Assembly (NCBI GenBank): GCA_020852715.1
Contig: JADZAE010000047.1
Location: 62,001-126,000 of the forward strand
Direction of reading: 5' to 3'
From: Deltaproteobacteria bacterium
Lineage (GTDB): Bacteria; Bdellovibrionota_C; UBA2361; SZUA-149; JADZAE01
Length of the DNA stretch: 64,000 bases
Position numbers and translations under genes: made by a program. Positions 1-64,000 of this stretch are shown in pieces (within the stretch, counting starts at the first letter, position 1; each line of letters begins with the position of its first letter). Under the pieces are notes generated by a model. That model searched no databases. It was not told the DNA's origin and worked only from the letters and a program-made list of their open reading frames with translations.

Positions 1-50
1 CGTAGTTTCTTGATGTCTGATGAATGGAATCGACCGGAGATATAATTTAA

Positions 51-1439
51 ATGAAAAATGATTTTCGTGTTACAGTATATGGTGCAGCTGGAACAGTTAC
101 TGGATCTAAGTATTTATTAACTGCTGGGGCACATGATTATTTGATTGATTGCGGAGTGTTTCAGGGGAAAAAAGATTTGCGCCTGCGAAATTGGGCGAAG
201 CCGAAGTTTAAGCCGGATCGAATAAAGTCCATTATTTTAACTCATGCGCATATTGATCATACAGGTTATTTGCCAGTTTTATATAAATTAGGTTTCAAGG
301 GGCCTATTTATTGCACTGAAGCTACCAGTGATCTGTTAGAGTTATTATTGATAGATGCTGCGCATCTACAAGAGGAAGAAGCAAATTTTGCAAATAAGTG
401 GAAAACTTCCAAGCATGAACCAGCGAAACCCTTATATACGGAAGCTGATGCCCGGCATGTTTTAAAGCAGATCAAAACTATTCCTTTTTATGAATTTTCG
501 GAAGTCGGTCCCGGGCTTAAAGTAAAACCCACATTTGCCGGTCATATTTTGGGATCAGCTTGTCTAACCTTTGACTACAAAGGTAGCGGTGTTTCTTTTT
601 CCGGAGATGTTGGGCGTTATAATCAGCCGATATTAAATGATCCGCAGCCATTAGAAATAGGAAATTGTCTCTTTTGTGAGTCTACTTATGGAGATCGAGA
701 TCATGGTCAGGTAGATTCTTTAAGTGAGTTAGAAGTAGTTATCAATCGCGCTTATCAACGGCGTGGACCGATTTTGATTCCAGCTTTTGCTGTCGGCAGA
801 ACACAATTATTGCTTTATTATATTGCGCAGCTGGAGAAAGAAAATCGTATTCCTACCTTACCGGTCTTTGTCGATAGTCCGATGGCCATTGATACCACGG
901 CGCTATACAAAAAACATCGCGAAGAATTTGATACTGAGGCATTGGCGCTAGTTAAAGATGGTGGAGTGATTCTTACCACAGGAAAAACTTATTTTTGTAA
1001 GACACGCGATCAATCTAAGCAGTTAAATGGCTTGCAGGGACCGCGAATAATAATTTCAGCCAGTGGCATGGTTAATGGTGGTCGTATTTTACACCATATG
1101 CGTAATTGGTTACCGCATAAACAAACAACGGTTGTTTTTGTTGGTTATCAGGCAGTTGAAACCAGAGGTCAGTTGATTCAATCCGGGGTGGAAAGCGTAA
1201 AGATTTTTGCCGAGGAAGTTCCTATTCATGCCCAAGTGGAGACAGTAAGTTCTTTATCGGCACACGCTGATCGAAGAGAATTAATAAAATGGCTCAAAGA
1301 CGCAAGCACTGCTCCGACTACTTGTAAAATAATTCATGGAGAACCGGAAGCTGCGGATGCTTTTTCAGCGCTGGTTACAGAAGAGCTTAATTGGAATTGT
1401 TCCGTTGCTCAGGATGAAGAAGTCGTTGAAATCGCTTAA
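51..1439 (+). CDS. MBL-fold beta-CASP RNA-processing exonuclease-like protein (CPSF/YSH1 type)
   Basis: Cytoplasmic metallo-hydrolase predicted to cleave RNA using two zinc ions. The metal-binding signature HAHIDH is at residues 65-70, after a typical N-terminal beta strand region (VYGAAGTVTGSKYLL). Further metal ligands fit AGHILGSA and FSGDVGRY in the middle third. The segment SASGMVNGGRILHHM is characteristic of the beta-CASP region, and SLSAHADRREL near the C-terminus is the RMMBL motif. At 462 aa it has the usual family length and looks complete. A GGAG sequence about 10 bases upstream supports the ATG at 51. Its stop codon directly abuts the stop of the convergent receiver-TPR gene. The RNA substrate cannot be told from sequence; DNA-acting family members exist, so RNase activity is inferred from the family. 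Confidence 0.85.
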   Translation: MKNDFRVTVYGAAGTVTGSKYLLTAGAHDYLIDCGVFQGKKDLRLRNWAKPKFKPDRIKSIILTHAHIDHTGYLPVLYKLGFKGPIYCTEATSDLLELLLIDAAHLQEEEANFANKWKTSKHEPAKPLYTEADARHVLKQIKTIPFYEFSEVGPGLKVKPTFAGHILGSACLTFDYKGSGVSFSGDVGRYNQPILNDPQPLEIGNCLFCESTYGDRDHGQVDSLSELEVVINRAYQRRGPILIPAFAVGRTQLLLYYIAQLEKENRIPTLPVFVDSPMAIDTTALYKKHREEFDTEALALVKDGGVILTTGKTYFCKTRDQSKQLNGLQGPRIIISASGMVNGGRILHHMRNWLPHKQTTVVFVGYQAVETRGQLIQSGVESVKIFAEEVPIHAQVETVSSLSAHADRRELIKWLKDASTAPTTCKIIHGEPEAADAFSALVTEELNWNCSVAQDEEVVEIA

Positions 1440-2165
1440 TCAGTTGATAGCGTTTCTTAATTTAAGCACCTTTTCTAAGATCGTGAGATTATATTGTGCC
1501 TGATAACACTCGCTATCTAACGCCAGAGCTTGATCCCAATAGTTTTTTGCCTGCTCCAGTTCGTAACGTTTAAAAGCGGCAATACCTAAATCTACAAGTT
1601 GACGGATAGTAAGTTTTGCTTCCACTATTTTGGGGCTTTGCGGTTTAGACCTTTGAGGGAAAGTATCATCTTCGGCTAACGTTAAATTATCATCAAAATT
1701 AAGATCAGCTGATTGATCAAAGATTTCTTTAGTGGCGATAGATGTATGTTTCAATCCCTGCTGGACGTGTAAAAGCAGATTGTCAATATCGAAAGGCTTT
1801 TCAAGGTAAGCGATACAACCGTTATTTAAAGCTTGTTTAGCAATGCTTTCATTGCCATAGGCTGTAATTAAAATGGCTTTAGTGTCAGGTGCGATTTGTT
1901 TGAGGCAATGCGTGAGTTCTAAACCATTCATTCCCGGAAGACGAAAATCTGTAATCAAGAGTTCAGTGCATTTTGTTTTGAGTATAGGGATTGCTGCTTC
2001 TGCTGAGCTGGCATTAACAATTTCAAAATTGGTAAAACTAAGAGACAACACGTCGCAGAGAGATAAAAGCAAACTTTCTTCATCGTCCACGATTAAAATA
2101 GTAGGGCGTTTTTGTCTGTTTACCTCTAAGCGGTTGTTTTTATCATTTTGATTGTTAGCAAGCAA
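1440..2165 (-). CDS. Response regulator receiver domain with C-terminal TPR-like region
   Basis: A CheY-like receiver occupies residues 20-140: acidic pocket DDE at 27-29, phospho-acceptor Asp73 in ITDFRLPGMNG, Thr101 in ITAYG and Lys123 in LEKPF, so all phosphorylation residues are present. An acidic linker (about 150-180) leads to a helical segment at 185-235 with TPR character (AAFKRYELEQAKNYWDQALALD). No DNA-binding or enzymatic output domain is visible, so the output is probably protein-protein interaction. No histidine kinase lies nearby. AAAGGA precedes the ATG on the minus strand. The stop abuts that of the convergent upstream gene with no spacer. Function beyond phosphotransfer is unknown. 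Confidence 0.8.
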   Translation of the reverse strand: MLANNQNDKNNRLEVNRQKRPTILIVDDEESLLLSLCDVLSLSFTNFEIVNASSAEAAIPILKTKCTELLITDFRLPGMNGLELTHCLKQIAPDTKAILITAYGNESIAKQALNNGCIAYLEKPFDIDNLLLHVQQGLKHTSIATKEIFDQSADLNFDDNLTLAEDDTFPQRSKPQSPKIVEAKLTIRQLVDLGIAAFKRYELEQAKNYWDQALALDSECYQAQYNLTILEKVLKLRNAIN

Positions 2166-2352
2166 AAGTAAATCCTTTCACAGATTAATCTTAGTTTTTG
2201 GCTATAAAGATCCACAAATAATGTTGCAATCTTCATTCCAGCACAATCTTTCATTTGAATATTCGCGTTCAATTTGATAAGTGTTTGAAGATGTTAGTAT
2301 TTGTAGCGCACTAGATGATTGTAGCTTTAGTTTTACTTAAGGGGATCTAGGA

Positions 2353-3405
2353 ATGTCAGGTAATATTTTTGGAAAAGTTTTTCAGATCACTACTTTTGGT
2401 GAAAGCCATGGCTTGGCGCTAGGAGTTATTGTCGATGGCTGTCCTGCAGGATTTGCTATTGATATTGATCTTATTACAAAAGAACTAGAGCGTAGACGTC
2501 CAGGACAATCACATCTGGCTACGCAGCGCAAAGAAAGCGATAAATGCGAAATCTTAAGTGGCTTGTTTGAAGGAAAGACAACAGGAGCGCCGATTATGGC
2601 TCTTGTTCACAACGAAGATAAACGATCCCAGGATTATGAATCAATAAAAGAATTATTTCGGCCAGGACATGCTGATTATACTTATTGGAAAAAATACGGA
2701 ATCAGAGATTATCGTGGCGGTGGACGTTCGTCCGCTCGGGAAACAGTCGCACGGGTAATCGGTGGAGCTATAGCTAAGCAATATTTGGCCCAGCAAGGTA
2801 TGTCAGTTCGTGGAGCCGTAGTGCAAATCGGCAATGTAAAAGCAGTTAATTATCAGTGGGATCAAGTTGAGGGTAATGAAATTCGCTCAGTTGATCCCGA
2901 AAGAACCCAGCAAATGGTGGACCTAATAGAACAGGCGCGTAGCGATAAAAATTCCGTTGGTGGGGTAGTGGAAGTTCAAGCGTTAGGAGTTCCGGCCGGA
3001 CTGGGGGAGCCGGTATTTGATAAGCTCGATGCTGTTTTAGCTTATTCATTGATGTCCATACCGGCTGTTAAAGGAGTTGAGGTGGGTCGAGGATTTGCGG
3101 CCGCCGAGTTAAGAGGTTCAGAAATGAACGATCAGATGTTTCGTGATGGGTTTCATGGCAATAACCATGGAGGCATACTTGGTGGCATAAGCAGCGGTAA
3201 TCCAATTGTTGTTCGTGCCGCTTTTAAGCCGACGTCTAGTTTGCCTCAAGCGCAGCAGACAATAGATATCCACGGAGAAGAACGGGAAATTACAACGCTG
3301 GGTAGGCATGATCCTTGTGTAGCCATCCGCGGTCTTGCTGTAGCTGAGGCGATGGTGGCTTTAAGTATTATGGATGCATTGTTGGTAGCCAAAGCTGGAA
3401 AATAA
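2353..3405 (+). CDS. aroC: Chorismate synthase
   Basis: Catalyses the last step of the shikimate pathway, 5-enolpyruvylshikimate-3-phosphate to chorismate, using reduced FMN. Family signatures are clear: GESHG at residues 16-20, HADYTYWKKYGIRDYRGGG with SSARET in the first third, and GGISSGNPI and GRHDPC in the C-terminal part. Length (350 aa) is normal. AAGGGGAT sits about 5 bases before the ATG at 2353. It heads a tight cluster with mpl (1-base gap) and a CapD-like gene. Other aromatic genes in this window (trpDF, aroB, aroQ) are scattered rather than in one operon. Confidence 0.96.
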   Translation: MSGNIFGKVFQITTFGESHGLALGVIVDGCPAGFAIDIDLITKELERRRPGQSHLATQRKESDKCEILSGLFEGKTTGAPIMALVHNEDKRSQDYESIKELFRPGHADYTYWKKYGIRDYRGGGRSSARETVARVIGGAIAKQYLAQQGMSVRGAVVQIGNVKAVNYQWDQVEGNEIRSVDPERTQQMVDLIEQARSDKNSVGGVVEVQALGVPAGLGEPVFDKLDAVLAYSLMSIPAVKGVEVGRGFAAAELRGSEMNDQMFRDGFHGNNHGGILGGISSGNPIVVRAAFKPTSSLPQAQQTIDIHGEEREITTLGRHDPCVAIRGLAVAEAMVALSIMDALLVAKAGK

Positions 3406-3406
3406 C

Positions 3407-4930
3407 ATGCTCTCGCAAGAACTATTAGAAAATTCTGAACAGCGTATGCAGTTAGCTAAGGCACTTAAGCCCGGCTCTTATGTTTATGTTATGGGTATTT
3501 GCGGAACAGGAACGACGCAAGTTGCCGTGTTATTAAAGCAGAGAGGCTTTATTGTTAAGGGTAGCGATAAAGCTTTTTACCCGCCAATGGGAGAAATTAT
3601 TAGGCAGACGGCGGATGAGGTGTTTACCGGCTATGAAAAAGAACATTTAATGCCCCATCCTGATTTTGTTGTTGTTGGTAATAGCATTGGACGCGCAAAT
3701 CCCGAGGCGCAGTATTTACTAGAGTCCAATATTCCTTTTTGTTCTATGCCGGAGGCGTTTAACGCTTGGTTAATTGGAGAAAGGAATTATTGTCCTACTT
3801 CTATCGTTGTTGCCGGAACGCACGGCAAGACAACAACATCTGCGGCAGTTAGTATGGTGTTTGATTATAATGGTTATAAGCCAGGCTATTTTATTGGCGG
3901 AGCGCCGATAAATTTCCCTTCGGGCATCAGAGGAGTTGATACAAGCATTGAGGCCAGTAAGCGAGTGGTTGTTTTAGAAGGCGATGAATATGATAGTGCT
4001 TTTTTTGCCAAATGGGCCAAGTTCCAAAATTACCGTCCCGATATTGCTGTCATTACCAGCTTAGAGTTTGATCACGGTGATATTTACGAGACAATTGAAG
4101 ATATAGAAAAGGAATTTACGACTTTTGTGCGGCGCGTGCCTAAGGATGGAAGTATCTTTTTGTGGTTTGGCCAGGAACGTTTGAGAAAACTAGCCAGTAA
4201 CTGGGCAAACGATCCTTCGGTTCAAGGTAAAACATATTTTTACGGACAAAATCCGCAGTGCCCATGTCGTCTTATGAAAAGGGATGTTTACGAAAATAAG
4301 CAAATACTGACCTGCTCTATTTTTGGTGAAACAATAGAATTAGAAACCTCTCTTAGTGGCGAGCATAATGCTAATAATTTATTGTTAGCCGCAAGTGTTG
4401 GTTACCAAAAAAAACTATCCAAGCAAGAGATTGTCAATGCCATTAAAAATTTTAACGGAGTAAAACGTCGCCAACAGATTATCGCGCAAAATGCCGGTAT
4501 TATTGTTATTGAAGATTTTGCTCATCATCCAACTGCCGTAGATGTAACATTGCGTGGTATAAAGGAGCGCTATTCGCAAAAGCGTATAATCGCTGTTTTT
4601 GAACCACGTTCTAACACTAGTAAGCGCGCTTATTTTCAGGATGATTATCGCAAAGCATTTTCAGCGGCTGATATGGTGATCATGCAAGAAGTAACCGATG
4701 CTTCTGGATATAGTAAATCCAATCAACCAATTATTGCCCTTGATGTAGCGCGGATAATTAGGTCTCTAAAAGAAAGTGGGAAAAATGCTTATTGTTATCC
4801 GGTGGCAGAAGAGGTTTGCGCACATGTCCTAGGTCAAATGTCAGCAAATGATGTCATTGTTATTATGTCCAATGGGGATTTTGGCGGGATTATGAGAAAA
4901 ATAGCAACAGCTGTTAATGAGAAGTCTTAA
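3407..4930 (+). CDS. mpl: UDP-N-acetylmuramate:L-alanyl-gamma-D-glutamyl-meso-diaminopimelate ligase (murein recycling)
   Basis: Mur-ligase family enzyme that joins recovered murein tripeptide to UDP-MurNAc, returning it to peptidoglycan synthesis in the cytoplasm. Residues 28-40 hold the N-terminal nucleotide-binding loop (MGICGTGTTQVA), and SDKAFYPPM at 53-61 is an Mpl-type rather than MurC-type signature. The ATP loop AGTHGKTTT is at 136-144, then GDEYDSAFF, EFDHGDIY and FAHHPTA in order. Length (507 aa) is slightly above E. coli Mpl. The start lies one base after the aroC stop with a weak ribosome-binding site, suggesting translational coupling. MurC is the alternative, but YPPM and DEYDSAFF favour Mpl. 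Confidence 0.88.
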   Translation: MLSQELLENSEQRMQLAKALKPGSYVYVMGICGTGTTQVAVLLKQRGFIVKGSDKAFYPPMGEIIRQTADEVFTGYEKEHLMPHPDFVVVGNSIGRANPEAQYLLESNIPFCSMPEAFNAWLIGERNYCPTSIVVAGTHGKTTTSAAVSMVFDYNGYKPGYFIGGAPINFPSGIRGVDTSIEASKRVVVLEGDEYDSAFFAKWAKFQNYRPDIAVITSLEFDHGDIYETIEDIEKEFTTFVRRVPKDGSIFLWFGQERLRKLASNWANDPSVQGKTYFYGQNPQCPCRLMKRDVYENKQILTCSIFGETIELETSLSGEHNANNLLLAASVGYQKKLSKQEIVNAIKNFNGVKRRQQIIAQNAGIIVIEDFAHHPTAVDVTLRGIKERYSQKRIIAVFEPRSNTSKRAYFQDDYRKAFSAADMVIMQEVTDASGYSKSNQPIIALDVARIIRSLKESGKNAYCYPVAEEVCAHVLGQMSANDVIVIMSNGDFGGIMRKIATAVNEKS

Positions 4931-4931
4931 T

Positions 4932-6443
4932 ATGTCGCTTAGTTTGACTTATCGTTATCAAGTGCGACAGTTCGCTTGCTTTTTTATTGATGCAATTTTA
5001 AGTACTCTTTGTCTTTATCTTTCATATTTTATCCGTTTTGACGGAGATCTTCCCTTACGCTTTAAAGAAATGATTGGGCCAAGCATCTTGCTGGCATTAC
5101 CGGTGCGGCTTTTTTTATACTGGTTATTAGGTTGTTATCGTTTTAGCTATTTGGGTTTATCACTGAATGAAATTTTAAAAATCATTAAAAGTATTTCTTT
5201 GGGTTCAATTATCACCCCGTTTGTTCTTTTAGTCTTTCATATTGGAGTTATGCCGCGGTCGGTAATGATTATCGAATGGTTTTTACTGGTCGTGACTCTC
5301 AGTATTAATCATGTGGTATTCTTGGAATTTAGTTCTACCGTTACTTCTTTGCGCATTGGTAAGCTTTTAAAACGTGAAGAAACAAAATTTGAGATAGATG
5401 AAGCGAGTAATTTTTTTGCCGGCCAAAAAGTTTTAATTACAGGAGCAGCAGGCTCAATCGGAACCAAGTTGGCCCAAGCGATCTCGGAGTTTTCCTTAGA
5501 AAAGCTGATCCTTATTGATCAGAATGAATCAGAACTGGTTTACACGCAGCTAGTATTATCAAAAAACGCTGCCTGTAATATTGAGGCACATGTAGCGAAT
5601 GTTGCTCAAGACGAAATGTTAGGTGAGATATTTGCCAATACGTCACCGACTATTGTTTTTCATGCAGCGGCATATAAGCATGTTCCCATGGGCGAAGCTG
5701 ATCCTAAAGTTTTTATTTATAATAATTTATTAGCCTTAAAGAATGTGGCTACGCAATGTAGTCAACATAAAGTAAGAAAGTGCGTTTATATTTCGAGTGA
5801 TAAAGCTGTAAATCCGGTTTCTGTTATGGGCGCGACCAAACGCATAGGCGAATTATATTTACAAAGTATTAAGCAAACGCCCACTAAGTTTATGACCGTT
5901 CGTTTTGGGAATGTTATCAATTCTCGTGGCAGTGTCGTCCCGATTTGGCAAGAGCAAATAAGAAAGAGGGAAAACATTACTATTACAGATTTTAATGCCG
6001 AGCGATATTTTATGGGAATGAACGAGGCGGTTTCGTTGATTGTTCAATCTACCGTCCTTGGTCAGGGAGGAGAGTTGTTCGTTCTTGATATGGGTGAACC
6101 CGTAAAAATTGTAGAATTGGCCTATGCTTTGGCCGAGGTGTTGGGTATTAGTCCTCGAAATTTGAAATTTGATACGATTGGGTTACGTCCCGGTGAAAAG
6201 ATATCTGAGGCGCTATATTTTAACTATGAGCAACTTTTCCCGACTTCTCACGAAAAAATAAATTTATGTAAGAGTACAAAAAATGCTTTTCTCTCCGAAG
6301 TTCAGTTAGAAAATTTAATTAACCTTTGTTTAGAACCGGGAAGTGATACTGATGTCGTAGCTGAAGTTCAGCAAATAGTTACTGAGTTTCAGTTTTTTGA
6401 TAGATCAATGCCTACGCAGATGCCGCGGGTCGCAGCAGCGTAA
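4932..6443 (+). CDS. CapD/FlaA1-like membrane nucleotide-sugar 4,6-dehydratase, lacking the central domain
   Basis: Predicted membrane-anchored UDP-GlcNAc-type 4,6-dehydratase that feeds surface polysaccharide synthesis. The first ~140 residues contain about four hydrophobic segments (for example around 22-38, 55-75, 95-112, 117-135). The NAD-binding loop GAAGSIG follows at about 171-177, then SSDKAVNP and VMGATKR, giving the Ser/Asp/Lys and Met/Lys pattern of WbpM-type short-chain dehydratases. WbpM/CapD proteins normally have an extra nucleotide-binding-like domain between the membrane part and the catalytic part; here they are nearly joined, making the protein about 503 aa rather than 600 or more. 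I chose the ATG at 4932 because GAGAAG lies 7 bases before it; an ATG at 4917 overlapping mpl by 14 bases is the alternative. Confidence 0.8.
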   Translation: MSLSLTYRYQVRQFACFFIDAILSTLCLYLSYFIRFDGDLPLRFKEMIGPSILLALPVRLFLYWLLGCYRFSYLGLSLNEILKIIKSISLGSIITPFVLLVFHIGVMPRSVMIIEWFLLVVTLSINHVVFLEFSSTVTSLRIGKLLKREETKFEIDEASNFFAGQKVLITGAAGSIGTKLAQAISEFSLEKLILIDQNESELVYTQLVLSKNAACNIEAHVANVAQDEMLGEIFANTSPTIVFHAAAYKHVPMGEADPKVFIYNNLLALKNVATQCSQHKVRKCVYISSDKAVNPVSVMGATKRIGELYLQSIKQTPTKFMTVRFGNVINSRGSVVPIWQEQIRKRENITITDFNAERYFMGMNEAVSLIVQSTVLGQGGELFVLDMGEPVKIVELAYALAEVLGISPRNLKFDTIGLRPGEKISEALYFNYEQLFPTSHEKINLCKSTKNAFLSEVQLENLINLCLEPGSDTDVVAEVQQIVTEFQFFDRSMPTQMPRVAAA

Positions 6444-6456
6444 ATAAAAACGGTGC

Positions 6457-6882
6457 CTAATCTTCGCGGTAACGACGCAGCGATTTGGTTTGCGATCGAG
6501 CATGTTTACTTTCTAATCGCTTTTCTTTTGAGCCTTTTGTCGGTTTTGACGCTTTGCGCCGTTTAATTGGCTGTAACGCCTTTTCGATTAACTGGTAAAA
6601 TTTTGCTTCTGCTAATAGCTTATTCTGTAGTTGGGATCGGCTCTCCTGCGATACTATTATAAGTTCACCAATACCGTTTATTTTAGTGGCTAGCTTATGT
6701 AAAAGAACATCTTTTTCTTGGTGAGGCAAAAGTTTAGAATTAAAGATATTAAATCTTAACTCTACCTTTGTGTTAACTTTATTAACATTCTGGCCTCCGG
6801 CACCGCTGCTACGTGATGGCGAAAAAGAGAACTCCGTAGTAAAATCACGTTTTTTCAGCTTGTTTGCCTTGTCTGTTGGCAT
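6457..6882 (-). CDS. arfB: Peptidyl-tRNA hydrolase ArfB-type ribosome rescue factor
   Basis: Small class-I release-factor homologue that frees peptides from stalled ribosomes lacking a stop codon. The catalytic GGQ is at residues 29-31 inside SSGAGGQNVNKV, the family signature. The C-terminal tail (RRKASKPTKGSKEKR onward) is strongly basic, as needed to enter the empty mRNA channel. At 141 aa it matches ArfB/YaeJ and is far shorter than prfA/prfB, with no codon-recognition domain. AAGGA about 9 bases before the ATG supports the start. It is convergent with the CapD-like gene, 13 bases away. Confidence 0.9.
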   Translation of the reverse strand: MPTDKANKLKKRDFTTEFSFSPSRSSGAGGQNVNKVNTKVELRFNIFNSKLLPHQEKDVLLHKLATKINGIGELIIVSQESRSQLQNKLLAEAKFYQLIEKALQPIKRRKASKPTKGSKEKRLESKHARSQTKSLRRYRED

Positions 6883-7210
6883 TGAAGGTATCCTTTGTAA
6901 TTGGTCTATTTAAAAAATAATGTTTACGCTTTTTTCCAATATTGATCATTCAAAGTGAATGATGCTGACAGGAAACTAATAAGGAATTTAACTCGTAATA
7001 GTAATCACTAACATCTTCCTCATGAGAATTGATAGCGTAATGATTTAGCGAGAGGAAGTCATATATTTATAGATAAACCTAACTAAGCTCAGTGAAATAT
7101 CCGTTACTGTTAATTACTAATAGTTGTTTATTGCTGAAATATTATAACCAGAATTACAACTATCGATAGTATAAGCGCACGGCATATGTAAAGAATGCTG
7201 ATCAGGCTAG
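6883..7210. other. Gene-free AT-rich stretch with one small hairpin
   Basis: No convincing coding sequence, tRNA or repeat copy was seen in these 328 bases. A 7-bp inverted repeat (ATCATTC at 6945-6951, GAATGAT at 6957-6963, loop AAAGT) lies upstream of arfB and could be regulatory, but it has no terminator-like T run. The stretch probably holds the arfB promoter and the 3' region of the next minus-strand gene. Confidence 0.4.
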
Positions 7211-7663
7211 CTATTCTTTCTTGGCTTCGTTTTTTAATCTGACTTGCTGTTTTTGCGCCGTTTTTGATGATTCTAGAGCTGAAACTTCAGATTGTTGGCG
7301 AGACATTTCTTCTAGGTCTCTAGCCATAGCTACTTTTAGGGCCTGTGTCTCTGTCTCTTTTTTGCTTAGTGCTTGCTCTTGTGACTTACTGTCAAAAAAA
7401 GATTTAGACTCTTTGGCTGTTAGTCCTGTTACGGCCCCAACTACGGCTGCCGCACCTTGAAACATTTCATTGATAAAATCGGCTAAAGGATTTGTATTTT
7501 TTTCTTCCTGTTTAGTGCCCATCATACTTTTTTCTCCCGATAATACTGCAGGCGGTGGTAGTTCTAAACCTGCTAGTTGTAAATCTTTAGCCTCAACTTG
7601 CGGTAAAGAAATTTTAGACAAGCTAGGTTTATTAAATACTTTTGGACCGTCAAACTCTATCAT
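7211..7663 (-). CDS. Hypothetical protein, hydrophilic, Ala/Glu/Gln-rich C-terminal half
   Basis: I do not recognise a family. The protein has no signal peptide or lipobox. A short hydrophobic patch (GAAAVVGAVTG) sits mid-sequence, and the last 60 residues are charged and Gln/Glu/Ser-rich with coiled-coil character (ALKVAMARDLEEMSRQQSEV). I chose the first ATG at 7663 (protein begins MIEFDGPKV); an in-frame TTG at 7678 would add five residues. Neither start has a strong ribosome-binding site. It stands alone between two gene-poor stretches, with trpF downstream on the same strand boundary. Plus-strand frames across it look like random shadows. The codon pattern seems plausible, but function is unknown. 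Confidence 0.5.
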   Translation of the reverse strand: MIEFDGPKVFNKPSLSKISLPQVEAKDLQLAGLELPPPAVLSGEKSMMGTKQEEKNTNPLADFINEMFQGAAAVVGAVTGLTAKESKSFFDSKSQEQALSKKETETQALKVAMARDLEEMSRQQSEVSALESSKTAQKQQVRLKNEAKKE

Positions 7664-7804
7664 AGCTGATTTATACAAATGTTATTTGTTTACTACTGTT
7701 ATAGACCGAAGGTTAAAGATGTGCCCTAAAAGTTTTCCACTGCCTATTGCTGGAGAGCAGTTCGTGAAATTACTAAGATAACTATTGAATAATATTGAGG
7801 ATGA

Positions 7805-8446
7805 CTATAGCGATAGCTTGCCCATCAATTGGGCAATGAGTAAGTGATTTTTAACGCCTGGGGAGCTTTCTACACCGCTAGCTATATCTAGTCCAAAAGG
7901 CTGGAATGACTTGATTTTACAGTTAATATTTTCTGGTGTTATTCCACCGGCAATAAAAGACTTAGAGAGGATACGTCTTTTTGCTTCTTCGGGAATACCA
8001 GCAAAAATTTCTTCATTTAATTCTTTTCCGCTGCCCCCGAATTGGTCAGCTTGCCAAGTATCAAAGAGAAGGAAGTCACTAATACCTGTCCAAGAATTAA
8101 GACCTTTTAATGTCAGGTTATCTTTAAGGCGAAGAGCTTTAATCTTTCTGATATTTGGTAGCTGTTTTAAATAGTCACAGTCCTCATCTCCATGAAGCTG
8201 AATAGTGTTTGCTTTGGTAATGTTTAAGATTTCATTTACTCTTGTTAGTGGCGAATTTACAAACAAGGCCACAGTCCATATGGTAGGTGGTAGCCCCTCA
8301 ATTATAGTTGCCGCGTCATTTGGGGATATGTAGCGTGGGCTCTTGTCATAAAAGTTAAATCCTAGAGCCTGGATGCCCAAAGATGCACAAATTAAAGCGT
8401 CTTCCATGCGGGTAATACCGCAAATTTTAATTAGCGGTTTAGACAT
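7805..8446 (-). CDS. trpF: Phosphoribosylanthranilate isomerase
   Basis: Converts N-(5-phosphoribosyl)anthranilate to its 1-deoxyribulose form in tryptophan synthesis. The N-terminal KICGITR motif carries the catalytic Cys, ALGFNFYDKSPRYI is the expected second strand region, and LFDTW supplies the catalytic Asp. GGSGKEL and GGITPENI bind phosphate. The start at 8446 places KICGITR close to the N-terminus and overlaps the trpD stop by 8 bases, indicating translational coupling. An upstream in-frame start at 8470 would add eight poorly fitting residues. trpC, trpB and trpA are not in the window. Confidence 0.93.
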   Translation of the reverse strand: MSKPLIKICGITRMEDALICASLGIQALGFNFYDKSPRYISPNDAATIIEGLPPTIWTVALFVNSPLTRVNEILNITKANTIQLHGDEDCDYLKQLPNIRKIKALRLKDNLTLKGLNSWTGISDFLLFDTWQADQFGGSGKELNEEIFAGIPEEAKRRILSKSFIAGGITPENINCKIKSFQPFGLDIASGVESSPGVKNHLLIAQLMGKLSL

Positions 8447-9470
8447 GGTAGTAAGCAATAATCTCTTCAAGCTTATTTAAAACTTGGCCGGAGAATAAGG
8501 TTTCTCTTGCCATGTCGACGCCTTCTCCAATGCTGATTGCCTGATCAGCTACATACAAGGCAGCACCGGCATTAAGAATTATTAAGTTACTACGAGGGTC
8601 TTTTTTCCCGCCTAATATCTCTCTAACCATAATAGCGGCCTTAGCTGGTTCGGCCCCTTCTACTTGCGAAAGAGAGATTGAGCTTAGCCCAAAATCCTCC
8701 GGCTCAATATTATATTCGGTTATTAGGGCATCTTTTATCTCGGTAATTTTGGTTTTTCCGGCGATGCTTATTTCATCCAATCCTTCAAAGCCACACACAA
8801 GCAAAGCATGTTTGACTCCTAAACTACTTAGGGCTTCGGCCATCGGTCTGACCAGGGCAGGAATGCTTATTCCTAGAATTTGATATTCAACTTCTACCGG
8901 GTTAACCAAGGGCCCAAGAAAATTGAAAATGGTACGAAATCCTAAGTCTTTTCTAATACCAGCAACGCGCTTGGTAGCCGGATGATGATTAGGGGCAAAA
9001 AGGAAACAGAAATTGGTTTGATCAAGACCGGCTAGAGCTTGTTCCGGGCTTTGATTTGGGTTGACTTCCAGTGCGTTTAATAAATCAGCACTCCCGCATT
9101 TGCTGGTAGTGGCACGATTACCATGCTTGGCAACCTTAACACCACAGGACGCAAGTAGTAGAGCCACCACAGTTGAAGTGTTAAAGGTATTATAGCCACT
9201 TCCTCCAGTGCCACAGGTATCAATGATAACTTGCTGAGAAAACTGTTCTTTCGCCGGAACTTTAATCATATGCTTGCGCAGAGCTTTAGCTCCTCCCCTT
9301 AGCTCCTCACTTGTAGGAGTATGACAACTTAGCGCATAGAGAAAAGCTCCAATTTGGGCGTCACTAACTTGGGAAGCATCCATGATTAGCTCAAACGCCG
9401 AGGACATTTGTTTTTCAGAAAGAGTTTTTCCTTTAAACAAAATCGACAACAGTTCTCTCATTTCAGACAT
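8439..9470 (-). CDS. trpD: Anthranilate phosphoribosyltransferase
   Basis: Transfers phosphoribosyl from PRPP to anthranilate, the second committed step of tryptophan synthesis. CGTGGSG at residues 86-92 followed by NTFNTST forms the PRPP-binding loop; KHGNRATTSKCGSADLL at 115-131 contacts anthranilate and pyrophosphate. Length (343 aa) is standard. AGGAAG directly upstream of the ATG at 9470 is a good ribosome-binding site. It is the first gene of a trpD-trpF pair; the 240-base region upstream should hold the promoter, but I see no trp leader peptide or attenuator there. Confidence 0.95.
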   Translation of the reverse strand: MSEMRELLSILFKGKTLSEKQMSSAFELIMDASQVSDAQIGAFLYALSCHTPTSEELRGGAKALRKHMIKVPAKEQFSQQVIIDTCGTGGSGYNTFNTSTVVALLLASCGVKVAKHGNRATTSKCGSADLLNALEVNPNQSPEQALAGLDQTNFCFLFAPNHHPATKRVAGIRKDLGFRTIFNFLGPLVNPVEVEYQILGISIPALVRPMAEALSSLGVKHALLVCGFEGLDEISIAGKTKITEIKDALITEYNIEPEDFGLSSISLSQVEGAEPAKAAIMVREILGGKKDPRSNLIILNAGAALYVADQAISIGEGVDMARETLFSGQVLNKLEEIIAYYHV

Positions 9471-9710
9471 ATTCTTCCTAATTCTTACTGCTGATCAGTA
9501 GTAGCCAGTGACGTTTTTTGCGTAGGTGCTGAAAAGCGATACCCAAAAGATGTCTTAGCATGATCTCGATTAGATTCTAAGTATTTATTCTGCAATAAGT
9601 TTTTAGGCAAAGCAGTGGGGTTTTAGATGGCCGACAAATTGCTCTGTGATTAAGGGGAAAAGTGTTTTGCGTGAGGCAAAGATAATCCTTTAATCACTAG
9701 GTTTATTAGT

Positions 9711-12395
9711 ATGTTAGCATTTAAATTGTTCTTTCTCTTAATCGGGTTAGTGAGATTTTTTATCCCGTTTTTATCAGCATTCGGGCAAAGTATTGAAATT
9801 ACAGCGCCATTGCAAACAGTGACTGTTAAAGAGGGAGATGATTTTGCAAAAGATCAACTTAATAATCCTTGGGATTTTAATGAACGTCGAGATTTTGGTT
9901 GGGAGCAATTTTATCCTAATAGTACAATTAAAGTGGCTTACGGAAGATGGAAGGGAGTGAATTCTCAACCGGGTGCCTACGTGTTCCCACTTTTTGGAGG
10001 ATTTCTTAACAGCGTTTATGCTGAAGGTTTGCCCGGAGACAGGACATTACCCCGTTACGGAATAAATCATCCGATCAATACATCGAAATACTATGTGCTT
10101 AGCTATAAGCTCAAGCAGACAAATCCTTCTTCTTATTGTGTTTACTGGAACAACAATAAAACTGTTTCTCTTTGGCCTAATGGAGATAATAGCGGCGCTT
10201 CGTTCGATGGGTTTTATCATAACAATAAAGCTTACCGCTATCCCGGATGGTTTATTTATACCCATGACCTATCTAACCTTAGGAGCTTTCAAATACATAA
10301 AGGAAGTTGGACTAACAAGGTTTATGCCTTGAGGCTTGACCCGTCTTTTGCTGCTCCGGCAGGATCGATAACTGAATTTGATTGGATAAGACTTGTTGAT
10401 CCCAATTCTGCTCCTGCGCTTACTATTAGCTGGAACGCTTATAATATTCCGCGCAAGGCCCTAGCGGTGGTTTATGTTGATAGTAATAATAAAGACTACA
10501 ACGGCACTGCTCTTGCCTATATTCCGGCAGTAGAAGGGGCGGGCTCCTATACTTTTAGCACTGCTACGTTGCCCCCGGGCAATTATTACTTTTATGTTAA
10601 GCTGCAAGAGGAAAGCGCCTTGGCCACAGTGGCTACGAGTGGTTATTCCTCTTTATTGCGAGTGAACGTGAAGCCCACCGCTTATTTCACCGCTCCTACA
10701 CCGATCAGTGGCGAGGATTATGCAGCTTCCGTTGTCGGTAATCCTTGGGATATGAACGGACCTGAAGATTTGTCAAACATATACAATAACTCTCCTTATC
10801 CCATGCGCCAATTTTATGGAGAGACTTTTAGTAATGGACAATTTAACGCGATTGCCGATCCTTATGCAAATAACACGGCGATGACTGATGCCCAGCTACA
10901 TTTGCGTATGTCGTCTACTCCTATTGATACAAGAAAATTTCGCTACATTACTTATCGCATGAAGATAGATAATTCGCAGTTTAAAGATCTATCCGACATG
11001 GTGGAGTTTGGTTTTGTTACGCGCGTTGTTATGTGGAATCAGGGTATTTTTGTTGACGGCGTTACTCCCCCGCCACATGTAACTTATGAGGGATGGCATA
11101 CTTACACCTATGACATGCGTGGCACAAATGCCGGTAGCGGATTTCTTACCGAAGGAGGACGCTCTTATAAAGAGTTTACGTCTATTGCCAATTTTCGTGT
11201 GGATCCAATGGAGACTTCTATTCCGGCGGCTTTTGGTTTTGATTGGGTAAAGTTTTCAGCTGAGAACGCCGTCAGTAACAATCGTTATGTAATATCTTGG
11301 GTAACTCAGGATAGTGATAGCAGTAATTTTACGGTTAAGATTTATCGTGACAGAAACAACCGCGGTTATGATGGCACTTTAATTGCTCAGCTTACCGATG
11401 TACCGGCGGGTGCTTATAGCTATAGCTGGAATACGAAGGGCCTTTCTAGTGGTGCTTACTATATTTATCTAGTCATCAGTGACGGCACTAATACGTTCTC
11501 TGCGTATTCTCCTGTTCACATCGCGGTGGGTAGCACGACTTCCATCAGTCAACGCCGGACGAAATATGATTACGATGGAGATGGCAAAAGCGATCAAGTG
11601 GTTTTTAGACCAGGAAGCACAGGTAAGTTTATTATTAAGGGTAGCCTTAGGAGAAGTATGAGTTTACCTTTAGGAAAAACCGGAGATAAGCCGTATGAAG
11701 GTGATATTGATGGTGACCGTAAGGCTGATCCTATCATTACACGCTTTGATGGATCGGGAAATATACTTTGGTATGGAAAAAAATCATCGGATGGAACTAT
11801 TCTTTATCGGCTCTGGGGGAAACGTGGTGATAGCGTAGCGATCGGGGATTATGATGGTGACGGTAAGGACGATTTTGCCGTATTTAGAAAAGGAAGTTGG
11901 TACATATACTACGCCACCGGCCAGCAGGCAGGTTTTGTTTTCGGTGCTACAGGAGATAAGCCGGTTGCCCAAGATTACGATGGCGATGGTCGAACCGATT
12001 TAGCAGTGTGGCGTCCAAGCAATTACACTTGGTATATTAAGAATTCCGGTTATTCCGGTGGATATGCTCCAACCGCGACTACGACACTTGTTTGGGGTGT
12101 AAGTGGTCAAACCCCAATTGCCGCAGATTTTACCGGAGATGGTCGAGCAGATTTAGGCCTCTTTAATAGTTCTACAGCTCAATGGTTCGTGCGCGATGTC
12201 CTTAATAAGAATAATTTTTTTAGTACTAGTTGGGGAAATGTCGGAGATATTATGATTGCCGGAGATTTTAATGGTGATTTAATATCTGACTTTGCCGCTA
12301 TAGGAGCTAGGAGCTATGATTGGAAACTTAATTATCGAAATGGCCTACAATCAACCGTACAGTGGGGTCTTGGTAATGATTTGATTCCCAGATAA
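9711..12395 (+). CDS. Secreted multidomain protein with six C-terminal FG-GAP/VCBS repeats (paralogue 1)
   Basis: Signal peptide of about 26 residues, then two copies of a composite unit. Each unit starts with an acidic-aromatic motif (KEGDDFAKDQLNNPWDF near residue 39; SGEDYAASVVGNPWDM near 335), continues as a beta-rich, possibly carbohydrate-binding domain with a conserved GWHTYTYDM/GWFIYTHDL strand and an FDW(I/V) strand, and ends in an Fn3-like module with LPPGNYYFY or LSSGAYYIY. From about residue 618 six FG-GAP repeats follow, several with the calcium-binding DxDGDG loop (YDYDGDGKSD, DYDGDGKDD, DYDGDGRTD). No catalytic domain is recognised. It is probably an extracellular or surface adhesion/binding protein. 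It shares this order along its whole length with the next gene, showing tandem duplication. Confidence 0.8.
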   Translation: MLAFKLFFLLIGLVRFFIPFLSAFGQSIEITAPLQTVTVKEGDDFAKDQLNNPWDFNERRDFGWEQFYPNSTIKVAYGRWKGVNSQPGAYVFPLFGGFLNSVYAEGLPGDRTLPRYGINHPINTSKYYVLSYKLKQTNPSSYCVYWNNNKTVSLWPNGDNSGASFDGFYHNNKAYRYPGWFIYTHDLSNLRSFQIHKGSWTNKVYALRLDPSFAAPAGSITEFDWIRLVDPNSAPALTISWNAYNIPRKALAVVYVDSNNKDYNGTALAYIPAVEGAGSYTFSTATLPPGNYYFYVKLQEESALATVATSGYSSLLRVNVKPTAYFTAPTPISGEDYAASVVGNPWDMNGPEDLSNIYNNSPYPMRQFYGETFSNGQFNAIADPYANNTAMTDAQLHLRMSSTPIDTRKFRYITYRMKIDNSQFKDLSDMVEFGFVTRVVMWNQGIFVDGVTPPPHVTYEGWHTYTYDMRGTNAGSGFLTEGGRSYKEFTSIANFRVDPMETSIPAAFGFDWVKFSAENAVSNNRYVISWVTQDSDSSNFTVKIYRDRNNRGYDGTLIAQLTDVPAGAYSYSWNTKGLSSGAYYIYLVISDGTNTFSAYSPVHIAVGSTTSISQRRTKYDYDGDGKSDQVVFRPGSTGKFIIKGSLRRSMSLPLGKTGDKPYEGDIDGDRKADPIITRFDGSGNILWYGKKSSDGTILYRLWGKRGDSVAIGDYDGDGKDDFAVFRKGSWYIYYATGQQAGFVFGATGDKPVAQDYDGDGRTDLAVWRPSNYTWYIKNSGYSGGYAPTATTTLVWGVSGQTPIAADFTGDGRADLGLFNSSTAQWFVRDVLNKNNFFSTSWGNVGDIMIAGDFNGDLISDFAAIGARSYDWKLNYRNGLQSTVQWGLGNDLIPR

Positions 12396-12586
12396 GGCCT
12401 TAAGTATATAGAGATCCAGTGAATAGCGCCTTTTTAGCGAGTAATGCTATTAAAGCGTCCATCGACTTAGTTTGCTTCAACTAGAGCATTTTAATTTTGG
12501 TTAATAATTTGAGTTAATGGGCAGAATCTACTACTCTATTCCTGTATACCAGCAACGTATTTTGAAAATTTATAGGAATAAGCGGT

Positions 12587-15268
12587 ATGATCGCTAAGTT
12601 CTTGCGGCAAACTCATTTTTTATTTTTTTTCTTATTAGTTCTTGCCACAATATCTCAAGCACAGGTCATTGAGCTTACTGCACCTCTTGTTCCTACTACG
12701 GTTAAAGAGGGAAGCGATTTTGCTAAATCAGAGCTAGGTAATCCCTGGGATTTTCAGGAAAGAAGAGACATCGGCTGGGAAGAAAAATATGTTGGTAGCA
12801 GCATTAAGGTGGAAAAAGGAAAATGGATTGGAACTTTTAATTCACCTGGTGCTTACCTGTTCCCTTTGTTTGGAGGGCTAGAGGGAACTATTTATGCTGA
12901 AGGTCCGCAGGGTGATAAGACTTTGCCGCGTTTTGGTATTAATCACTCCATTGATACCAGTCGTTACTATCTTCTTAGTTATCGCCTCCGTCAAAGCAAT
13001 CGCTCATCTTATGCAGTTTACTGGAATAATCAAAAAACAAGTAATCTTTGGCCTTCGGGAAATAACTTTATAGCGCGCCGCGATGCTTTTATTCATGCCT
13101 CGCGTTATTATAATTATAGTGGCTATAATATCTATACTCATGACTTAAGAAATACTTCATCTTATCCTTCTCGTGCCGGCAGTTGGTCGGGAAAGGTATA
13201 TTCTCTGCGTCTAGATCCATCACTTAGCGGTGAAGCGGGGTCGAAGACCGAGTTGGATTGGATACGCTTAGTCGATCCAACATCAGCTCCGGAGTTATCA
13301 ATAGAATGGAATGCCGATGCTATTCCTGCCAAGAGCCTTCTTACCTTATATTTGGATACCAATGACAGTGATTATGACGGAACACCAATTGCCGAGTTTT
13401 CCGTCGCTGACGGTAGTGGTTCTTATACTTTACCTACAGCGATATTACCGCCGGGTAATTACTATTTTTATTTCACCGTTAGAAAGAATATTGACATGAC
13501 TGTTCTGGCCCGGAGCAATTATTCAGAACGTCTTACTATTAATAGCACTCCCATGGGCTATTTTGTATCTCCTACTACTACCAGCGGAGAAGACTATGCT
13601 CGATCTATAGTTGGTGATGCTTGGGATATGTCAAACGCTGAGGATTTGAGTAATGTTTACTATAATTATCCTTATCCAATGAAACAATTTTACTGGGAGA
13701 ATTTTACCAATGGTAAATTTAATGCCGTTTCTGATCCTTATTTTAACGGCTCGTCGATGACAGATGCCCAGCTTCATTTACATATGGGTTCGACGCCAAT
13801 AGATACGAGAAAGTATCGCTACCTTAGTTATCGTATGTATATAGATAAATCACGTTTTGCGGATATTTCCGACATGGTGGGCAATGGATTTATTACCCGC
13901 CCCGTTTTTTGGACACAGGGAATTTTTGTTGATGGTGTTACGCCACCGGCGCATATTGTTTATGAGGGCTGGCATACTTATGTTTACGACATGAAGGGAA
14001 CGAATGCCGGACGCGGCTTGTTATTTGAAGGTGGACATTCGTATTCAGAGTCTAATTCTCTCAGCTATATGCGGATTGATCCCATGGAGACTAGTATTCC
14101 GACGGCTTTCTCTTTTGATTGGATTAAATTTACAGCAGATAATGTTGCGAAAGATGGATATTTCAATATTATTTGGTCAACCAGCGATTCTGATAATTCA
14201 AGATTTACGGTAAGTGTTTATCGAGACACTGATAAAAAAGATTTTAACGGTAGGTTAATTGCTACATTGAGCGATGTCCCCTCCGGTGTTTATAGTTACA
14301 GCTGGAACACAAAGCGTCTAACAAACGGTACCTATTATATTTATCTAAAAATCAGCGATGGGACCAGCACTTACAAAGTATATGCGCCAGCCCCGGTTCT
14401 TGTAGGGAATACTGCTCCGTTAAGTTATCTACGCACTAAACATGATTACGATGGCGATGGAAAAAGTGATCGGATAATTTTTCGTCCGGCTACAGAGGCT
14501 TATTTTTATGCCGATCGTAGTAGTCGTGGTAAAACAATTTATATTTGGGGACAGAGCGGCGATACTCCTCACGAAGGGGATTTTGATGGTGATAAAAAAT
14601 CCGATGTTACGGTGAGCCGCGTGGACGGCAAAAATAGGCTCAATTGGTTTATCAAACGCTCAACAAATCGTAGTCTTTATAATAAGATTTTTGGTTATAG
14701 CCGGGACACTCCGGTTATTGGAGACTATAACGGTGATGGCAAAGATGATTTAGCTCTTTGGCGTGCCGGAACTTGGTTTGTTCTTTACGAAGATGGCCAG
14801 AGAACTAGTAAAACTTGGGGGGCAGCTGGAGATATACCAATGCCACAGGATTACGATGGGGATGGTAAGACAGATTTAGCGGTTTGGCGTTCCAGTAATA
14901 GAACTTGGTATATAAAAAATTCCGGTTATGCTTCTGGTCGGGCACCTAGAGCAACCACTACTCTTGCTTGGGGGGCTTCAGGTCAGACCCCCGTTGCCGG
15001 AGATTTCACCGGTGATGGTCGTGCTGATTTGGGAACTTTCGATCCTATTACAGCCACTTGGTATGTACGTGACGTTCTGAACAGGAATAGTTTTGTTAGT
15101 GTTGTTTGGGGAAGTCCAAATGATATTCCTAAAGTAGGTGATTATAATGGCGATCGAATTGCCGACCTAACAGCCATTAATTCTGATACATACGTTTGGG
15201 CTCATGATTATCGTAATGGCCAGACAACAACTAAAATCTGGGGCGAAAGTCTAGACTTAATTCCTTAA
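12587..15268 (+). CDS. Secreted multidomain protein with six C-terminal FG-GAP/VCBS repeats (paralogue 2)
   Basis: Tandem paralogue of the preceding gene with the same order: signal peptide (hydrophobic core FFFLLVLATI), unit one beginning KEGSDFAKSELGNPWDF, Fn3-like module, unit two beginning SGEDYARSIVGDAWDM, a second Fn3-like module, and six FG-GAP repeats from about residue 618 (HDYDGDGKSD, DYNGDGKDD, DYDGDGKTD, DFTGDGRAD). Length differs by one residue and alignment is nearly gapless by eye, while many positions differ, so the duplication is not recent or the copies are diversifying. AGGAATAAG precedes the ATG well. The 191-base gap between the paralogues lacks a clear terminator. Binding target unknown. 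Confidence 0.8.
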   Translation: MIAKFLRQTHFLFFFLLVLATISQAQVIELTAPLVPTTVKEGSDFAKSELGNPWDFQERRDIGWEEKYVGSSIKVEKGKWIGTFNSPGAYLFPLFGGLEGTIYAEGPQGDKTLPRFGINHSIDTSRYYLLSYRLRQSNRSSYAVYWNNQKTSNLWPSGNNFIARRDAFIHASRYYNYSGYNIYTHDLRNTSSYPSRAGSWSGKVYSLRLDPSLSGEAGSKTELDWIRLVDPTSAPELSIEWNADAIPAKSLLTLYLDTNDSDYDGTPIAEFSVADGSGSYTLPTAILPPGNYYFYFTVRKNIDMTVLARSNYSERLTINSTPMGYFVSPTTTSGEDYARSIVGDAWDMSNAEDLSNVYYNYPYPMKQFYWENFTNGKFNAVSDPYFNGSSMTDAQLHLHMGSTPIDTRKYRYLSYRMYIDKSRFADISDMVGNGFITRPVFWTQGIFVDGVTPPAHIVYEGWHTYVYDMKGTNAGRGLLFEGGHSYSESNSLSYMRIDPMETSIPTAFSFDWIKFTADNVAKDGYFNIIWSTSDSDNSRFTVSVYRDTDKKDFNGRLIATLSDVPSGVYSYSWNTKRLTNGTYYIYLKISDGTSTYKVYAPAPVLVGNTAPLSYLRTKHDYDGDGKSDRIIFRPATEAYFYADRSSRGKTIYIWGQSGDTPHEGDFDGDKKSDVTVSRVDGKNRLNWFIKRSTNRSLYNKIFGYSRDTPVIGDYNGDGKDDLALWRAGTWFVLYEDGQRTSKTWGAAGDIPMPQDYDGDGKTDLAVWRSSNRTWYIKNSGYASGRAPRATTTLAWGASGQTPVAGDFTGDGRADLGTFDPITATWYVRDVLNRNSFVSVVWGSPNDIPKVGDYNGDRIADLTAINSDTYVWAHDYRNGQTTTKIWGESLDLIP

Positions 15269-15297
15269 GCTGCATTAATCCCTTAGCTTGGTCTTAG

Positions 15298-15332
15298 TTG
15301 AATGAGGGGCATTCCGAATGCCCCTCATTCAA
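15298..15332. terminator. Perfect 17-bp hairpin after the FG-GAP pair, terminator-like
   Basis: TTGAATGAGGGGCATTC at 15298-15314 is followed after one base by its exact reverse complement at 15316-15332. The position, 30 bases after the stop of the second FG-GAP gene, suggests a transcript end. No T run follows (AAAATTATC), so it is not a canonical rho-independent terminator; it could instead block exonucleases or be a binding site. Confidence 0.5.
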
Positions 15333-15572
15333 AATTATCTAATAGTTAAAAACTCACACTTTTAAAATATTTAAGTCTAAAGTTATTATTATTTGTCACC
15401 GATTTATAATAAATAAGCCTATAATTAATATATAAAGTAGAATTAATAATATATAAATTTTGAAACCTAAAAAGAAAATAATTGCTAATGATATACGGAT
15501 GTTAGCTAACTTTTAGGGTGTTTTCTAGGATTAGTTTTGGCTTTAAATTAAATTCCTTCGAGGAGAAGAAAG
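15333..15572. other. Very AT-rich leader in front of the ammonium transporter gene
   Basis: This stretch is almost entirely A and T for about 150 bases, much more so than its surroundings. It holds several TATAAT-like hexamers (for example within ATTTATAATAAATAAGCC), but no single well-spaced -35/-10 pair stands out, and I found no clear sigma-54 GG-N10-GC site. It likely contains the amt promoter. AGGAGA lies about 10 bases before the ATG at 15573. Confidence 0.4.
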
Positions 15573-16897
15573 ATGAGCTTATCTTGGCTGGTACCGCTAA
15601 GCGTATTAATTTTTGTCAGCTTACTTGGCGCTTTAGTTTCTCCACTTTCTACTCCCCATAATCCGGGCGCTACTATTGTTGTTGGAGATGTAGCCTGGAT
15701 GCTTACAGCTACCGGACTTGTGCTTCTTATGACACCGGGGTTATATTTTTTTTATGGTGAAATGGTAGGTAGTAAAAATGTCATATCCACTATGCTACAG
15801 AGTTTTGTAGCGATGGGGATAATTACGGTAATTTGGATTACGATTGATTTTAGTCTTGCCTTTGGCAGTTCAATTGGCGGCTTCATTGGTGATCCTAGAA
15901 CCTTTTTGTTTTTCAATCACATGGGCAGTGGCACAGATGCTGCCCTCTCACCAACAATTCCCTTAATTCTATTTGCTTTGTTTCGACTTAAGTTTGCTAT
16001 TATTACTCCGGCGCTAATCACGGATTCGTTTGCCGAGCGTGTCAGGTTTTCTTCTTATATGCTGTTTATCGTCCTTTTTAGTGTGTTCATTTATGCCTCG
16101 CTGGCGCATTGGACATGGCATCTTCAAGGGTTTTTACATGCCTGGGGTGTTTTAGATTTCGCCGGTGGTGCTGTTGTTCATATGTCTGCCGGCTTTGCTG
16201 CCTTAGCTGGCGCACTGGCGTTAGGGAGGAGGCGGTCACATCAAAAAAATGAATCGCAGTCACCGGGAAATATTGTTTTGGTTTTGTTAGGGACAGAAAT
16301 GCTCTGGTTTGGTTGGCTTGGATTTAATGCCGGTTCTGCTTTAGCTGTTAATGAAACGGCCGCTCAGGCCTTCATGACAACCAACACAGCTTCAGCTACA
16401 GCGATGTTAGCCTGGTTGTTTTTTGATGCCTTTAAGGGAAGGAAACCACCTGCTTTGGCAGCTTGTATAGGAGCAGTCGTGGGCTTAGTAGCAATAACCC
16501 CTGCGGCTGGTTTGTAAGTGTCGGTGCCAGTATGTTTATCGGAACTAGCGCGTCCCTGATAAGTAACTTAGTTGCCCACTGGCGGTCGGAAAAATCTACA
16601 CTCGATGATACCCTAGATGTCTTTCCTTGTCATGGAGTAGGTGGGATATGGGGAATGTTGATGACGGCTGTGTTTGCCGATAAAGTAGGGCTTATTTATG
16701 GGTCGACAACACTATTTATAAGCCACGTTTTTACGCTGTTGATCGTGGCTGCCTTTACCTTTATTGGATCGTACTTACTTTATAAGTTTACAGATTTGAT
16801 AATTCCTCTTAGGGTAACCGAGGAACAGGAAAAGGTTGGTTTAGACGTTAGTCAGCACGAGGAAGTATACAGCTTTTTAGTAAATCACCAAGAATAG
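15573..16897 (+). pseudogene. amt: Ammonium transporter (Amt/MEP), reading frame broken by a one-base shift near 16511
   Basis: Eleven-helix ammonium channel of the inner membrane. The first part (15573-16517) has the start of the protein including FAGGAVVHMSAG, with the first pore histidine, and GWLGFNAGSAL. It ends in ITPAAGL and a TAA at 16515. The second part, in another frame, resumes as FVSVGASMFIG and contains PCHGVGGIWGML with the second pore histidine. Adding one T to GGTTTGTAAG would restore a continuous protein of about 440 aa, the usual family length. Both halves are otherwise well conserved, so a sequencing error, a recent mutation or recoding are all possible. No slippery heptamer is evident. 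glnA follows, fitting nitrogen assimilation; no glnK is nearby. Confidence 0.82.
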
Positions 16898-16923
16898 CAA
16901 GTGTCAGAAAGATTGGAGGAATA

Positions 16924-18363
16924 ATGAACAGAGACTTAAGAAACTTTTTAGAGATTCCCTATGATGAGCTGGAAGAACTTAATCTGGAAGCCAAAGCTAA
17001 ACAAAAAAACAGGATTTCTTATGATGAGTTGAAGGAAAAATATTGTAAGTATCTAGCTGATACTAAAGAGCTAAAAGCAGTTACGGTTTGTTTTTCAGAT
17101 CTCGAAGGGTGCTTTCACATGCTCGATTACGACAAGAAGTTTTTATTAAAATCAGAAGATAATCTGACTTTTGACGGTTCATCCATCAAGGGCTTTTCGG
17201 TCGTTAGTGAATCTGATTTACGACTGCGTCTTGATTGGGGAACGTTCAGATGGTTGCCTAGTGATGTTTTTGGTCCGGGAAAAGTGATTGTCTTTACCGA
17301 TATTCTTGATCGAGACGGCCACCCTTATGGCTCTGATATACGTGGGATTCTTAAGCGGTTTACTAGCGAGTTATACCAAAAAGAAAAAATTACTTGCAAC
17401 GTTTCTGTGGAGTGCGAAGGGTTTTTATTTCATGGGCTCAATGCCGAACAAAATTATAGCTCCCGAAATGGATTTTCATTGGTGAGTTCCGGCGGCTATT
17501 TTAACTCGTTGCCCGGTGATCCATTAAAACTTTTTATCGATGGTTTTGCTGAAGCTCAACGTGCCTTGGGTTTTGAGAATGAAAAAGACCATCCGGAAGT
17601 AGCTCCTTCGCAGTTTGAATTAAACTATACTTATGTAGATGCTGTAATTGCTGCTGATCAATTACAGCTTTATAAACTAATTGCTCGTCAAGTAGCAGCA
17701 AATATGGGTTTGACCGCTTCTTTCTTACCGAAGCCGGTGGCCGGTATTAATGGCAGTGGTTTACATACCAATATGTCCTTAGCCAAAGATGGTAAAAATA
17801 TATTTTATGATGCTAAGGGGGAGGAATCGCTATCCAAATTAGCTTGGAATTTTGTCGATCGTTTGCTCAATAATGCTAACGATATGTGCCTAATTTTAAA
17901 CCCCAGTGTTAATGCTTATCGTCGTTTGGATCCGCATTTTGAAGCACCTAATCAAATTAAGGCCTCAGCGGTAGATCGTACATCGATGGTTCGTATCCCA
18001 ATTGGCAATGAAAAAACGGCACGTGTAGAAGTGCGCACAGTCGCTCCTGATGCTAACCCTTACCTTACATTTTTGACTTTATTTCATACTGGAATGAAAG
18101 GTCCAATGCGTGAAACAATTTCCTCGGAAACGAGGAGAACGCGCACTCGTTTCTTACCGTATAATATATACGATGCCATTCGTCTTTTTAAAGAAAGTGA
18201 GTGGATTATTGATGTTTTGGGCGAGTCAAACAAGGAAAAATATGCCGATCTTAAGATTGCCTCAGCTAACCGTTGCCCCAAAGAACTGGGTACAATTATA
18301 AAATCCAGTGAAGTGCTGTTTCACCATGATGTGGTTAACCAGGGCATTTGGGGAAATTTTTGA
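16924..18363 (+). CDS. glnA: Glutamine synthetase, type I
   Basis: ATP-dependent amidation of glutamate to glutamine. The N-terminal beta-grasp region contains DGSSIKGF; VECEGFLF and PEVAPSQFELNY provide metal and ATP ligands; PKPVAGINGSGLHTNMSL is the ATP/glutamate signature; NPSVNAYRR and RTSMVRIP follow in order. Length 479 aa, slightly long at the N-terminus. A Tyr occurs in YNIYDAI where adenylylated enzymes carry NLYDLP, but the Leu-Pro context is missing, so adenylylation control is uncertain. GGAGG six bases before the ATG is a strong ribosome-binding site. It sits 26 bases after amt, probably in the same transcript, for ammonium uptake and fixation. Confidence 0.95.
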   Translation: MNRDLRNFLEIPYDELEELNLEAKAKQKNRISYDELKEKYCKYLADTKELKAVTVCFSDLEGCFHMLDYDKKFLLKSEDNLTFDGSSIKGFSVVSESDLRLRLDWGTFRWLPSDVFGPGKVIVFTDILDRDGHPYGSDIRGILKRFTSELYQKEKITCNVSVECEGFLFHGLNAEQNYSSRNGFSLVSSGGYFNSLPGDPLKLFIDGFAEAQRALGFENEKDHPEVAPSQFELNYTYVDAVIAADQLQLYKLIARQVAANMGLTASFLPKPVAGINGSGLHTNMSLAKDGKNIFYDAKGEESLSKLAWNFVDRLLNNANDMCLILNPSVNAYRRLDPHFEAPNQIKASAVDRTSMVRIPIGNEKTARVEVRTVAPDANPYLTFLTLFHTGMKGPMRETISSETRRTRTRFLPYNIYDAIRLFKESEWIIDVLGESNKEKYADLKIASANRCPKELGTIIKSSEVLFHHDVVNQGIWGNF

Positions 18364-18366
18364 TTG

Positions 18367-20790
18367 TTACAGCATGTCGCTAGGATCAACATCAATCGTT
18401 AACTTGTATTGCCGGGCATCATAAGTATCGCGGTAATAGTCGGTGACTATTTTTGCTAAATGTGAAATTGTCGCCGGCGATGAACACTTGATTAAAAGAT
18501 GCCAACGATAATAGTTTTCAATCTTCTCAATTGGCGCCAAGGATGGGCCTAGTACTTGGATTTGGTTATCAGCGCCATTCTTCTGCTCCAGACTTTCTGC
18601 TGCTGACCTAACAAGATTGGCATACTGGCCAGCAAAGGTTTCTGCTCGCAGTGCGCTTTTGCTGGCCACAATCAAGCGTAGTAGTTTTACATATGGCGGG
18701 TAGTTAAGGCCTTTTCTATAATTTAATTCAAATTTTACAAATCCTGAATAATTGTCTTGCTGACAAGCTAGCAAAGCTGGGTGCTTAGGTTCTCTGGTTT
18801 GAATAACTACTATTCCCGGGTGTTCGCCGCGACCGGCACGGCCGGAAGCTTGCATTAAAAGTTGTAATGTTTTTTCACTAGAACGAAAATCCGGTAAATG
18901 TAGGGCAATATCAGCATCTATTATGCCCACCAAAGTTACATTAGGTAAGTCATGTCCCTTAGCGATCATTTGTGTGCCTACGAGAATATCAATTTCGTGC
19001 TTGCGCATCTTTTCCAATATTTCTCGGTGAGCATCTTTTCCGGTCGTGACATCACGATCAAGGCGTTCAATGCGAGCCAGCGGAAATAAAGCTTTTAATT
19101 CATCATATATCTTTTCTGTGCCACCACCACGCTGCATCAAGTTGCCAACTTGAGCTGCCTTTCTTTCCAAGTTTTTATTGTTTAATATTTGCTGATCTTC
19201 TAACTTTGTCAGACGCTGATCGCGGCAAATTGGGCAGTAGCTAGGAGTTACTTGAGAATGACTACAGTAGTGGCAAATTAACTTATGGTTTTTTTTATGA
19301 TAAGTATAGGATACAGAGCAGTTTGGGCAAGAAACGACTTGGCCACAAGTTGTGCATTGTAAATAACTGGCAAAACCGCGACGGTTATAGAGTATCATTG
19401 CCTGTTCTTGTTTATTGATTACCTTAACTAAGCTTTGAAAAAGTGTCGGTGAAATATTTGTGGAAAGCATTTCTTTGCTTTTGACTTTATTTAAATCGAC
19501 AATTTCGACTGTGGGTAAAGGATGGGTTGTCGCGCGATTAGCTAAACGCAAATAATGATAACGTTTTAACAGACAGTTATTTAAAGATTCAAAAGATGGT
19601 GTGGCAGATCCCATGATGATCGGGCAATTGGTAAATTTTGCGCGCATCACAGCAATATCACGCGCTTGATAACGAAAAGATTCATTTTGTTTAAAAGAAG
19701 AATCATGTTCTTCATCGACAACTATTAAGCCAATATTTTTTAACGGAGCAAAAATTGCAGAGCGTGCACCGATGATAACTTGCACTTTGCCCTCTAGTGC
19801 GCCTTTCCAAGTTTGCCAGCGTAGAGATTTAGAAACTTGGCTATGTAGCACGCCGATAGGAACAGGTAAGCGCGAGCGAAAACGATCGATTAATTGCGGA
19901 GTCAGCGCTATTTCCGGCACGACCAGTAAAATAGTTTTTTGCTGCCCTAAGACGGTTTTTATTGCTTGCAAGTAAACTTCGGTTTTTCCGCTGCCGGTAA
20001 CTCCATCTAAGAGAAAAGCGGCGAATTGTCCGGCATTAATTGATGTTTGTATTTTTGCGATCGCTTGCCCTTGTTCGTTGGTTAGTTGCTTCGGCTCATT
20101 AAAAACAAAGTCACTGGCTTCCGTTTGTTCTAATGACTTTAATATATCATAAGTTTTACTTAGGCTAATTAGCTCTTGCTCAGCCAAGGACTTAAGTGTT
20201 TGCGTATTGTATTTAATATACGTTCCTAGATCTGTTCCGCTAATGGGTAATTGACAATTAGTTAAATGATTTAAAATCAACCATTGTTTTTTTGCCCGCT
20301 TTGAGAATTTTAAGATTTCATCTCTGTCAGCAAGCAAAGCATAACCTTTTTTAGTTAAATTAATTACAGTTTCCTGCCGCCCTTGAGATATCGTAGGAAC
20401 TATCGAATCGACAACATAAGCTAAATTGGCGCCGTAGTATTCGGCTATCCAGTTAAAAAGAGTAAGCTGATCGGCGTGAAATGATGGTTCTGCCTCTTGA
20501 ATGGGTTTTAACGGTGGATTTTGTTTTTTGTCCTCTTTGAGTGTCTGTTCTCCAAATAAAGAAAATTGTGCGGAATTATTTTGTTTTTTCTTTTTTTCTT
20601 GCTGTTGAAGGGTAATATATTCAGCTAAGCTCAGCTTTTTTATTATCCAGCCATACTTAGTTTTGTTACTCACTTCGACAACTACTTGCCAGCCGGCATC
20701 GGCCTGAGCCAAATGTTCAGGTAGACAGTATGTCAGCGAAAGGGGAATGTCAGGAATCACCACTTCCACCACTGCGCACGTAGTTGTCAT
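18367..20790 (-). CDS. priA: Primosomal replication restart helicase PriA
   Basis: 3'-5' DNA helicase that reloads the replisome at collapsed forks. The order is typical: N-terminal 3'-end-binding domain, Walker A DGVTGSGKTEVY near residue 265, DEEH box near 360, a zinc region near 475-525 with paired cysteines (CTTCG, CPNC, CHYC, CPIC), then GTQMIAKGHDLPNVT and ASGRAGRG. Length 807 aa exceeds the usual ~730, partly because of a Lys/Gln-rich insert at residues 62-100 in the N-terminal domain. That insert contains QFSLF at 75-79, resembling a sliding-clamp-binding peptide. The gene converges on glnA with three bases between stops. Confidence 0.95.
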   Translation of the reverse strand: MTTTCAVVEVVIPDIPLSLTYCLPEHLAQADAGWQVVVEVSNKTKYGWIIKKLSLAEYITLQQQEKKKKQNNSAQFSLFGEQTLKEDKKQNPPLKPIQEAEPSFHADQLTLFNWIAEYYGANLAYVVDSIVPTISQGRQETVINLTKKGYALLADRDEILKFSKRAKKQWLILNHLTNCQLPISGTDLGTYIKYNTQTLKSLAEQELISLSKTYDILKSLEQTEASDFVFNEPKQLTNEQGQAIAKIQTSINAGQFAAFLLDGVTGSGKTEVYLQAIKTVLGQQKTILLVVPEIALTPQLIDRFRSRLPVPIGVLHSQVSKSLRWQTWKGALEGKVQVIIGARSAIFAPLKNIGLIVVDEEHDSSFKQNESFRYQARDIAVMRAKFTNCPIIMGSATPSFESLNNCLLKRYHYLRLANRATTHPLPTVEIVDLNKVKSKEMLSTNISPTLFQSLVKVINKQEQAMILYNRRGFASYLQCTTCGQVVSCPNCSVSYTYHKKNHKLICHYCSHSQVTPSYCPICRDQRLTKLEDQQILNNKNLERKAAQVGNLMQRGGGTEKIYDELKALFPLARIERLDRDVTTGKDAHREILEKMRKHEIDILVGTQMIAKGHDLPNVTLVGIIDADIALHLPDFRSSEKTLQLLMQASGRAGRGEHPGIVVIQTREPKHPALLACQQDNYSGFVKFELNYRKGLNYPPYVKLLRLIVASKSALRAETFAGQYANLVRSAAESLEQKNGADNQIQVLGPSLAPIEKIENYYRWHLLIKCSSPATISHLAKIVTDYYRDTYDARQYKLTIDVDPSDML

Positions 20791-20906
20791 ATCTAATTAC
20801 TCGATAAATAAAAAAGAGTCGTTGCCTAAGTCAGTGTTCACTGATACCTCTAAATTGATGTAGTTTCTAGCTAAAAAAGCATCTTTCTCGGAGCATAGAT
20901 TATAAA

Positions 20907-21989
20907 ATGGGACTGAGTTCTTTGTTTAATGCCGGCCGCAATGACGCATATGTCAGTGTTGATATTGGTTCAAATACAACCAAAATAATGCAGCTGGATA
21001 TCAGTGAGGCGAAGCCTAAACTAATAACGGCGGCTCTTGCCCCAACGCCGTCGAATGTGGTTTCCAATAACGCCATATCTAAGCCCGATGAGGTTGTAGA
21101 GACTTTGAAAAGTTTACTTGAGACAAACAAGGTCAGCTCAAAAAAAGCGATCATTGTTGTTCCCGGACCATGCGCATTTACTAAAAGAGTAACGCTTGCT
21201 CAGACTAGCGTTAAGGAGTTAGCGCATAATATAAAGTTTGAGGCCGCTAATTATATCCCTCATAACATTGATGCCGTTTATTTAGATTTTCAGGTTGTTA
21301 AAAGTAACGGCAAGTCCACAATGGATGTTTTGCTTGTCGCAGTCAAAAAGGAAATCGTAGCTACGTATCTATCAGTGGTCGAAGGTGCGGGGCTAGAGCC
21401 GATGATTCTCGATGTAGACTACTTTGCTTTGGAGAGTATGTGGGAGCAAAACCACATAGATGATGGAGATCGCACAGTTGCATTGTTAAACATTGGTGCG
21501 CGCTATACTAGCGTTTTAATTAAACAAAGTGGGATGATTTTGTTTTATGGTGATATTGGCTTGGGAGGGCGTCTTTATACTGATGCATTGTGTGAAGCTT
21601 TACAAATTAAGCCAAAGGAAGCCGAACAAATTAAAGCCGGAGTAGTTGATGAAAAATTTGATGTGAACGTTATCAATGAAACCGTGGAAAGAACAACAGA
21701 TCATATCGCCGGTGAGCTGCAAAGGCAATTAGGATTTTTTTGGAATGCTTCCGGAGCAAGCAAAAGTATTGAAAAAATTTATCTCACCGGCGGAGGTATT
21801 CAAGCAGCAGGATTACTTGAGGAGTTACAGTTAAGAACGAAAGTTTCTTGTGAGCTCGTGAATAGTTTTAAGGAGATCAATTGCCCCGCGACTTTCAGTG
21901 CTAATTATCTCAAAGAAATTAATAGCGTCATGTCGGTTAGCGTGGGTTTAGCAATGCGACGCCTAGGTGATAAGCAGCACTATTTCTAA
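20907..21989 (+). CDS. pilM: Type IV pilus inner-membrane platform protein PilM
   Basis: Actin-like cytoplasmic ATP-binding protein that docks to the N-terminal tail of PilN in the type IV pilus alignment complex. VSVDIGSNTTKIMQLD near the N-terminus is the phosphate-1 loop, ALLNIGARYTSVLI is the second actin-fold phosphate motif, and IYLTGGGIQAAGL is the adenosine loop. Length 360 aa is typical. It begins the run pilM-pilN-pilO with gaps of 22 and 35 bases. A GGAG 13 bases before the ATG is a weak ribosome-binding site. Confidence 0.93.
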   Translation: MGLSSLFNAGRNDAYVSVDIGSNTTKIMQLDISEAKPKLITAALAPTPSNVVSNNAISKPDEVVETLKSLLETNKVSSKKAIIVVPGPCAFTKRVTLAQTSVKELAHNIKFEAANYIPHNIDAVYLDFQVVKSNGKSTMDVLLVAVKKEIVATYLSVVEGAGLEPMILDVDYFALESMWEQNHIDDGDRTVALLNIGARYTSVLIKQSGMILFYGDIGLGGRLYTDALCEALQIKPKEAEQIKAGVVDEKFDVNVINETVERTTDHIAGELQRQLGFFWNASGASKSIEKIYLTGGGIQAAGLLEELQLRTKVSCELVNSFKEINCPATFSANYLKEINSVMSVSVGLAMRRLGDKQHYF

Positions 21990-22011
21990 CATTTCAGAAA
22001 GGTAAACATTT

Positions 22012-22626
22012 ATGATTCGCATAAATTTATTAGGCGAAAAAAAAGATACGAGTGGAACTTACTTTATTCAGATCTTTGCCTTTATTTCTTCTATTTTTGT
22101 TTTACTATTAACTTGTTTTTTTCTTTACCAGGGGACATCAGAAAAAGTCAATGTTTTGGAAACCGACAAATCTATGCTTGAACAGCAAGTCAAAGTATTA
22201 GAGAAAAAAACTGCTGAAGTTAAAGAGTTGGAGCAAAAGGAAAAGTTACTTAAAGACAAGCTTTCTGCAATTGCCCAACTTAAAGCCAAGAAGAAAGGTC
22301 CGGTTCATACTTTAGACGAGCTAACTAAGTCTATTCCGGAAAAATCTTGGCTGGAGAATGTCAAGGAAAGAGACGGATTGATTGAGCTAAAAGGGATAGC
22401 CCTAGATAATCAAACAATTGCAGTGTTTATTCGTGATTTAGAAAATTCCAGCTATTTTCAATCGGTGGATCTAATACAATCCAAGCAGTATGTAAAAGAT
22501 GACGTGAAGATGAAAGAATTTGCTTTGGCTTTAAAATCGGAGGATCCTTTAGCCAGGCACAGATTAGCGGCTACTAATAAATCAGAAGGCCCTGGCTCGG
22601 ATGATGCGCAGACTAAAATAAAATAG
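22012..22626 (+). CDS. pilN: Type IV pilus assembly protein PilN
   Basis: Bitopic inner-membrane protein of the pilus alignment complex. It opens with MIRINLLGEKK, the conserved PilM-binding peptide (INLLP in most homologues), then a single membrane helix at about 20-42, a coiled coil at about 46-92 rich in Lys/Glu/Leu, and a ferredoxin-like periplasmic domain (GIALDNQTIAVFIRDLENSSYF). Length 204 aa is normal. AAAGG precedes the ATG. The order pilM-pilN-pilO is conserved widely. Confidence 0.92.
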   Translation: MIRINLLGEKKDTSGTYFIQIFAFISSIFVLLLTCFFLYQGTSEKVNVLETDKSMLEQQVKVLEKKTAEVKELEQKEKLLKDKLSAIAQLKAKKKGPVHTLDELTKSIPEKSWLENVKERDGLIELKGIALDNQTIAVFIRDLENSSYFQSVDLIQSKQYVKDDVKMKEFALALKSEDPLARHRLAATNKSEGPGSDDAQTKIK

Positions 22627-22661
22627 TGATATTAATACGAATCAAAGGTTAGATAATAGAT

Positions 22662-23294
22662 ATGAATAGTCAGCTTGAGTCAATTTTAGAATTACCGGTG
22701 GGACATCGTCTTGCCATTTTGTTTGGTAGTTTATTTATTATCTTTGTTTTGTTCTGGTTTACGATGTTTGCGCCGATTAATACTCGTTATGATGATTTAA
22801 GTAAAAAAGTTGAAGATTTAATTACAAAGAAAAACCAGCAAGAAGGAATTGTAAAAAATCTAAGGCACTATACCGATCGTGTAAATAATCTAAACACCGA
22901 GTTAGAAAAAGCCTTACTCCAGCTTCCTGATAAACGCGAGATCGATCAGTTGTTATTAAGTATTTCTGATAAGGCTAGAGATGCCGGCTTAGAGATAAAA
23001 TTATTCAAACCACGCGGAGAGGAAAAACGGGATTTCTACGCAGCTGTTCCTGTAGATATAGAAGTCACGGGAACATATCATCAAGTTGCTTCTTTTTTTG
23101 ATGAGGTTGGCAGAATGGATAGAATTGTTAATTTAGAAAACGTGGCTATTTCCGATCCGGTAATTGAAAAGAGTTCTGCAGGTCTTAAAACCCTAGTTAC
23201 AGCCACAGCATTTCGTTTTCTTGATGAGAGCGAACGGCCAAAAGCTGATGAGAGTGGCGAAAAAGAAGGCGCAAAGAAGCGCCGCCGGCATTAA
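22662..23294 (+). CDS. pilO: Type IV pilus assembly protein PilO
   Basis: Inner-membrane partner of PilN. A cytoplasmic start of about 20 residues, one membrane helix (LAILFGSLFIIFVLFWFTM), coiled coil at about 42-95 and a periplasmic ferredoxin-like domain (VPVDIEVTGTYHQVASFFDEV) match the family; 210 aa is the usual size. The C-terminus ends in a Lys/Arg-rich tail (KEGAKKRRRH). In most genomes pilP follows immediately; here 593 bases without a recognisable gene separate pilO from pilQ. Confidence 0.92.
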   Translation: MNSQLESILELPVGHRLAILFGSLFIIFVLFWFTMFAPINTRYDDLSKKVEDLITKKNQQEGIVKNLRHYTDRVNNLNTELEKALLQLPDKREIDQLLLSISDKARDAGLEIKLFKPRGEEKRDFYAAVPVDIEVTGTYHQVASFFDEVGRMDRIVNLENVAISDPVIEKSSAGLKTLVTATAFRFLDESERPKADESGEKEGAKKRRRH

Positions 23295-23887
23295 TGTCAA
23301 GTCGCATAATGCCTTGTTTAAGGCAAAAAGTTCTACTACAAAGCTAAATTTGCAGACGTAGAACAATGATTTGCATATTTCCTAAAGGAATTAAGTTAAT
23401 TTATTATTTGTCACTAAAGGACCTTTGCTGATTCTAGTAGTCTGGTTTAGTGAAAGGATAATGGCAACCGCGCTGTATTTAAGTCGTGTTGCCGTTAGGT
23501 TTCTTATGTTTAAATAGGATAAATTAAGAGAAATTTATTTATTCATCTAAATTAAGAAACTTTTATTGGCATAAGTAATCTTTGCCCCTCTAAAAAATAA
23601 AAACAATAGCTCGCACAACGCCTTTGCCGTGTCTTTGTGTTCCCAGCGAAGGAGCGCGCTTAAAGTAAAAAAAAGTGAACGATTTTAGTAAATTCTCCTT
23701 TGACTAAGTAAATCATTTGCTATAGTCAGATCACCAATAGAACTAGGTAGTATTACTAGTTGAGGATTTAGGTGGCGTTAACCATCCATTGAAATATCAG
23801 CCGAATGATTATTTTAGTCGGGTGATTCTTTGATTGGTTACTTATTTTAACCGAGTTACTGCTTGTTCAGTCTTGAGGAGAAATTAC
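23295..23887. other. Gene-free gap between pilO and pilQ where pilP would be expected
   Basis: No frame here gives a protein with PilP features (lipobox, proline-rich linker, beta-barrel domain). All six frames look closed by stops. The stretch is AT-rich with one more GC-rich island (around 23610-23665). A promoter-like pair TTGACT/TATAGT occurs near 23700-23726. A GAGGAG just before 23888 is the pilQ ribosome-binding site. I find no tRNA or repeat copy. Confidence 0.5.
23700..23726 (+). promoter_or_regulatory. Possible sigma-70 promoter for pilQ
   Basis: TTGACT at 23700-23705 and TATAGT at 23721-23726 resemble -35 and -10 boxes, but the spacer is 15 bases, shorter than the ideal 17. It lies about 160 bases upstream of pilQ and would give a long leader. 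Tentative. Confidence 0.3.
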
Positions 23888-25849
23888 ATGAGCGTGCTTA
23901 GCAAAGCTCTTCGATTTGTCGTTGTCGTATTATTAATCAATGGTTGTGTAGCTACTAAGTCGGGAAATATTGATCCCGCTCAGCAGACTGATGCTGGTAG
24001 CACGGCTACGAATATGGATGTCGCCTCCGGTGATAGCAGCAAGATGCCGGATGCTGCTTCTGTTCGTGACGAAAATATTTCATCTACGCCGAATGCTAAA
24101 CAGACAGCTTTGGATACGACATCCGTTGTCTTAGAAAAACTTTCGTTGAATAAAACGAAAGAAAACTCCGGAACAGTGATGATATCATTTACTGACGCCG
24201 TTCCTTTCGAGTTAAAGCAGACGACTCCCACAGAATATATACTTTTAGTTGCTGGAACACGTATTGCTGAACAAGCTAAAGTGCCCTTGTTGGGAGCACC
24301 GGGTGTTGCCGGCATTCGCTCAGTGCGGGCTATGCAAAATGGCTCATCGGCACAAATTCGCATGTTTGTTGATGGTGGCGTGAATTTAAAAGCAGCCCTG
24401 CAGGGTAATAGCATATTAGTTACCACTGCGTCAGATGTTGCAGCAATGAGCACAGATGCACGCTCTCAAATGGCGGATGCGGCTAAGAAAGACCAAGCGC
24501 CGGCTAAGGTTACAGATGACGCAGCACGTAGCAATCCTACAGGCATCAATTCAGCAGATGGAACAAAAAATTATACAGGTCGTTTGATTTCGTTGGATTT
24601 GCAAGATACTGATATTGATAACGCTCTAAGAATCATTGCTGAAGTTTCCAATTTAAACATTATTGCTAGCGATGAAGTTGCCGGTAAAGTGACATTACGC
24701 TTAGTTGATGTTCCTTGGGATCAAGCACTAGATGTAATTCTAAAAACAAATGGCCTAGATCAAGTGACTGAGGGAAACGTAGTACGTATCGCCCCGGTTG
24801 ACAAACTGCGCCAAGAGCGTGAAGCGCTAATTGAAGCACGCAAAGCAGCTCAGAATCTCGAGGAATTATCTGTTACGTATAATCGTGTAAGTTATGCTAA
24901 GGCTACCGATTTAACTGAGCAAGTTCAGTCTGTGCTTTCTGAGCGTGGTTCAGTGGCCGTTGATGACAGAACAAATCAGCTGATTATTAAAGATATTAAA
25001 GAAGGCCAAGAAAAAGCGGCTAAATTATTAGCTAAGCTTGATCTGCGCACACCGCAGGTCTTGTTAGAGACTCAGATTGTCGAAGGATCAAGAAATATTC
25101 TTCGTGATCTAGGTTTCAGACTTGGCTATGTTTACAAAGCAGGTCCGGAAACAGGAAATGCAACAGGTCTAAATTTCCCGAATTCAATAGATTCAGTTAC
25201 TCGTTCTAATTATGGCGCGGGCAATGTTGCTGATACGGTAGGAACAGCGATTTCTGCAATTTTTGATTCGGCAGATGGATCTAAAACATTGACTGCTCAG
25301 CTAACTGCTTATGAGCAAGAAGGTAAAGTTAAGATTATTAGCCGTCCTCAGGTTGCGACTATTAACAATAAAGCAGCAAGCATTAGGAGCGTTGAGGTTT
25401 TACGTATTCGCTTGCCGGATGCAGGAACATCAATCGCTACTGGTTCGGGGGCATCAGCTTCTGGAGGCGCAACTGCGGCTTTTGAAGAAATTGAAGTAGG
25501 TATTACATTAAATGTAACACCTCAGGCCTCACCTGACTACTATGTACTCTTAGACATTAACGCTAAGTCCAGCACAATAGGACCCACGATCGTTGACAAT
25601 ATTCCTTCAACAGTTGAACGCGAAGCCACATCAACAGTGTTAGTAGAAAGCGGAACAACCTTTGCTCTTGGTGGCGTATATCGTATCGAAGATCGTGACA
25701 CAGTTACCGGAGTGCCTTTTCTAAAAGATCTACCGTTCCTTGGTTATTTGTTTAGGAATAACCTAGTAGATGATGGCGATGAGGAACTGATATTCTTTAT
25801 TACGCCGCATGTTGTTGAAGGTAGTTTTGACGCGGCTGCTATGCAGTAA
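23888..25849 (+). CDS. pilQ: Type IV pilus secretin PilQ with lipoprotein-type signal
   Basis: Outer-membrane channel for the pilus fibre. I chose the ATG at 23888 because GAGGAG precedes it at ideal spacing; an upstream in-frame start at 23834 has no such site. The hydrophobic start (FVVVVLLINGCVA) ends in a lipobox-like LINGC. Then follow a low-complexity Asp/Ser/Ala region, an AMIN domain (about 85-190), an STN/N0 domain (SLDLQDTDIDNALRIIAEVS), an N1 domain (VDDRTNQLIIKD), and the C-terminal secretin domain with VGITLNVTPQ and VPFLKDLPFLGYLF. Length about 654 aa, within family range. Lipidated secretins are known in some pilus systems; lipidation here is inferred. Confidence 0.93.
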   Translation: MSVLSKALRFVVVVLLINGCVATKSGNIDPAQQTDAGSTATNMDVASGDSSKMPDAASVRDENISSTPNAKQTALDTTSVVLEKLSLNKTKENSGTVMISFTDAVPFELKQTTPTEYILLVAGTRIAEQAKVPLLGAPGVAGIRSVRAMQNGSSAQIRMFVDGGVNLKAALQGNSILVTTASDVAAMSTDARSQMADAAKKDQAPAKVTDDAARSNPTGINSADGTKNYTGRLISLDLQDTDIDNALRIIAEVSNLNIIASDEVAGKVTLRLVDVPWDQALDVILKTNGLDQVTEGNVVRIAPVDKLRQEREALIEARKAAQNLEELSVTYNRVSYAKATDLTEQVQSVLSERGSVAVDDRTNQLIIKDIKEGQEKAAKLLAKLDLRTPQVLLETQIVEGSRNILRDLGFRLGYVYKAGPETGNATGLNFPNSIDSVTRSNYGAGNVADTVGTAISAIFDSADGSKTLTAQLTAYEQEGKVKIISRPQVATINNKAASIRSVEVLRIRLPDAGTSIATGSGASASGGATAAFEEIEVGITLNVTPQASPDYYVLLDINAKSSTIGPTIVDNIPSTVEREATSTVLVESGTTFALGGVYRIEDRDTVTGVPFLKDLPFLGYLFRNNLVDDGDEELIFFITPHVVEGSFDAAAMQ

Positions 25850-25936
25850 AACGAGCGTGGCTTATGCCATGCCTGACAAGTTTTGTGAGTAGAAGATTAA
25901 ACCATTGAGGTTCAGAGATATTAGGTTTCTTAATAT

Positions 25937-27121
25937 ATGTCATTGCACTCAGAATTAATAATATTGAACGATACACATCCGGCTGGAATCGGGTTAGCTA
26001 CGGAAATTATAGTTGGCAGCCTGGCAAAAGCGCTTGAGGTTATCAAAAATAAAATTAATTCCGAGGCTAAAATAGTAATAGTGCTTGATGAAGCAGTTTA
26101 TTTAAATTGGCAAGAATATATTAGCCAAAGTGTATCAGTAGGTTTGGCAAGACAGGTAGAGTTTATTGTGCAAGCAGGTGGTGAAAGCTCTAAAAGTTTT
26201 TCTTGTCTTGAATCGCTAACAACAAAGTTAGTCCACTTAGGGTTTGCTCGTAATGACTGGTTGATTTGCATTGGCGGTGGGGTGTTAGGTGATTTGGTTG
26301 GCTTGCTTGCATCGATTTACATGCGTGGGGTAAAGTTAATTCAGATTCCGACAACGCTTATTGCACAAAGTGATTCAGCGATTGGCGGTAAAACGGCAGT
26401 AAATATCACCGAAGCAAAAAATGTCATTGGGACATTCTACCCGGCTGAGTTTGTGATTAGTGATACAAAATTTTTAACCAGCTTACCGGAGCGAGAATAT
26501 CGGGCGGGAATAGTAGAAGTTATCAAGCATGGGTTACTGGTGGATCGGGGGTTTTTAGACTGGATAGAAAATAATATTGAGGCGGTTAAAAGTAGAGAAG
26601 CCTTGTGCCTGAAGGAAATTGTTGAGTTTTCTTCAAGAACAAAGCTTGGCTTTGTAGTAGATGATTTGGAAGACCGCCTAGGTAAAAGAGCTATGCTTAA
26701 CCTAGGGCATACTGTTGCGCATGCGTTGGAGACAATAACTGGCTATCAGCGATTTCTCCATGGCGAAGCGGTTGCCTGTGGTATTGATTTTGCTCTTAGG
26801 TTTGGTGCTGAGCGTGGAGATACGCCGGTATCATTACTCAAAAGAGTAGAAAGCATTTTTGCTTTGCTTGGTATAGAAAGTCGGATTCCAAATGATTTGC
26901 TAAAACCTGAGCTTGGTGTACAGGGCTTAGGCTGTGCTGATGTTCAAAGAGGACAGACAATAACGTCTGAAGATATTTGGACGGCTGCATTACAGTCGGA
27001 CAAAAAACGATCTTCATCTGTTATTAAATATGTTCTTTTAAGGCAAATTGGTGATGCTCAGTTGATTGATATTGAGCCTCGTAATTTAGCGCAGATGATT
27101 TTAGCAATTGGTAAGAAGTAG
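25937..27121 (+). CDS. aroB: 3-Dehydroquinate synthase
   Basis: Second step of the shikimate pathway, an NAD- and metal-dependent cyclisation of DAHP. GGGVLGDLVGLLASIYMRG and PTTLIAQSDSAIGGKTAVN bind NAD and phosphate; EVIKHG and LNLGHTVAHALE plus FLHGEAVACG supply metal ligands. Length 394 aa is slightly above the usual 360. It lies 87 bases after pilQ, an association seen in many proteobacteria. The ATG at 25937 has a poor ribosome-binding site, so a later start is possible. Confidence 0.94.
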   Translation: MSLHSELIILNDTHPAGIGLATEIIVGSLAKALEVIKNKINSEAKIVIVLDEAVYLNWQEYISQSVSVGLARQVEFIVQAGGESSKSFSCLESLTTKLVHLGFARNDWLICIGGGVLGDLVGLLASIYMRGVKLIQIPTTLIAQSDSAIGGKTAVNITEAKNVIGTFYPAEFVISDTKFLTSLPEREYRAGIVEVIKHGLLVDRGFLDWIENNIEAVKSREALCLKEIVEFSSRTKLGFVVDDLEDRLGKRAMLNLGHTVAHALETITGYQRFLHGEAVACGIDFALRFGAERGDTPVSLLKRVESIFALLGIESRIPNDLLKPELGVQGLGCADVQRGQTITSEDIWTAALQSDKKRSSSVIKYVLLRQIGDAQLIDIEPRNLAQMILAIGKK

Positions 27122-27171
27122 GAAGAAGTAAACTAGGCAAATTTAATGCTCCAAACTTGGAGGGCAACAGA

Positions 27172-27975
27172 ATGTCAATCTTTCGTAAACTTGGGTTAAC
27201 AGGAATCGTATTAACCTTGGCCTTAGTCGGTATCATTAGCTGCGGCGGTGGCACCAATAATGATCAAGGTGCATCATTTACTGCGCTCGGATTTGTCACC
27301 GTAGACGAAGAGGGTAAAATACAGCCGGACGTTTTCGATGGTGGAAGAAGTATCCTTGTAAATCGCGATACTGATATGGCCTATTCCAATATTTACCAGA
27401 GAGGAATTGCATGGATGGCGGTGCAGAATAATCTCTGCAAGCAATTTGTGCGTTTAGTACGTTTTGATTGTGATTACAATGTTCAAGGTACTGAGCTTTC
27501 GTTCACTGTTCCTTCTGATTCCACGAATACCGGCTTTATTGTAGGTGCCGCCGGAGGTTGTAGCAGTGATATTCTTAACGATGGCAGCTCAAGTTCTTCA
27601 TCCTCTGAGGAGGGCGTGAGTAATATTGGCCAAGGAAATATTGCCTATGTGCCATTTGATCTAGTTTCTCAGGATGTGTTGTCTTACCTAATGGTCAATC
27701 AAAATTCATTACCTGAGTTACCATTTAGAATGACAGCAATTTGTCGAGCTGTAGGAATAACTCAAGCGGGTGATTCCATAGTTTCCAATGACTTGTATTA
27801 CCCAGTAGAATTTATAGAAAACGCTGAATGCTGTACGGGAACGGGAGTTGATGGTGGTGGTGGCTTCCAAACCGGAACGGGCACGGGTGGAGACCCATAC
27901 ATGGCATCCACTGACTCAGATTCTTCTGCGAGTGGTGCTGCGACTTCGGTATCGTCAGCTTCATCAGCTAATTAA
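27172..27975 (+). CDS. Predicted lipoprotein with Ser-rich segments, unknown function
   Basis: Not recognised as a known family. The ATG at 27172 is preceded by GGAGG at good spacing; the first residues form a signal ending in the lipobox IISC followed by GGG. The mature part has cysteines near VQNNLCKQFVRLVRFDC, a run of serines and glutamates (SSSSSSEEG) and a Gly-Thr-rich then Ser/Ala-rich C-terminus (SSASGAATSVSSASSAN). No membrane segments follow the signal. It is 50 bases downstream of aroB and 55 upstream of a second lipoprotein; the three plus pilQ may be one transcript ending at the terminator near 29050. A pilus- or secretin-related role is only inferred from position. Confidence 0.7.
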   Translation: MSIFRKLGLTGIVLTLALVGIISCGGGTNNDQGASFTALGFVTVDEEGKIQPDVFDGGRSILVNRDTDMAYSNIYQRGIAWMAVQNNLCKQFVRLVRFDCDYNVQGTELSFTVPSDSTNTGFIVGAAGGCSSDILNDGSSSSSSSEEGVSNIGQGNIAYVPFDLVSQDVLSYLMVNQNSLPELPFRMTAICRAVGITQAGDSIVSNDLYYPVEFIENAECCTGTGVDGGGGFQTGTGTGGDPYMASTDSDSSASGAATSVSSASSAN

Positions 27976-28030
27976 CAGGTAGTCGTTGGATAGTTTGTGT
28001 AAAATAATAAGTTAGCACGAGGATTAAACA

Positions 28031-29029
28031 ATGCTAAACTCCAGTATAGGAAAATCACTTTTGGCAACACTAGCAGCAGTAACTTTTGCTGGTGTTTGTA
28101 TCATCGGCTGTGGCGATACAGACGGCGACGGTAATACCGATGCCGGGCTTGGAACTCAGTATGTGTCCGACGGCGGTGCCGGTGGATCAATTACAATTGA
28201 TGTCAAAGAAGATCTGACAGTTGGCGGCACATCGCCATTTATGGTGAGTTTGAGAGATGCCCAAGGCCAGCCGCTAACTTTTGTTCGCATCTTTTGCGAA
28301 TCTGAGCATGGCATTGCTATTATTGAACCTTCTAAAGGGGGCACAGCCTTCGAATCAACTGATTCTTATGGAAACATGAGCGGTGTTATTGGCGGTATGA
28401 GCCCGGGTAGTTATATGTTCGAGTGCCGCGCACCGATTGAATATAACTTGATTGCTCGCGTAAGTGTTAAGATTACAGGTGAAATTCCCGCTGGTTTTGC
28501 TGGTTGGCCAGGAGCTGCCGGTGGTAACTTGGGCGGTGGCTATACTGTTCCGCCAGACGTTGAAAATGGCGGTGTTCGTATTACTGCTATTACTTTCATA
28601 GATGGTAGTACATCGACATTGATGCTTGATAATTACCAGAATACATGTATTTCGACTTCCGGTAGTTCGTCTAGTGCAACCACGACTGCTGAGCCATTTT
28701 ACGACAAGTCCTATAGAGTAAGTATTGCAAATGGCTCAACTAGTGACGTTGCTATTACAGAAATAGAGGTTGAAACCTTAGACGGCGTAGGCAATAGAAT
28801 CGGCTCCGGTTCAATGGTTCAAGGCGTAGCTCTTGATTTAGCAACTGGAGCTACTGCTCAATATGCCGGTAATTATGTTGCACTACTACCCACAGCTGAC
28901 TATGATGTAACTGTCATTATTCGTGGTTATTATGTTGGTACCGGTGAAGACTTTGAGGTATCGGCAGTTCAGAATATTAGGTTCAGTGACTACTGTCATT
29001 GCTCTGCAGGGACTTCGTGTACTAACTAA
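28031..29029 (+). CDS. Predicted lipoprotein with Ig-like (Big-1-like) domain
   Basis: Signal sequence with lipobox CIIGC near residue 32, then DTDGDGNTD, which resembles a calcium-binding loop. Residues of about 55-150 (ITIDVKEDLTVGG, LRDAQGQPLTFVRIFCES, SYGNMSGVIGGMSPG) read like a bacterial Ig-like/invasin-type beta sandwich. A Gly/Pro linker leads to a second beta-rich domain with several cysteines, ending CHCSAGTSCTN. No enzyme motif is seen. AGCACGAGGA lies a few bases before the ATG. It pairs with the preceding lipoprotein and is followed by a strong terminator. Likely exported to the cell surface; function unknown. Confidence 0.7.
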   Translation: MLNSSIGKSLLATLAAVTFAGVCIIGCGDTDGDGNTDAGLGTQYVSDGGAGGSITIDVKEDLTVGGTSPFMVSLRDAQGQPLTFVRIFCESEHGIAIIEPSKGGTAFESTDSYGNMSGVIGGMSPGSYMFECRAPIEYNLIARVSVKITGEIPAGFAGWPGAAGGNLGGGYTVPPDVENGGVRITAITFIDGSTSTLMLDNYQNTCISTSGSSSSATTTAEPFYDKSYRVSIANGSTSDVAITEIEVETLDGVGNRIGSGSMVQGVALDLATGATAQYAGNYVALLPTADYDVTVIIRGYYVGTGEDFEVSAVQNIRFSDYCHCSAGTSCTN

Positions 29030-29048
29030 GCTGATGTTATAGTTGAGT

Positions 29049-29092
29049 AAAGGCCCAGGTGGCAGGGAAACTCCCAGCTGCCTGGGCCTTTT
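29049..29092 (+). terminator. Rho-independent terminator
   Basis: AAAGGCCCAGG with GGCAG pairs with CTGCC and TGGGCCTTT across a loop containing GGAAACTCCCA, and is followed by TTTTACTTT. It ends the pilQ-aroB-lipoprotein run, 20 bases after the second lipoprotein gene. Confidence 0.85.
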
Positions 29093-29110
29093 ACTTTAAA
29101 TTGGTATTTA

Positions 29111-29551
29111 ATGGATAGGTTAGATCAGATTACTGGCTTACTTAGCGGAACCGATGGAGCTGATAACTGTCTCCTTGAGGCCGCTAAGCTCACAGAAACA
29201 AAAGAAAGTAGAATAGCGGCCCGAGAAGTTTGTTATTATGGTTTAAATAAGACACCTGCTCATCTTCGTTTAAGGTTATTGCTGGCAAAATTATTTTACC
29301 TTGATGGAATGATGGTTTTTGCCACCAGAGAATTGCAAGAACTAAAAAAATATTATCAATCGGAAGCATTAAATAAGTTGATTGCCAGTTTAGGCGGGGA
29401 CACTAAGCAATTAGTGGAACCTAAGCAGGCCGATGTTAGTGAAGTTGATCTTGCGGAAGACGGCGATAAAAATTTTCAGGAGTTAATCGCAGAAATCGAT
29501 CTGGATGAAGATTTGTTGGAAATTCTCGATGAAGATGACAATAAGGAGTGA
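29111..29551 (+). CDS. Small acidic TPR-like protein upstream of aroQ
   Basis: Not a family I can name. The first ~95 residues are helical with a repeat-like pattern (AAREVCYYGLNKTPAHLRLRLLLAKLFYLDGMMVFATRELQELKKYY), typical of a pair of TPR helices. The last 40 residues are strongly acidic (IAEIDLDEDLLEILDEDDNKE). No signal or membrane segment. Its start lies close behind the terminator at 29049-29092 without a strong ribosome-binding site. It is 3 bases before aroQ, whose ribosome-binding site overlaps its end, so the two are coupled. Likely a protein-interaction module. Confidence 0.65.
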   Translation: MDRLDQITGLLSGTDGADNCLLEAAKLTETKESRIAAREVCYYGLNKTPAHLRLRLLLAKLFYLDGMMVFATRELQELKKYYQSEALNKLIASLGGDTKQLVEPKQADVSEVDLAEDGDKNFQELIAEIDLDEDLLEILDEDDNKE

Positions 29552-29554
29552 GTT

Positions 29555-29995
29555 ATGGCCAAGTCTATTTTAATCATAAACGGACCTAATCTTAATATGC
29601 TGGGTAAACGTGAGCTGAATATTTATGGTGCTACTACTTTGGAACAAATTAATAATAGTATTCAGGAGCGTGCTATTGCTCTTGATTTAAACGTAATTTG
29701 TTTTCAATCAAATAATGAAGGTGAGTTAGTTGATAAACTACAGCAAGCAGGTCCGGGTTGTGATGGAATTATAATTAACCCTGCCGCCTATACGCATACC
29801 AGTGTAGCTATTCGTGATGCGCTGGCCGCACTTAATAAACCAACAATTGAGATACACTTGTCCAATATTTTTAAGCGTGAGGATTTTCGCAAACATAGTT
29901 ATATCAGCGATATAGCCTTCGGTGTTATTTCCGGGCTTGGCGCTAATGGCTATATTCTGGCGTTGGATGCACTAAAAAACATTCTCGAATCTTAA
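29555..29995 (+). CDS. aroQ: Type II 3-dehydroquinate dehydratase
   Basis: Third step of the shikimate pathway, dehydrating 3-dehydroquinate. GPNLNMLGKRE holds the N-terminal loop with catalytic Arg, FQSNNEGELVDKLQ, NPAAYTHTSVAIRDAL (with Asn and catalytic His region) and EIHLSNIFKREDFRKHSYIS are all present. Length 146 aa and small size rule out type I AroD. AAGGAG 7-8 bases before the ATG is strong. Confidence 0.95.
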   Translation: MAKSILIINGPNLNMLGKRELNIYGATTLEQINNSIQERAIALDLNVICFQSNNEGELVDKLQQAGPGCDGIIINPAAYTHTSVAIRDALAALNKPTIEIHLSNIFKREDFRKHSYISDIAFGVISGLGANGYILALDALKNILES

Positions 29996-30009
29996 AAGAA
30001 GCCTCCAAC

Positions 30010-30483
30010 TTATTTTTCTAGCTCATCCAAGACAGCTTCCTGCACTGCTCCTCTTTGCCTCATTACTAATTCATAGTAATAATCGACATCTTCTAACCCC
30101 ATATTGGCAGTATAAACCGTGGTGCTTAAGACTAGATCATAATTAACTAAGCTTAGCTTAGCGCCAATTAAGGTATCAGCTACTGTGAGAGCCGCAGCAC
30201 AGAAAGCTTCACATTGCTTAATTGGCACGCTCATTACATTAATGCCAATATATAGCGTTGTCTCAGGGTAACGTGAGACACCTTCTAAGGTAATTTCTAG
30301 TTCTTCCTCTTCGCTAATACTTAGTGACCAAGTAAGCATATCAGAGCTTCTTTGTTGAAGGCATTCTTCAGCATTAAAGCCTCTTTTAGTCAAAAATTCT
30401 TCAAGCAACCTGACGGGGTCTTTCCCACCTGTAATTTTTCTTATTTTTGAAGGAGATGGTTTTAACGTTCTTATTTTCGACAT
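30010..30483 (-). CDS. Hypothetical protein, possible YbjN/secretion-chaperone-like fold
   Basis: I do not recognise it with certainty. A basic start (KIRTLKPSPSKIRKITGGK) precedes an alpha-beta domain: helix LLEEFLTKRGF, strands MLTWSLSISEEEELEITLEG and TTLYIGINVM, helix QCEAFCAAALTVADTL, strands LSLVNYDLVLSTTV, and a final acidic helix. This order is reminiscent of YbjN or type III chaperone-like folds, which is an inference only. AAAGG lies before the ATG at 30483. It converges on aroQ with 14 bases between. Confidence 0.6.
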   Translation of the reverse strand: MSKIRTLKPSPSKIRKITGGKDPVRLLEEFLTKRGFNAEECLQQRSSDMLTWSLSISEEEELEITLEGVSRYPETTLYIGINVMSVPIKQCEAFCAAALTVADTLIGAKLSLVNYDLVLSTTVYTANMGLEDVDYYYELVMRQRGAVQEAVLDELEK

Positions 30484-30626
30484 ACGTAATTACCTTTAAG
30501 AAAATGGCAAAGTTTTTGAGCAAATTATACATCGGTATTTGTAACTTGTTACCTTATATCTAACTCTATATAAACTAAGCTAGCTATGCAAAAAGTTTAT
30601 ATCATCTTTCTTATAGGGGAATAAAC

Positions 30627-31418
30627 ATGGAAATGCTTGTCTTAGTTTTTATTTTTGGACTGCTTATCGGCAGTTTTTTAAATGTGTGTATTTGGCGTAT
30701 GCCGCGAGATCTTTCGGTAATTCGCCCTTATCGGTCATTTTGTCCCAAATGCAACACTCAATTGTCAGCCTTGGAAAATATTCCAATAGTCAGTTGGTTT
30801 TTTTTACGCGGTCGTTGTAAGAGCTGCCACAATCCCATCTCCGGACGTTATCCCTTAGTGGAATTCTTATCGGGAATTTTTGCTGCATTATCTTTTATCA
30901 ATTTTGGTCTGACACTAACAGCGCTTGTGATTTATATTTATGCTGCTTCTTTAATAGTCATTACTTTCATTGATTTGGATTTTAAAATCATTCCCGATGC
31001 CATCAGTTTATCTGGTATAGTGATTGGCCTAATTATTGGTGCAGTTAATGGCTTTTACCCTGGCATCTTTGTTGCTCCCATTAGCCAAAGTGCATTATCC
31101 TCTTTATTCGGAGTGCTTGTTGGTGCCGGTCTGCCATTAGCTATCTTTTATGGTTATTATCTTTGCACTAAGAAAGAGGGCTTAGGTATGGGTGATGTTA
31201 AATTATTAGGATTAATTGGGGCACTTTTTGGCTGGCAGGCAGCGATAGCAACAATATTTATTGGATCATTTTTTGGTGCCATTTTCGGTATTGGATTGAT
31301 GGTTTTTGGCAGTGCCGGACGAAATACTGAAATACCTTTTGGCCCTTGGTTAGCGTTAGGAGCATTGCTGCATTTATTTCTCCCGGAATATTTTGTTATT
31401 TTCTCCATGACACTCTAG
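30627..31418 (+). CDS. pilD: Type IV prepilin peptidase / N-methyltransferase
   Basis: Inner-membrane aspartic protease that cleaves the leader of type IV pilins and methylates the new N-terminus. GSFLNVCIWRMPR at the start, two CxxC pairs (CPKC, CKSC) of the methyltransferase loop, FIDLDFKIIPD with the first catalytic Asp, and GMGDVKLLGLIG with the second are all present. Multiple hydrophobic segments span the protein. Length 263 aa is normal. AGGGGAATAAAC precedes the ATG. It starts a run with a sigma-54 regulator and a DUF4124 gene. Confidence 0.94.
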   Translation: MEMLVLVFIFGLLIGSFLNVCIWRMPRDLSVIRPYRSFCPKCNTQLSALENIPIVSWFFLRGRCKSCHNPISGRYPLVEFLSGIFAALSFINFGLTLTALVIYIYAASLIVITFIDLDFKIIPDAISLSGIVIGLIIGAVNGFYPGIFVAPISQSALSSLFGVLVGAGLPLAIFYGYYLCTKKEGLGMGDVKLLGLIGALFGWQAAIATIFIGSFFGAIFGIGLMVFGSAGRNTEIPFGPWLALGALLHLFLPEYFVIFSMTL

Positions 31419-31430
31419 CGGTGATAGTTC

Positions 31431-32858
31431 ATGGCTAGTGCTAGGCAAATAAATTCCGACTCAAATCCTATTTCTAATAGAGCGATTCTGATTGTCGACG
31501 ATGAGGAAAATATCGTTTCGGCCTTAAAAGCGGTATTGAGCAATAACGGATTTGTGGTAGCAGTGACAACCAGCCCCAGAGAAGCTTTGTCGTGGCTAGC
31601 CACTAGAAATTTTCAATTTATCGTCGTCGATTTAAAAATGCCGGAGTTAAACGGATTGGAATTTCTACAAGAACTCGCTAAGCTGGAAGTTAAAACGATA
31701 GTCATTGTTATGTCTGCCTTTGGCACTACAGAGATAGCGCTAGAAGCTATTCGTAAGGGAGCCAACGATTATATAGCCAAGCCTTTTACCCCCGAAGAAT
31801 TACTTTTTGTTCTGAAAAAAGCTGAAGAACGTGAGCTGCTAAAGTCAGAAAATATACTACTAAAAGAGCAGATTGCTAAAAACTACAGTTTTGCCAATAT
31901 TATCGCGCAGTCTGCTTACATGCAGGAAATTTTTAATACGATTAAAAAAGTTGCTGACTATCAGACAACTGTAATTATCCAAGGAGAATCGGGAACAGGC
32001 AAAGAACTGATCGCCAGAGCATTACATTTTAATTCTTCTCGAAAAAATAAGCGTTTTATTGCGATTAATTGCGGAGCAATTCCTGAGAATCTTTTAGAAT
32101 CTGAGCTATTTGGTCACAAACGTGGCGCTTTTACTGATGCGACTAAAGATAGAAAAGGACTTTTCCAGGAGGCTGATCAAGGTACCTTGTTCTTAGACGA
32201 GATTGGTGAGCTTCCCTTACACCTGCAAGTCAAGTTACTGCGTGTCCTACAAGAGCGTATGATTGTACCGGTGGGAGAAACAAAGCCAATTCCTGTCGAT
32301 GTGCGAATTATTGCGGCGACTTTAAGGGATTTAGAAGAGGATATTATTAATGGACGTTTTCGTGATGACTTATTCTATCGTCTTAATGTTGTGTCCATTA
32401 AAATTCCACCGCTAAGGGAGAGAAAAGAAGATATTCCTGTGTTGGTTAATTATTTTTTGAAAAAAAATCAGCAAAAATTAGGACTGGGTATTCATAAAGT
32501 AAGCCATCAAGCAATGAATGCATTAATGGATTATTCCTGGCCCGGTAATGTTCGTGAGCTGGAGAATTGTATTGAAAGAGCAATGATTTTAACTGAAGAC
32601 GAGGAAATATCTTATGAGAGCCTGCCTAATTCCTTAAAGCAGGAGATAGGAGAAGAATGCGAGGAATTAATCGTTTCCGACGATAATCTATCAATTAAGC
32701 AGCGGACAAATGTTTTAGAAAAGCAGCTAATTCTCCGTGCTCTCAAAAAGACAAATGGTAACCGTACTCACGCTGCCCGCCTCCTAGAAATAAGCCATCG
32801 AACATTATTATATAAGCTTAAAGAGTATGGTATTGCTTCTAACAGCGATGAGGAATAG
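31431..32858 (+). CDS. NtrC/PilR-family sigma-54-dependent response regulator
   Basis: Receiver at about 18-135 (VDDEEN acidic pocket, VVDLKMPELNG with phospho-Asp, and IAKPFTPEE), AAA+ domain at about 155-390 with Walker A GESGTGKE, GAFTDATKDRKG in place of the usual GAFTGA loop, Walker B TLFLDEIGELP and arginine finger region LPLRER-like (IPPLRERKEDIP), and a Fis-type helix-turn-helix at the C-terminus (GNRTHAARLLEISHRTLLYKL). Location after pilD suggests a PilR role in pilin gene control, but no sensor kinase pilS is next to it. GAFTDA is a substitution in the loop that contacts sigma-54. Confidence 0.88.
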   Translation: MASARQINSDSNPISNRAILIVDDEENIVSALKAVLSNNGFVVAVTTSPREALSWLATRNFQFIVVDLKMPELNGLEFLQELAKLEVKTIVIVMSAFGTTEIALEAIRKGANDYIAKPFTPEELLFVLKKAEERELLKSENILLKEQIAKNYSFANIIAQSAYMQEIFNTIKKVADYQTTVIIQGESGTGKELIARALHFNSSRKNKRFIAINCGAIPENLLESELFGHKRGAFTDATKDRKGLFQEADQGTLFLDEIGELPLHLQVKLLRVLQERMIVPVGETKPIPVDVRIIAATLRDLEEDIINGRFRDDLFYRLNVVSIKIPPLRERKEDIPVLVNYFLKKNQQKLGLGIHKVSHQAMNALMDYSWPGNVRELENCIERAMILTEDEEISYESLPNSLKQEIGEECEELIVSDDNLSIKQRTNVLEKQLILRALKKTNGNRTHAARLLEISHRTLLYKLKEYGIASNSDEE

Positions 32859-32860
32859 CT

Positions 32861-33541
32861 GTGGCTAGATTCTTTTGCCAACTTCTTTGTTTGTTTTTCC
32901 TTAGTGGCACTTTGTTAGCTCAGGAACAACATAAAACGGCCAGTCCTATTTATCAGCATACTGACGAGAAAGGGCGAGTTGTTTATTCTAATAAACCAGC
33001 TAGTGATTTTGAGGAAAATATTGCATTGCCAGAGATAACTAAGGAAAATTTAGATGAAAGGATAGAGGATATAAAAAAAGCTACACCGCTGAACTGTGAG
33101 AATCATGGCGGCGTTTCCTGCTCACTTGGTGAAGATCAAGATGGTAGTGTGATATGCTTGGATGGGTTTAGGGAAGCCGAGGAAAAGTTTATTGTTCTTT
33201 GTACAAACGCTAAGTTAAAAATAGTTTCTTTGTATTTGAAAAATGAAGAGGGGAAGGTTATTGAACTTGATGAGCGTGCCAATTTTGTTCAGCAGGTTAA
33301 AACTACAAATACCGTTGCCTTATTGGTGAGCATTTACAACGCTACCGGAGTCGAGGCGCGCGATGTCGAAGTGAAGATTCGTGAGAGACGAATAGAGTAT
33401 TTACAAGCAAGCGGTTTGATGAACATTAAATCATACGAAGTTCAGGATTATTTATTTCCGGTTAGTGGTTTACTCAAAATTGCTAAGTTGAAAAACATCA
33501 CACGTGGAATGATTCATTTATCCTGTCGAAATTGCCGCTAA
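32861..33541 (+). CDS. Secreted DUF4124-domain protein
   Basis: Signal peptide (FFCQLLCLFFLSGTLLAQ) then a DUF4124 module (PIYQHTDEKGRVVYSNKP), a small domain common in exported proteobacterial proteins. The middle has cysteines (NCENHGGVSCSLGEDQDGSVIC) and the C-terminal half is beta-rich (VALLVSIYNATGVEARDVEVKI). The GTG at 32861 lies 3 bases after the regulator's stop; GAGGA precedes it by about 6 bases. No catalytic motif. It may assist envelope or pilus functions by its position after pilD and the sigma-54 regulator; unproven. Confidence 0.7.
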   Translation: MARFFCQLLCLFFLSGTLLAQEQHKTASPIYQHTDEKGRVVYSNKPASDFEENIALPEITKENLDERIEDIKKATPLNCENHGGVSCSLGEDQDGSVICLDGFREAEEKFIVLCTNAKLKIVSLYLKNEEGKVIELDERANFVQQVKTTNTVALLVSIYNATGVEARDVEVKIRERRIEYLQASGLMNIKSYEVQDYLFPVSGLLKIAKLKNITRGMIHLSCRNCR

Positions 33542-33595
33542 AAGCTGTTGAGTCTTATACACAAGTCCATAGAATAAGTTACCTGAGACTATCCC

Positions 33596-33758
33596 GCGCT
33601 AGCGCTATCGGCGCAAGAAAATGCCGCGAACGCCGTGGCGTGCGTGGGCAATGCCCACTGCGGTGTGCGGCTAAGCCGCCAACTGCCGCGTGCATGTGGG
33701 GCGCCGGCGACCCAGTTGTTCGCTAACGTTCACAACATGTGTGTGCGCTCCACGAGCG
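33596..33758. repeat. GC-rich palindrome cluster
   Basis: Much richer in G and C than the rest of the window and packed with short palindromes: GCGCTAGCGC (33596-33605), GTGGGCAATGCCCAC (33644-33658), GCGGCTAAGCCGC (33667-33679) and CGCTCCACGAGCG (33746-33758). The arms are mostly 5-7 bp with loops of 0-3 bases. One frame is open across part of it but has no likeness to a protein and odd composition. No second copy was found in this window. It directly precedes the long structured repeat at 33773. Confidence 0.6.
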
Positions 33759-33772
33759 TTTGCAAAATTATC

Positions 33773-33988
33773 TATACCGTACGCAAGAAATAAGTTGAAC
33801 GGTATATTACTAAGTAATTAAGTTTTGCGTACGGTATAAAGAAAAGCAAGGATGGTTTTCGCGGAAGCGAAACCCCGATTCGCTTCCGTAAATGCCCATA
33901 AATAAGCCATGGACGGCCTATTTATGGGCAAAATGAAACTAAGCCCCATCGGGGCGGATTTTGCGTAGCAAAATCATGGGGGCAAAGA
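33773..33988 (+). repeat. Dispersed structured repeat, long form (copy A)
   Basis: Head: 14-bp perfect inverted repeat TATACCGTACGCAA (33773-33786) and its complement (33825-33838) around an interior with GAACGGT. Tail: a chain of hairpins, CGGAAGCGA/TCGCTTCCG (33862-33888), GCCCATAAATA/TATTTATGGGC (33894-33929) and GATTTTGC-GTA-GCAAAATC (33957-33975), the last enclosed by GCCCCAT/ATGGGGGC. The tail matches the reverse complement of 55463-55612 over nearly its whole length. No protein frame is shared. Function unknown: it could be a small non-autonomous mobile element or a structured RNA. Confidence 0.85.
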
Positions 33989-34007
33989 ATAGGCCTTCAC
34001 ATATTTA

Positions 34008-34030
34008 GCCGTTTCCGATAAGGAAACGGC
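34008..34030. repeat. Short hairpin outside the repeat copy
   Basis: GCCGTTTCC and GGAAACGGC form a 9-bp stem with a 5-base loop (GATAA), 20 bases after the end of repeat copy A. No T run follows. Could be an extra unit of the hairpin chain not present in copy C. Confidence 0.5.
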
Positions 34031-34282
34031 AGTGACTAATCAAATATTTTTATAATAGCGTTATTTAATTAAATTTTCTACCGAGTGAAGGTTTATCCAT
34101 TTGCTTAGGGCTAGGATAGAAAGCTGAAGACTTTTCAGTTCAAAAGTTAAATTTCTTTTTGCTAATGGTATAACACTGTGGCGGCAACGCCGAGCATGTT
34201 AAAAATATTATCACGAGGTTATGTTTTTACGATTTATGTATAAGACTTAGAAAAACTGCCCGCCAAGAAAGCGAAGCTCAAC
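34031..34282. other. Gene-free stretch downstream of the UvrD-like helicase
   Basis: AT-rich, no coding sequence, tRNA or further repeat copy recognised. It includes TGGCGGCAACGCCGAG, a weak GGCG/CGCC stem near 34180, and otherwise nothing I can name. Confidence 0.4.
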
Positions 34283-36325
34283 TCATCTGATGTCTTTAAT
34301 TAAATTAGCAGGAATGTGCTCTAAAAAGCGTGAAGAGTAGCCGCTGGAGCAATTTGCTCGTCCATAAGAACTGCGCGAGGTGGCATAAGTAAGGTATAGC
34401 TTGAGTTTGGCACGAGTTAGACCAACATAAAAGAGCCTTCGTTCTTCTTCCATTTCCTCAGTCGCCGTAAAAGCGTGGGAATGTGGCAAGAGCCCGTCTT
34501 CTAGGCCGGTAATGAAGACATAATCAAATTCCAATCCTTTGGCTAAATGTAAAGTCATTAAGGAAATGAATTCATTTTCTTCGTTGTTGATTTTTAAAGT
34601 TTTGCTACTTTGATCTGCGCTGGAATTAAGGCTAGCGCGTTCAATAAATCCGCTAAACAAAATTGGTTCATTTTGTTCTAGTGCATTATGAGCATAGCTT
34701 TGCGAGATACGCACTAGCTCCATAATATTCTCTTGCCGGCTCATGTCCTCCTCGTTCTTATTTTTTAATTTTGTCAGGTAGCCGGATTTGTTGCCAATAG
34801 ACTCGATGAACTGCATGAAATATAGGATTTTAGTGTATTGATTTTCTGTTTCGGAATTTATTTGCGTTTCGACGACTTGGGCAGCTTGGCTTAACTCTTC
34901 AATCAGTAAATAAAAAATATTTAATTTTTTTATGATTGCTCCGGTAAAGAGCTTACTTTCAGCTTTGCAGATATTAGTGAGAGCTTGGTAAAGAGTTAAT
35001 TGGTCTTTCTTGGCAAAAGCTTGTAACTGTCCTACTGTGGTTGAACCAATACCGCGTGCCGGGGAATTGATAATACGCAGCAATGCCTCATCATCTTTTT
35101 TATTAATGATCAGGCGTAAATAGGCAATGATGTCTTTTATTTCTTTTCTATCGTAAAACTTAAAACCACCAAAAATTTCATAAGGGATATTTACTTTAAT
35201 CAAGGCATCTTCAATGGCGCGTGATTGAGCATTCGTGCGGTAGAATACGGCGATCTTTTGGTAAGGAACACCACTAGCCTTAAGGCTGGAGATCTGGCGG
35301 ATTAGGAAATCGGCCTCATCATTTTCGTCGAAGGCGGTATAAATGCTTAAGTCATTTCCTTTAGGGTTAAGTGTGGTGATGTTTTTCTTTTCCCGCTTAG
35401 TGTTATTGCTGATTACTGAACTAGCGGCGAGAATGATATTTTTTGTTGAACGGTAGTTAATTTCTAATTTTACTACATGCGCATTGGGGAAGTCTTTGCG
35501 AAAATTAAGGATGTTATTCACGTTGGCCCCGCGAAAGGCGTAAATCGATTGATCGTCGTCACCGACGACACATATATTTCTATGCACAGGAGATAAGCTC
35601 TTAATCAGCAGATATTGAGCGCGATTGGTATCCTGGTATTCATCGACCAAAACATATTTAAAGTGCTGCTGATAGTGACTGAGGATTTCTGGTTTTAGTT
35701 TGAAAAGATTGAGCACATTACAGATTAGATCTCCAAAATCCATGGCATTAGCTTTCATGAGCTCTTCTTGATATTGTAAACAAACCTCAATCAGCAATTT
35801 AACATCATAAGGGCGATTCTTTAGCGTATCATTATCTAATGATTCTATCTCCCGATAATTATTCTTCAAATAATCAAGGTGCCCTAAAATATCCTTAGGG
35901 GCGAGAATAGAATCCTCTACTTTTTTTTGCTTAAGAATTCTTTTAACGAGTGAAGCTGAGTCCGAGGTATCATAAATAACATAATTATTTGTGTATCCTA
36001 ATTGTTCAGCATGTAAACGCAACAGGCGAGCACATATCGAGTGAAAAGTGGACACCCATAGCGGATAACGATTCCCCATCAGTAGGCTACTTACTCGGGA
36101 TTTCATTTCGTTTGCTGCCTTGTTGGTGAAAGTGACAGCTAGAATTTCCATCGGATGGGCAGCTTTTGTAAAAATTAAATGGGCAAGGCGTCTTGTTAGA
36201 ACTCTTGTTTTTCCGCTACCGGCACCGGCGAAGATCAATAGTGGGCCGGCGCCATAGGTTACGGCTTCTAATTGTTTCTCATTGAGATCCTGCAAGTGGC
36301 TGGGAAGAGATGACAAAGTTACCAC
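34283..36325 (-). CDS. UvrD/Rep/PcrA-type superfamily 1A DNA helicase
   Basis: 3'-5' helicase acting in nucleotide excision or mismatch repair and replication. LNEKQLEAV (Q motif), AGAGSGKTRVLTRRL (Walker A, about residues 34-48), FHSICARLLR, VDEYQDTNRAQY (Walker B), VGDDDQSIYAFRGAN, LEINYRST, and LMTLHLAKGLEFDYVFITGLEDGLLPH with VGLTRAK follow in order. Length 680 aa is between Rep and UvrD. UvrA is also in the window but far away. Rep, PcrA and UvrD cannot be separated by motifs alone, so I give no symbol. The upstream region is shared with a small minus-strand gene. Confidence 0.93.
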   Translation of the reverse strand: MVTLSSLPSHLQDLNEKQLEAVTYGAGPLLIFAGAGSGKTRVLTRRLAHLIFTKAAHPMEILAVTFTNKAANEMKSRVSSLLMGNRYPLWVSTFHSICARLLRLHAEQLGYTNNYVIYDTSDSASLVKRILKQKKVEDSILAPKDILGHLDYLKNNYREIESLDNDTLKNRPYDVKLLIEVCLQYQEELMKANAMDFGDLICNVLNLFKLKPEILSHYQQHFKYVLVDEYQDTNRAQYLLIKSLSPVHRNICVVGDDDQSIYAFRGANVNNILNFRKDFPNAHVVKLEINYRSTKNIILAASSVISNNTKREKKNITTLNPKGNDLSIYTAFDENDEADFLIRQISSLKASGVPYQKIAVFYRTNAQSRAIEDALIKVNIPYEIFGGFKFYDRKEIKDIIAYLRLIINKKDDEALLRIINSPARGIGSTTVGQLQAFAKKDQLTLYQALTNICKAESKLFTGAIIKKLNIFYLLIEELSQAAQVVETQINSETENQYTKILYFMQFIESIGNKSGYLTKLKNKNEEDMSRQENIMELVRISQSYAHNALEQNEPILFSGFIERASLNSSADQSSKTLKINNEENEFISLMTLHLAKGLEFDYVFITGLEDGLLPHSHAFTATEEMEEERRLFYVGLTRAKLKLYLTYATSRSSYGRANCSSGYSSRFLEHIPANLIKDIR

Positions 36326-36375
36326 ATTTTATGTTCTGCAGATTAATAATGTCCATAATAGCCGTAAATGCGTTC

Positions 36376-36579
36376 TTAGCGACGCAGTTCTCTCATCGAG
36401 ATTAATCTACCGACATCAAATAGAGACTTAATTTTCTCCACTTGGCTGACTCGTCCAAAGTTCTTATTTGTGCTACTTAAACTAGGAAATGAAAGCTTAA
36501 GCATTTGGCAAAAAGTTAAGCAAAGTAGTATTAACTCAAAGAGTGCCATTGGGTCTTTAGTTATCGTGGCTATTAACAT
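36376..36579 (-). CDS. Small hypothetical protein (67 aa)
   Basis: Kept because GAGGAAAG lies 5 bases before the ATG, an excellent ribosome-binding site, and the gene fits between the helicase and rlmE on the helicase strand with 50 bases before the helicase start. The N-terminal part is hydrophobic (ALFELILLCLTFCQML), possibly one membrane helix, followed by a polar, basic C-terminus (VGRLISMRELRR). No family recognised. Confidence 0.4.
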   Translation of the reverse strand: MLIATITKDPMALFELILLCLTFCQMLKLSFPSLSSTNKNFGRVSQVEKIKSLFDVGRLISMRELRR

Positions 36580-36704
36580 ATTACTTTCCTCGTGGGCATT
36601 TGTTAACCATTAGCTAGAATAAACATAGAAACAACTTCTAGTTTTGTTGTATAGAAAAAGACTAGAATCGTCAAGCGTAAAAATGAAAAAGACTTAGTTA
36701 TCTT

Positions 36705-37346
36705 ATGGGAAATTACGATAGAAAAGATCACCTTTATAAAAAAGCCAAGGAAGAAGGACTTAGAGCCAGATCTTCATATAAGCTCGAAGAATTGGATAAG
36801 ATGTTTAAATTATTCCGTCCGGGCCTAATTGTCCTTGATTTAGGATGCGCGCCGGGAGGCTGGATTCAGGTTGCTTTACGTAGATTAAAAGGTAGTGGAA
36901 AAGTCATTGGTATTGATAGATTAGATGTGATTGCTTTTAGCAAGAGTGAATTGCAGCTCTGCAATTCACTAGAAAATCCACCGGTAATATTAAAGGGAGA
37001 TATTACTTCAGATGAAGTTCAGCAGCAGGTTATTAATATTGCAGGACGTCATGTTGATTTGGTGTTATCTGACATGAGCCCTGATTTAAGTGGTGTTCAT
37101 TTTCAGGATGCTGCTCGGTCTGCTGAACTTGTGGAAATTGCCTTTGATCTTGCTCGGAAAATGTTAATTCCGGGGGGAAATGTTATCGCAAAAATCTTTC
37201 CCGGTCCGGAAGCAGATCAGCTTTTTAAAGAAAAAAAGGCAAGCTACAAGAGTTTAAGTAGGGTAGAACTGAAGTCCTCACGCAAGACTTCAAAGGAGTT
37301 TTATTTAGTAGGGCAGGGTTTTATTCCGAGGCTCGAGGGAAATTAG
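36705..37346 (+). CDS. rlmE: 23S rRNA 2'-O-ribose methyltransferase RlmE (FtsJ/RrmJ)
   Basis: Methylates U2552 in the A loop of 23S rRNA, aiding large-subunit assembly. RSSYKLEELDKMF near the N-terminus has the first catalytic Lys; VLDLGCAPGGWIQVAL is the SAM-binding loop; VLSDMSPDLSG holds the catalytic Asp; NVIAKIFPG the second Lys; and RKTSKEFYLV the Glu. Length 213 aa matches. It is 9 bases upstream of mlaE, so they may be co-transcribed. Confidence 0.94.
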   Translation: MGNYDRKDHLYKKAKEEGLRARSSYKLEELDKMFKLFRPGLIVLDLGCAPGGWIQVALRRLKGSGKVIGIDRLDVIAFSKSELQLCNSLENPPVILKGDITSDEVQQQVINIAGRHVDLVLSDMSPDLSGVHFQDAARSAELVEIAFDLARKMLIPGGNVIAKIFPGPEADQLFKEKKASYKSLSRVELKSSRKTSKEFYLVGQGFIPRLEGN

Positions 37347-37355
37347 TTAAACATT

Positions 37356-38150
37356 ATGTTCTTATATCTATACAATCTCATCTCGCGGTTTGGCACTTTG
37401 GTCATTGACTATTTTTTCGCTGTCGGTGCTGCCTGGCTATTTATTTTAAATGTTCTCTATAAAGCCGTCACTCCACCCTATAGGTTTTCTCTGATAATTC
37501 AGCAGCTTTACGTTATTGGTGCTCAGTCCGTAGCTGTTGTGGCTTTAGTTGGAGTCTTTACAGGCGCAGTTTTAGCTGTACAGGGAGAGTACACTTTGGC
37601 TCAGTTTGGTGCTACGGCCTATACCGGATCGGCCATTGCTTTAAGCCTGATTCGCGAGCTAGGGCCGGTATTAACGGCGCTCATGGTTAACGGACGCGCC
37701 GGCTCGGCGATGACGGCTGAGCTTGGTATTATGAAGATCACGGAGCAGGTAGATGCGTTGCGTTCTATGGCTGTTGACCCGATACGTTATTTAATGGTGC
37801 CGCGGATTATTGCCGGCTTAATATCTGTTCCTTTGCTTACTGCTATTTTTAATGTGGTTGGCATTGCCGGTGGTTACATTGTCGGCGTGGAAAATTTAGG
37901 TTTATCTTCCGGAACTTTTATGTCCCAGATGATTCAAGCGGTTAAGGATGTAGATATTATCTCCGGCTTTGTAAAATCTGTTGTTTTTGGTTTCACCTTT
38001 TCTTGGGTTGCTTGTTATAAGGGCTGGACATGTGGTTTCGGTGCTGTCGGAGTAAACCGAGCAACGACCAGCGCTGTAGTGACTTCAGCGGTCGCGATTT
38101 TAGTTTTAGATTATTTTCTAACTTCAATCTTAACAAACATTTTCATGTGA
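37356..38150 (+). CDS. mlaE: Phospholipid transport ABC permease MlaE
   Basis: Inner-membrane permease of the system that moves phospholipids between the inner and outer membranes. Several membrane helices; the conserved segments LVGVFTGAVLAVQGEYTL, LIRELGPVLTALMVNGRAGSAMTAELG and MKITEQVDALRSMAVDP (the coupling region) are the family signature. Length 264 aa is normal. First of mlaE-mlaF-mlaD-mlaC; E. coli order starts with mlaF. Its TGA overlaps the GTG start of mlaF. Confidence 0.93.
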   Translation: MFLYLYNLISRFGTLVIDYFFAVGAAWLFILNVLYKAVTPPYRFSLIIQQLYVIGAQSVAVVALVGVFTGAVLAVQGEYTLAQFGATAYTGSAIALSLIRELGPVLTALMVNGRAGSAMTAELGIMKITEQVDALRSMAVDPIRYLMVPRIIAGLISVPLLTAIFNVVGIAGGYIVGVENLGLSSGTFMSQMIQAVKDVDIISGFVKSVVFGFTFSWVACYKGWTCGFGAVGVNRATTSAVVTSAVAILVLDYFLTSILTNIFM

Positions 38151-38896
38151 TTAAGATAAGAGATTTACATAAGCGATTTGGAGAACAAGTCGTTCTTGCT
38201 GGCGCCAATTTGGATATTGAAGATGGTAGCGTTATCGCTATTGTCGGGCCAAGCGGAACAGGCAAAAGCGTTCTTTTAAAGATTATTACGGGATTAATGC
38301 TTGCTGATTTCGGCGAAGTGATAGTCGGCGATGAAAGTATGACCGGAGCGAAAAACTCTGAAGAACGGCGGCGTATTTGCCGTCAAATGGGTGTGCTTTT
38401 TCAGAATGCAGCATTATTTGATTCTTTGACACTTTTTGAAAATGTTTGTTTTCCCCTGGATGTGCGTAAGGAGTTAAAAGAAACAGAGATAAAAAAAAGA
38501 AGTATGCATTACTTACGCGAAGTGGGATTGCGTGGTTTTGAAAATGCTCTACCCGGAGAAGTTTCGATTGGTATGCGCAAGCGTGTGGGGATAGCCAGAG
38601 CATTAGTGACTGAACCAAGATTGATTCTTTTTGATGAGCCCAATACCGGTCTTGATCCGGAAGTAGGGCAGGAAATTTATGAATTGATTAGTGAAACCCA
38701 TAAAAAATTTGGGTTCACCGGAATCGTGATTAGCCATGAAATCCCCGAAGTTTTTCAGGTATGCAGTCGCGTGGCTATGCTTTATGGGGGACAGATACAA
38801 GCCGAAGGAACGATTGATGAATTTTTAGCTTCAAATAATCAGGTTGTAAAACAGTTTGTGGCCGGTAATATTCAGGGGCCTATACAGCTGTGTTAA
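38147..38896 (+). CDS. mlaF: Phospholipid transport ABC ATP-binding protein MlaF
   Basis: ATPase of the Mla transporter. I place the start at the GTG at 38147, overlapping the mlaE stop, since the protein then begins IKIRDLHKRFGEQVVL as in homologues; an upstream ATG at 38030 would add an unrelated tail read from the mlaE gene in another frame. Walker A GPSGTGKS, Q loop VLFQNAALFDSLT, Walker B LILFDEPNTGLDP and switch His in VISHE are present. The ABC signature reads VSIGMRKR where LSGGMRKR is expected, an Ile replacing the first Gly. Confidence 0.9.
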   Translation: MIKIRDLHKRFGEQVVLAGANLDIEDGSVIAIVGPSGTGKSVLLKIITGLMLADFGEVIVGDESMTGAKNSEERRRICRQMGVLFQNAALFDSLTLFENVCFPLDVRKELKETEIKKRSMHYLREVGLRGFENALPGEVSIGMRKRVGIARALVTEPRLILFDEPNTGLDPEVGQEIYELISETHKKFGFTGIVISHEIPEVFQVCSRVAMLYGGQIQAEGTIDEFLASNNQVVKQFVAGNIQGPIQLC

Positions 38897-38912
38897 TTAA
38901 GGAGAAATAATT

Positions 38913-39386
38913 GTGAGCACTGTTGCAGAAAAAATTGAAATTCCACGTAAGAAGTTGACGGTAGAGTTTCTTGTGGGGATCTTTGTAATAATCGGATGTT
39001 TATGTTTTGCTTATTTAGCGATCAATATTGCGCGGATGCGTTTGATTCAAACGAATATCTATCAACTTACAGCGCAGTTTGACAATATTTCGGGACTTAC
39101 TGTTGGTGCCGGAGTAGAAATTGCCGGCGTATCGATCGGTGAGGTTTCAGCAATTAAGTTATCTAAGACTAATGCTTTAGTGACGATGGATATTAATAAT
39201 GATGTTGTAATTCGCGATGATGATATAGCCGCAGTGCGCACTAAGGGTATTATTGGTGAAAAGTTTGTGAAAATAATTCCGGGTGGTTCGGATACGCATA
39301 TTAAAAACGGGGACTCTATTAGCGATACCGAGTCCACTGTTGAATTTGAAGAGATTATTGGCAAGTTTATCCATAGAATGGAGTAG
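38913..39386 (+). CDS. mlaD: Phospholipid transport MCE-domain protein MlaD
   Basis: Membrane-anchored periplasmic lipid-binding protein forming a hexameric ring with MlaE and MlaF. One membrane helix at about 17-38 (FLVGIFVIIGCLCFAYLAI), then an MCE domain (AQFDNISGLTVGAGVEIAGVSIGEVSAI, ending GGSDTHIKNGDSISDTES). Length 157 aa, slightly short. The GTG start follows AAGGAG at good spacing. Confidence 0.92.
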   Translation: MSTVAEKIEIPRKKLTVEFLVGIFVIIGCLCFAYLAINIARMRLIQTNIYQLTAQFDNISGLTVGAGVEIAGVSIGEVSAIKLSKTNALVTMDINNDVVIRDDDIAAVRTKGIIGEKFVKIIPGGSDTHIKNGDSISDTESTVEFEEIIGKFIHRME

Positions 39387-39389
39387 AAT

Positions 39390-39989
39390 ATGAGAAAGCA
39401 AAATATGAGGATAAGTATGAGAATTTTCGGGTTATTATTAGGCTTGTTCTTATTGGCTACTAGCTCAGTTGCTGAAATAATTGCTCCGCTGGCTAAGGTG
39501 CAAGCCACTATTGAAAGTTGTCAAAGCGCAGTGCGCGCGAAAAAGTCACAACTCAGCGAAGAGCAGCTGAAAAAGGAATTGGAAGTCATTATTCGTCCGG
39601 TTTTTGATTTTCGCGAAATGGCTAAGCGTTGCTTAGGCAGCAACTGGGCTGACGGCAAGCCTGAACAGCAAGAGGAATTTGTTAGTCTATTTAGCGAGCT
39701 GCTTGCGCGTACGTATCTAAATAAAATTATTAAAGGTATTGAGGATAGCACCTTTAGCTATCCGGAAAATCGTGTAGAAAAAGATCGCGCTATCGTGATG
39801 ACACAGATTAAAAATAACGATGAGAAAATAGCGATTGATTATCGATTATTTCTCAAAGATAATTCTTGGTTAATATACGACGTGATCATTGAGAATGTCG
39901 GACTGGTTTCCAATTACCGCGCGGAGTTTTCTGCAATAATTCGTAAAGAAGGATACGAAGGCCTATTAGAGCGTTTACGTAAAAAGTAA
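39390..39989 (+). CDS. mlaC: Periplasmic phospholipid-binding protein MlaC
   Basis: Soluble carrier shuttling phospholipids across the periplasm. Signal peptide (MRIFGLLLGLFLLATSSVAE) then the MlaC fold: RPVFDFREMAKRCLGSNW, EFVSLFSELLARTYLNKI, VMTQIKNNDEKIAIDYRLF and WLIYDVIIENVGLVSNYRAEF. Length 199 aa is normal. It is the last gene of the operon; no mlaB STAS gene follows, because the next gene converges with stops touching. Confidence 0.92.
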   Translation: MRKQNMRISMRIFGLLLGLFLLATSSVAEIIAPLAKVQATIESCQSAVRAKKSQLSEEQLKKELEVIIRPVFDFREMAKRCLGSNWADGKPEQQEEFVSLFSELLARTYLNKIIKGIEDSTFSYPENRVEKDRAIVMTQIKNNDEKIAIDYRLFLKDNSWLIYDVIIENVGLVSNYRAEFSAIIRKEGYEGLLERLRKK

Positions 39990-41015
39990 TCAGTTAAGCA
40001 ATGCCAATTGTTCACGCAAATCGGCAATTTGTTCCTGCCAGTAGCGCGCTGTACCAAAATAAGGAAAGGCCCGAGAAAATGCCGGATCTTTCCAGCGTCG
40101 AGCAATCCAGGCCGAAAAGTGAACTAAGCGCATTGTCCTAAGCGGCTCAATAAGATTAAGCGTGTTCTGGTCAAATGCTCTCATTTGCTCGTAGGCGTTT
40201 ATTATTAGCTGTAATTTTTGTTCATTTTCTTCCCGTCTGCCATTAAGCAATAACCATAAGTCCTGGATTGCGGGCGCCCGTACCATATCATCAAAATCAA
40301 CGACTAACGGACCATTTTGCCCCCAAAGTATATTGCCCAAGTGAAAGTCACCGTGTGTAGCGATGAAGTTATGTTGAGGGTAAAGAGGCTTAATGGCAGC
40401 TAGCAGCTGAGAGACGGTTTGTTCGTAGGTGTCTTCTAGTTCCGGTGGTAAGCAGTGCTCATTAAGCAAATAATTTAAATTTGCTTCAATATACGTCGCC
40501 GGGGATAAAAGAATACGCTCAGTTGCGCTAGTAACTGCTCCGACATTATGAATGCGTGCGATTAATCGGCCTAACTGAGCGAGCTGTTGATCATCAAGCT
40601 CATCATGAGCTAAGCAGCGGCCGCCAACTTTAGGAAAGATGGCATATAAAATTTTGCTCTCAGGTATCTCCTTTAAAGTGCTTCCGTCAGCAAAAGGAAG
40701 AGGAGCCACTACCGGAATATCGCAATCTTGTAAGCGTAATAAGAATTCATGTTCTTCCGTTATTTGCTCTTTTGTCCAGCGTGCCGGCCGGTAAAACTTA
40801 GCAACACGAAAACTGTCCCAAGCGCCGGGTCTAGCCGAAGCATCTTCCAGTAGAATTTCGATCTCATAAACACGGTTTTCCATGCTATTTAAAGCAAAGC
40901 AACGTCCGGTACAGCGATAGCCGCCGCTTTCTACGGCATTGAGGATTTTATCGGGTGTGAGATCATAAAACATCTTAGTTTCATTTTCTCCCCAGCTGGA
41001 AATGTTATCGACCAT
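39990..41015 (-). CDS. srkA: Stress response kinase A (YihE/RdoA)
   Basis: Ser/Thr kinase with an aminoglycoside-phosphotransferase fold, linked to envelope stress survival. ALNSMENRVYEIE near the N-terminus is the YihE nucleotide-binding signature, FRVAKFYRPARWTKEQI carries the ATP Lys, THGDFHLGNILW is the catalytic loop and VVDFDDMVRAP the metal-binding motif. Length 341 aa is close to the E. coli protein. AGGATAAAA precedes the ATG. It lies downstream of hemW in opposite reading of the map, that is srkA is first and hemW ends upstream on the same strand; the gene pair hemW-srkA is separated by 4 bases. Stops touch mlaC. Confidence 0.9.
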   Translation of the reverse strand: MVDNISSWGENETKMFYDLTPDKILNAVESGGYRCTGRCFALNSMENRVYEIEILLEDASARPGAWDSFRVAKFYRPARWTKEQITEEHEFLLRLQDCDIPVVAPLPFADGSTLKEIPESKILYAIFPKVGGRCLAHDELDDQQLAQLGRLIARIHNVGAVTSATERILLSPATYIEANLNYLLNEHCLPPELEDTYEQTVSQLLAAIKPLYPQHNFIATHGDFHLGNILWGQNGPLVVDFDDMVRAPAIQDLWLLLNGRREENEQKLQLIINAYEQMRAFDQNTLNLIEPLRTMRLVHFSAWIARRWKDPAFSRAFPYFGTARYWQEQIADLREQLALLN

Positions 41016-41019
41016 AATT

Positions 41020-42213
41020 TTATCCTAATGAATTTACAAACTCTTTAGCCAGATAATCAGCAAAAAGAAAGCCCCGTGTTGTCGGCGCAATAGAATTCTC
41101 GTGCACTACAATTAGGTTTTGCTCAACCAATGATGGAATTAAAGTAGAGAATTTTTGCCGAAAAGAAGTTAGAGCAATTTTTTCGAAAGCCGACAAATTA
41201 ACCCCATTTATTGTGCGCAGCCCAAGAAAAATTATTTCTGTTAGGACTTCTGTTTTAGAGAGAACCTCTTCCTTAAATTTGGCCGAGCCTAACTTTTCTG
41301 TTGCGCTTAAATAAGCGCTTAATAATTTTGCGTTAGCCCAACGTAACCCAAAGGGCGCAGTCTTGTTACCATTAACAGAAAAACTGTGGGCACCCGGCCC
41401 TAATCCTAGATAATCATTCCTTGCCCAGTAGTTAAGATTATGCCGGCTCTCTTTGTCGGGCAGCGAATAGTTACTAATCTCATATTGCTCAAAGCCATGC
41501 TCTGTTAGTATGAGTTGCGTGCTTTTATACATCGTCGCAAGTAGATCATCGTCTAAAGCTGATATCTCTCCGGTTTTAAGTTGATTATATAGATCGCTAC
41601 CATCTTCATAAGTTAGCTGATAGACGGAGAGATGTTCAGGTTGTAAAGAAATGGCTCTGATAAGATCATTTTTCCACTGTGCTAATGTTTCCTCGCTAGT
41701 GCCAAAAATTAAATCCAAACTTATATTTTCAAAACCGCTTTTTCTGGCTGATTGATAAGAACTAATTACGTCAGTTGCATTATGTAGTCTGCCTAGCTGT
41801 TTTAATTTTTTATCCGAGAAGCTTTGTGCTCCAATGCTTAAACGATTAAAACCCAAGGCTCTTAAAGTTTGATAGTCAACACCGCAATTGATTGTTACCG
41901 GATTTGTTTCAATAGTTATTTCCGCATTGTTAGCCAAGGTAAAATTTGAATTTAAAGTCATCAGAATGTTGGCAATAGTTTCGGTTTTGAGTGCTGTTGG
42001 CGTTCCCCCGCCAAAATAAACAGAAGTGCAAGCCCGCTCTTTCCAAAACGGAAGGGAACTATAAAATGCTATCTCTTTTTGTAAGCCTTGTTGAAACTTT
42101 TCCTGATCAGTTTTTAAATTATTTGAGACAATCGAGTTAAAATCGCAGTAGGGACATTTTTTTAGGCAAAATGGGCTGTGAACATAGATGGCAAATGACG
42201 ATAATTCTTTCAT
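41020..42213 (-). CDS. hemW: Radical SAM heme chaperone HemW-like protein
   Basis: Iron-sulfur protein once annotated as oxygen-independent coproporphyrinogen oxidase; family members deliver heme to respiratory enzymes. FAIYVHSPFCLKKCPYCDF has the CxxxCxxC cluster motif, VYFGGGTPTALK binds SAM, and ITIETNPVTI, RLSIGAQSFSDKKLKQLGR and FGTSEETLAQW follow as in HemW. I chose the start at 42213 (MKELSSF) since homologues begin just before YVHSPFC; an upstream in-frame start at 42285 adds 24 unusual hydrophobic residues. It reads into srkA with 4 bases between. Confidence 0.88.
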   Translation of the reverse strand: MKELSSFAIYVHSPFCLKKCPYCDFNSIVSNNLKTDQEKFQQGLQKEIAFYSSLPFWKERACTSVYFGGGTPTALKTETIANILMTLNSNFTLANNAEITIETNPVTINCGVDYQTLRALGFNRLSIGAQSFSDKKLKQLGRLHNATDVISSYQSARKSGFENISLDLIFGTSEETLAQWKNDLIRAISLQPEHLSVYQLTYEDGSDLYNQLKTGEISALDDDLLATMYKSTQLILTEHGFEQYEISNYSLPDKESRHNLNYWARNDYLGLGPGAHSFSVNGNKTAPFGLRWANAKLLSAYLSATEKLGSAKFKEEVLSKTEVLTEIIFLGLRTINGVNLSAFEKIALTSFRQKFSTLIPSLVEQNLIVVHENSIAPTTRGFLFADYLAKEFVNSLG

Positions 42214-42345
42214 TAGCTTCGATAAACCCAACAAAAAAAGCAAATAGAAAATGCGATACGATGATCCGTCACTATGCTCTGGCAATAACTGGTAGAATAG
42301 TTAAGCATTAAGTGTCCTTTTATCATAGTGTTGATTGACATTACT

Positions 42346-42413
42346 TATACCGCACACAAAAATAGTATTACCCAGTAAAGCACCGTTCAACTTACTTTTT
42401 TGTGTAAGGTATA
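42346..42413 (-). repeat. Dispersed repeat head only (copy B)
   Basis: TATACCGCACACAAAAA at 42346-42362 and TTTTTGTGTAAGGTATA at 42397-42413 form a 17-bp inverted repeat with two mismatches. The interior (CCCAGTAAAGCACCGTTCA) is almost identical to that of copy C on the plus strand. The hairpin tail of the long form is missing on its expected side, so this is a solo head. It lies between lepB and hemW. Confidence 0.8.
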
Positions 42414-42448
42414 ATTTGTTGCCAGCTATGGGTTTGTCTTTTTCTGCG

Positions 42449-42476
42449 GCAAAACTTGGCTACGCCAAGATTTTGC
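42449..42476. repeat. Stable hairpin with a TAC/GTA triloop downstream of lepB
   Basis: GCAAAACTTGGC and GCCAAGATTTTGC form a 12-bp stem with one bulged base and a 3-base loop. On the minus strand it lies about 60 bases after the lepB stop but has no T run, so it may be a weak terminator or transcript-stabilising hairpin. The GC-GTA-GC centre resembles that of the repeat tail hairpin. Confidence 0.5.
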
Positions 42477-42534
42477 TCGCCCAACTAGTCATACATTTTC
42501 TTCAAAAATGAATGACGTTGGGTTTAATCAGCGA

Positions 42535-43191
42535 CTATCTAATGATTTTAAAAATGCGTTTTAAGTTATCCCAAGAAATCTCGGAATTCCAATAAATCAT
42601 AAAGGCACGTCCTTTAATGCGATCGATTGGTAGAAATGGATTTGTCCAAAAACGCGAGTCTCGTGAAGCATCACGGTTATCCCCGAGCATTAATACATGT
42701 TTTTCCGGAATTATTACCGGTCCAAAATCTTTTTCTCCACCATGGACCCAGTGACTCCAGCTATCAGCAATGGGTACATCATTAATGAAAACTTTTGTAC
42801 CGCGAACTTCAATTTTCTCACCAGGCAGTCCCATAACGCGCTTAATAATATTGATGCGTGCTTCGTTATCTTTTGTTTCTGGGTCATCGGGTAATGTGAA
42901 AACTACAATATCGCCACGTTTAGGTTCAGCGTAATTAAAGGCAGAAAATTGTCGGTAGGGAAAAGGTAACCAAAAACCGTAGCTTAATTTATTAACGAGG
43001 ATATGATCACCCACGACTAAAGTAGGCACCATTGATGTTGATGGAATTTTGAAAGGTTCGAGTAGCGACCAGCGAATGATCAGGACCAGAGCCATGGTCT
43101 GAACAATGACCTTAACCAGGTCGACCAATTCCGTGAACTGTGTCGGCTGACTAGTAGCGCTTAATTCTGTATCTATTTTTGTATTTTCCAT
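42535..43191 (-). CDS. lepB: Signal peptidase I
   Basis: Inner-membrane serine protease releasing exported proteins from Sec/Tat signal peptides. One N-terminal membrane helix (VKVIVQTMALVLIIRWSLLEPF), PSTSMVPTL with catalytic Ser at about 53, RVMGLPGEKIEV preceded by the catalytic Lys (IIKRVMG), and GDNRDASRDSRFW are complete. Length 218 aa, with a single membrane segment before the active site as in most non-enteric enzymes. Confidence 0.95.
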   Translation of the reverse strand: MENTKIDTELSATSQPTQFTELVDLVKVIVQTMALVLIIRWSLLEPFKIPSTSMVPTLVVGDHILVNKLSYGFWLPFPYRQFSAFNYAEPKRGDIVVFTLPDDPETKDNEARINIIKRVMGLPGEKIEVRGTKVFINDVPIADSWSHWVHGGEKDFGPVIIPEKHVLMLGDNRDASRDSRFWTNPFLPIDRIKGRAFMIYWNSEISWDNLKRIFKIIR

Positions 43192-43312
43192 TTTCTTGAT
43201 TTCTTGGATACCAGACCTAAGCGATTAATAAATTCTCAACAAAGCAGTTACATAACGTAAGATGAATATTAGTTCAATTTACTGGCTAAAAAACGAGGAA
43301 ATTATATCCTGG

Positions 43313-43639
43313 CTAGTCATTAAGTTGTTGTTTTTTACCAAATACTATTGTTTGGCAATCTATTTCTATTTCCGGATCGATTTTTAATATTTTGGCAACG
43401 AAAATGGCCGACTCAAATAGTCTTTCCTTAATTGTTTTGATTTGCTCAATGTCAGTTACATTTAGGTAGGCAGTAATATTGTGGTTCAGCTTAATGACAA
43501 CGCACCCTGGGTCTAAATTGATAATTTCAGTGATTACGCCGAATACCGGGTAAATCTTACCAACTTCGGCTTGACCGTGAGTGACCTCCAAACCGAAATC
43601 GTTAAGGAAATTCTTTTCTTTGGTTTGTGCTGATTCCAT
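43313..43639 (-). CDS. Small hypothetical protein, beta-rich
   Basis: No family recognised. The 108-aa sequence alternates strands (KIYPVFGVITEIINLDPGCVVIKLNHNITAYLNV) with one helix (IEQIKTIKERLFESA) and ends KKQQLND; the pattern resembles a small OB-like barrel, which is only a guess. No signal or membrane part. It lies upstream of lepB on the same strand, 121 bases away. Start at 43639 lacks a clear ribosome-binding site. Confidence 0.5.
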   Translation of the reverse strand: MESAQTKEKNFLNDFGLEVTHGQAEVGKIYPVFGVITEIINLDPGCVVIKLNHNITAYLNVTDIEQIKTIKERLFESAIFVAKILKIDPEIEIDCQTIVFGKKQQLND

Positions 43640-43805
43640 ATAAAAGTTCTACCTAAAACTGCAGTTTATCTAATTTAATAGCCAAGTTCGAAAACCGAAA
43701 ACTTAAACACGTTATGCTGATTACCGCACAAAAGCAACGTTCAAGAATAAAAATATAAAGCAGTAATTATGGGCCATTATAATTTATTTAAGGCGCAAAT
43801 GATGG

Positions 43806-44237
43806 CTAGAGCTTGATATCATGAGAGTTCCAGAATTCCTTATAAGAGGAAAATCCCGGGACATTATTACTGGGTGACTTTACCGAATTTTTTCCCTGCA
43901 CAGGTATCAGGTCCAATGCCGAACTGATCTTTGCTCCTTCGGGGACAACAGGAGAAGTAACGAACGCCAATGCTCCGGCTTGAACAGTATTTTTGTATTT
44001 AGCTCCCACGCTGAAACTCACTTTGAAGCGGTCGTTGTTTTCCTTGTCACCAATTTTTTCGATCGCATCTACCAAGCCTGCTAGTTCACCTTTAATAGTG
44101 ACCGGGGAACCGGTTTTGATGCCGTGAATAGCGGGAAGTTGGGTAACGAACTGAGCATCGTTATAATCAAATGTAATATTGCCAGCGCTGGTAACTAGCT
44201 GGGTAGCTAAAGCAACAAACAAATATATTCCGAACAT
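43806..44237 (-). CDS. Orphan MCE-domain-like exported protein
   Basis: Hydrophobic N-terminus (MFGIYLFVALATQLVTSAG) acting as signal or anchor, then a region matching the MCE pattern: YNDAQFVTQLPAIHGIKTGSPVTIKGELAGLVDAIEKI corresponds to the FDNISGLTVGAGVEIAGVSIGEVSAI part of the MlaD in this window, followed by strands FKVSFSV and LAFVTSP. The remaining tail is polar and Ser/Asn-rich. No ABC partner is adjacent. It could supply a lipid-binding subunit for the Mla system or act independently. The start has no strong ribosome-binding site. Confidence 0.55.
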   Translation of the reverse strand: MFGIYLFVALATQLVTSAGNITFDYNDAQFVTQLPAIHGIKTGSPVTIKGELAGLVDAIEKIGDKENNDRFKVSFSVGAKYKNTVQAGALAFVTSPVVPEGAKISSALDLIPVQGKNSVKSPSNNVPGFSSYKEFWNSHDIKL

Positions 44238-44507
44238 AGAAATTTTAGTCCTTCAACACTGCGCACAAGAGCTAATACACCGTGCTTCCTAACAAATTTT
44301 TAACTTGGCCACTACAGAATAATGATCGCAACCGGCTCTGGGCTATATAGTATGGGTGGTCGAATGGCAAACTATTAATTAGTAATACACTCAGATTTAC
44401 GAGAAAAAACATACCTTGCTTAAGCTAATTTATTTAAAAATAGCAACACTTCTAGTTTAAGGCTCGACAATTATAATAATTAACTTTCAAGATTAACACC
44501 TAAATTT

Positions 44508-46202
44508 ATGATTGATATTGCATTAGATCACGGCGGAGAAAGTAGCGAAGATGTAATTGCTAATTTAAATATTAGCGACCCCGAAGTGCCAAGCTTAAGG
44601 CCGGAGTTAATCTATGACCAATCGACTGTTAGCCGGAGATTAGCCCTTTGTTCCACTGAGAAAGCCAGGGCACTGGTAGATTACCACCTGGCAATGAAGC
44701 TAGCCTTTTTGCCTATAGCCGTAATTAGCACTCGGAGTGAATCCTCACTATCTGTTATTGTTTCTTTTGAGGCTTCTCCAAACGATATAAAAGCAATAGA
44801 ATTTGCCACCGGACTAAACCTAATCATTGACTATGAACACCGGGAGGCGATTACTCAGGCAATATTTCTGGCCTATCATCAACGGCAAGAACCTTTAAAT
44901 ATGGCCATAACGCGCGCTGAAAGTGAACAGCGCAAATTGCCAGCGGATTTTGTTATTTCTACAGCGACACAAGCAGACCAAGCCATTCCAAATTTACTTA
45001 ACTTGCTGCTTGATCAGGCTATCTGCACACGGACTAGCGATATTCATATTGAACCGTTAGATAATTGTTACCGTATCCGTTTTCGCCAAGATGGAATCTT
45101 AATTGAGCAGGAAAATTTATCAATAAGTGCCGAAACGGGTGCAGCATTATTTCGCCGCATTCGTGTCCTATCCGATCTGGATATAACAAGGACAGCTCTG
45201 AGCCAAGAGGGCGGATTTTTATATGAACAAAAACCTTACTCGATGCGCATTCGTGTTTCGATCCTTTCCTTACATCATGGAGAAAAAGCAGTGCTTAGAA
45301 TATTAGATAATAACTTCCTCTCTCAACTTCAGGGATTAGGAAACTTGAACAAGCTTTTGTCGTTAGGATTAGATAACGAACAGGCAAAAATGTTAGAGTT
45401 AGCACTTGCCAGCAAGAGCGGAACACTCCTTTTTGTCGGGCCAACAGGAAGCGGAAAATCAACATTGCTTTATGCTTGTCTGAATATCCTTAACGATAAT
45501 AGTATTAATATTTGCACAATCGAAGATCCCGTTGAGCGAGTTATTCGCGGTATTTGTCAGGGCGAGATTGATGATAAATGTGGTCGCGATTATGACACCT
45601 TACTACGTGATTTATTAAGACAAGACCCTGATGTGATTATGCTCGGAGAAATTCGCGAAAAAAAAACGGCGGATACTGCCTTATCTGCCGGGCTTACGGG
45701 GCATTTAGTTCTCTCCACATTACATACAGGTAATTGCATCGAAAGCGTTTTTCGCTTACTGCAATTCAATGTGGCGATAGAGTTGATAATTACTTCCGTA
45801 AAACTAATAGTCGCTCAGCGTCTGGTTAGAAAAAATTGCTCGCATTGTTTAGAAGAAGCGATTTTAAATCCTTATCTTCGTTATTTACTTGGCCTAAATG
45901 AAAGTCAACCCGTATTTCAAAGTAGAGGCTGTGAACAATGCTCTGGTCGTGGTTATCAGGATCGCATTGGTGTTTTTGAAATACTACCGATAACGAGGCA
46001 ACTGCAGGATTTTCTTGTTACAACTCATAATAATAAATCGCTGACTATGAGCCGACTACAACAAATGGCCATTGAAAATGGTTATCGTTCTCTTAATCAT
46101 TCCTTGCGTAGCATGCTATTAAAATCAATAATTTCTCCTGCGGTGGCTTTAGAGACAGTAGGAATAAGTCCGACTATCTTTAATTGTGAGAGATCTCAGT
46201 GA
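44508..46202 (+). CDS. PilB/GspE-type secretion ATPase
   Basis: Hexameric motor that drives pilin or pseudopilin assembly. After a diverged N-terminal domain come SDIHIEP, GPTGSGKST (Walker A), TIEDPVER (Asp box), PDVIMLGEIREKKTADTAL (Walker B), HLVLSTLHT (His box) and two CxxC pairs, CSHC and CEQCSGRG, forming the zinc site of extension ATPases rather than PilT. Length 564 aa matches PilB. No pilC or pilT lies beside it. With pilMNOQ and pilD in the window PilB is the natural call, but a type II secretion GspE cannot be excluded. Confidence 0.88.
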   Translation: MIDIALDHGGESSEDVIANLNISDPEVPSLRPELIYDQSTVSRRLALCSTEKARALVDYHLAMKLAFLPIAVISTRSESSLSVIVSFEASPNDIKAIEFATGLNLIIDYEHREAITQAIFLAYHQRQEPLNMAITRAESEQRKLPADFVISTATQADQAIPNLLNLLLDQAICTRTSDIHIEPLDNCYRIRFRQDGILIEQENLSISAETGAALFRRIRVLSDLDITRTALSQEGGFLYEQKPYSMRIRVSILSLHHGEKAVLRILDNNFLSQLQGLGNLNKLLSLGLDNEQAKMLELALASKSGTLLFVGPTGSGKSTLLYACLNILNDNSINICTIEDPVERVIRGICQGEIDDKCGRDYDTLLRDLLRQDPDVIMLGEIREKKTADTALSAGLTGHLVLSTLHTGNCIESVFRLLQFNVAIELIITSVKLIVAQRLVRKNCSHCLEEAILNPYLRYLLGLNESQPVFQSRGCEQCSGRGYQDRIGVFEILPITRQLQDFLVTTHNNKSLTMSRLQQMAIENGYRSLNHSLRSMLLKSIISPAVALETVGISPTIFNCERSQ

Positions 46203-46246
46203 GCCAAAATGTAAAGTAAGGGCCAAGTTGGGACGATTAGTCTTAC

Positions 46247-46627
46247 ATGAGCAGAAGTAGGTATTTGAAAATGTTAAGTTTTCGTAAACTTGGTTTGAGC
46301 AGGGTCGCCGCCAAGTTACAGGAAAGTCTTGACCTTGTGCTGGAGCAGCAGAAAAATTTCGCCGATGTTAACCATACGGCAGTTTTGGTAATTCTGGAAG
46401 AGGATATTAAAAGCTTGCTTGATGAATGTCGCCTGATTAGAGAAGGAAACATTCGTCGGCATAGTGCTTTAAAATCTTTTTATCTTCGGGCGATGACTGC
46501 CGTTGAGGAAACACAGTGTTTTCATTCTCCTTCCCCGGGTGGCTCTTCAGGAAAACTAAAAAAAATACATTACATACATCCACATCCAAAGGGAGAGAAA
46601 CCGAAGCTTCGTTCGACAATAAAATAA
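46247..46627 (+). CDS. Small hypothetical basic protein following the PilB-like gene
   Basis: No recognised family. The first 95 residues are helical and amphipathic (VAAKLQESLDLVLEQQKNFADV, LVILEEDIKSLLDECRLIREG), while the C-terminus is basic with His and Pro (KLKKIHYIHPHPKGEKPKLR). No signal or membrane segment. The start could also be the ATG at 46271; neither has a strong ribosome-binding site. It follows the ATPase gene by 44 bases, so a shared transcript is possible. Confidence 0.5.
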   Translation: MSRSRYLKMLSFRKLGLSRVAAKLQESLDLVLEQQKNFADVNHTAVLVILEEDIKSLLDECRLIREGNIRRHSALKSFYLRAMTAVEETQCFHSPSPGGSSGKLKKIHYIHPHPKGEKPKLRSTIK

Positions 46628-46737
46628 CCTAGCACTACGTTTTAACTGACATATTTATAAATTATGCACGGTTGTCTTTGGCCGATAACTAAGCTAAACC
46701 TAGCGCAGTGGATTTTCAACACAGACACGGCTATCCC

Positions 46738-48483
46738 ATGCGGGCAAAAGAAATAAATCTATTTAGTTTTACCGATGAACAACAGAAAGTGGCGGAGTGC
46801 TTGAGAGCTGCTACAGGGATCTCGCCATTAACAGCTAAATTACTGGTGCAACGGGGAATTGGGGATATTGAGTCTGTTAAATTATTTTTACAACCAACGC
46901 TAAAAAATGGATTGCCTGACCCGGTTGGAGTAAAAAATCTTGATTTAGCGGCCAATGCTTTGTTGGCTGCTTGTAAGAAGGGTGAGCAAATTACCTTGTA
47001 CTCCGACTTTGATGTTGATGGTTTAACATCCTGCGCGCAGTTGTATCTTTTTTTAAAAGCGATTGGGGCAGAAGTTAATTATTATTTACCTAATCGATTT
47101 GTCGATGGCTATGGTTTATCAATGGCTGCCGTAGAGAAGTTGATTAGAACAAAAACAGCAATTTTAGTTACTCTGGATTGTGGGACTAGTAACAAAAGGG
47201 AAATTGAAAAGTTAAAACACTATGGGGTTAGAACAATTGTTGTCGATCATCATGAAGTAATTGAATTACCACCAGCAGAGATAGTCGTTAACCCTGAGCA
47301 GGAGGGCTGCTCGTTTCAAGAGCATAGCCTGGCTACGGCGGGCTTGGTTTGGATGCTTTTGATTGTAATGAGGAAAAAGTTGCCGGAATTTGAATTGTCA
47401 TCGTCCGAAAAAACAGACCCCAAGGCTTACTTAGATTTAGCTGCTTTGGGAACGATCTGTGATATGGTGCCTTTGCTTAAAACCAACCGAACTATTGCTT
47501 GTCGTGGAGTAGAAGCGCTTAAGCTAACCAAAAGGCCAGGGATTGAAGCATTAAAAAATATTAGCGGCCTTTCCGCTAATCCTAGATTTGGTTCCGGGCA
47601 CGTAGGTTTTGTGCTCGGACCGAGAATAAATGCGGCCGGGCGCATGGCTGATCCGCAAGTAGCTTTTAATTTATTGACAACCAGCGATCATAAAGAAGCA
47701 GCAACCTTAGCTGATCATTTAAACAGACTTAATGATAAACGTCGTCAAACTGAAGAAGAAATGCTGAGAATAGCTGAACATTTAATTGATTCTAGTCAGG
47801 CTTTGGTTTTGCAGCCGGTTTTGGTTGTCTATGATAGCAGTTTTCACTTGGGGGTTATTGGTATCGTAGCTCAGAGGTTGGTGGAAAAATATCAAAGGCC
47901 TGCTTTTGTTATGGCCCCGGGGGAGATGATTAAGAGCAACGAAAAAATTGCCGTGATCAAAGGCTCAGCGCGCAGCATAAAAGGCGTTGATGTGGTGGGT
48001 ATTTTACAAAGCTGTGCTAGCGAATTACTCGGATTTGGTGGCCACGAGCAAGCAGGTGGTTTTAGTTTACTACCGGATAAACTGGGGGATTTCGCCTCGA
48101 TAATCGAACGTGTAGCCCAGCAGCAAATCGGAGCAAATTCTTATCAACAGACAATAAATTGTGATCTCAAAACAGATTTTGCCGCTATTGATTTTCAACT
48201 GGCCGAAGAATTTCAGATGCTTTCTCCGTTTGGCATTAAGAATCCTACGCCATTGCTTTATACCGAAAATGTTACGATCGACTCCATTAACGGTTTGGAC
48301 AACAATAATTACCGCTTTATACTAAGAGAGGGAAAGTATTTTCTACCGGCTGTTGCCTGGGGTAAAAAAGAAGTTCGTGACTTAAGAAAAGGGAGCGTGA
48401 TAAACATCGTTTATCAGCTGGAGATAAATACCTATCAGGGCATTTCTTCGGCTCAGCTTAATTTAAAGGAAATTTTGTCGTGA
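46738..48483 (+). CDS. recJ: Single-stranded-DNA-specific exonuclease RecJ
   Basis: 5'-3' exonuclease of DHH family acting in recombination and mismatch repair. YSDFDVDGLTSCAQLY, LVTLDCGTSN, VVDHHEVI (DHH motif), ALGTICDMVPL, LGPRINAAGRM and the C-terminal GHEQAGGF are in the right order; the final third fits the OB domain. Length about 581 aa is normal. I chose the ATG at 46738; a GTG 30 bases upstream is possible. Its TGA overlaps the start of suhB. Confidence 0.94.
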   Translation: MRAKEINLFSFTDEQQKVAECLRAATGISPLTAKLLVQRGIGDIESVKLFLQPTLKNGLPDPVGVKNLDLAANALLAACKKGEQITLYSDFDVDGLTSCAQLYLFLKAIGAEVNYYLPNRFVDGYGLSMAAVEKLIRTKTAILVTLDCGTSNKREIEKLKHYGVRTIVVDHHEVIELPPAEIVVNPEQEGCSFQEHSLATAGLVWMLLIVMRKKLPEFELSSSEKTDPKAYLDLAALGTICDMVPLLKTNRTIACRGVEALKLTKRPGIEALKNISGLSANPRFGSGHVGFVLGPRINAAGRMADPQVAFNLLTTSDHKEAATLADHLNRLNDKRRQTEEEMLRIAEHLIDSSQALVLQPVLVVYDSSFHLGVIGIVAQRLVEKYQRPAFVMAPGEMIKSNEKIAVIKGSARSIKGVDVVGILQSCASELLGFGGHEQAGGFSLLPDKLGDFASIIERVAQQQIGANSYQQTINCDLKTDFAAIDFQLAEEFQMLSPFGIKNPTPLLYTENVTIDSINGLDNNNYRFILREGKYFLPAVAWGKKEVRDLRKGSVINIVYQLEINTYQGISSAQLNLKEILS

Positions 48484-49337
48484 TTAAAGAGTTGAATACC
48501 TATTTACATTTTGCCGATACTTTAATCCGGCGCCTTAGTCAGCGCGTTTTCGAACTTTATGACTCCGATCAAGATCTTCATGTGAACTATAAAACACGGA
48601 CTAATTTAGTTACCGATATTGATTGCTGGGTGGAAGAAACAATTACTCAAGAAATAAAAAGTAAGTTTCCTGACCATCATGTCATTGGCGAAGAGTCAGC
48701 GGAAGAATTAGTTACTAATTCTGGTAAAAGTCTAGGAGAAATGTGCTCAAGTGGTTATTGTTGGGTAGTTGATCCACTTGATGGCACCACAAACTTTGTT
48801 AATTCTATTCCGATTTTTGCTATTTCTATAGCCTTATTTATTGATGGACACAGGACATTGGGCCTTGTCTATGACGTCAGTCGCAAAGAAATGTTTAGCG
48901 CGATGAAAGGATATGGTGCCTTTTTAAACGGCAAGAAAATTTCGGTTGGCCCCAAAACTGAGATGCTTGATGCTGTAGTTGGTTTAGGTTACCCGCACAC
49001 ATCAATCGATGATTGGGGATCTTTTCGTGACGTCTATGAAATGTTCCTTAAGGAAACCAGAGCAATTAGGCGTTTCGGTTCGAGTACAGTTGAACAATGT
49101 TGGGTGGCCTGTGGACGACTAGATGGCGTGTTCGAGTCTTTTATGCGTCCCTGGGATGTCGCAGCCGGATCGTTGATTATTGAGGAAGCCGGTGGCATTG
49201 TAAAAAACTGCGAATGCTTGAGTTCGGCAGAGTTTAATGTTTTTAGCAATTCTTATGTTGCTGCTAACAAAATGCTTTTCCCCGAGTTTTATCGTCTATC
49301 TTTAGACGCGCTGGAAATATTAAAAAGTAAGCCTTAA
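48480..49337 (+). CDS. suhB: Inositol-1-monophosphatase family protein (SuhB-like)
   Basis: Mg-dependent sugar/inositol phosphatase; SuhB members also act in rRNA antitermination. VIGEESAEE supplies the first metal ligand, WVVDPLDGTTNFVNSIPIF the second site, and PWDVAAGSLIIEEAGG the third. Length 285 aa is normal. The GTG at 48480 overlaps the recJ stop by 4 bases, so the genes are coupled. The exact substrate cannot be read from sequence. Confidence 0.88.
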   Translation: MIKELNTYLHFADTLIRRLSQRVFELYDSDQDLHVNYKTRTNLVTDIDCWVEETITQEIKSKFPDHHVIGEESAEELVTNSGKSLGEMCSSGYCWVVDPLDGTTNFVNSIPIFAISIALFIDGHRTLGLVYDVSRKEMFSAMKGYGAFLNGKKISVGPKTEMLDAVVGLGYPHTSIDDWGSFRDVYEMFLKETRAIRRFGSSTVEQCWVACGRLDGVFESFMRPWDVAAGSLIIEEAGGIVKNCECLSSAEFNVFSNSYVAANKMLFPEFYRLSLDALEILKSKP

Positions 49338-49344
49338 AGCCCAA

Positions 49345-50094
49345 TTATTTTTTCGTTAGTTTTTTCACCGTAGATTGCGGGGAGCTACCAAAGCTGTTCT
49401 GAGCGCTAATCGTTACATAAAGTTGGGTTACGGCAGCATTGCAGAGCAGTTGATACTGGTAAACCGGTCCATATTGAGGATGTTCGGCTTTTGCGAGCAT
49501 CTCTATTGGCAATGTGACTGCGCCGTTAAGATTGTTTTCTGATTGGCCAAATTTAATCTGGTAAGAATGCACCGAATTCGTTGGTAATAACCAAATTAAA
49601 TCAAAACAATTGCTGCTGGAACGCTGCAGCAATAGGCTTGTGCTTTCCGCTAATAATGTTGCATCGGTAGAGGTTATATTTTGTTGATTATCTGATTCTT
49701 GTTCAGAATTTTGCGTTGAGTTTTTCCCAAAAAGTTCCATTCCTGCTCCGGCACTAGCGCGAGGGTTAGTTTGCGTGGATGTATTTGGTGCGGCTAGCGG
49801 TTGCTTATCATTCTCATCTATGCCGAAAAGACCTGCTCCTGCCCGGGCATTAGCTTGCGGCTTTTGTTGTAGTCCCTGTTCCACCTGAGGATTGCTGACA
49901 GTAGTTTTGGCTTTGGCCTTCTCTACTTCTGCTGTTAGCAGTCCCATTCCAGATCCGGCTAATGTTTCCTGCGAAGCGCTATTTTCAGCGGCCGAAAAAT
50001 CAACGGAATTTTCTTCTTCAATGTTAAAAAATTCGAACGAGCCACAAGATGTTAAAAAAAACACAAGAAGAAGATAATATTTAGTTAATTTCAT
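49345..50094 (-). CDS. Predicted lipoprotein with AGAGLFG-type repeats and C-terminal Fn3-like domain
   Basis: Signal with lipobox LTSC near residue 17. The linker holds three related motifs, AGSGMGLLTAE, ARAGAGLFGIDEN and ASAGAGMELFGKN, separated by Gln/Asn/Thr-rich spacers, a tandem-repeat pattern of unknown meaning. The C-terminal 85 residues look like one fibronectin-type beta sandwich (CFDLIWLLPTNSVHSYQIKFGQSE, YVTISAQNSFG). Convergent with suhB, 7 bases apart. Probably anchored in the outer or inner membrane; function unknown. Confidence 0.65.
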   Translation of the reverse strand: MKLTKYYLLLVFFLTSCGSFEFFNIEEENSVDFSAAENSASQETLAGSGMGLLTAEVEKAKAKTTVSNPQVEQGLQQKPQANARAGAGLFGIDENDKQPLAAPNTSTQTNPRASAGAGMELFGKNSTQNSEQESDNQQNITSTDATLLAESTSLLLQRSSSNCFDLIWLLPTNSVHSYQIKFGQSENNLNGAVTLPIEMLAKAEHPQYGPVYQYQLLCNAAVTQLYVTISAQNSFGSSPQSTVKKLTKK

Positions 50095-50216
50095 GGCCTA
50101 AACTTTAGTTAAACGTGAACAATAGTGATGCACTTTTCAATCTATGCGGTTATACTTAGACGCGAATGATAATGCAATAATTTCCTAGTTCTTGGCTAGG
50201 CTAATATGAAGCAAGT

Positions 50217-50939
50217 ATGGCTCAATATCAAACTCATATTTCCTTTTCTGTCGTTTCCGGGGCTGCCTATGCCTTCATGGGATATTCCATGTTCCATATT
50301 TTCCCCGAACATTTATTGTTGGCCTTCATTTTAGTTGTGATCGCCGGTATGCTTCCCGATCTTGATGCCAGTCATGGTATGCCGGCCCGAGAATTAAGTG
50401 GACTGCTGGCAGCTTTAGCCCCTGTTATTTTGTTTGAACATTACCCTAATCTTAGAACCGCTGGGTCAGCACGTATGTCCTTGGTTTTTATTGTTTGTTA
50501 TTTGCTAACGCGCATCTTAAGTTTGCGTACCCTGCAAATTTTTACGACACATCGAGGTATGATTCATAGTCTACCGGCAACGATTATTGTTTTCCAACTT
50601 TCTTATTTTTTATTTTCTGATTTGTATTGGAAGGATCAAGTCTATCTTGCCGGAGCTATCGGGTTTGGGTTTTTATCTCATCTTGTTCTGGATGGTTACA
50701 CTAATTTAGACATACTGGGAACAGCGATGGGGAAGCGTAGCGGTGGTGCCCCCGCTTTAAAGATATTAGCACCAACTTGGGGACTTACCTTTTTTATTTA
50801 TGGGATAATTGCTGCGCTTGGCTATGTTATGAGCAATGATTATTTTCCACAAATTCGTCTTCAGAAAACAAAAACTGAAACAAAAGCTGAAATAAAAACC
50901 GAGGTTAAAGCCTCTAGCTCATCGGCAACAGCACGCTGA
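50217..50939 (+). CDS. YdjM-like inner-membrane metal-dependent hydrolase
   Basis: Multi-pass membrane protein with the DUF457/YdjM motif set: DLDASHGM near residue 48, THRGMIHSLPA near 120 and FLSHLVLDGYTN near 160, all with conserved His and Asp that could bind metal. Several hydrophobic segments alternate with these motifs. The C-terminal tail is a charged repeat of Lys/Glu/Thr (KTKTETKAEIKTEVKAS). No substrate is known for most members. Its stop touches the stop of the convergent acyltransferase gene. Confidence 0.75.
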   Translation: MAQYQTHISFSVVSGAAYAFMGYSMFHIFPEHLLLAFILVVIAGMLPDLDASHGMPARELSGLLAALAPVILFEHYPNLRTAGSARMSLVFIVCYLLTRILSLRTLQIFTTHRGMIHSLPATIIVFQLSYFLFSDLYWKDQVYLAGAIGFGFLSHLVLDGYTNLDILGTAMGKRSGGAPALKILAPTWGLTFFIYGIIAALGYVMSNDYFPQIRLQKTKTETKAEIKTEVKASSSSATAR

Positions 50940-52733
50940 CTAGGTAGTAGGTGAGATTTTGTTTTGATATTCGAGAAACTTTTGCACTCCTTCCTCGCCC
51001 AGATATTTAGCTAACATCTTGGTATTGGTTTCTGTTAGATCGACAAGGATAAGGCCATCAAGCACATTCCCAAATTCGGGATCAATATTAAACCCTAGTA
51101 ACTTACCGCCTAGTTTTAGGTACTGCTTTAAAAGGACAGGCACACTACTTTCTTTAGCTTCAATTTCTGTGATCAGCTGAGAAACATCATTGATATCTTT
51201 AACCACCGTAGCAAAAGAACGCTTATCGACGCCTCGTATTCTTATATTACGATGGGGTTTCCTGGGTTTAATGAGTTTTGCTAACTGTGGCAAAAAATTA
51301 TTTGACCTTAAAAAAGAAACGATCAGTTGGCGAGAAATTGTGTCATACTCGCTGCTTATGCTAACCGGGCCAAAAAGGTTTTTATATGCCGGATTTTTAA
51401 CTACATAATGACCAATGCCTTTCCAGAGCAATAGAAGCGAAAAAAAGTTTTTCTGATACTCGGGTTGAATAAATGATCGCCCCAGTTCTAACGCTGGAGT
51501 TATCTGTTCAATCAAAGAAGAAGAGTAGCGAAATAATGAGTGTGTATAGAGCCCGGTTATACCGTATTGATTCAAAATAAGATCACATTTTCCTATGCGA
51601 TAGGCACCGATAATTTCCTTCTTCTCTTTATTCCAAGCGAAGAGATGAGTGTAGTAGCTATCGAACTTATCAAGGTCGATAGATTTACCTGTTCCTTCGT
51701 TGGCCGCGCGAAAAGTTACTTCCCGCAAACGCCCAATTTCATGAAGGGTGTTGGGGATTTGCTCAGCGCTGGCATAAAATACCTCCGTTTCGCTATTCTC
51801 TGAAAGTTTTTGTTCTGCCGGTAGAGCGTGGATTTCTTTATCTAATAATTCGGCCGGTAGCGCTGAACAGATAATTTCATAATTTGCCGGCTGGTCGATT
51901 TGCTTATCTTGCTGTGGCGCTGCGCGGTGTCTAAGAATATAGGTTCGCAGTCTGATGAAACTTAGCATTTCCGCGTCAGTTTCAAATTTCATTAACTTAT
52001 CATTACTAATTGACGAGCCGATATCAACGGAGATAGTCTTATTTTGCTTATTGCCAAATTCACGCGCTAGCAGAGCAGTGCGCAGACGAGGATGAATAAG
52101 TCCCATTAATTGGAAAAAACAACTATTTCGTCCATGAAAGTAAAGTGGAACAACGCTTGCTCCCGATTTTCTAACCATTGTACAAAGATTATCGTTCCAT
52201 TCGGGATCCATTACCTCGCACTTCAATAAATGCAAATGAGAAACTGTTCCTGAAGGAAAAAGTGCTAACAGTCCACCGGCTTTTAAGTGTTTTAGCATTT
52301 CACGCATTGAGGAAATATTGCTACGCGTTGCCTTACTACCACCGAATGGATCAACACCGAGAAAATATTTTCTCGCTTCCGGCATGGTATTTAATAAGTA
52401 GTTTGCCAACAACCTAACATCGTTGCGAATACGGGCTAGAATTTCTACCATCACCAAGCCTTCAATGCCGCCAAAGGGGTGATTGGAAACAACGATTGTT
52501 GGTCCGGTTTTTGGTATGTTGGCTAAAGATTCCTCTGGAACCTCTATCTCGACATTCATTTCAGATAAAATACTTGATACGAAATCCTCACCAACGTTTT
52601 TAATAGCGGCACTATATATTTTATGAATCTTGTCTAAGCCCAGCGCATAATAAACTAGTGGACCAGCAAATAAGCGCAGCGTGCGCTCAAAAACAACATC
52701 ATTGGGTAAATTATTTTCTGATTGGTCGCTCAA
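50940..52733 (-). CDS. Fused acyltransferase: N-terminal PlsC-like plus C-terminal OlsB-like (OlsF-type)
   Basis: N-terminal half (about 50-270): PlsC-like lysophospholipid acyltransferase with VSNHPFGGIEG (an HxxxxE variant of HxxxxD), LFPSGTVSH and VVPLYFHGRNS. C-terminal half (about 310-480): GNAT-type hemolysin/ornithine-N-acyltransferase domain with REVTFRAANEGTG, FAWNKEKKEIIGAYRIG, LELGRSFIQPEYQ and LFGPVSISSEYD. Both halves in one chain match OlsF, which makes ornithine lipids from ornithine by two acyl transfers. Start at 52733 is a TTG without strong ribosome-binding site. Product not provable here; other lipid products are possible. Confidence 0.75.
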   Translation of the reverse strand: MSDQSENNLPNDVVFERTLRLFAGPLVYYALGLDKIHKIYSAAIKNVGEDFVSSILSEMNVEIEVPEESLANIPKTGPTIVVSNHPFGGIEGLVMVEILARIRNDVRLLANYLLNTMPEARKYFLGVDPFGGSKATRSNISSMREMLKHLKAGGLLALFPSGTVSHLHLLKCEVMDPEWNDNLCTMVRKSGASVVPLYFHGRNSCFFQLMGLIHPRLRTALLAREFGNKQNKTISVDIGSSISNDKLMKFETDAEMLSFIRLRTYILRHRAAPQQDKQIDQPANYEIICSALPAELLDKEIHALPAEQKLSENSETEVFYASAEQIPNTLHEIGRLREVTFRAANEGTGKSIDLDKFDSYYTHLFAWNKEKKEIIGAYRIGKCDLILNQYGITGLYTHSLFRYSSSLIEQITPALELGRSFIQPEYQKNFFSLLLLWKGIGHYVVKNPAYKNLFGPVSISSEYDTISRQLIVSFLRSNNFLPQLAKLIKPRKPHRNIRIRGVDKRSFATVVKDINDVSQLITEIEAKESSVPVLLKQYLKLGGKLLGFNIDPEFGNVLDGLILVDLTETNTKMLAKYLGEEGVQKFLEYQNKISPTT

Positions 52734-52876
52734 GTGTGTAATAATAAATAGCCGGTTAATACTACAGATAAATTAGTGATTCGTTTAGCATACAATTACA
52801 TAACGCTACAAGGGCACATTGTTTTTAGTCATGTTCACGTTTATATGTGAGGCAATAATGACAATAATATCTCCCT

Positions 52877-53791
52877 CTATTCAAAAAGCCCTTCTACCGA
52901 TAAATAGCGTTCGCCTGTATCGTAGGTAAACGAAAGTACTCTTGCGTTTTTGGTTATATTGGGAAGGTAGTGGTTGATTGCGGCTAAAGATGCACCACTT
53001 GAAATACCAACAAATATACCTTCTTCTAAAGCACAGCGTTTTGCAAATTCAAATGCCTTTGCTGTTGGTACTTTAATTATATCGTCAATCAATTCGCGAT
53101 TTAAGTTTTTGGGAATAAAGCCGGTACCAATTCCTTGTATTTTGTGCGGACCGGGTTTGCCACCAGAAATGACCGGAGAATCTTCGGGCTCGACAGCAAT
53201 AACTTTGAGATTTTTATATTCTTTTTTTAATATTTCAGCACAACCACTAATGTGTCCTCCGGTTCCCACACCGGTAATTAAATAATCTAGTCCTTCAGGG
53301 AAATCAGCAAGAATTTCCTTAGCTGTTGTTCGACGATGAACATCAATGTTAACGGGGTTTTCAAATTGCTGTGGTATCCAAGAATCAGCTGTGCTGCTGT
53401 GAATTTCTGCTGCTCTGGCTATGGCACCGGACATACCTTTTTCCTTGGGTGTAAGTTCTAATTGAGCACCCAATGCTTTCATATAACGTCTTCTCTCTAA
53501 AGACATAGATTCTGGCATAACTAACAATAGCTTGTAACCTTTAACGGCGGCGACCATTGCTAGTGCAATACCGGTATTTCCCGAAGTTGGTTCAATAATT
53601 AAAGTATCTTTTTTTAGAATGCCACGTTGTTCAGCATCTTCAATCATTGCTAGTCCGATACGATCTTTAATACTGCCGCCTGGATTTATTCGTTCAAGTT
53701 TTAACCAAATTTCGGCTTCAGTTGTGAAAAGACGATTAATTTTTACACAAGGCGTGTTGCCGATAGTTGCTAAAATATTTTGTGCCTTCAT
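52877..53791 (-). CDS. cysK: Cysteine synthase A (O-acetylserine sulfhydrylase)
   Basis: PLP enzyme making cysteine from O-acetylserine and sulfide. [15 protein letters not shown] carries the PLP Lys at about 42, [13 protein letters not shown] binds the cofactor/substrate carboxylate, and [16 protein letters not shown] binds the phosphate. Length 304 aa is normal. GGAG five bases before the ATG supports the start. CysM or cystathionine-beta-synthase-like members are less likely by motif and length. Confidence 0.92.
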
Positions 53792-53987
53792 AAGACTCCA
53801 TTATTAGTTTTTAAAAGAGTGGCCTCTATAGCATTTTCTCTGAAACCTGTCCGAAGAGATAGATATTGCACTATTAAAATGATGAGCCAATCGTTACTGG
53901 TTTACACAAAGATTTTGTCTACTAAATTTCGACTAGATTGATCATTCTAAAATTGATCTCAGTGTAGAAGAAAGATTAAACCGTTTG

Positions 53988-54016
53988 TTGCAAGTAAAGA
54001 TTTTATTGTCTATGAT
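53988..54016 (+). promoter_or_regulatory. Sigma-70-type promoter for the nitronate-monooxygenase-like gene
   Basis: TTGCAA at 53988-53993 and TATGAT at 54011-54016 are separated by exactly 17 bases and lie about 65 bases before the ATG at 54082. The surrounding 290-base gap has no gene. Confidence 0.5.
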
Positions 54017-54081
54017 GCTAGAATTCTCTAAGTGTCTAACTCGGAAATAAAGGCCTTTCCCAGGATGAAGTAAATAGCTCG

Positions 54082-55362
54082 ATGGCGAAGTTAAACAATT
54101 TTGAAATGATTATCGGTAGTAATTCTTACCGGCCTATTATGATAGGCGGGATGGGAGTCAATATATCTACCGCTGCATTGGCTTTAGGTGCCGCTAAATT
54201 AGGCGGAGTAGGTCATATTTCCGATGCTATGTCGCCCTTTTTAAACGACATGCTCTTTGGCACCCGCTACCAAGCCAACAAGCAAAAAGAAACACGGGCG
54301 CAAGAGAAAATAGATCCAAAATATATCTCACGTTGGACAGAGGATATCGTCTACCGAGCAAACAGAGATTATGTTGCCAGCGTTATGGCCCATAAAAAAG
54401 GCGAGGGTGGGATTTTTGTTAATGTGATGGAAAAGCTTACTATGGGTGCGCCTAGTGAAACACTGCAGGCTCGCCTCCGAGGAGCTTTGGATGGTGGCAT
54501 TGATGGTATTACTCTTTCTGCCGGACTGCATAATGCTTCCCTGCGCTTAATTGAAGATCATCCGCGTTTTCGTGATGCCCACATCGGGGTAATCATTTCA
54601 TCTTTACGAGCGTTGAAAATATTTTTACGCGGAGCTTCTCGTGTTAACCGTTTGCCTAGCTACATTGTTGTCGAGGGCCCACTTGCTGGAGGGCATTTAG
54701 GTTTCGGTGAGGATTGGCATAGATTTAGTCTCAATTTGATAGTCGAGGAAGTTATATCATACTTAAGGAGCGAAGATCTTAATATCCCCGTTATTCCGGC
54801 CGGCGGGGTGTTTACCGGCACCGATGCTGTCAATTTCATAAATATGGGTGCGGCCGGTGTTCAGGTAGCGACACGTTTCACTATATCTCAGGAGTGTGGC
54901 TTACCGACAGAGGCTAAGCAGATTTATTTGCGCGCTGAAGAAAAGGATGTGGAAGTTAATTGCTCATCACCTACCGGCTATCCAATGCGCATGTTAAAAA
55001 GCAGTCCTTCGCTTGGTTCAAATCTAAAACCCAGCTGTGCTTCGCTTGGTTACATGCTTGATCGCGAAGGTAATTGTTCATATAAGGATCTCTACGAGAA
55101 GACACCGGTTGATGCGCAAGGCAAAAAATTACCCATTTACGAAAAAATGTGTATTTGTCAGCATTTTATGCGCCTCCAGTGCTACACCTGTGGACACAAT
55201 GTTTATCGATTAAAAGACACAACCATCATGTTACCTGATGGTTCATTTTATCTTCCGCCAATGGAGCACATCTTTAAAGATTACCTGAACAGCGAAGATC
55301 AAAGTGTTGAACTACCCGTGGGGAACACTGATCAGTCCCCCCAGCAAGCCAGCAATGGTTAA
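54082..55362 (+). CDS. Nitronate monooxygenase / FabK-like FMN oxidoreductase with Cys-rich tail
   Basis: TIM-barrel flavoprotein family. IMIGGMGVNISTAALALGAAKLGGVGHI near the N-terminus, VVEGPLAGGHLGF, VIPAGGVFTGTDAVNFINMGAAGVQVATRF (phosphate-binding loop) are diagnostic. The last ~80 residues have a cysteine cluster (MCICQHF, CYTCGHNVYRL) not found in minimal enzymes, maybe a metal or iron-sulfur site. Length 426 aa is longer than the usual ~350. Substrate is uncertain: nitroalkane oxidation and enoyl-ACP reduction both occur in the family. A terminator lies 80 bases after the stop. Confidence 0.82.
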   Translation: MAKLNNFEMIIGSNSYRPIMIGGMGVNISTAALALGAAKLGGVGHISDAMSPFLNDMLFGTRYQANKQKETRAQEKIDPKYISRWTEDIVYRANRDYVASVMAHKKGEGGIFVNVMEKLTMGAPSETLQARLRGALDGGIDGITLSAGLHNASLRLIEDHPRFRDAHIGVIISSLRALKIFLRGASRVNRLPSYIVVEGPLAGGHLGFGEDWHRFSLNLIVEEVISYLRSEDLNIPVIPAGGVFTGTDAVNFINMGAAGVQVATRFTISQECGLPTEAKQIYLRAEEKDVEVNCSSPTGYPMRMLKSSPSLGSNLKPSCASLGYMLDREGNCSYKDLYEKTPVDAQGKKLPIYEKMCICQHFMRLQCYTCGHNVYRLKDTTIMLPDGSFYLPPMEHIFKDYLNSEDQSVELPVGNTDQSPQQASNG

Positions 55363-55443
55363 TAAGGATTTTACATTAATCAAATACCCGCTGCTTTCAG
55401 AATGGGCATACCATTTGCAAAAAGTAATTTAATTTTTGAGCTG

Positions 55444-55461
55444 AAAAGCCTTCGGCTTTTT
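55444..55461 (+). terminator. Short rho-independent terminator
   Basis: AAAAGCC (55444-55450) and GGCTTTT (55454-55460) form a 7-bp stem with loop TTC, followed by more T residues (TTTTTATCTTT). It ends the preceding plus-strand gene and lies at the edge of repeat copy C. Confidence 0.75.
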
Positions 55462-55462
55462 A

Positions 55463-55691
55463 TCTTTGCCCCAATGATTTTGCTTCGCAAAATCCGCCTC
55501 AATGGAGCTTAATTTTATTTCGCCCATAAATAAGCCATCCATGGCTTATTTATGGGCATTTACGGAAGCGAATCGGGGTTTCGCTTCCGAAGAAACCATC
55601 CTTGTTTTCCTTTATACCGTACACAAAAATAGGATTGCCCAGTAAAGCACCGTTCAGGGTCTTTGTTTCAAACCTTTTTGTGTACGGTATA
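55463..55691 (-). repeat. Dispersed structured repeat, long form (copy C), overlapping the uvrA 3' end
   Basis: Read on the minus strand: head inverted repeat TATACCGTACACAAAAA (55691-55675) and its exact complement (55629-55613), interior with GAACGGTGCTTTACTGGGC, then tail hairpins CGGAAGCGA/TCGCTTCCG, a perfect GCCCATAAATAAGCC stem, and GATTTTGCGAAGCAAAATC. The tail is nearly identical to 33839-33988. The head's left arm encodes the last residues of UvrA (YTVHKK) and the uvrA TGA lies in the interior. Confidence 0.87.
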
Positions 55692-58600
55692 ATTCGCTTC
55701 CAATAGAGCGCTTTTTGTTGGCGTGGTGATTTTTTGTTTTAATAGATCGTAAACTGTGCCTTGAAAAAGAACTTTACCGCCTTTTTGTCCGGCTTCTGGA
55801 CCGAGCTCAATTAGGTAATCAGCGTTAACAATAAAATCAAGATTATGCTCGACTACAACCACGGTGTGACCATCATTAATAAGATTTCTTAAACTTCCTA
55901 AGAGAAGAAAAATATCTTTGAAATGAAGTCCAATAGTCGGTTCATCTAAAAGATAAATATTTTTACTGCTTGTGTAGTGAACAAGTTCATAAGCGATTTT
56001 TAAACGCTGCGCCTCTCCGCCGGATAATGTGTAGCTGGGTTGTCCTAAAACCAAATAACCTAATCCCAGCTCCTTAACTGCTTTTAAGATACGGGAAATC
56101 TTTCTATGCGTTGTGAAAATATCACTAGCCTCATCAACCGTCAGTTTTAAAATATCTCCAATAGAAAGGTTTTGATACTTCACTTGCAAGGCTGTGCCGT
56201 TATATCTGAGGCCATTACATTCTTCGCAGGTAGTTTGCGCTTCGGGAAGAAATCCCAATGGCACACTGATGTAGCCGCGCCCTCCACATTTAGCACAGCG
56301 CCCGTGTTTGGTGTTATGAGAAAAATAAGAAGGGGTCAGGCCATTCATTTCTGCTTGCGGTAAAATGGCAAAGAAATTTCTTATTTCATTTAAAAGACCC
56401 AAATAAGAAGCAGGAGTGGAGCTAGCTGATCGGCCTAAAGAAGCTTGAGATATTTGTAGGCAGTTCTCTATCCCTTGGAGTTCCATAGGGAATTCATCTT
56501 CTTTTTTGCGCTTTTTATTTTTGACGTTTTCTAAAACCCGTGGCAGCAAGGTCTGAAAGACAAGCGAACTTTTACCAGAACCGGAAACGCCACAGACAAC
56601 TGTTAATGCTGCCGTTGGAAATTCCACCTTGATATTTTTTAAATTATTGGCGGAGCAGGTAGGAAGTATTAGTCGCGGGCTTGATTTTGTAGTCTCTTTA
56701 TGTGGAGCTGATATAATTTTGTCTTCTTTTAGAAATTTAGCAGTAGCTGAGTTTTTACTTTTCAGCACTTCTTCAAGTTTGCCTTGAGCTACGATTTGGC
56801 CGCCATCTTTGCCACCGCCCGGCCCCATATCAACTAAATAATCAGCGCCCCTAATTAAACTTTCTTCGTGCTCGACAACAATTACACTATTTCCTTGTTT
56901 TTTTAGATTATCAATAATGGAAAGGAGTAACTTGTTATCTTGGGCATGCAAACCTATACTTGGTTCATCAAGCACATAACAAACGCCACTTAGTGGCGAG
57001 CCTAAAGCACGTCCTAATCTAAGGCGCTGAGCTTCGCCGCCGGAAATACTATTGCCGGCGCGAGAGAGTTCTAAATAGCTTAGGCCAACATCGGTCAGAA
57101 CTTGTAAGCGATGTTTTACTTCATTGATAATCGGAGAAAAAATCGCCAGCTTATCGGTCGACCATTTAAGATTATTAAAAAATTTCAATAGCTCCGGTGC
57201 CGTCATCTGCGTAAGTGCGAAAATCGTTTTTCTCTCGAAGTAAGTAGAGCGGCCGATCTTTCCCAGACGACTGCCGCGACAGTCCGGACAGAGTTCAGTT
57301 TTGTTTCGCTTTTCTAAATAACCACTGCCATCGCAAGATTCACAGGCCCCGATTTTACTGGAGAAGGAGAAGTCATACGGCGTTAGATCGCGAAAACCTT
57401 GTTTGCACTTAGGACAAACTGTTTCTGTATTGTAAACTATCAATTTGCCTAATTTTGAGTTGAGTCGAACTTCAATCGTGCTGCCGCTTAGCGCCAGCGC
57501 CTGACTAAGCGCGCTTACCAGAAGCGAACGATTAACTTGCTGATTATTGACAGCTGCGACGAGCAGAGAAATAGTATGCTGCTGGTGGCGTTTTAAGCTC
57601 ATATCTTCGTTGATACTTTCTAGCTGGCCGTCAATTATTGCCTCGCTTAACTCAGCATTGAGCGCACGCGCCAGCAGTTCACGGTAATTACCTTTGCGGG
57701 CCGTGACGACGGGCGCGTAAATAAATATACGCTGCGCATCAAGTTTGCTAATTTCAGAAATTATTTCTTCCACGGAATAATGCTGCATAGGTAAGTCATG
57801 TTCCGGGCAATGCAAGACGCCAGCACGAGCATATAAAAGACGAAGATAAGGATATATTTCGCACAATGTCGCCACAGTAGATAGGCTTTGGCTAATTACT
57901 GTCTTTTGGGAAAGAGCTACAGTGGGTGCCAGCCCATCTAAAAAATCCACTTCAGTAGGTTTAATTTGTGTGAGAAAATGTCGCGCATAAGGCGATAAAC
58001 AATCAATAAAACGCTTTTGTCCTTCAGCAAAAATGGTATCAAAGGCTAAACTGGATTTCCCCGAACCACTGACTCCGGTAATCACCGTATACTGATTAAG
58101 CGGAATGTCGAGGTTAATATTCTTCAAATTATTCTGCCTTGCACCGCGAATCTGTAACTGGGTGAGCTGATTGCTCTTATTGTCAACAACCGGTAAATTG
58201 CTTTCTGCTGACTGTTGGCAGTAGCTTTTTAAGCAAGCAACGGTTTTAGATGTTTGCAGCAGTTTTGTGTCCTTGATCAACTCCAAGGGGGCGCCCTGAC
58301 AAACTATTTGCCCACCTGCCTCACCTGCCTCCGGGCCCAAGTCGATCATCCAGTCAGCTTTGGAGATGATATCTAAGTTATGTTCGATGCAGCAGATGCT
58401 ATGACCATGCTCAATAAAAAGATTTAACACTTTGAAAAGATCGGCGATATTATGCGGATGAAGTCCGGTTGATGGTTCGTCAAGTAAGAATAGCGAAGGT
58501 TTTTTATTACTTTCGTTTAAGTAGCTAGCTAACTTAACACGCTGGGCCTCGCCACCACTTAACTGGCTAAGTGGTTGTCCGAGTTTTAAATAGCCCAGCC

Positions 58601-61022
58601 CTAAGTCTAAGAGCGAAGCCATTTTAGCGTTGATAGCGCTAATTTGTTTGTTGTTTCCTGTTTGTGAGAAAAAAGTGCGGATATCTTCGAGTGTCATATT
58701 GAGAAAATCTGAAATAGACATCCCCTGATATTTAATTTTAAGCACTGAATCTTGGAAGCGAAGCCCCTGACAGGCATCACAAAGAACATAAGCGTCAGCA
58801 AGAAACTGTAAATCGATTTTTTTATAACCTGAACCTTCGCAAATCGGACAACGTCCCCCGACGACATTGAAAGAAAAAGCCGAACGTGAAAAACCTTGTT
58901 CCGTAGCTTCCGGAGTAGCGGCAAAAAGGGCACGAATTTCATCCCAGACTTTAGTATATGTAGCCGGATTAGAACGAGGCGATTTTAAAAGCGGCATTTG
59001 GTCGATGAGCACGATATCGTGAAGCTGCTCCGCTCCTACAATTGAGGCATAACTGCTAACATCTTGCTTTTTGCCTTTTTGTGCCAGGTAATTTTTGTAA
59101 AGAACTTCTTTAATTAGCGATGATTTACCTGATCCGCTAATTCCAGTAATGACAACCAGAAAGTTAAGCGGAATCTCAACTGTAATGTTTTTTAAGTTAT
59201 TGACCTTTGCCCCTTTTATTTGCAGTTTTTTTGCTGCGGTGAAGTCGTGGCGAATGTGTTTATCGCTAACGCTTTGCCGCAAATATTTAGCGGTTAGTGA
59301 GTTTTCGCATTTGACTAATTCACCGGGTCGCCCACTAAACACTATTTCTCCGCCTCGCTCACCCGACCGCGGGCCGAGATCCAAAACATGATCGGCCGCA
59401 CGTATGATGTCCTGATCATGCTCAACGATGACTACAGTATTGTTGTGATTGGTGATGGCGCGACAGGTAGAAATAAGCTTTGTTGTATCTGCCGGATGTA
59501 GTCCAATAGTCGGTTCATCTAGCACAGTAATAGTATTTGTAAGTCGAGAGCCAATAATGGCCGTAAGATTTACGCGCTGCGCTTCGCCGCCGGAAAGCGT
59601 TTTAGTTTGTCGATCAAGTGTTAAATAATCAAGGCCAATATCAACCAAATAACTTAAGCGGCTGACAGCTTCAGCTGTAGCGTTTTTAAGCAATTCCCAT
59701 TTGTGATCATGTTGCACCGCAGAAAGCAGAGAAAGAAGTTCCCTTACCGGCATATTCCAGGCTTGATGCATAGTGTAACCGTTTAATTTATAGTAACCGG
59801 CATAGGCTTGGAGACGAGTACCATGGCAGCTGGGACAAGTTGTTTCACGGCGATAACGGGAGAGAAAAACGCGCACATGAAGCTTATGGCGTTTGCGATG
59901 AAGATATTCAAACCAGCCGCTAATGCTTAAATAGTCGCTTGTCGTCTTACCAGTAAAAATTAGTTCCTGTTGTTTCTTACTAAGCTCGTGCCAGGGCATA
60001 GTTGTGGGGATTTTTTCTTTCTTACAAAAACTAAGCAGCTGTTCGAATTCCCAGCTGGTGGAGGGTGTCTTCCAACAAGCAATAGCACCTTCTTTAATTG
60101 TTCGAGTAGGATCGGGTATGCAGAGATTAAGATCTATGGTTAAAGTCTTACCAAATCCAGAGCACTGATGGCAGGCGCCAAGAGGAGTGTTAAATGAAAA
60201 AATATTGGGTGTTGCCGGAGGAATTTGAATACTGCATTTTGAGCAATAGGAGGAACAATGATAAGCGTGAGACAGCGGACTTGCTCCATCTTGAAAGAGA
60301 GCCCAGGCAATAATGTTTTTATCATTGCCCGTTGTTAGTTGTTGAATATCGGCAAGTAATCTTTGTTCGAGAACATCAAGGCGTTCTTTGCTCCACTTAA
60401 TACGGTCAACAATAATATGCAATGGTAGCGTGACAGAGCTGATACTATGCTGCCCTTCTATCTCTTTGATTGTTTGTGTCTGTTGTTCAAAATAACGAAA
60501 GTAACCAAGTTTTAGCAGATCTGAACATTCACTGTGGTTAGGAATTTTGTCGAGCGAGTTAGTGACGATTACTTCTTTGACATCTAGGGAGCTAATCTTG
60601 CCTATAAAATTACTTAAAAATTCCTTCGGCGTGTGGCTGTAAAGTGCTTTATGGCATTTCGGACAATAGGGTAGAGCAGCGTATGCCCAGATGGCTTTAA
60701 GGTATTCATTAATCTCAGTGAGTGTTCCCACAGTCGAGCGGGAGCTATGAACTTGATTATGTTGTCGTAAAATCAGTGCCGGTCTAATGCCTTTGGCTGA
60801 AGCAAGATTTGGGCGTTTAAACTTTTCTAAAAATTGCCTAGTATAAGGACTAAATGTTTCGACATAACGTCTGCCGCCCTCCGCATAGATGGTGTCAAAT
60901 ACAAGTGATGACTTTCCTGATCCGGATAAGCCGCTGACGACGATGAGGCTATTATGGTCTAACTCAACTGAGATATGTTTGAGATTATTCTCAGCGATAT
61001 CTGTAAGAATTAATTTATCCAA
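55668..61022 (-). CDS. uvrA: Double-length excinuclease ABC subunit A (tandem UvrA)
   Basis: Damage-recognition ATPase of nucleotide excision repair. The 1784-aa chain is two UvrA units end to end, giving four ABC modules. Walker A motifs: GLSGSGKSS (31), GISGSGKSS (about 630), GVSGSGKSS (about 985), GVSGSGKSS (about 1480). Signatures are intact: TLSGGEAQRVN, QLSGGEAQRVK, SISGGEAQRLR, TLSGGEAQRLK. Zinc-finger cysteine pairs occur in each half (CHQCSGFG, CPICEGSG/CDACQG, CESCDGSG/CPDCRG, CAKCGGRG/CEECNG). All catalytic motifs survive, so it seems active and may replace the UvrA dimer. Fused UvrA of this size is known in Chlamydia. The C-terminal residues derive from the repeat that overlaps the stop. 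Confidence 0.95.
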   Translation of the reverse strand: MDKLILTDIAENNLKHISVELDHNSLIVVSGLSGSGKSSLVFDTIYAEGGRRYVETFSPYTRQFLEKFKRPNLASAKGIRPALILRQHNQVHSSRSTVGTLTEINEYLKAIWAYAALPYCPKCHKALYSHTPKEFLSNFIGKISSLDVKEVIVTNSLDKIPNHSECSDLLKLGYFRYFEQQTQTIKEIEGQHSISSVTLPLHIIVDRIKWSKERLDVLEQRLLADIQQLTTGNDKNIIAWALFQDGASPLSHAYHCSSYCSKCSIQIPPATPNIFSFNTPLGACHQCSGFGKTLTIDLNLCIPDPTRTIKEGAIACWKTPSTSWEFEQLLSFCKKEKIPTTMPWHELSKKQQELIFTGKTTSDYLSISGWFEYLHRKRHKLHVRVFLSRYRRETTCPSCHGTRLQAYAGYYKLNGYTMHQAWNMPVRELLSLLSAVQHDHKWELLKNATAEAVSRLSYLVDIGLDYLTLDRQTKTLSGGEAQRVNLTAIIGSRLTNTITVLDEPTIGLHPADTTKLISTCRAITNHNNTVVIVEHDQDIIRAADHVLDLGPRSGERGGEIVFSGRPGELVKCENSLTAKYLRQSVSDKHIRHDFTAAKKLQIKGAKVNNLKNITVEIPLNFLVVITGISGSGKSSLIKEVLYKNYLAQKGKKQDVSSYASIVGAEQLHDIVLIDQMPLLKSPRSNPATYTKVWDEIRALFAATPEATEQGFSRSAFSFNVVGGRCPICEGSGYKKIDLQFLADAYVLCDACQGLRFQDSVLKIKYQGMSISDFLNMTLEDIRTFFSQTGNNKQISAINAKMASLLDLGLGYLKLGQPLSQLSGGEAQRVKLASYLNESNKKPSLFLLDEPSTGLHPHNIADLFKVLNLFIEHGHSICCIEHNLDIISKADWMIDLGPEAGEAGGQIVCQGAPLELIKDTKLLQTSKTVACLKSYCQQSAESNLPVVDNKSNQLTQLQIRGARQNNLKNINLDIPLNQYTVITGVSGSGKSSLAFDTIFAEGQKRFIDCLSPYARHFLTQIKPTEVDFLDGLAPTVALSQKTVISQSLSTVATLCEIYPYLRLLYARAGVLHCPEHDLPMQHYSVEEIISEISKLDAQRIFIYAPVVTARKGNYRELLARALNAELSEAIIDGQLESINEDMSLKRHQQHTISLLVAAVNNQQVNRSLLVSALSQALALSGSTIEVRLNSKLGKLIVYNTETVCPKCKQGFRDLTPYDFSFSSKIGACESCDGSGYLEKRNKTELCPDCRGSRLGKIGRSTYFERKTIFALTQMTAPELLKFFNNLKWSTDKLAIFSPIINEVKHRLQVLTDVGLSYLELSRAGNSISGGEAQRLRLGRALGSPLSGVCYVLDEPSIGLHAQDNKLLLSIIDNLKKQGNSVIVVEHEESLIRGADYLVDMGPGGGKDGGQIVAQGKLEEVLKSKNSATAKFLKEDKIISAPHKETTKSSPRLILPTCSANNLKNIKVEFPTAALTVVCGVSGSGKSSLVFQTLLPRVLENVKNKKRKKEDEFPMELQGIENCLQISQASLGRSASSTPASYLGLLNEIRNFFAILPQAEMNGLTPSYFSHNTKHGRCAKCGGRGYISVPLGFLPEAQTTCEECNGLRYNGTALQVKYQNLSIGDILKLTVDEASDIFTTHRKISRILKAVKELGLGYLVLGQPSYTLSGGEAQRLKIAYELVHYTSSKNIYLLDEPTIGLHFKDIFLLLGSLRNLINDGHTVVVVEHNLDFIVNADYLIELGPEAGQKGGKVLFQGTVYDLLKQKITTPTKSALLEANYTVHKKV

Positions 61023-61202
61023 AATGCGGCCTAATAAATGAGTTTGCTACGACAAAAATCGGCTGGCTTCGCCTATATTTAACTTGCATTGTTTAAAAAA
61101 AATGAGTTTAAACCCAACAAGCTAATGAAATTTTCACTTCGTTCAAAATTCATTAGCGATGGCTTTATAAATCAAAACCGTATTATTAAACCAAGTCTTT
61201 CT

Positions 61203-61421
61203 ATGAAAGTAAATAACAGCCCAAAGCTTAAATTTCTCTTGGCTTTTGTCCACATGACGATGCTTATTGCGGCCTGCTCAGGTTCAGCCTCAACTTATTC
61301 GGTAAATAAGGTGCGGGTAACTTCTGCTGAAACTGAAGAAATTGCTGAGCAAACCCAGGCCGAAGCCAAAACAACAAGGCGTAATAAAGAAGAGATAAAA
61401 AACTATCTTAACAAGGAATAA
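61203..61421 (+). CDS. Small predicted lipoprotein
   Basis: About 72 aa. I chose the ATG at 61203 because it directly begins a signal sequence (KLKFLLAFVHMTMLIAAC) ending in lipobox IAAC; a start at 61089 would add 38 unlikely residues. The mature part is short and helical (ETEEIAEQTQAEAKTTRRNKEEIKNYL). Three bases separate it from the next gene, so they form an operon. Function unknown; perhaps it tethers or partners the following coiled-coil protein. Confidence 0.6.
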   Translation: MKVNNSPKLKFLLAFVHMTMLIAACSGSASTYSVNKVRVTSAETEEIAEQTQAEAKTTRRNKEEIKNYLNKE

Positions 61422-61424
61422 AAA

Positions 61425-62588
61425 ATGAAGTCACTTCAGCAGACTATTATCGTAGCTAGTATTTTAATTCTTTCTGCTTCCTTTACCTATGGTCAGGTTT
61501 CTAAGCATGGCCGTGGGGCTGACGGGCAAGCTTACCGCATTGATGAAAATGGTTATAAACTGATAGATCAGTTAGCAGAACTAGAAGTTACAATCGACGA
61601 ACAAAACCGCGAGATTCTCTCTTTAGAAAATGAGATTGCAGAGAAAGATGTAAAACTAAAAGGCTGCACAAAAGGCTCAGAGCGCAAGATTTCAGAATCC
61701 GACATGACTGGTGATTGGGCAATTAAAGGAAAAGACAGTCAGTGTCTTAAACTAGAATGCAATTGTGAAGACAGACTTCCTCCACAAGTTCAATGTCCAC
61801 CTTGTAAATCTCCAGGCTCAGATTGTCCGGAGGTAGGTTGTCCTGAGGCGGATTGCCTGTCGGTAGCCTCACCGCTAAAGGATAAAATTTTGCTTTTAGA
61901 GTCAACGGTTAATAACCTACAAAGAAACAATAAGGCATTAGAGGAAAAGTTAAGCTTAACAGAGAAGGACTATGGCGATACTCTTGCTACGCAAGGGCGG
62001 ACAGTCGTCTCTAAGGAAGAAAAATATAGCAAGCAAATCACACAGCAGGCATCAGAATACGAAAATCGCTTATCGATAAATGAAGCAGAATTAGCTAAAG
62101 CCCAAGAACAGATTAGTAATAAAGATGTAAAAGAGCGAGAACTGCTTGCAAAAATCGAAGTGCTTAATCAGCGGATACAAGCTCAAGATGGAGTAATTAG
62201 TCTTTATGAAAAGCAGCTAGCTTCGTCAGCTAAATCAGAACCCAAATTAACTGCTCTTCAAACTGCGCCCAAAGTGGAAGCTCGATCAACAGTTTCTGCT
62301 ATCCCACGTGCCATTCCTAGAGAAATTAATGAACGCCTAGCTTCGATCCAGAAGCTAATTAATGATAGAAAATCTCTATACGATAGACAGAAAGATTCAC
62401 GGACACAAATTTCTATTACTCTACAGGAATTGCGTACGCGTAACGGGGAATCGCTTGATAATCTGCGTAATTCTGCCTCCGTGTTGACGACCCCGGATCA
62501 AGTGGACGAGCTGCTGGAAAAGCTGAGCGAGATCGAAAAAATATTAAACGATGATTTAAAGGTGCTTCGTCGTATTACCAAGATTTAG
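61425..62588 (+). CDS. Secreted coiled-coil protein with a cysteine-rich segment
   Basis: Signal peptide (IIVASILILSASFTYG), then coiled coil at about 40-80 (QLAELEVTIDEQNREILSLENEIAEKD), a Cys-rich stretch at about 108-148 with ten cysteines in roughly 40 residues (CLKLECNCED, CPPCKSPGSDC, CPEVGCPEADC), a second long coiled coil (about 155-280), a polar linker and a C-terminal helical pair. No enzyme motif. AAGGAAT precedes the ATG. Probably periplasmic and disulfide-linked. Function unknown. Confidence 0.65.
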   Translation: MKSLQQTIIVASILILSASFTYGQVSKHGRGADGQAYRIDENGYKLIDQLAELEVTIDEQNREILSLENEIAEKDVKLKGCTKGSERKISESDMTGDWAIKGKDSQCLKLECNCEDRLPPQVQCPPCKSPGSDCPEVGCPEADCLSVASPLKDKILLLESTVNNLQRNNKALEEKLSLTEKDYGDTLATQGRTVVSKEEKYSKQITQQASEYENRLSINEAELAKAQEQISNKDVKERELLAKIEVLNQRIQAQDGVISLYEKQLASSAKSEPKLTALQTAPKVEARSTVSAIPRAIPREINERLASIQKLINDRKSLYDRQKDSRTQISITLQELRTRNGESLDNLRNSASVLTTPDQVDELLEKLSEIEKILNDDLKVLRRITKI

Positions 62589-62614
62589 GGTAGGTATGCT
62601 TAGATCATGAACGA

Positions 62615-64000
62615 TTATGAATTTTGCTCGAGTTTCTTGGGTAAAGTATTTAATACCAATAGCAATCCCATAAAAAAGAAAGCCATAGTCCTTATTTCGC
62701 CATCACCAAAATTATATTCGACAAGTCCAGCCACTTGCCAACCGACTAAAGCAAAAAAAATGGCAGCAGTTAGCATCATTCCTTGTTTGGCTAATGGGGA
62801 AGGCGAGGATTTAAAGTTTTTCCAAGTAAGATACGAAAGAAAACCAATAGCTAGCAGCCACCAGATATAACTAATCGATCCTAACCAGCCTGTTTCAACG
62901 GCAATATTGAGTAAATTATTATGCATGTGGCGATGTAAATCAGGCAACGAGGGATCGATTTGTCGCATATAACGAGCATTGTCCGGTCCAACGCCGAAGG
63001 GATAAAGTTGAATCAGGTCATAACCCATCTCCCACATCTGTTTTCTCCCACCGGCAATAGTGAAATGCTCAGAAAGCGCACTAAGGCGATTATGAACAGG
63101 AGTTAAGAATGAACAAAAAAGAGAAAATAGGATAATAGAAATTAGGCAAAGTTTTTTGCCGCTGATTAGAGAGAGCATACTTAAGGCCACAATAACTCCC
63201 AGCCAAGGACCTCTCTTAAGATTAACTATAAAAACAACAAGCAATAGAGCAAATGCAACAATAATTCGGCCGTAGTCGGCGGATTGGGAGCGATAAAATC
63301 CTGACAGTCGAGGAAAAATAAAAGAGTAATTTATCAAAGTCGGAGTAGCCAGTATTACAATTATTGAGCTTAGTAAGCGAACCGGTAGGTAATAATCTGA
63401 TCCTACGGGCAATATTACATCTGGCCAAGCCATGAGTAGGAAAAGAATAAAATAAACGGCAAATAGAGGAAGATACGTAGTCAAACGGCAATGTTCGGAT
63501 AAGCTTTTATCGAAACTATCTTTTCCTTCCAAGAGCAGAGCAAATAACACAGTTATTATTAACACCAGCTGACCTGACTCTGTCACCGGTCCAGGAAAAC
63601 CGATCAACGATTTTACTTCCTCGGGGCCAGAATAGAGTGAGTGGATACCAACAAAACTTTGTCCAACAATGAATGCAAAAAGATATTGTTTAATCCGGTT
63701 AAAAAATTCACTAGCTGAAGCAGGTGAGTTTTTTGCCAACCAATACATCATAATTGGCAGACACAAATAGATTGCCGAGGAAATAACTTCTTTAAGCGAG
63801 CGCGTGATAGCTACTCCAAATAAAGAGGAGATGAGATTGGCTAACAACCAAAGAGCTAATGGAAAAATAAAATAAGTTTTTACCTGATCGGTATTACAGT
63901 TGAGCCCGGTGTTGCCACGATAGATATAAAGAACAATATACCAATAAAGGATGGCAACTGCTAAAATAATTTGTGTCAAGGCAATTGAAATAGCGGCAAT
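62615..64000 (-). CDS. O-antigen ligase/polymerase-like membrane protein (partial at window end)
   Basis: Multi-pass membrane protein with about ten hydrophobic segments and a large loop in the second half, the organisation of WaaL/Wzy-type enzymes. RGPWLGVIVALSMLSL and the loop motif YPFGVGPDNARYM followed by HRHMHNNLLNIAVETGWLG closely resemble the conserved Wzy_C/O-antigen ligase region. The reading frame stays open to the window edge upstream of 63979 (a TTG there), with hydrophobic residues, so the N-terminus lies outside. It would join or polymerise O-antigen or similar surface glycans. Confidence 0.8.
   Translation of the reverse strand: MAAISIALTQIILAVAILYWYIVLYIYRGNTGLNCNTDQVKTYFIFPLALWLLANLISSLFGVAITRSLKEVISSAIYLCLPIMMYWLAKNSPASASEFFNRIKQYLFAFIVGQSFVGIHSLYSGPEEVKSLIGFPGPVTESGQLVLIITVLFALLLEGKDSFDKSLSEHCRLTTYLPLFAVYFILFLLMAWPDVILPVGSDYYLPVRLLSSIIVILATPTLINYSFIFPRLSGFYRSQSADYGRIIVAFALLLVVFIVNLKRGPWLGVIVALSMLSLISGKKLCLISIILFSLFCSFLTPVHNRLSALSEHFTIAGGRKQMWEMGYDLIQLYPFGVGPDNARYMRQIDPSLPDLHRHMHNNLLNIAVETGWLGSISYIWWLLAIGFLSYLTWKNFKSSPSPLAKQGMMLTAAIFFALVGWQVAGLVEYNFGDGEIRTMAFFFMGLLLVLNTLPKKLEQNS

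Follow-up and report, generated by a model that had tools for sequence, protein, structure and literature searches.

The window, a stretch of 64,000 nucleotides of bacterial DNA, carries at 33773-33988 a block which returns in inverted orientation as the reverse complement of 55463-55691, the two being 90% alike over 166 nt. Their folding z values are -7.7 and -8.9, and none of 200 dinucleotide shuffles folded as well. The preliminary description had reported this pair of blocks, and both are indeed present and alike, but the element reaches further than the block first described. Terminus pattern searches and a module map give copy A a span of 33773-34172 (400 bp), of which the reported block is only a part. 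Copies A and C are both bounded by TATACC...GGTAT(A/G), and the element is laid out as a palindromic arm at each end, TATACC...GGTATA, with three hairpins in between. The features in the window are the following.

33773..34172, plus strand: copy A, complete element of 400 bp, termini by pattern search, flanked by a TA duplication, intergenic with convergent neighbour genes
33773..33838, plus strand: left arm H1 of copy A, palindrome TATACCGTACGCAA...TTGCGTACGGTATA
33841..33860, plus strand: hairpin H2 of copy A, loop contains AAGGATGG, shows covariation
33861..33889, plus strand: hairpin H3 of copy A, loop AAACCCCGAT, kept across families of the order
33894..33929, plus strand: hairpin H4 of copy A, GCCCATAAATAAGCC.../...TATTTATGGGC, shows covariation
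33940..34095, plus strand: H5+H6 block of copy A, an IS66-like second-family piece at the start of the right arm, missing from compact copies
34094..34172, plus strand: right arm H7 of copy A, palindrome TATCCATTTGC...GCTAATGGTATA with an inner hairpin, ends GGTATA
55407..55691, minus strand: copy C, 285 bp, with left arm (55613-55691), H2-H4 (55522-55612), an H5 piece and a shortened right arm
42346..42413, minus strand: copy B, a solitary left arm of 68 bp

A UvrA-like ORF (1784 aa) has its 3' end inside copy C, at window 55668-55691, where its last seven codons and stop are element-derived.

The chain of hairpins had been described as one tail of the family. The hairpins are present, but those past 33939 form a separate repeat family and are missing in many copies. 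The H5+H6 block matches this second abundant family, F2, which has the ends GTATCCSTTCACG...CGTGAAGGCTTAC; allowing one mismatch at most, there are 262 terminal matches, compared with 56 for the control. The T-G wobble noted earlier in the "third stem" and the long stem said to be kept are both seen in the sequence, and that third stem falls within the H5+H6 block. F2 also occurs as stand-alone copies (L089-L092, L101), with direct repeats of 8-9 bp at L101 (GTTAAAAC) and L090 (GAAGTGACC). Matching ends, GTAACCCTTCACG...CGTGAAGGGTTGC, enclose a degraded IS66 transposase on contig C61, and F2 therefore looks like an IS66-derived repeat family. IS66 was also considered as the mobiliser of the hairpin element and was rejected, as IS66-type ends fit F2 and not the ends of the hairpin element.

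As a DNA query, the block matched 58 places in the window's own genome. A covariance model, R1, built on H2-H4 with the arms left out, found 37 strong copies there, for a recognisable total of about 37, and the copies range from 34 to 414 bp. Compact copies, L011, L012, L021, L023 and L028 among them, are about 250 bp long and have the order H1-H2-H3-H4-H7 without H5+H6, and the module map shows further copies lacking H5 or H6 singly, or H3/H4. The two arms share in their terminal repeats only about the first six bases and scattered positions. Solitary left arms of 66-84 bp (copy B, L095, L096, L097, L100 and L102) represent separate insertions. At L112 and L113, apparent IS3-type transposase genes are inserted in such single arms. 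ORFs contain none of the 44 copies, and the orientation of the copies relative to the upstream gene is mixed. The neighbour genes of 34 copies are convergent in 13 cases, codirectional in 13 and divergent in 8; the convergent share, against about 20% of window gene pairs, is a modest excess, unweighted for gap length.

Mobility can be read from paralogous sites. A third repeat family surrounds copy A, at window positions of about 33600-33772 and 34173-34245. In the empty paralogues L012/L077 (contig C27) and L058 (C34), the flanks of copy A are joined by a single TA, and the more diverged paralogue L042 (C62) agrees with a single TA at this site; paralogue L091 carries TG at the insertion point. 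As TA stands on both sides of copy A and only once in the uninterrupted paralogues, the insertion duplicated TA. Likewise, a 34-bp mini-copy in an F2 repeat (L106) has a single TA in the empty version. About 20 complete copies show no direct repeat longer than TA. The site of L018 is ambiguous, with CT in the empty copies and no clean fit to a TA duplication. The third repeat family is GC-richer, hosts both copy A and L018, and is seen at L012, L018, L042, L058 and L091. A miniature mobile element had been among the options first offered for the block, and its mobility is now shown by the empty paralogous sites and the duplication of TA on insertion.

The structure of the element is maintained within the genome. 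RNAalifold on the gapped alignment recovered only part of it, and the named structure of 45 pairs was counted in its place. Across the 35 copies of alignment A1, 92.1% of cells are paired, and 117 cells show changes on both sides, compared with 47.5+-7.6 in shuffles (0 of 500 as high) and 5-16 in slid controls. Compensatory examples include G-C/C-G in H2, A-U/U-A twice in H4 and A-U/G-C in H3. Stems have a lower rate of private changes, 2.8%, than unpaired columns, 4.3%. Among the private changes are 63 one-sided ones and five on both sides, where about 0.3 would be expected by chance on our estimate from mutation rates; all five are Watson-Crick, and four are transversions on both sides. The high-frequency wobble pairs on the plus strand are four G.T against one A.C. 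The rare one-sided changes give G.T and A.C in similar number (21 vs 15; pooled 33 vs 24, p=0.29), and so the data give no pointer to a plus-strand RNA.

Beyond this genome, the window block used as a DNA query had no match among 37 other genomes from the order and class. The structure model reached three relative genomes that DNA similarity missed. With R1, a scan of 14 further genomes of the order gave a single copy in G001 and three copies in G005. A second model, R2, was made from the R1 set plus three copies from relatives, with opposite-strand matches of the palindromic H4 left out of the rebuilt alignment behind it, and was applied to 46 genomes from the class. By this model G001 holds 13 copies, G005 six and G008 one, these genomes representing three other families of the same order, and there are no copies in the 42 remaining class genomes, the window's own genome aside. 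In 585 kb from 80 unrelated loci there was no convincing match (best 14.4 bits for R1; none for R2). The element is therefore not a genome-specific repeat, as had been suggested, but an order-wide family. The earlier view that two lone copies without covariation would leave a structured family unsupported is clearly answered by 37 copies and by covariation both in the genome and in the order.

The five-hairpin architecture is kept across four families of one order, with its stem sequences turned over. The models contain no arms, yet the examined copies in relatives carry palindromes of the TAGAGC type (or a near variant) at the arm positions, unless a contig end or truncation intervenes; these arms are TA-ended TAGAGC...GCTCTA palindromes, and the right arm mostly has an inner GC-rich hairpin. 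Between the consensuses of G000, G001 and G005 the stems are 25-58% identical, whereas the H3 loop AACnCCGAT is identical at 8 of 9 positions in each pairwise comparison; the single G008 copy is without the H3 loop. Alignment A5 joins 30 copies from four genomes. It was fitted to the structure and therefore leans towards it, and with that bearing on its values it has 94.6% of cells paired, a covariation score of 0.718 vs 0.225, and 264 cells with both-sided changes against 90.5+-8.1 in shuffles (0 of 500). The early reading of the block as selected for folding thus holds as far as maintenance of structure is concerned, since the paired positions covary both in this genome and between four families of the order.

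The most probable interpretation, to which we give a probability of roughly 0.7, is a non-autonomous, non-coding, MITE-like element that inserts at TA, consists of palindromic arms and three hairpins, and is moved in trans. Like MITEs, the copies are short, non-coding and dispersed between genes, with target-site duplication at copy A and the mini-copy. Terminal inverted repeats exist as the short TATACC...GGTATA, in arms which are palindromic in their entirety. With about six shared bases, however, they are short for a MITE. The TA dinucleotide is the insertion target, duplicated on insertion, and the arm ends would be recognised in trans by a transposase specific for TA, of the Tc1/mariner or IS630 kind. 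No Tc1/mariner-type DDE_3 (IS630-like) transposase occurs in the assembly, a MAG about 92% complete, and no autonomous element with the element's ends was seen in it; at this completeness, the partner may be missing from the assembly or lost. Many accepted MITEs are likewise without a known autonomous partner. The only pair of ends at an IS-like distance around a gene, on contig C13, consists of two inverted solitary arms around an ABC transporter gene (L109 11602-13563), and was set aside as a coincidental arrangement and not an autonomous parent, given the nature of the enclosed gene.

One competing explanation holds that the hairpins have no function, and that one arm is repeatedly recopied from its partner by intrastrand template switching as the DNA replicates, mimicking compensation in any long palindrome. 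The five private both-sided changes, far above their chance expectation and mostly double transversions, speak for such a process, as do the private double changes in the relatives' left arms L223 and L229 and the lack of excess G.U intermediates. It leaves unexplained, however, the conservation across families of hairpin order, hairpin number and the unpaired H3 loop, as well as the lower private mutation rate in stems. The constant H3 loop argues against palindrome repair as the sole explanation, and we regard this account as rather doubtful.

Also unlikely is a mainly RNA-level role, in which the element would be a structured RNA (an independent ncRNA or a 3'-UTR module released by processing) that happens to spread as a repeat and is selected for RNA folding and loop recognition. 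Strong covariation, a constant H3 loop among changing stems, the modest excess of convergent genes and the predominance of G.T among the high-frequency wobbles all speak for an RNA. Against it stand the rare one-sided changes, which show no G.U preference, the promoter-like sites in copies A and C, which are not above chance, the mixed orientation to the upstream gene, and the lack of an Rfam family match. Promoter and terminator scans gave nothing consistent, including no consistent terminator in copies A and C. The private double transversions and the missing G.U bias argue against RNA as the sole explanation. A repeat of the REP/BIME type, with movement by RAYT (Y1) transposases, is very improbable. 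The genome does hold eight Y1 genes (L031-L038) for RAYT-like transposases of about 320 aa, but no hairpin-family module lies at any of these eight loci, the GTAG/CGTC tag was not seen, and TA is duplicated on insertion, unlike in HUH transposition, which makes no TA duplication.

For the MITE-like element, the kept hairpins call for a further step. Source copies that are active would keep their hairpins, the folded strand being needed as single-stranded DNA in transposition or as RNA, and the copies would decay after insertion; alternatively, template switching may maintain perfect palindromes. A point against this reading is that a repeat which is purely parasitic should not keep its loops from family to family. 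A class of bacterial mobile element recognised via a folded single strand, with five ordered hairpins, a constant loop and free stems kept across families of an order, and either moved by a TA-specific enzyme that reads hairpins or working via an RNA made from the element, is a tentative idea to which we attach little weight.

Among known systems, no named family had been recognised in the block at the outset, and the whole window indeed has no Rfam match; the relatives' loci gave only tRNAs and a sub-threshold ncS035 (23.7 vs 79 bits). DNA similarity searches in plasmids and phages, and pattern searches in viral contigs and one in genome_contigs, found nothing. The literature searched gave no description of this five-hairpin family, which proves no absence. 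PMC2229807 reviews the TA-ended MITEs (Correia/NEMIS, RUP, ERIC) together with CIR, and PMC3049150 does so for BOX and SPRITE. By description and not by sequence, CIR of Caulobacter and Brucella would be the closest in outline, with two palindromic arms and a linker, TA termini and a structure common to different genera (PMC2229807); arms, linker and TA are all found here. CIR differs in being about 110 bp long with GANTC in the terminal loop, whereas here there are three extra linker hairpins in 215-400 bp, and GATTC stands at H3 in this genome but is absent from H3 of the G001 and G005 copies. Correia/NEMIS, RUP and ERIC are likewise non-coding, with TA termini and target duplication, and are thought to be mobilised in trans (PMC2229807), but they form a single long hairpin from end to end, while each end here pairs within its own arm. 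SPRITE is hairpin-rich and enriched between convergent genes (PMC3049150), but it is one terminator-like hairpin, and copies A and C have no consistent terminator. BOX of Streptococcus pneumoniae resembles the element as an intergenic, structured, modular chain whose inner modules can be missing or repeated (PMC3049150). BOX is reported from streptococci only, whereas this architecture spans families with replaced stems. We know of no sequence relation between BOX and the hairpin element.

As a rule, short mobile repeats do not extend beyond one species or genus, and they are generally assumed to decay freely. In this element the shape has outlived the sequence across families, its stems being replaced pair by pair with one loop almost constant. 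A structure model is thus a search tool for a class of repeats that sequence similarity misses, having found three genomes where DNA similarity found none of 37. The kept shape points either to a step that recognises the strand in its folded form or to strong palindrome repair, two possibilities that the present dataset can separate.
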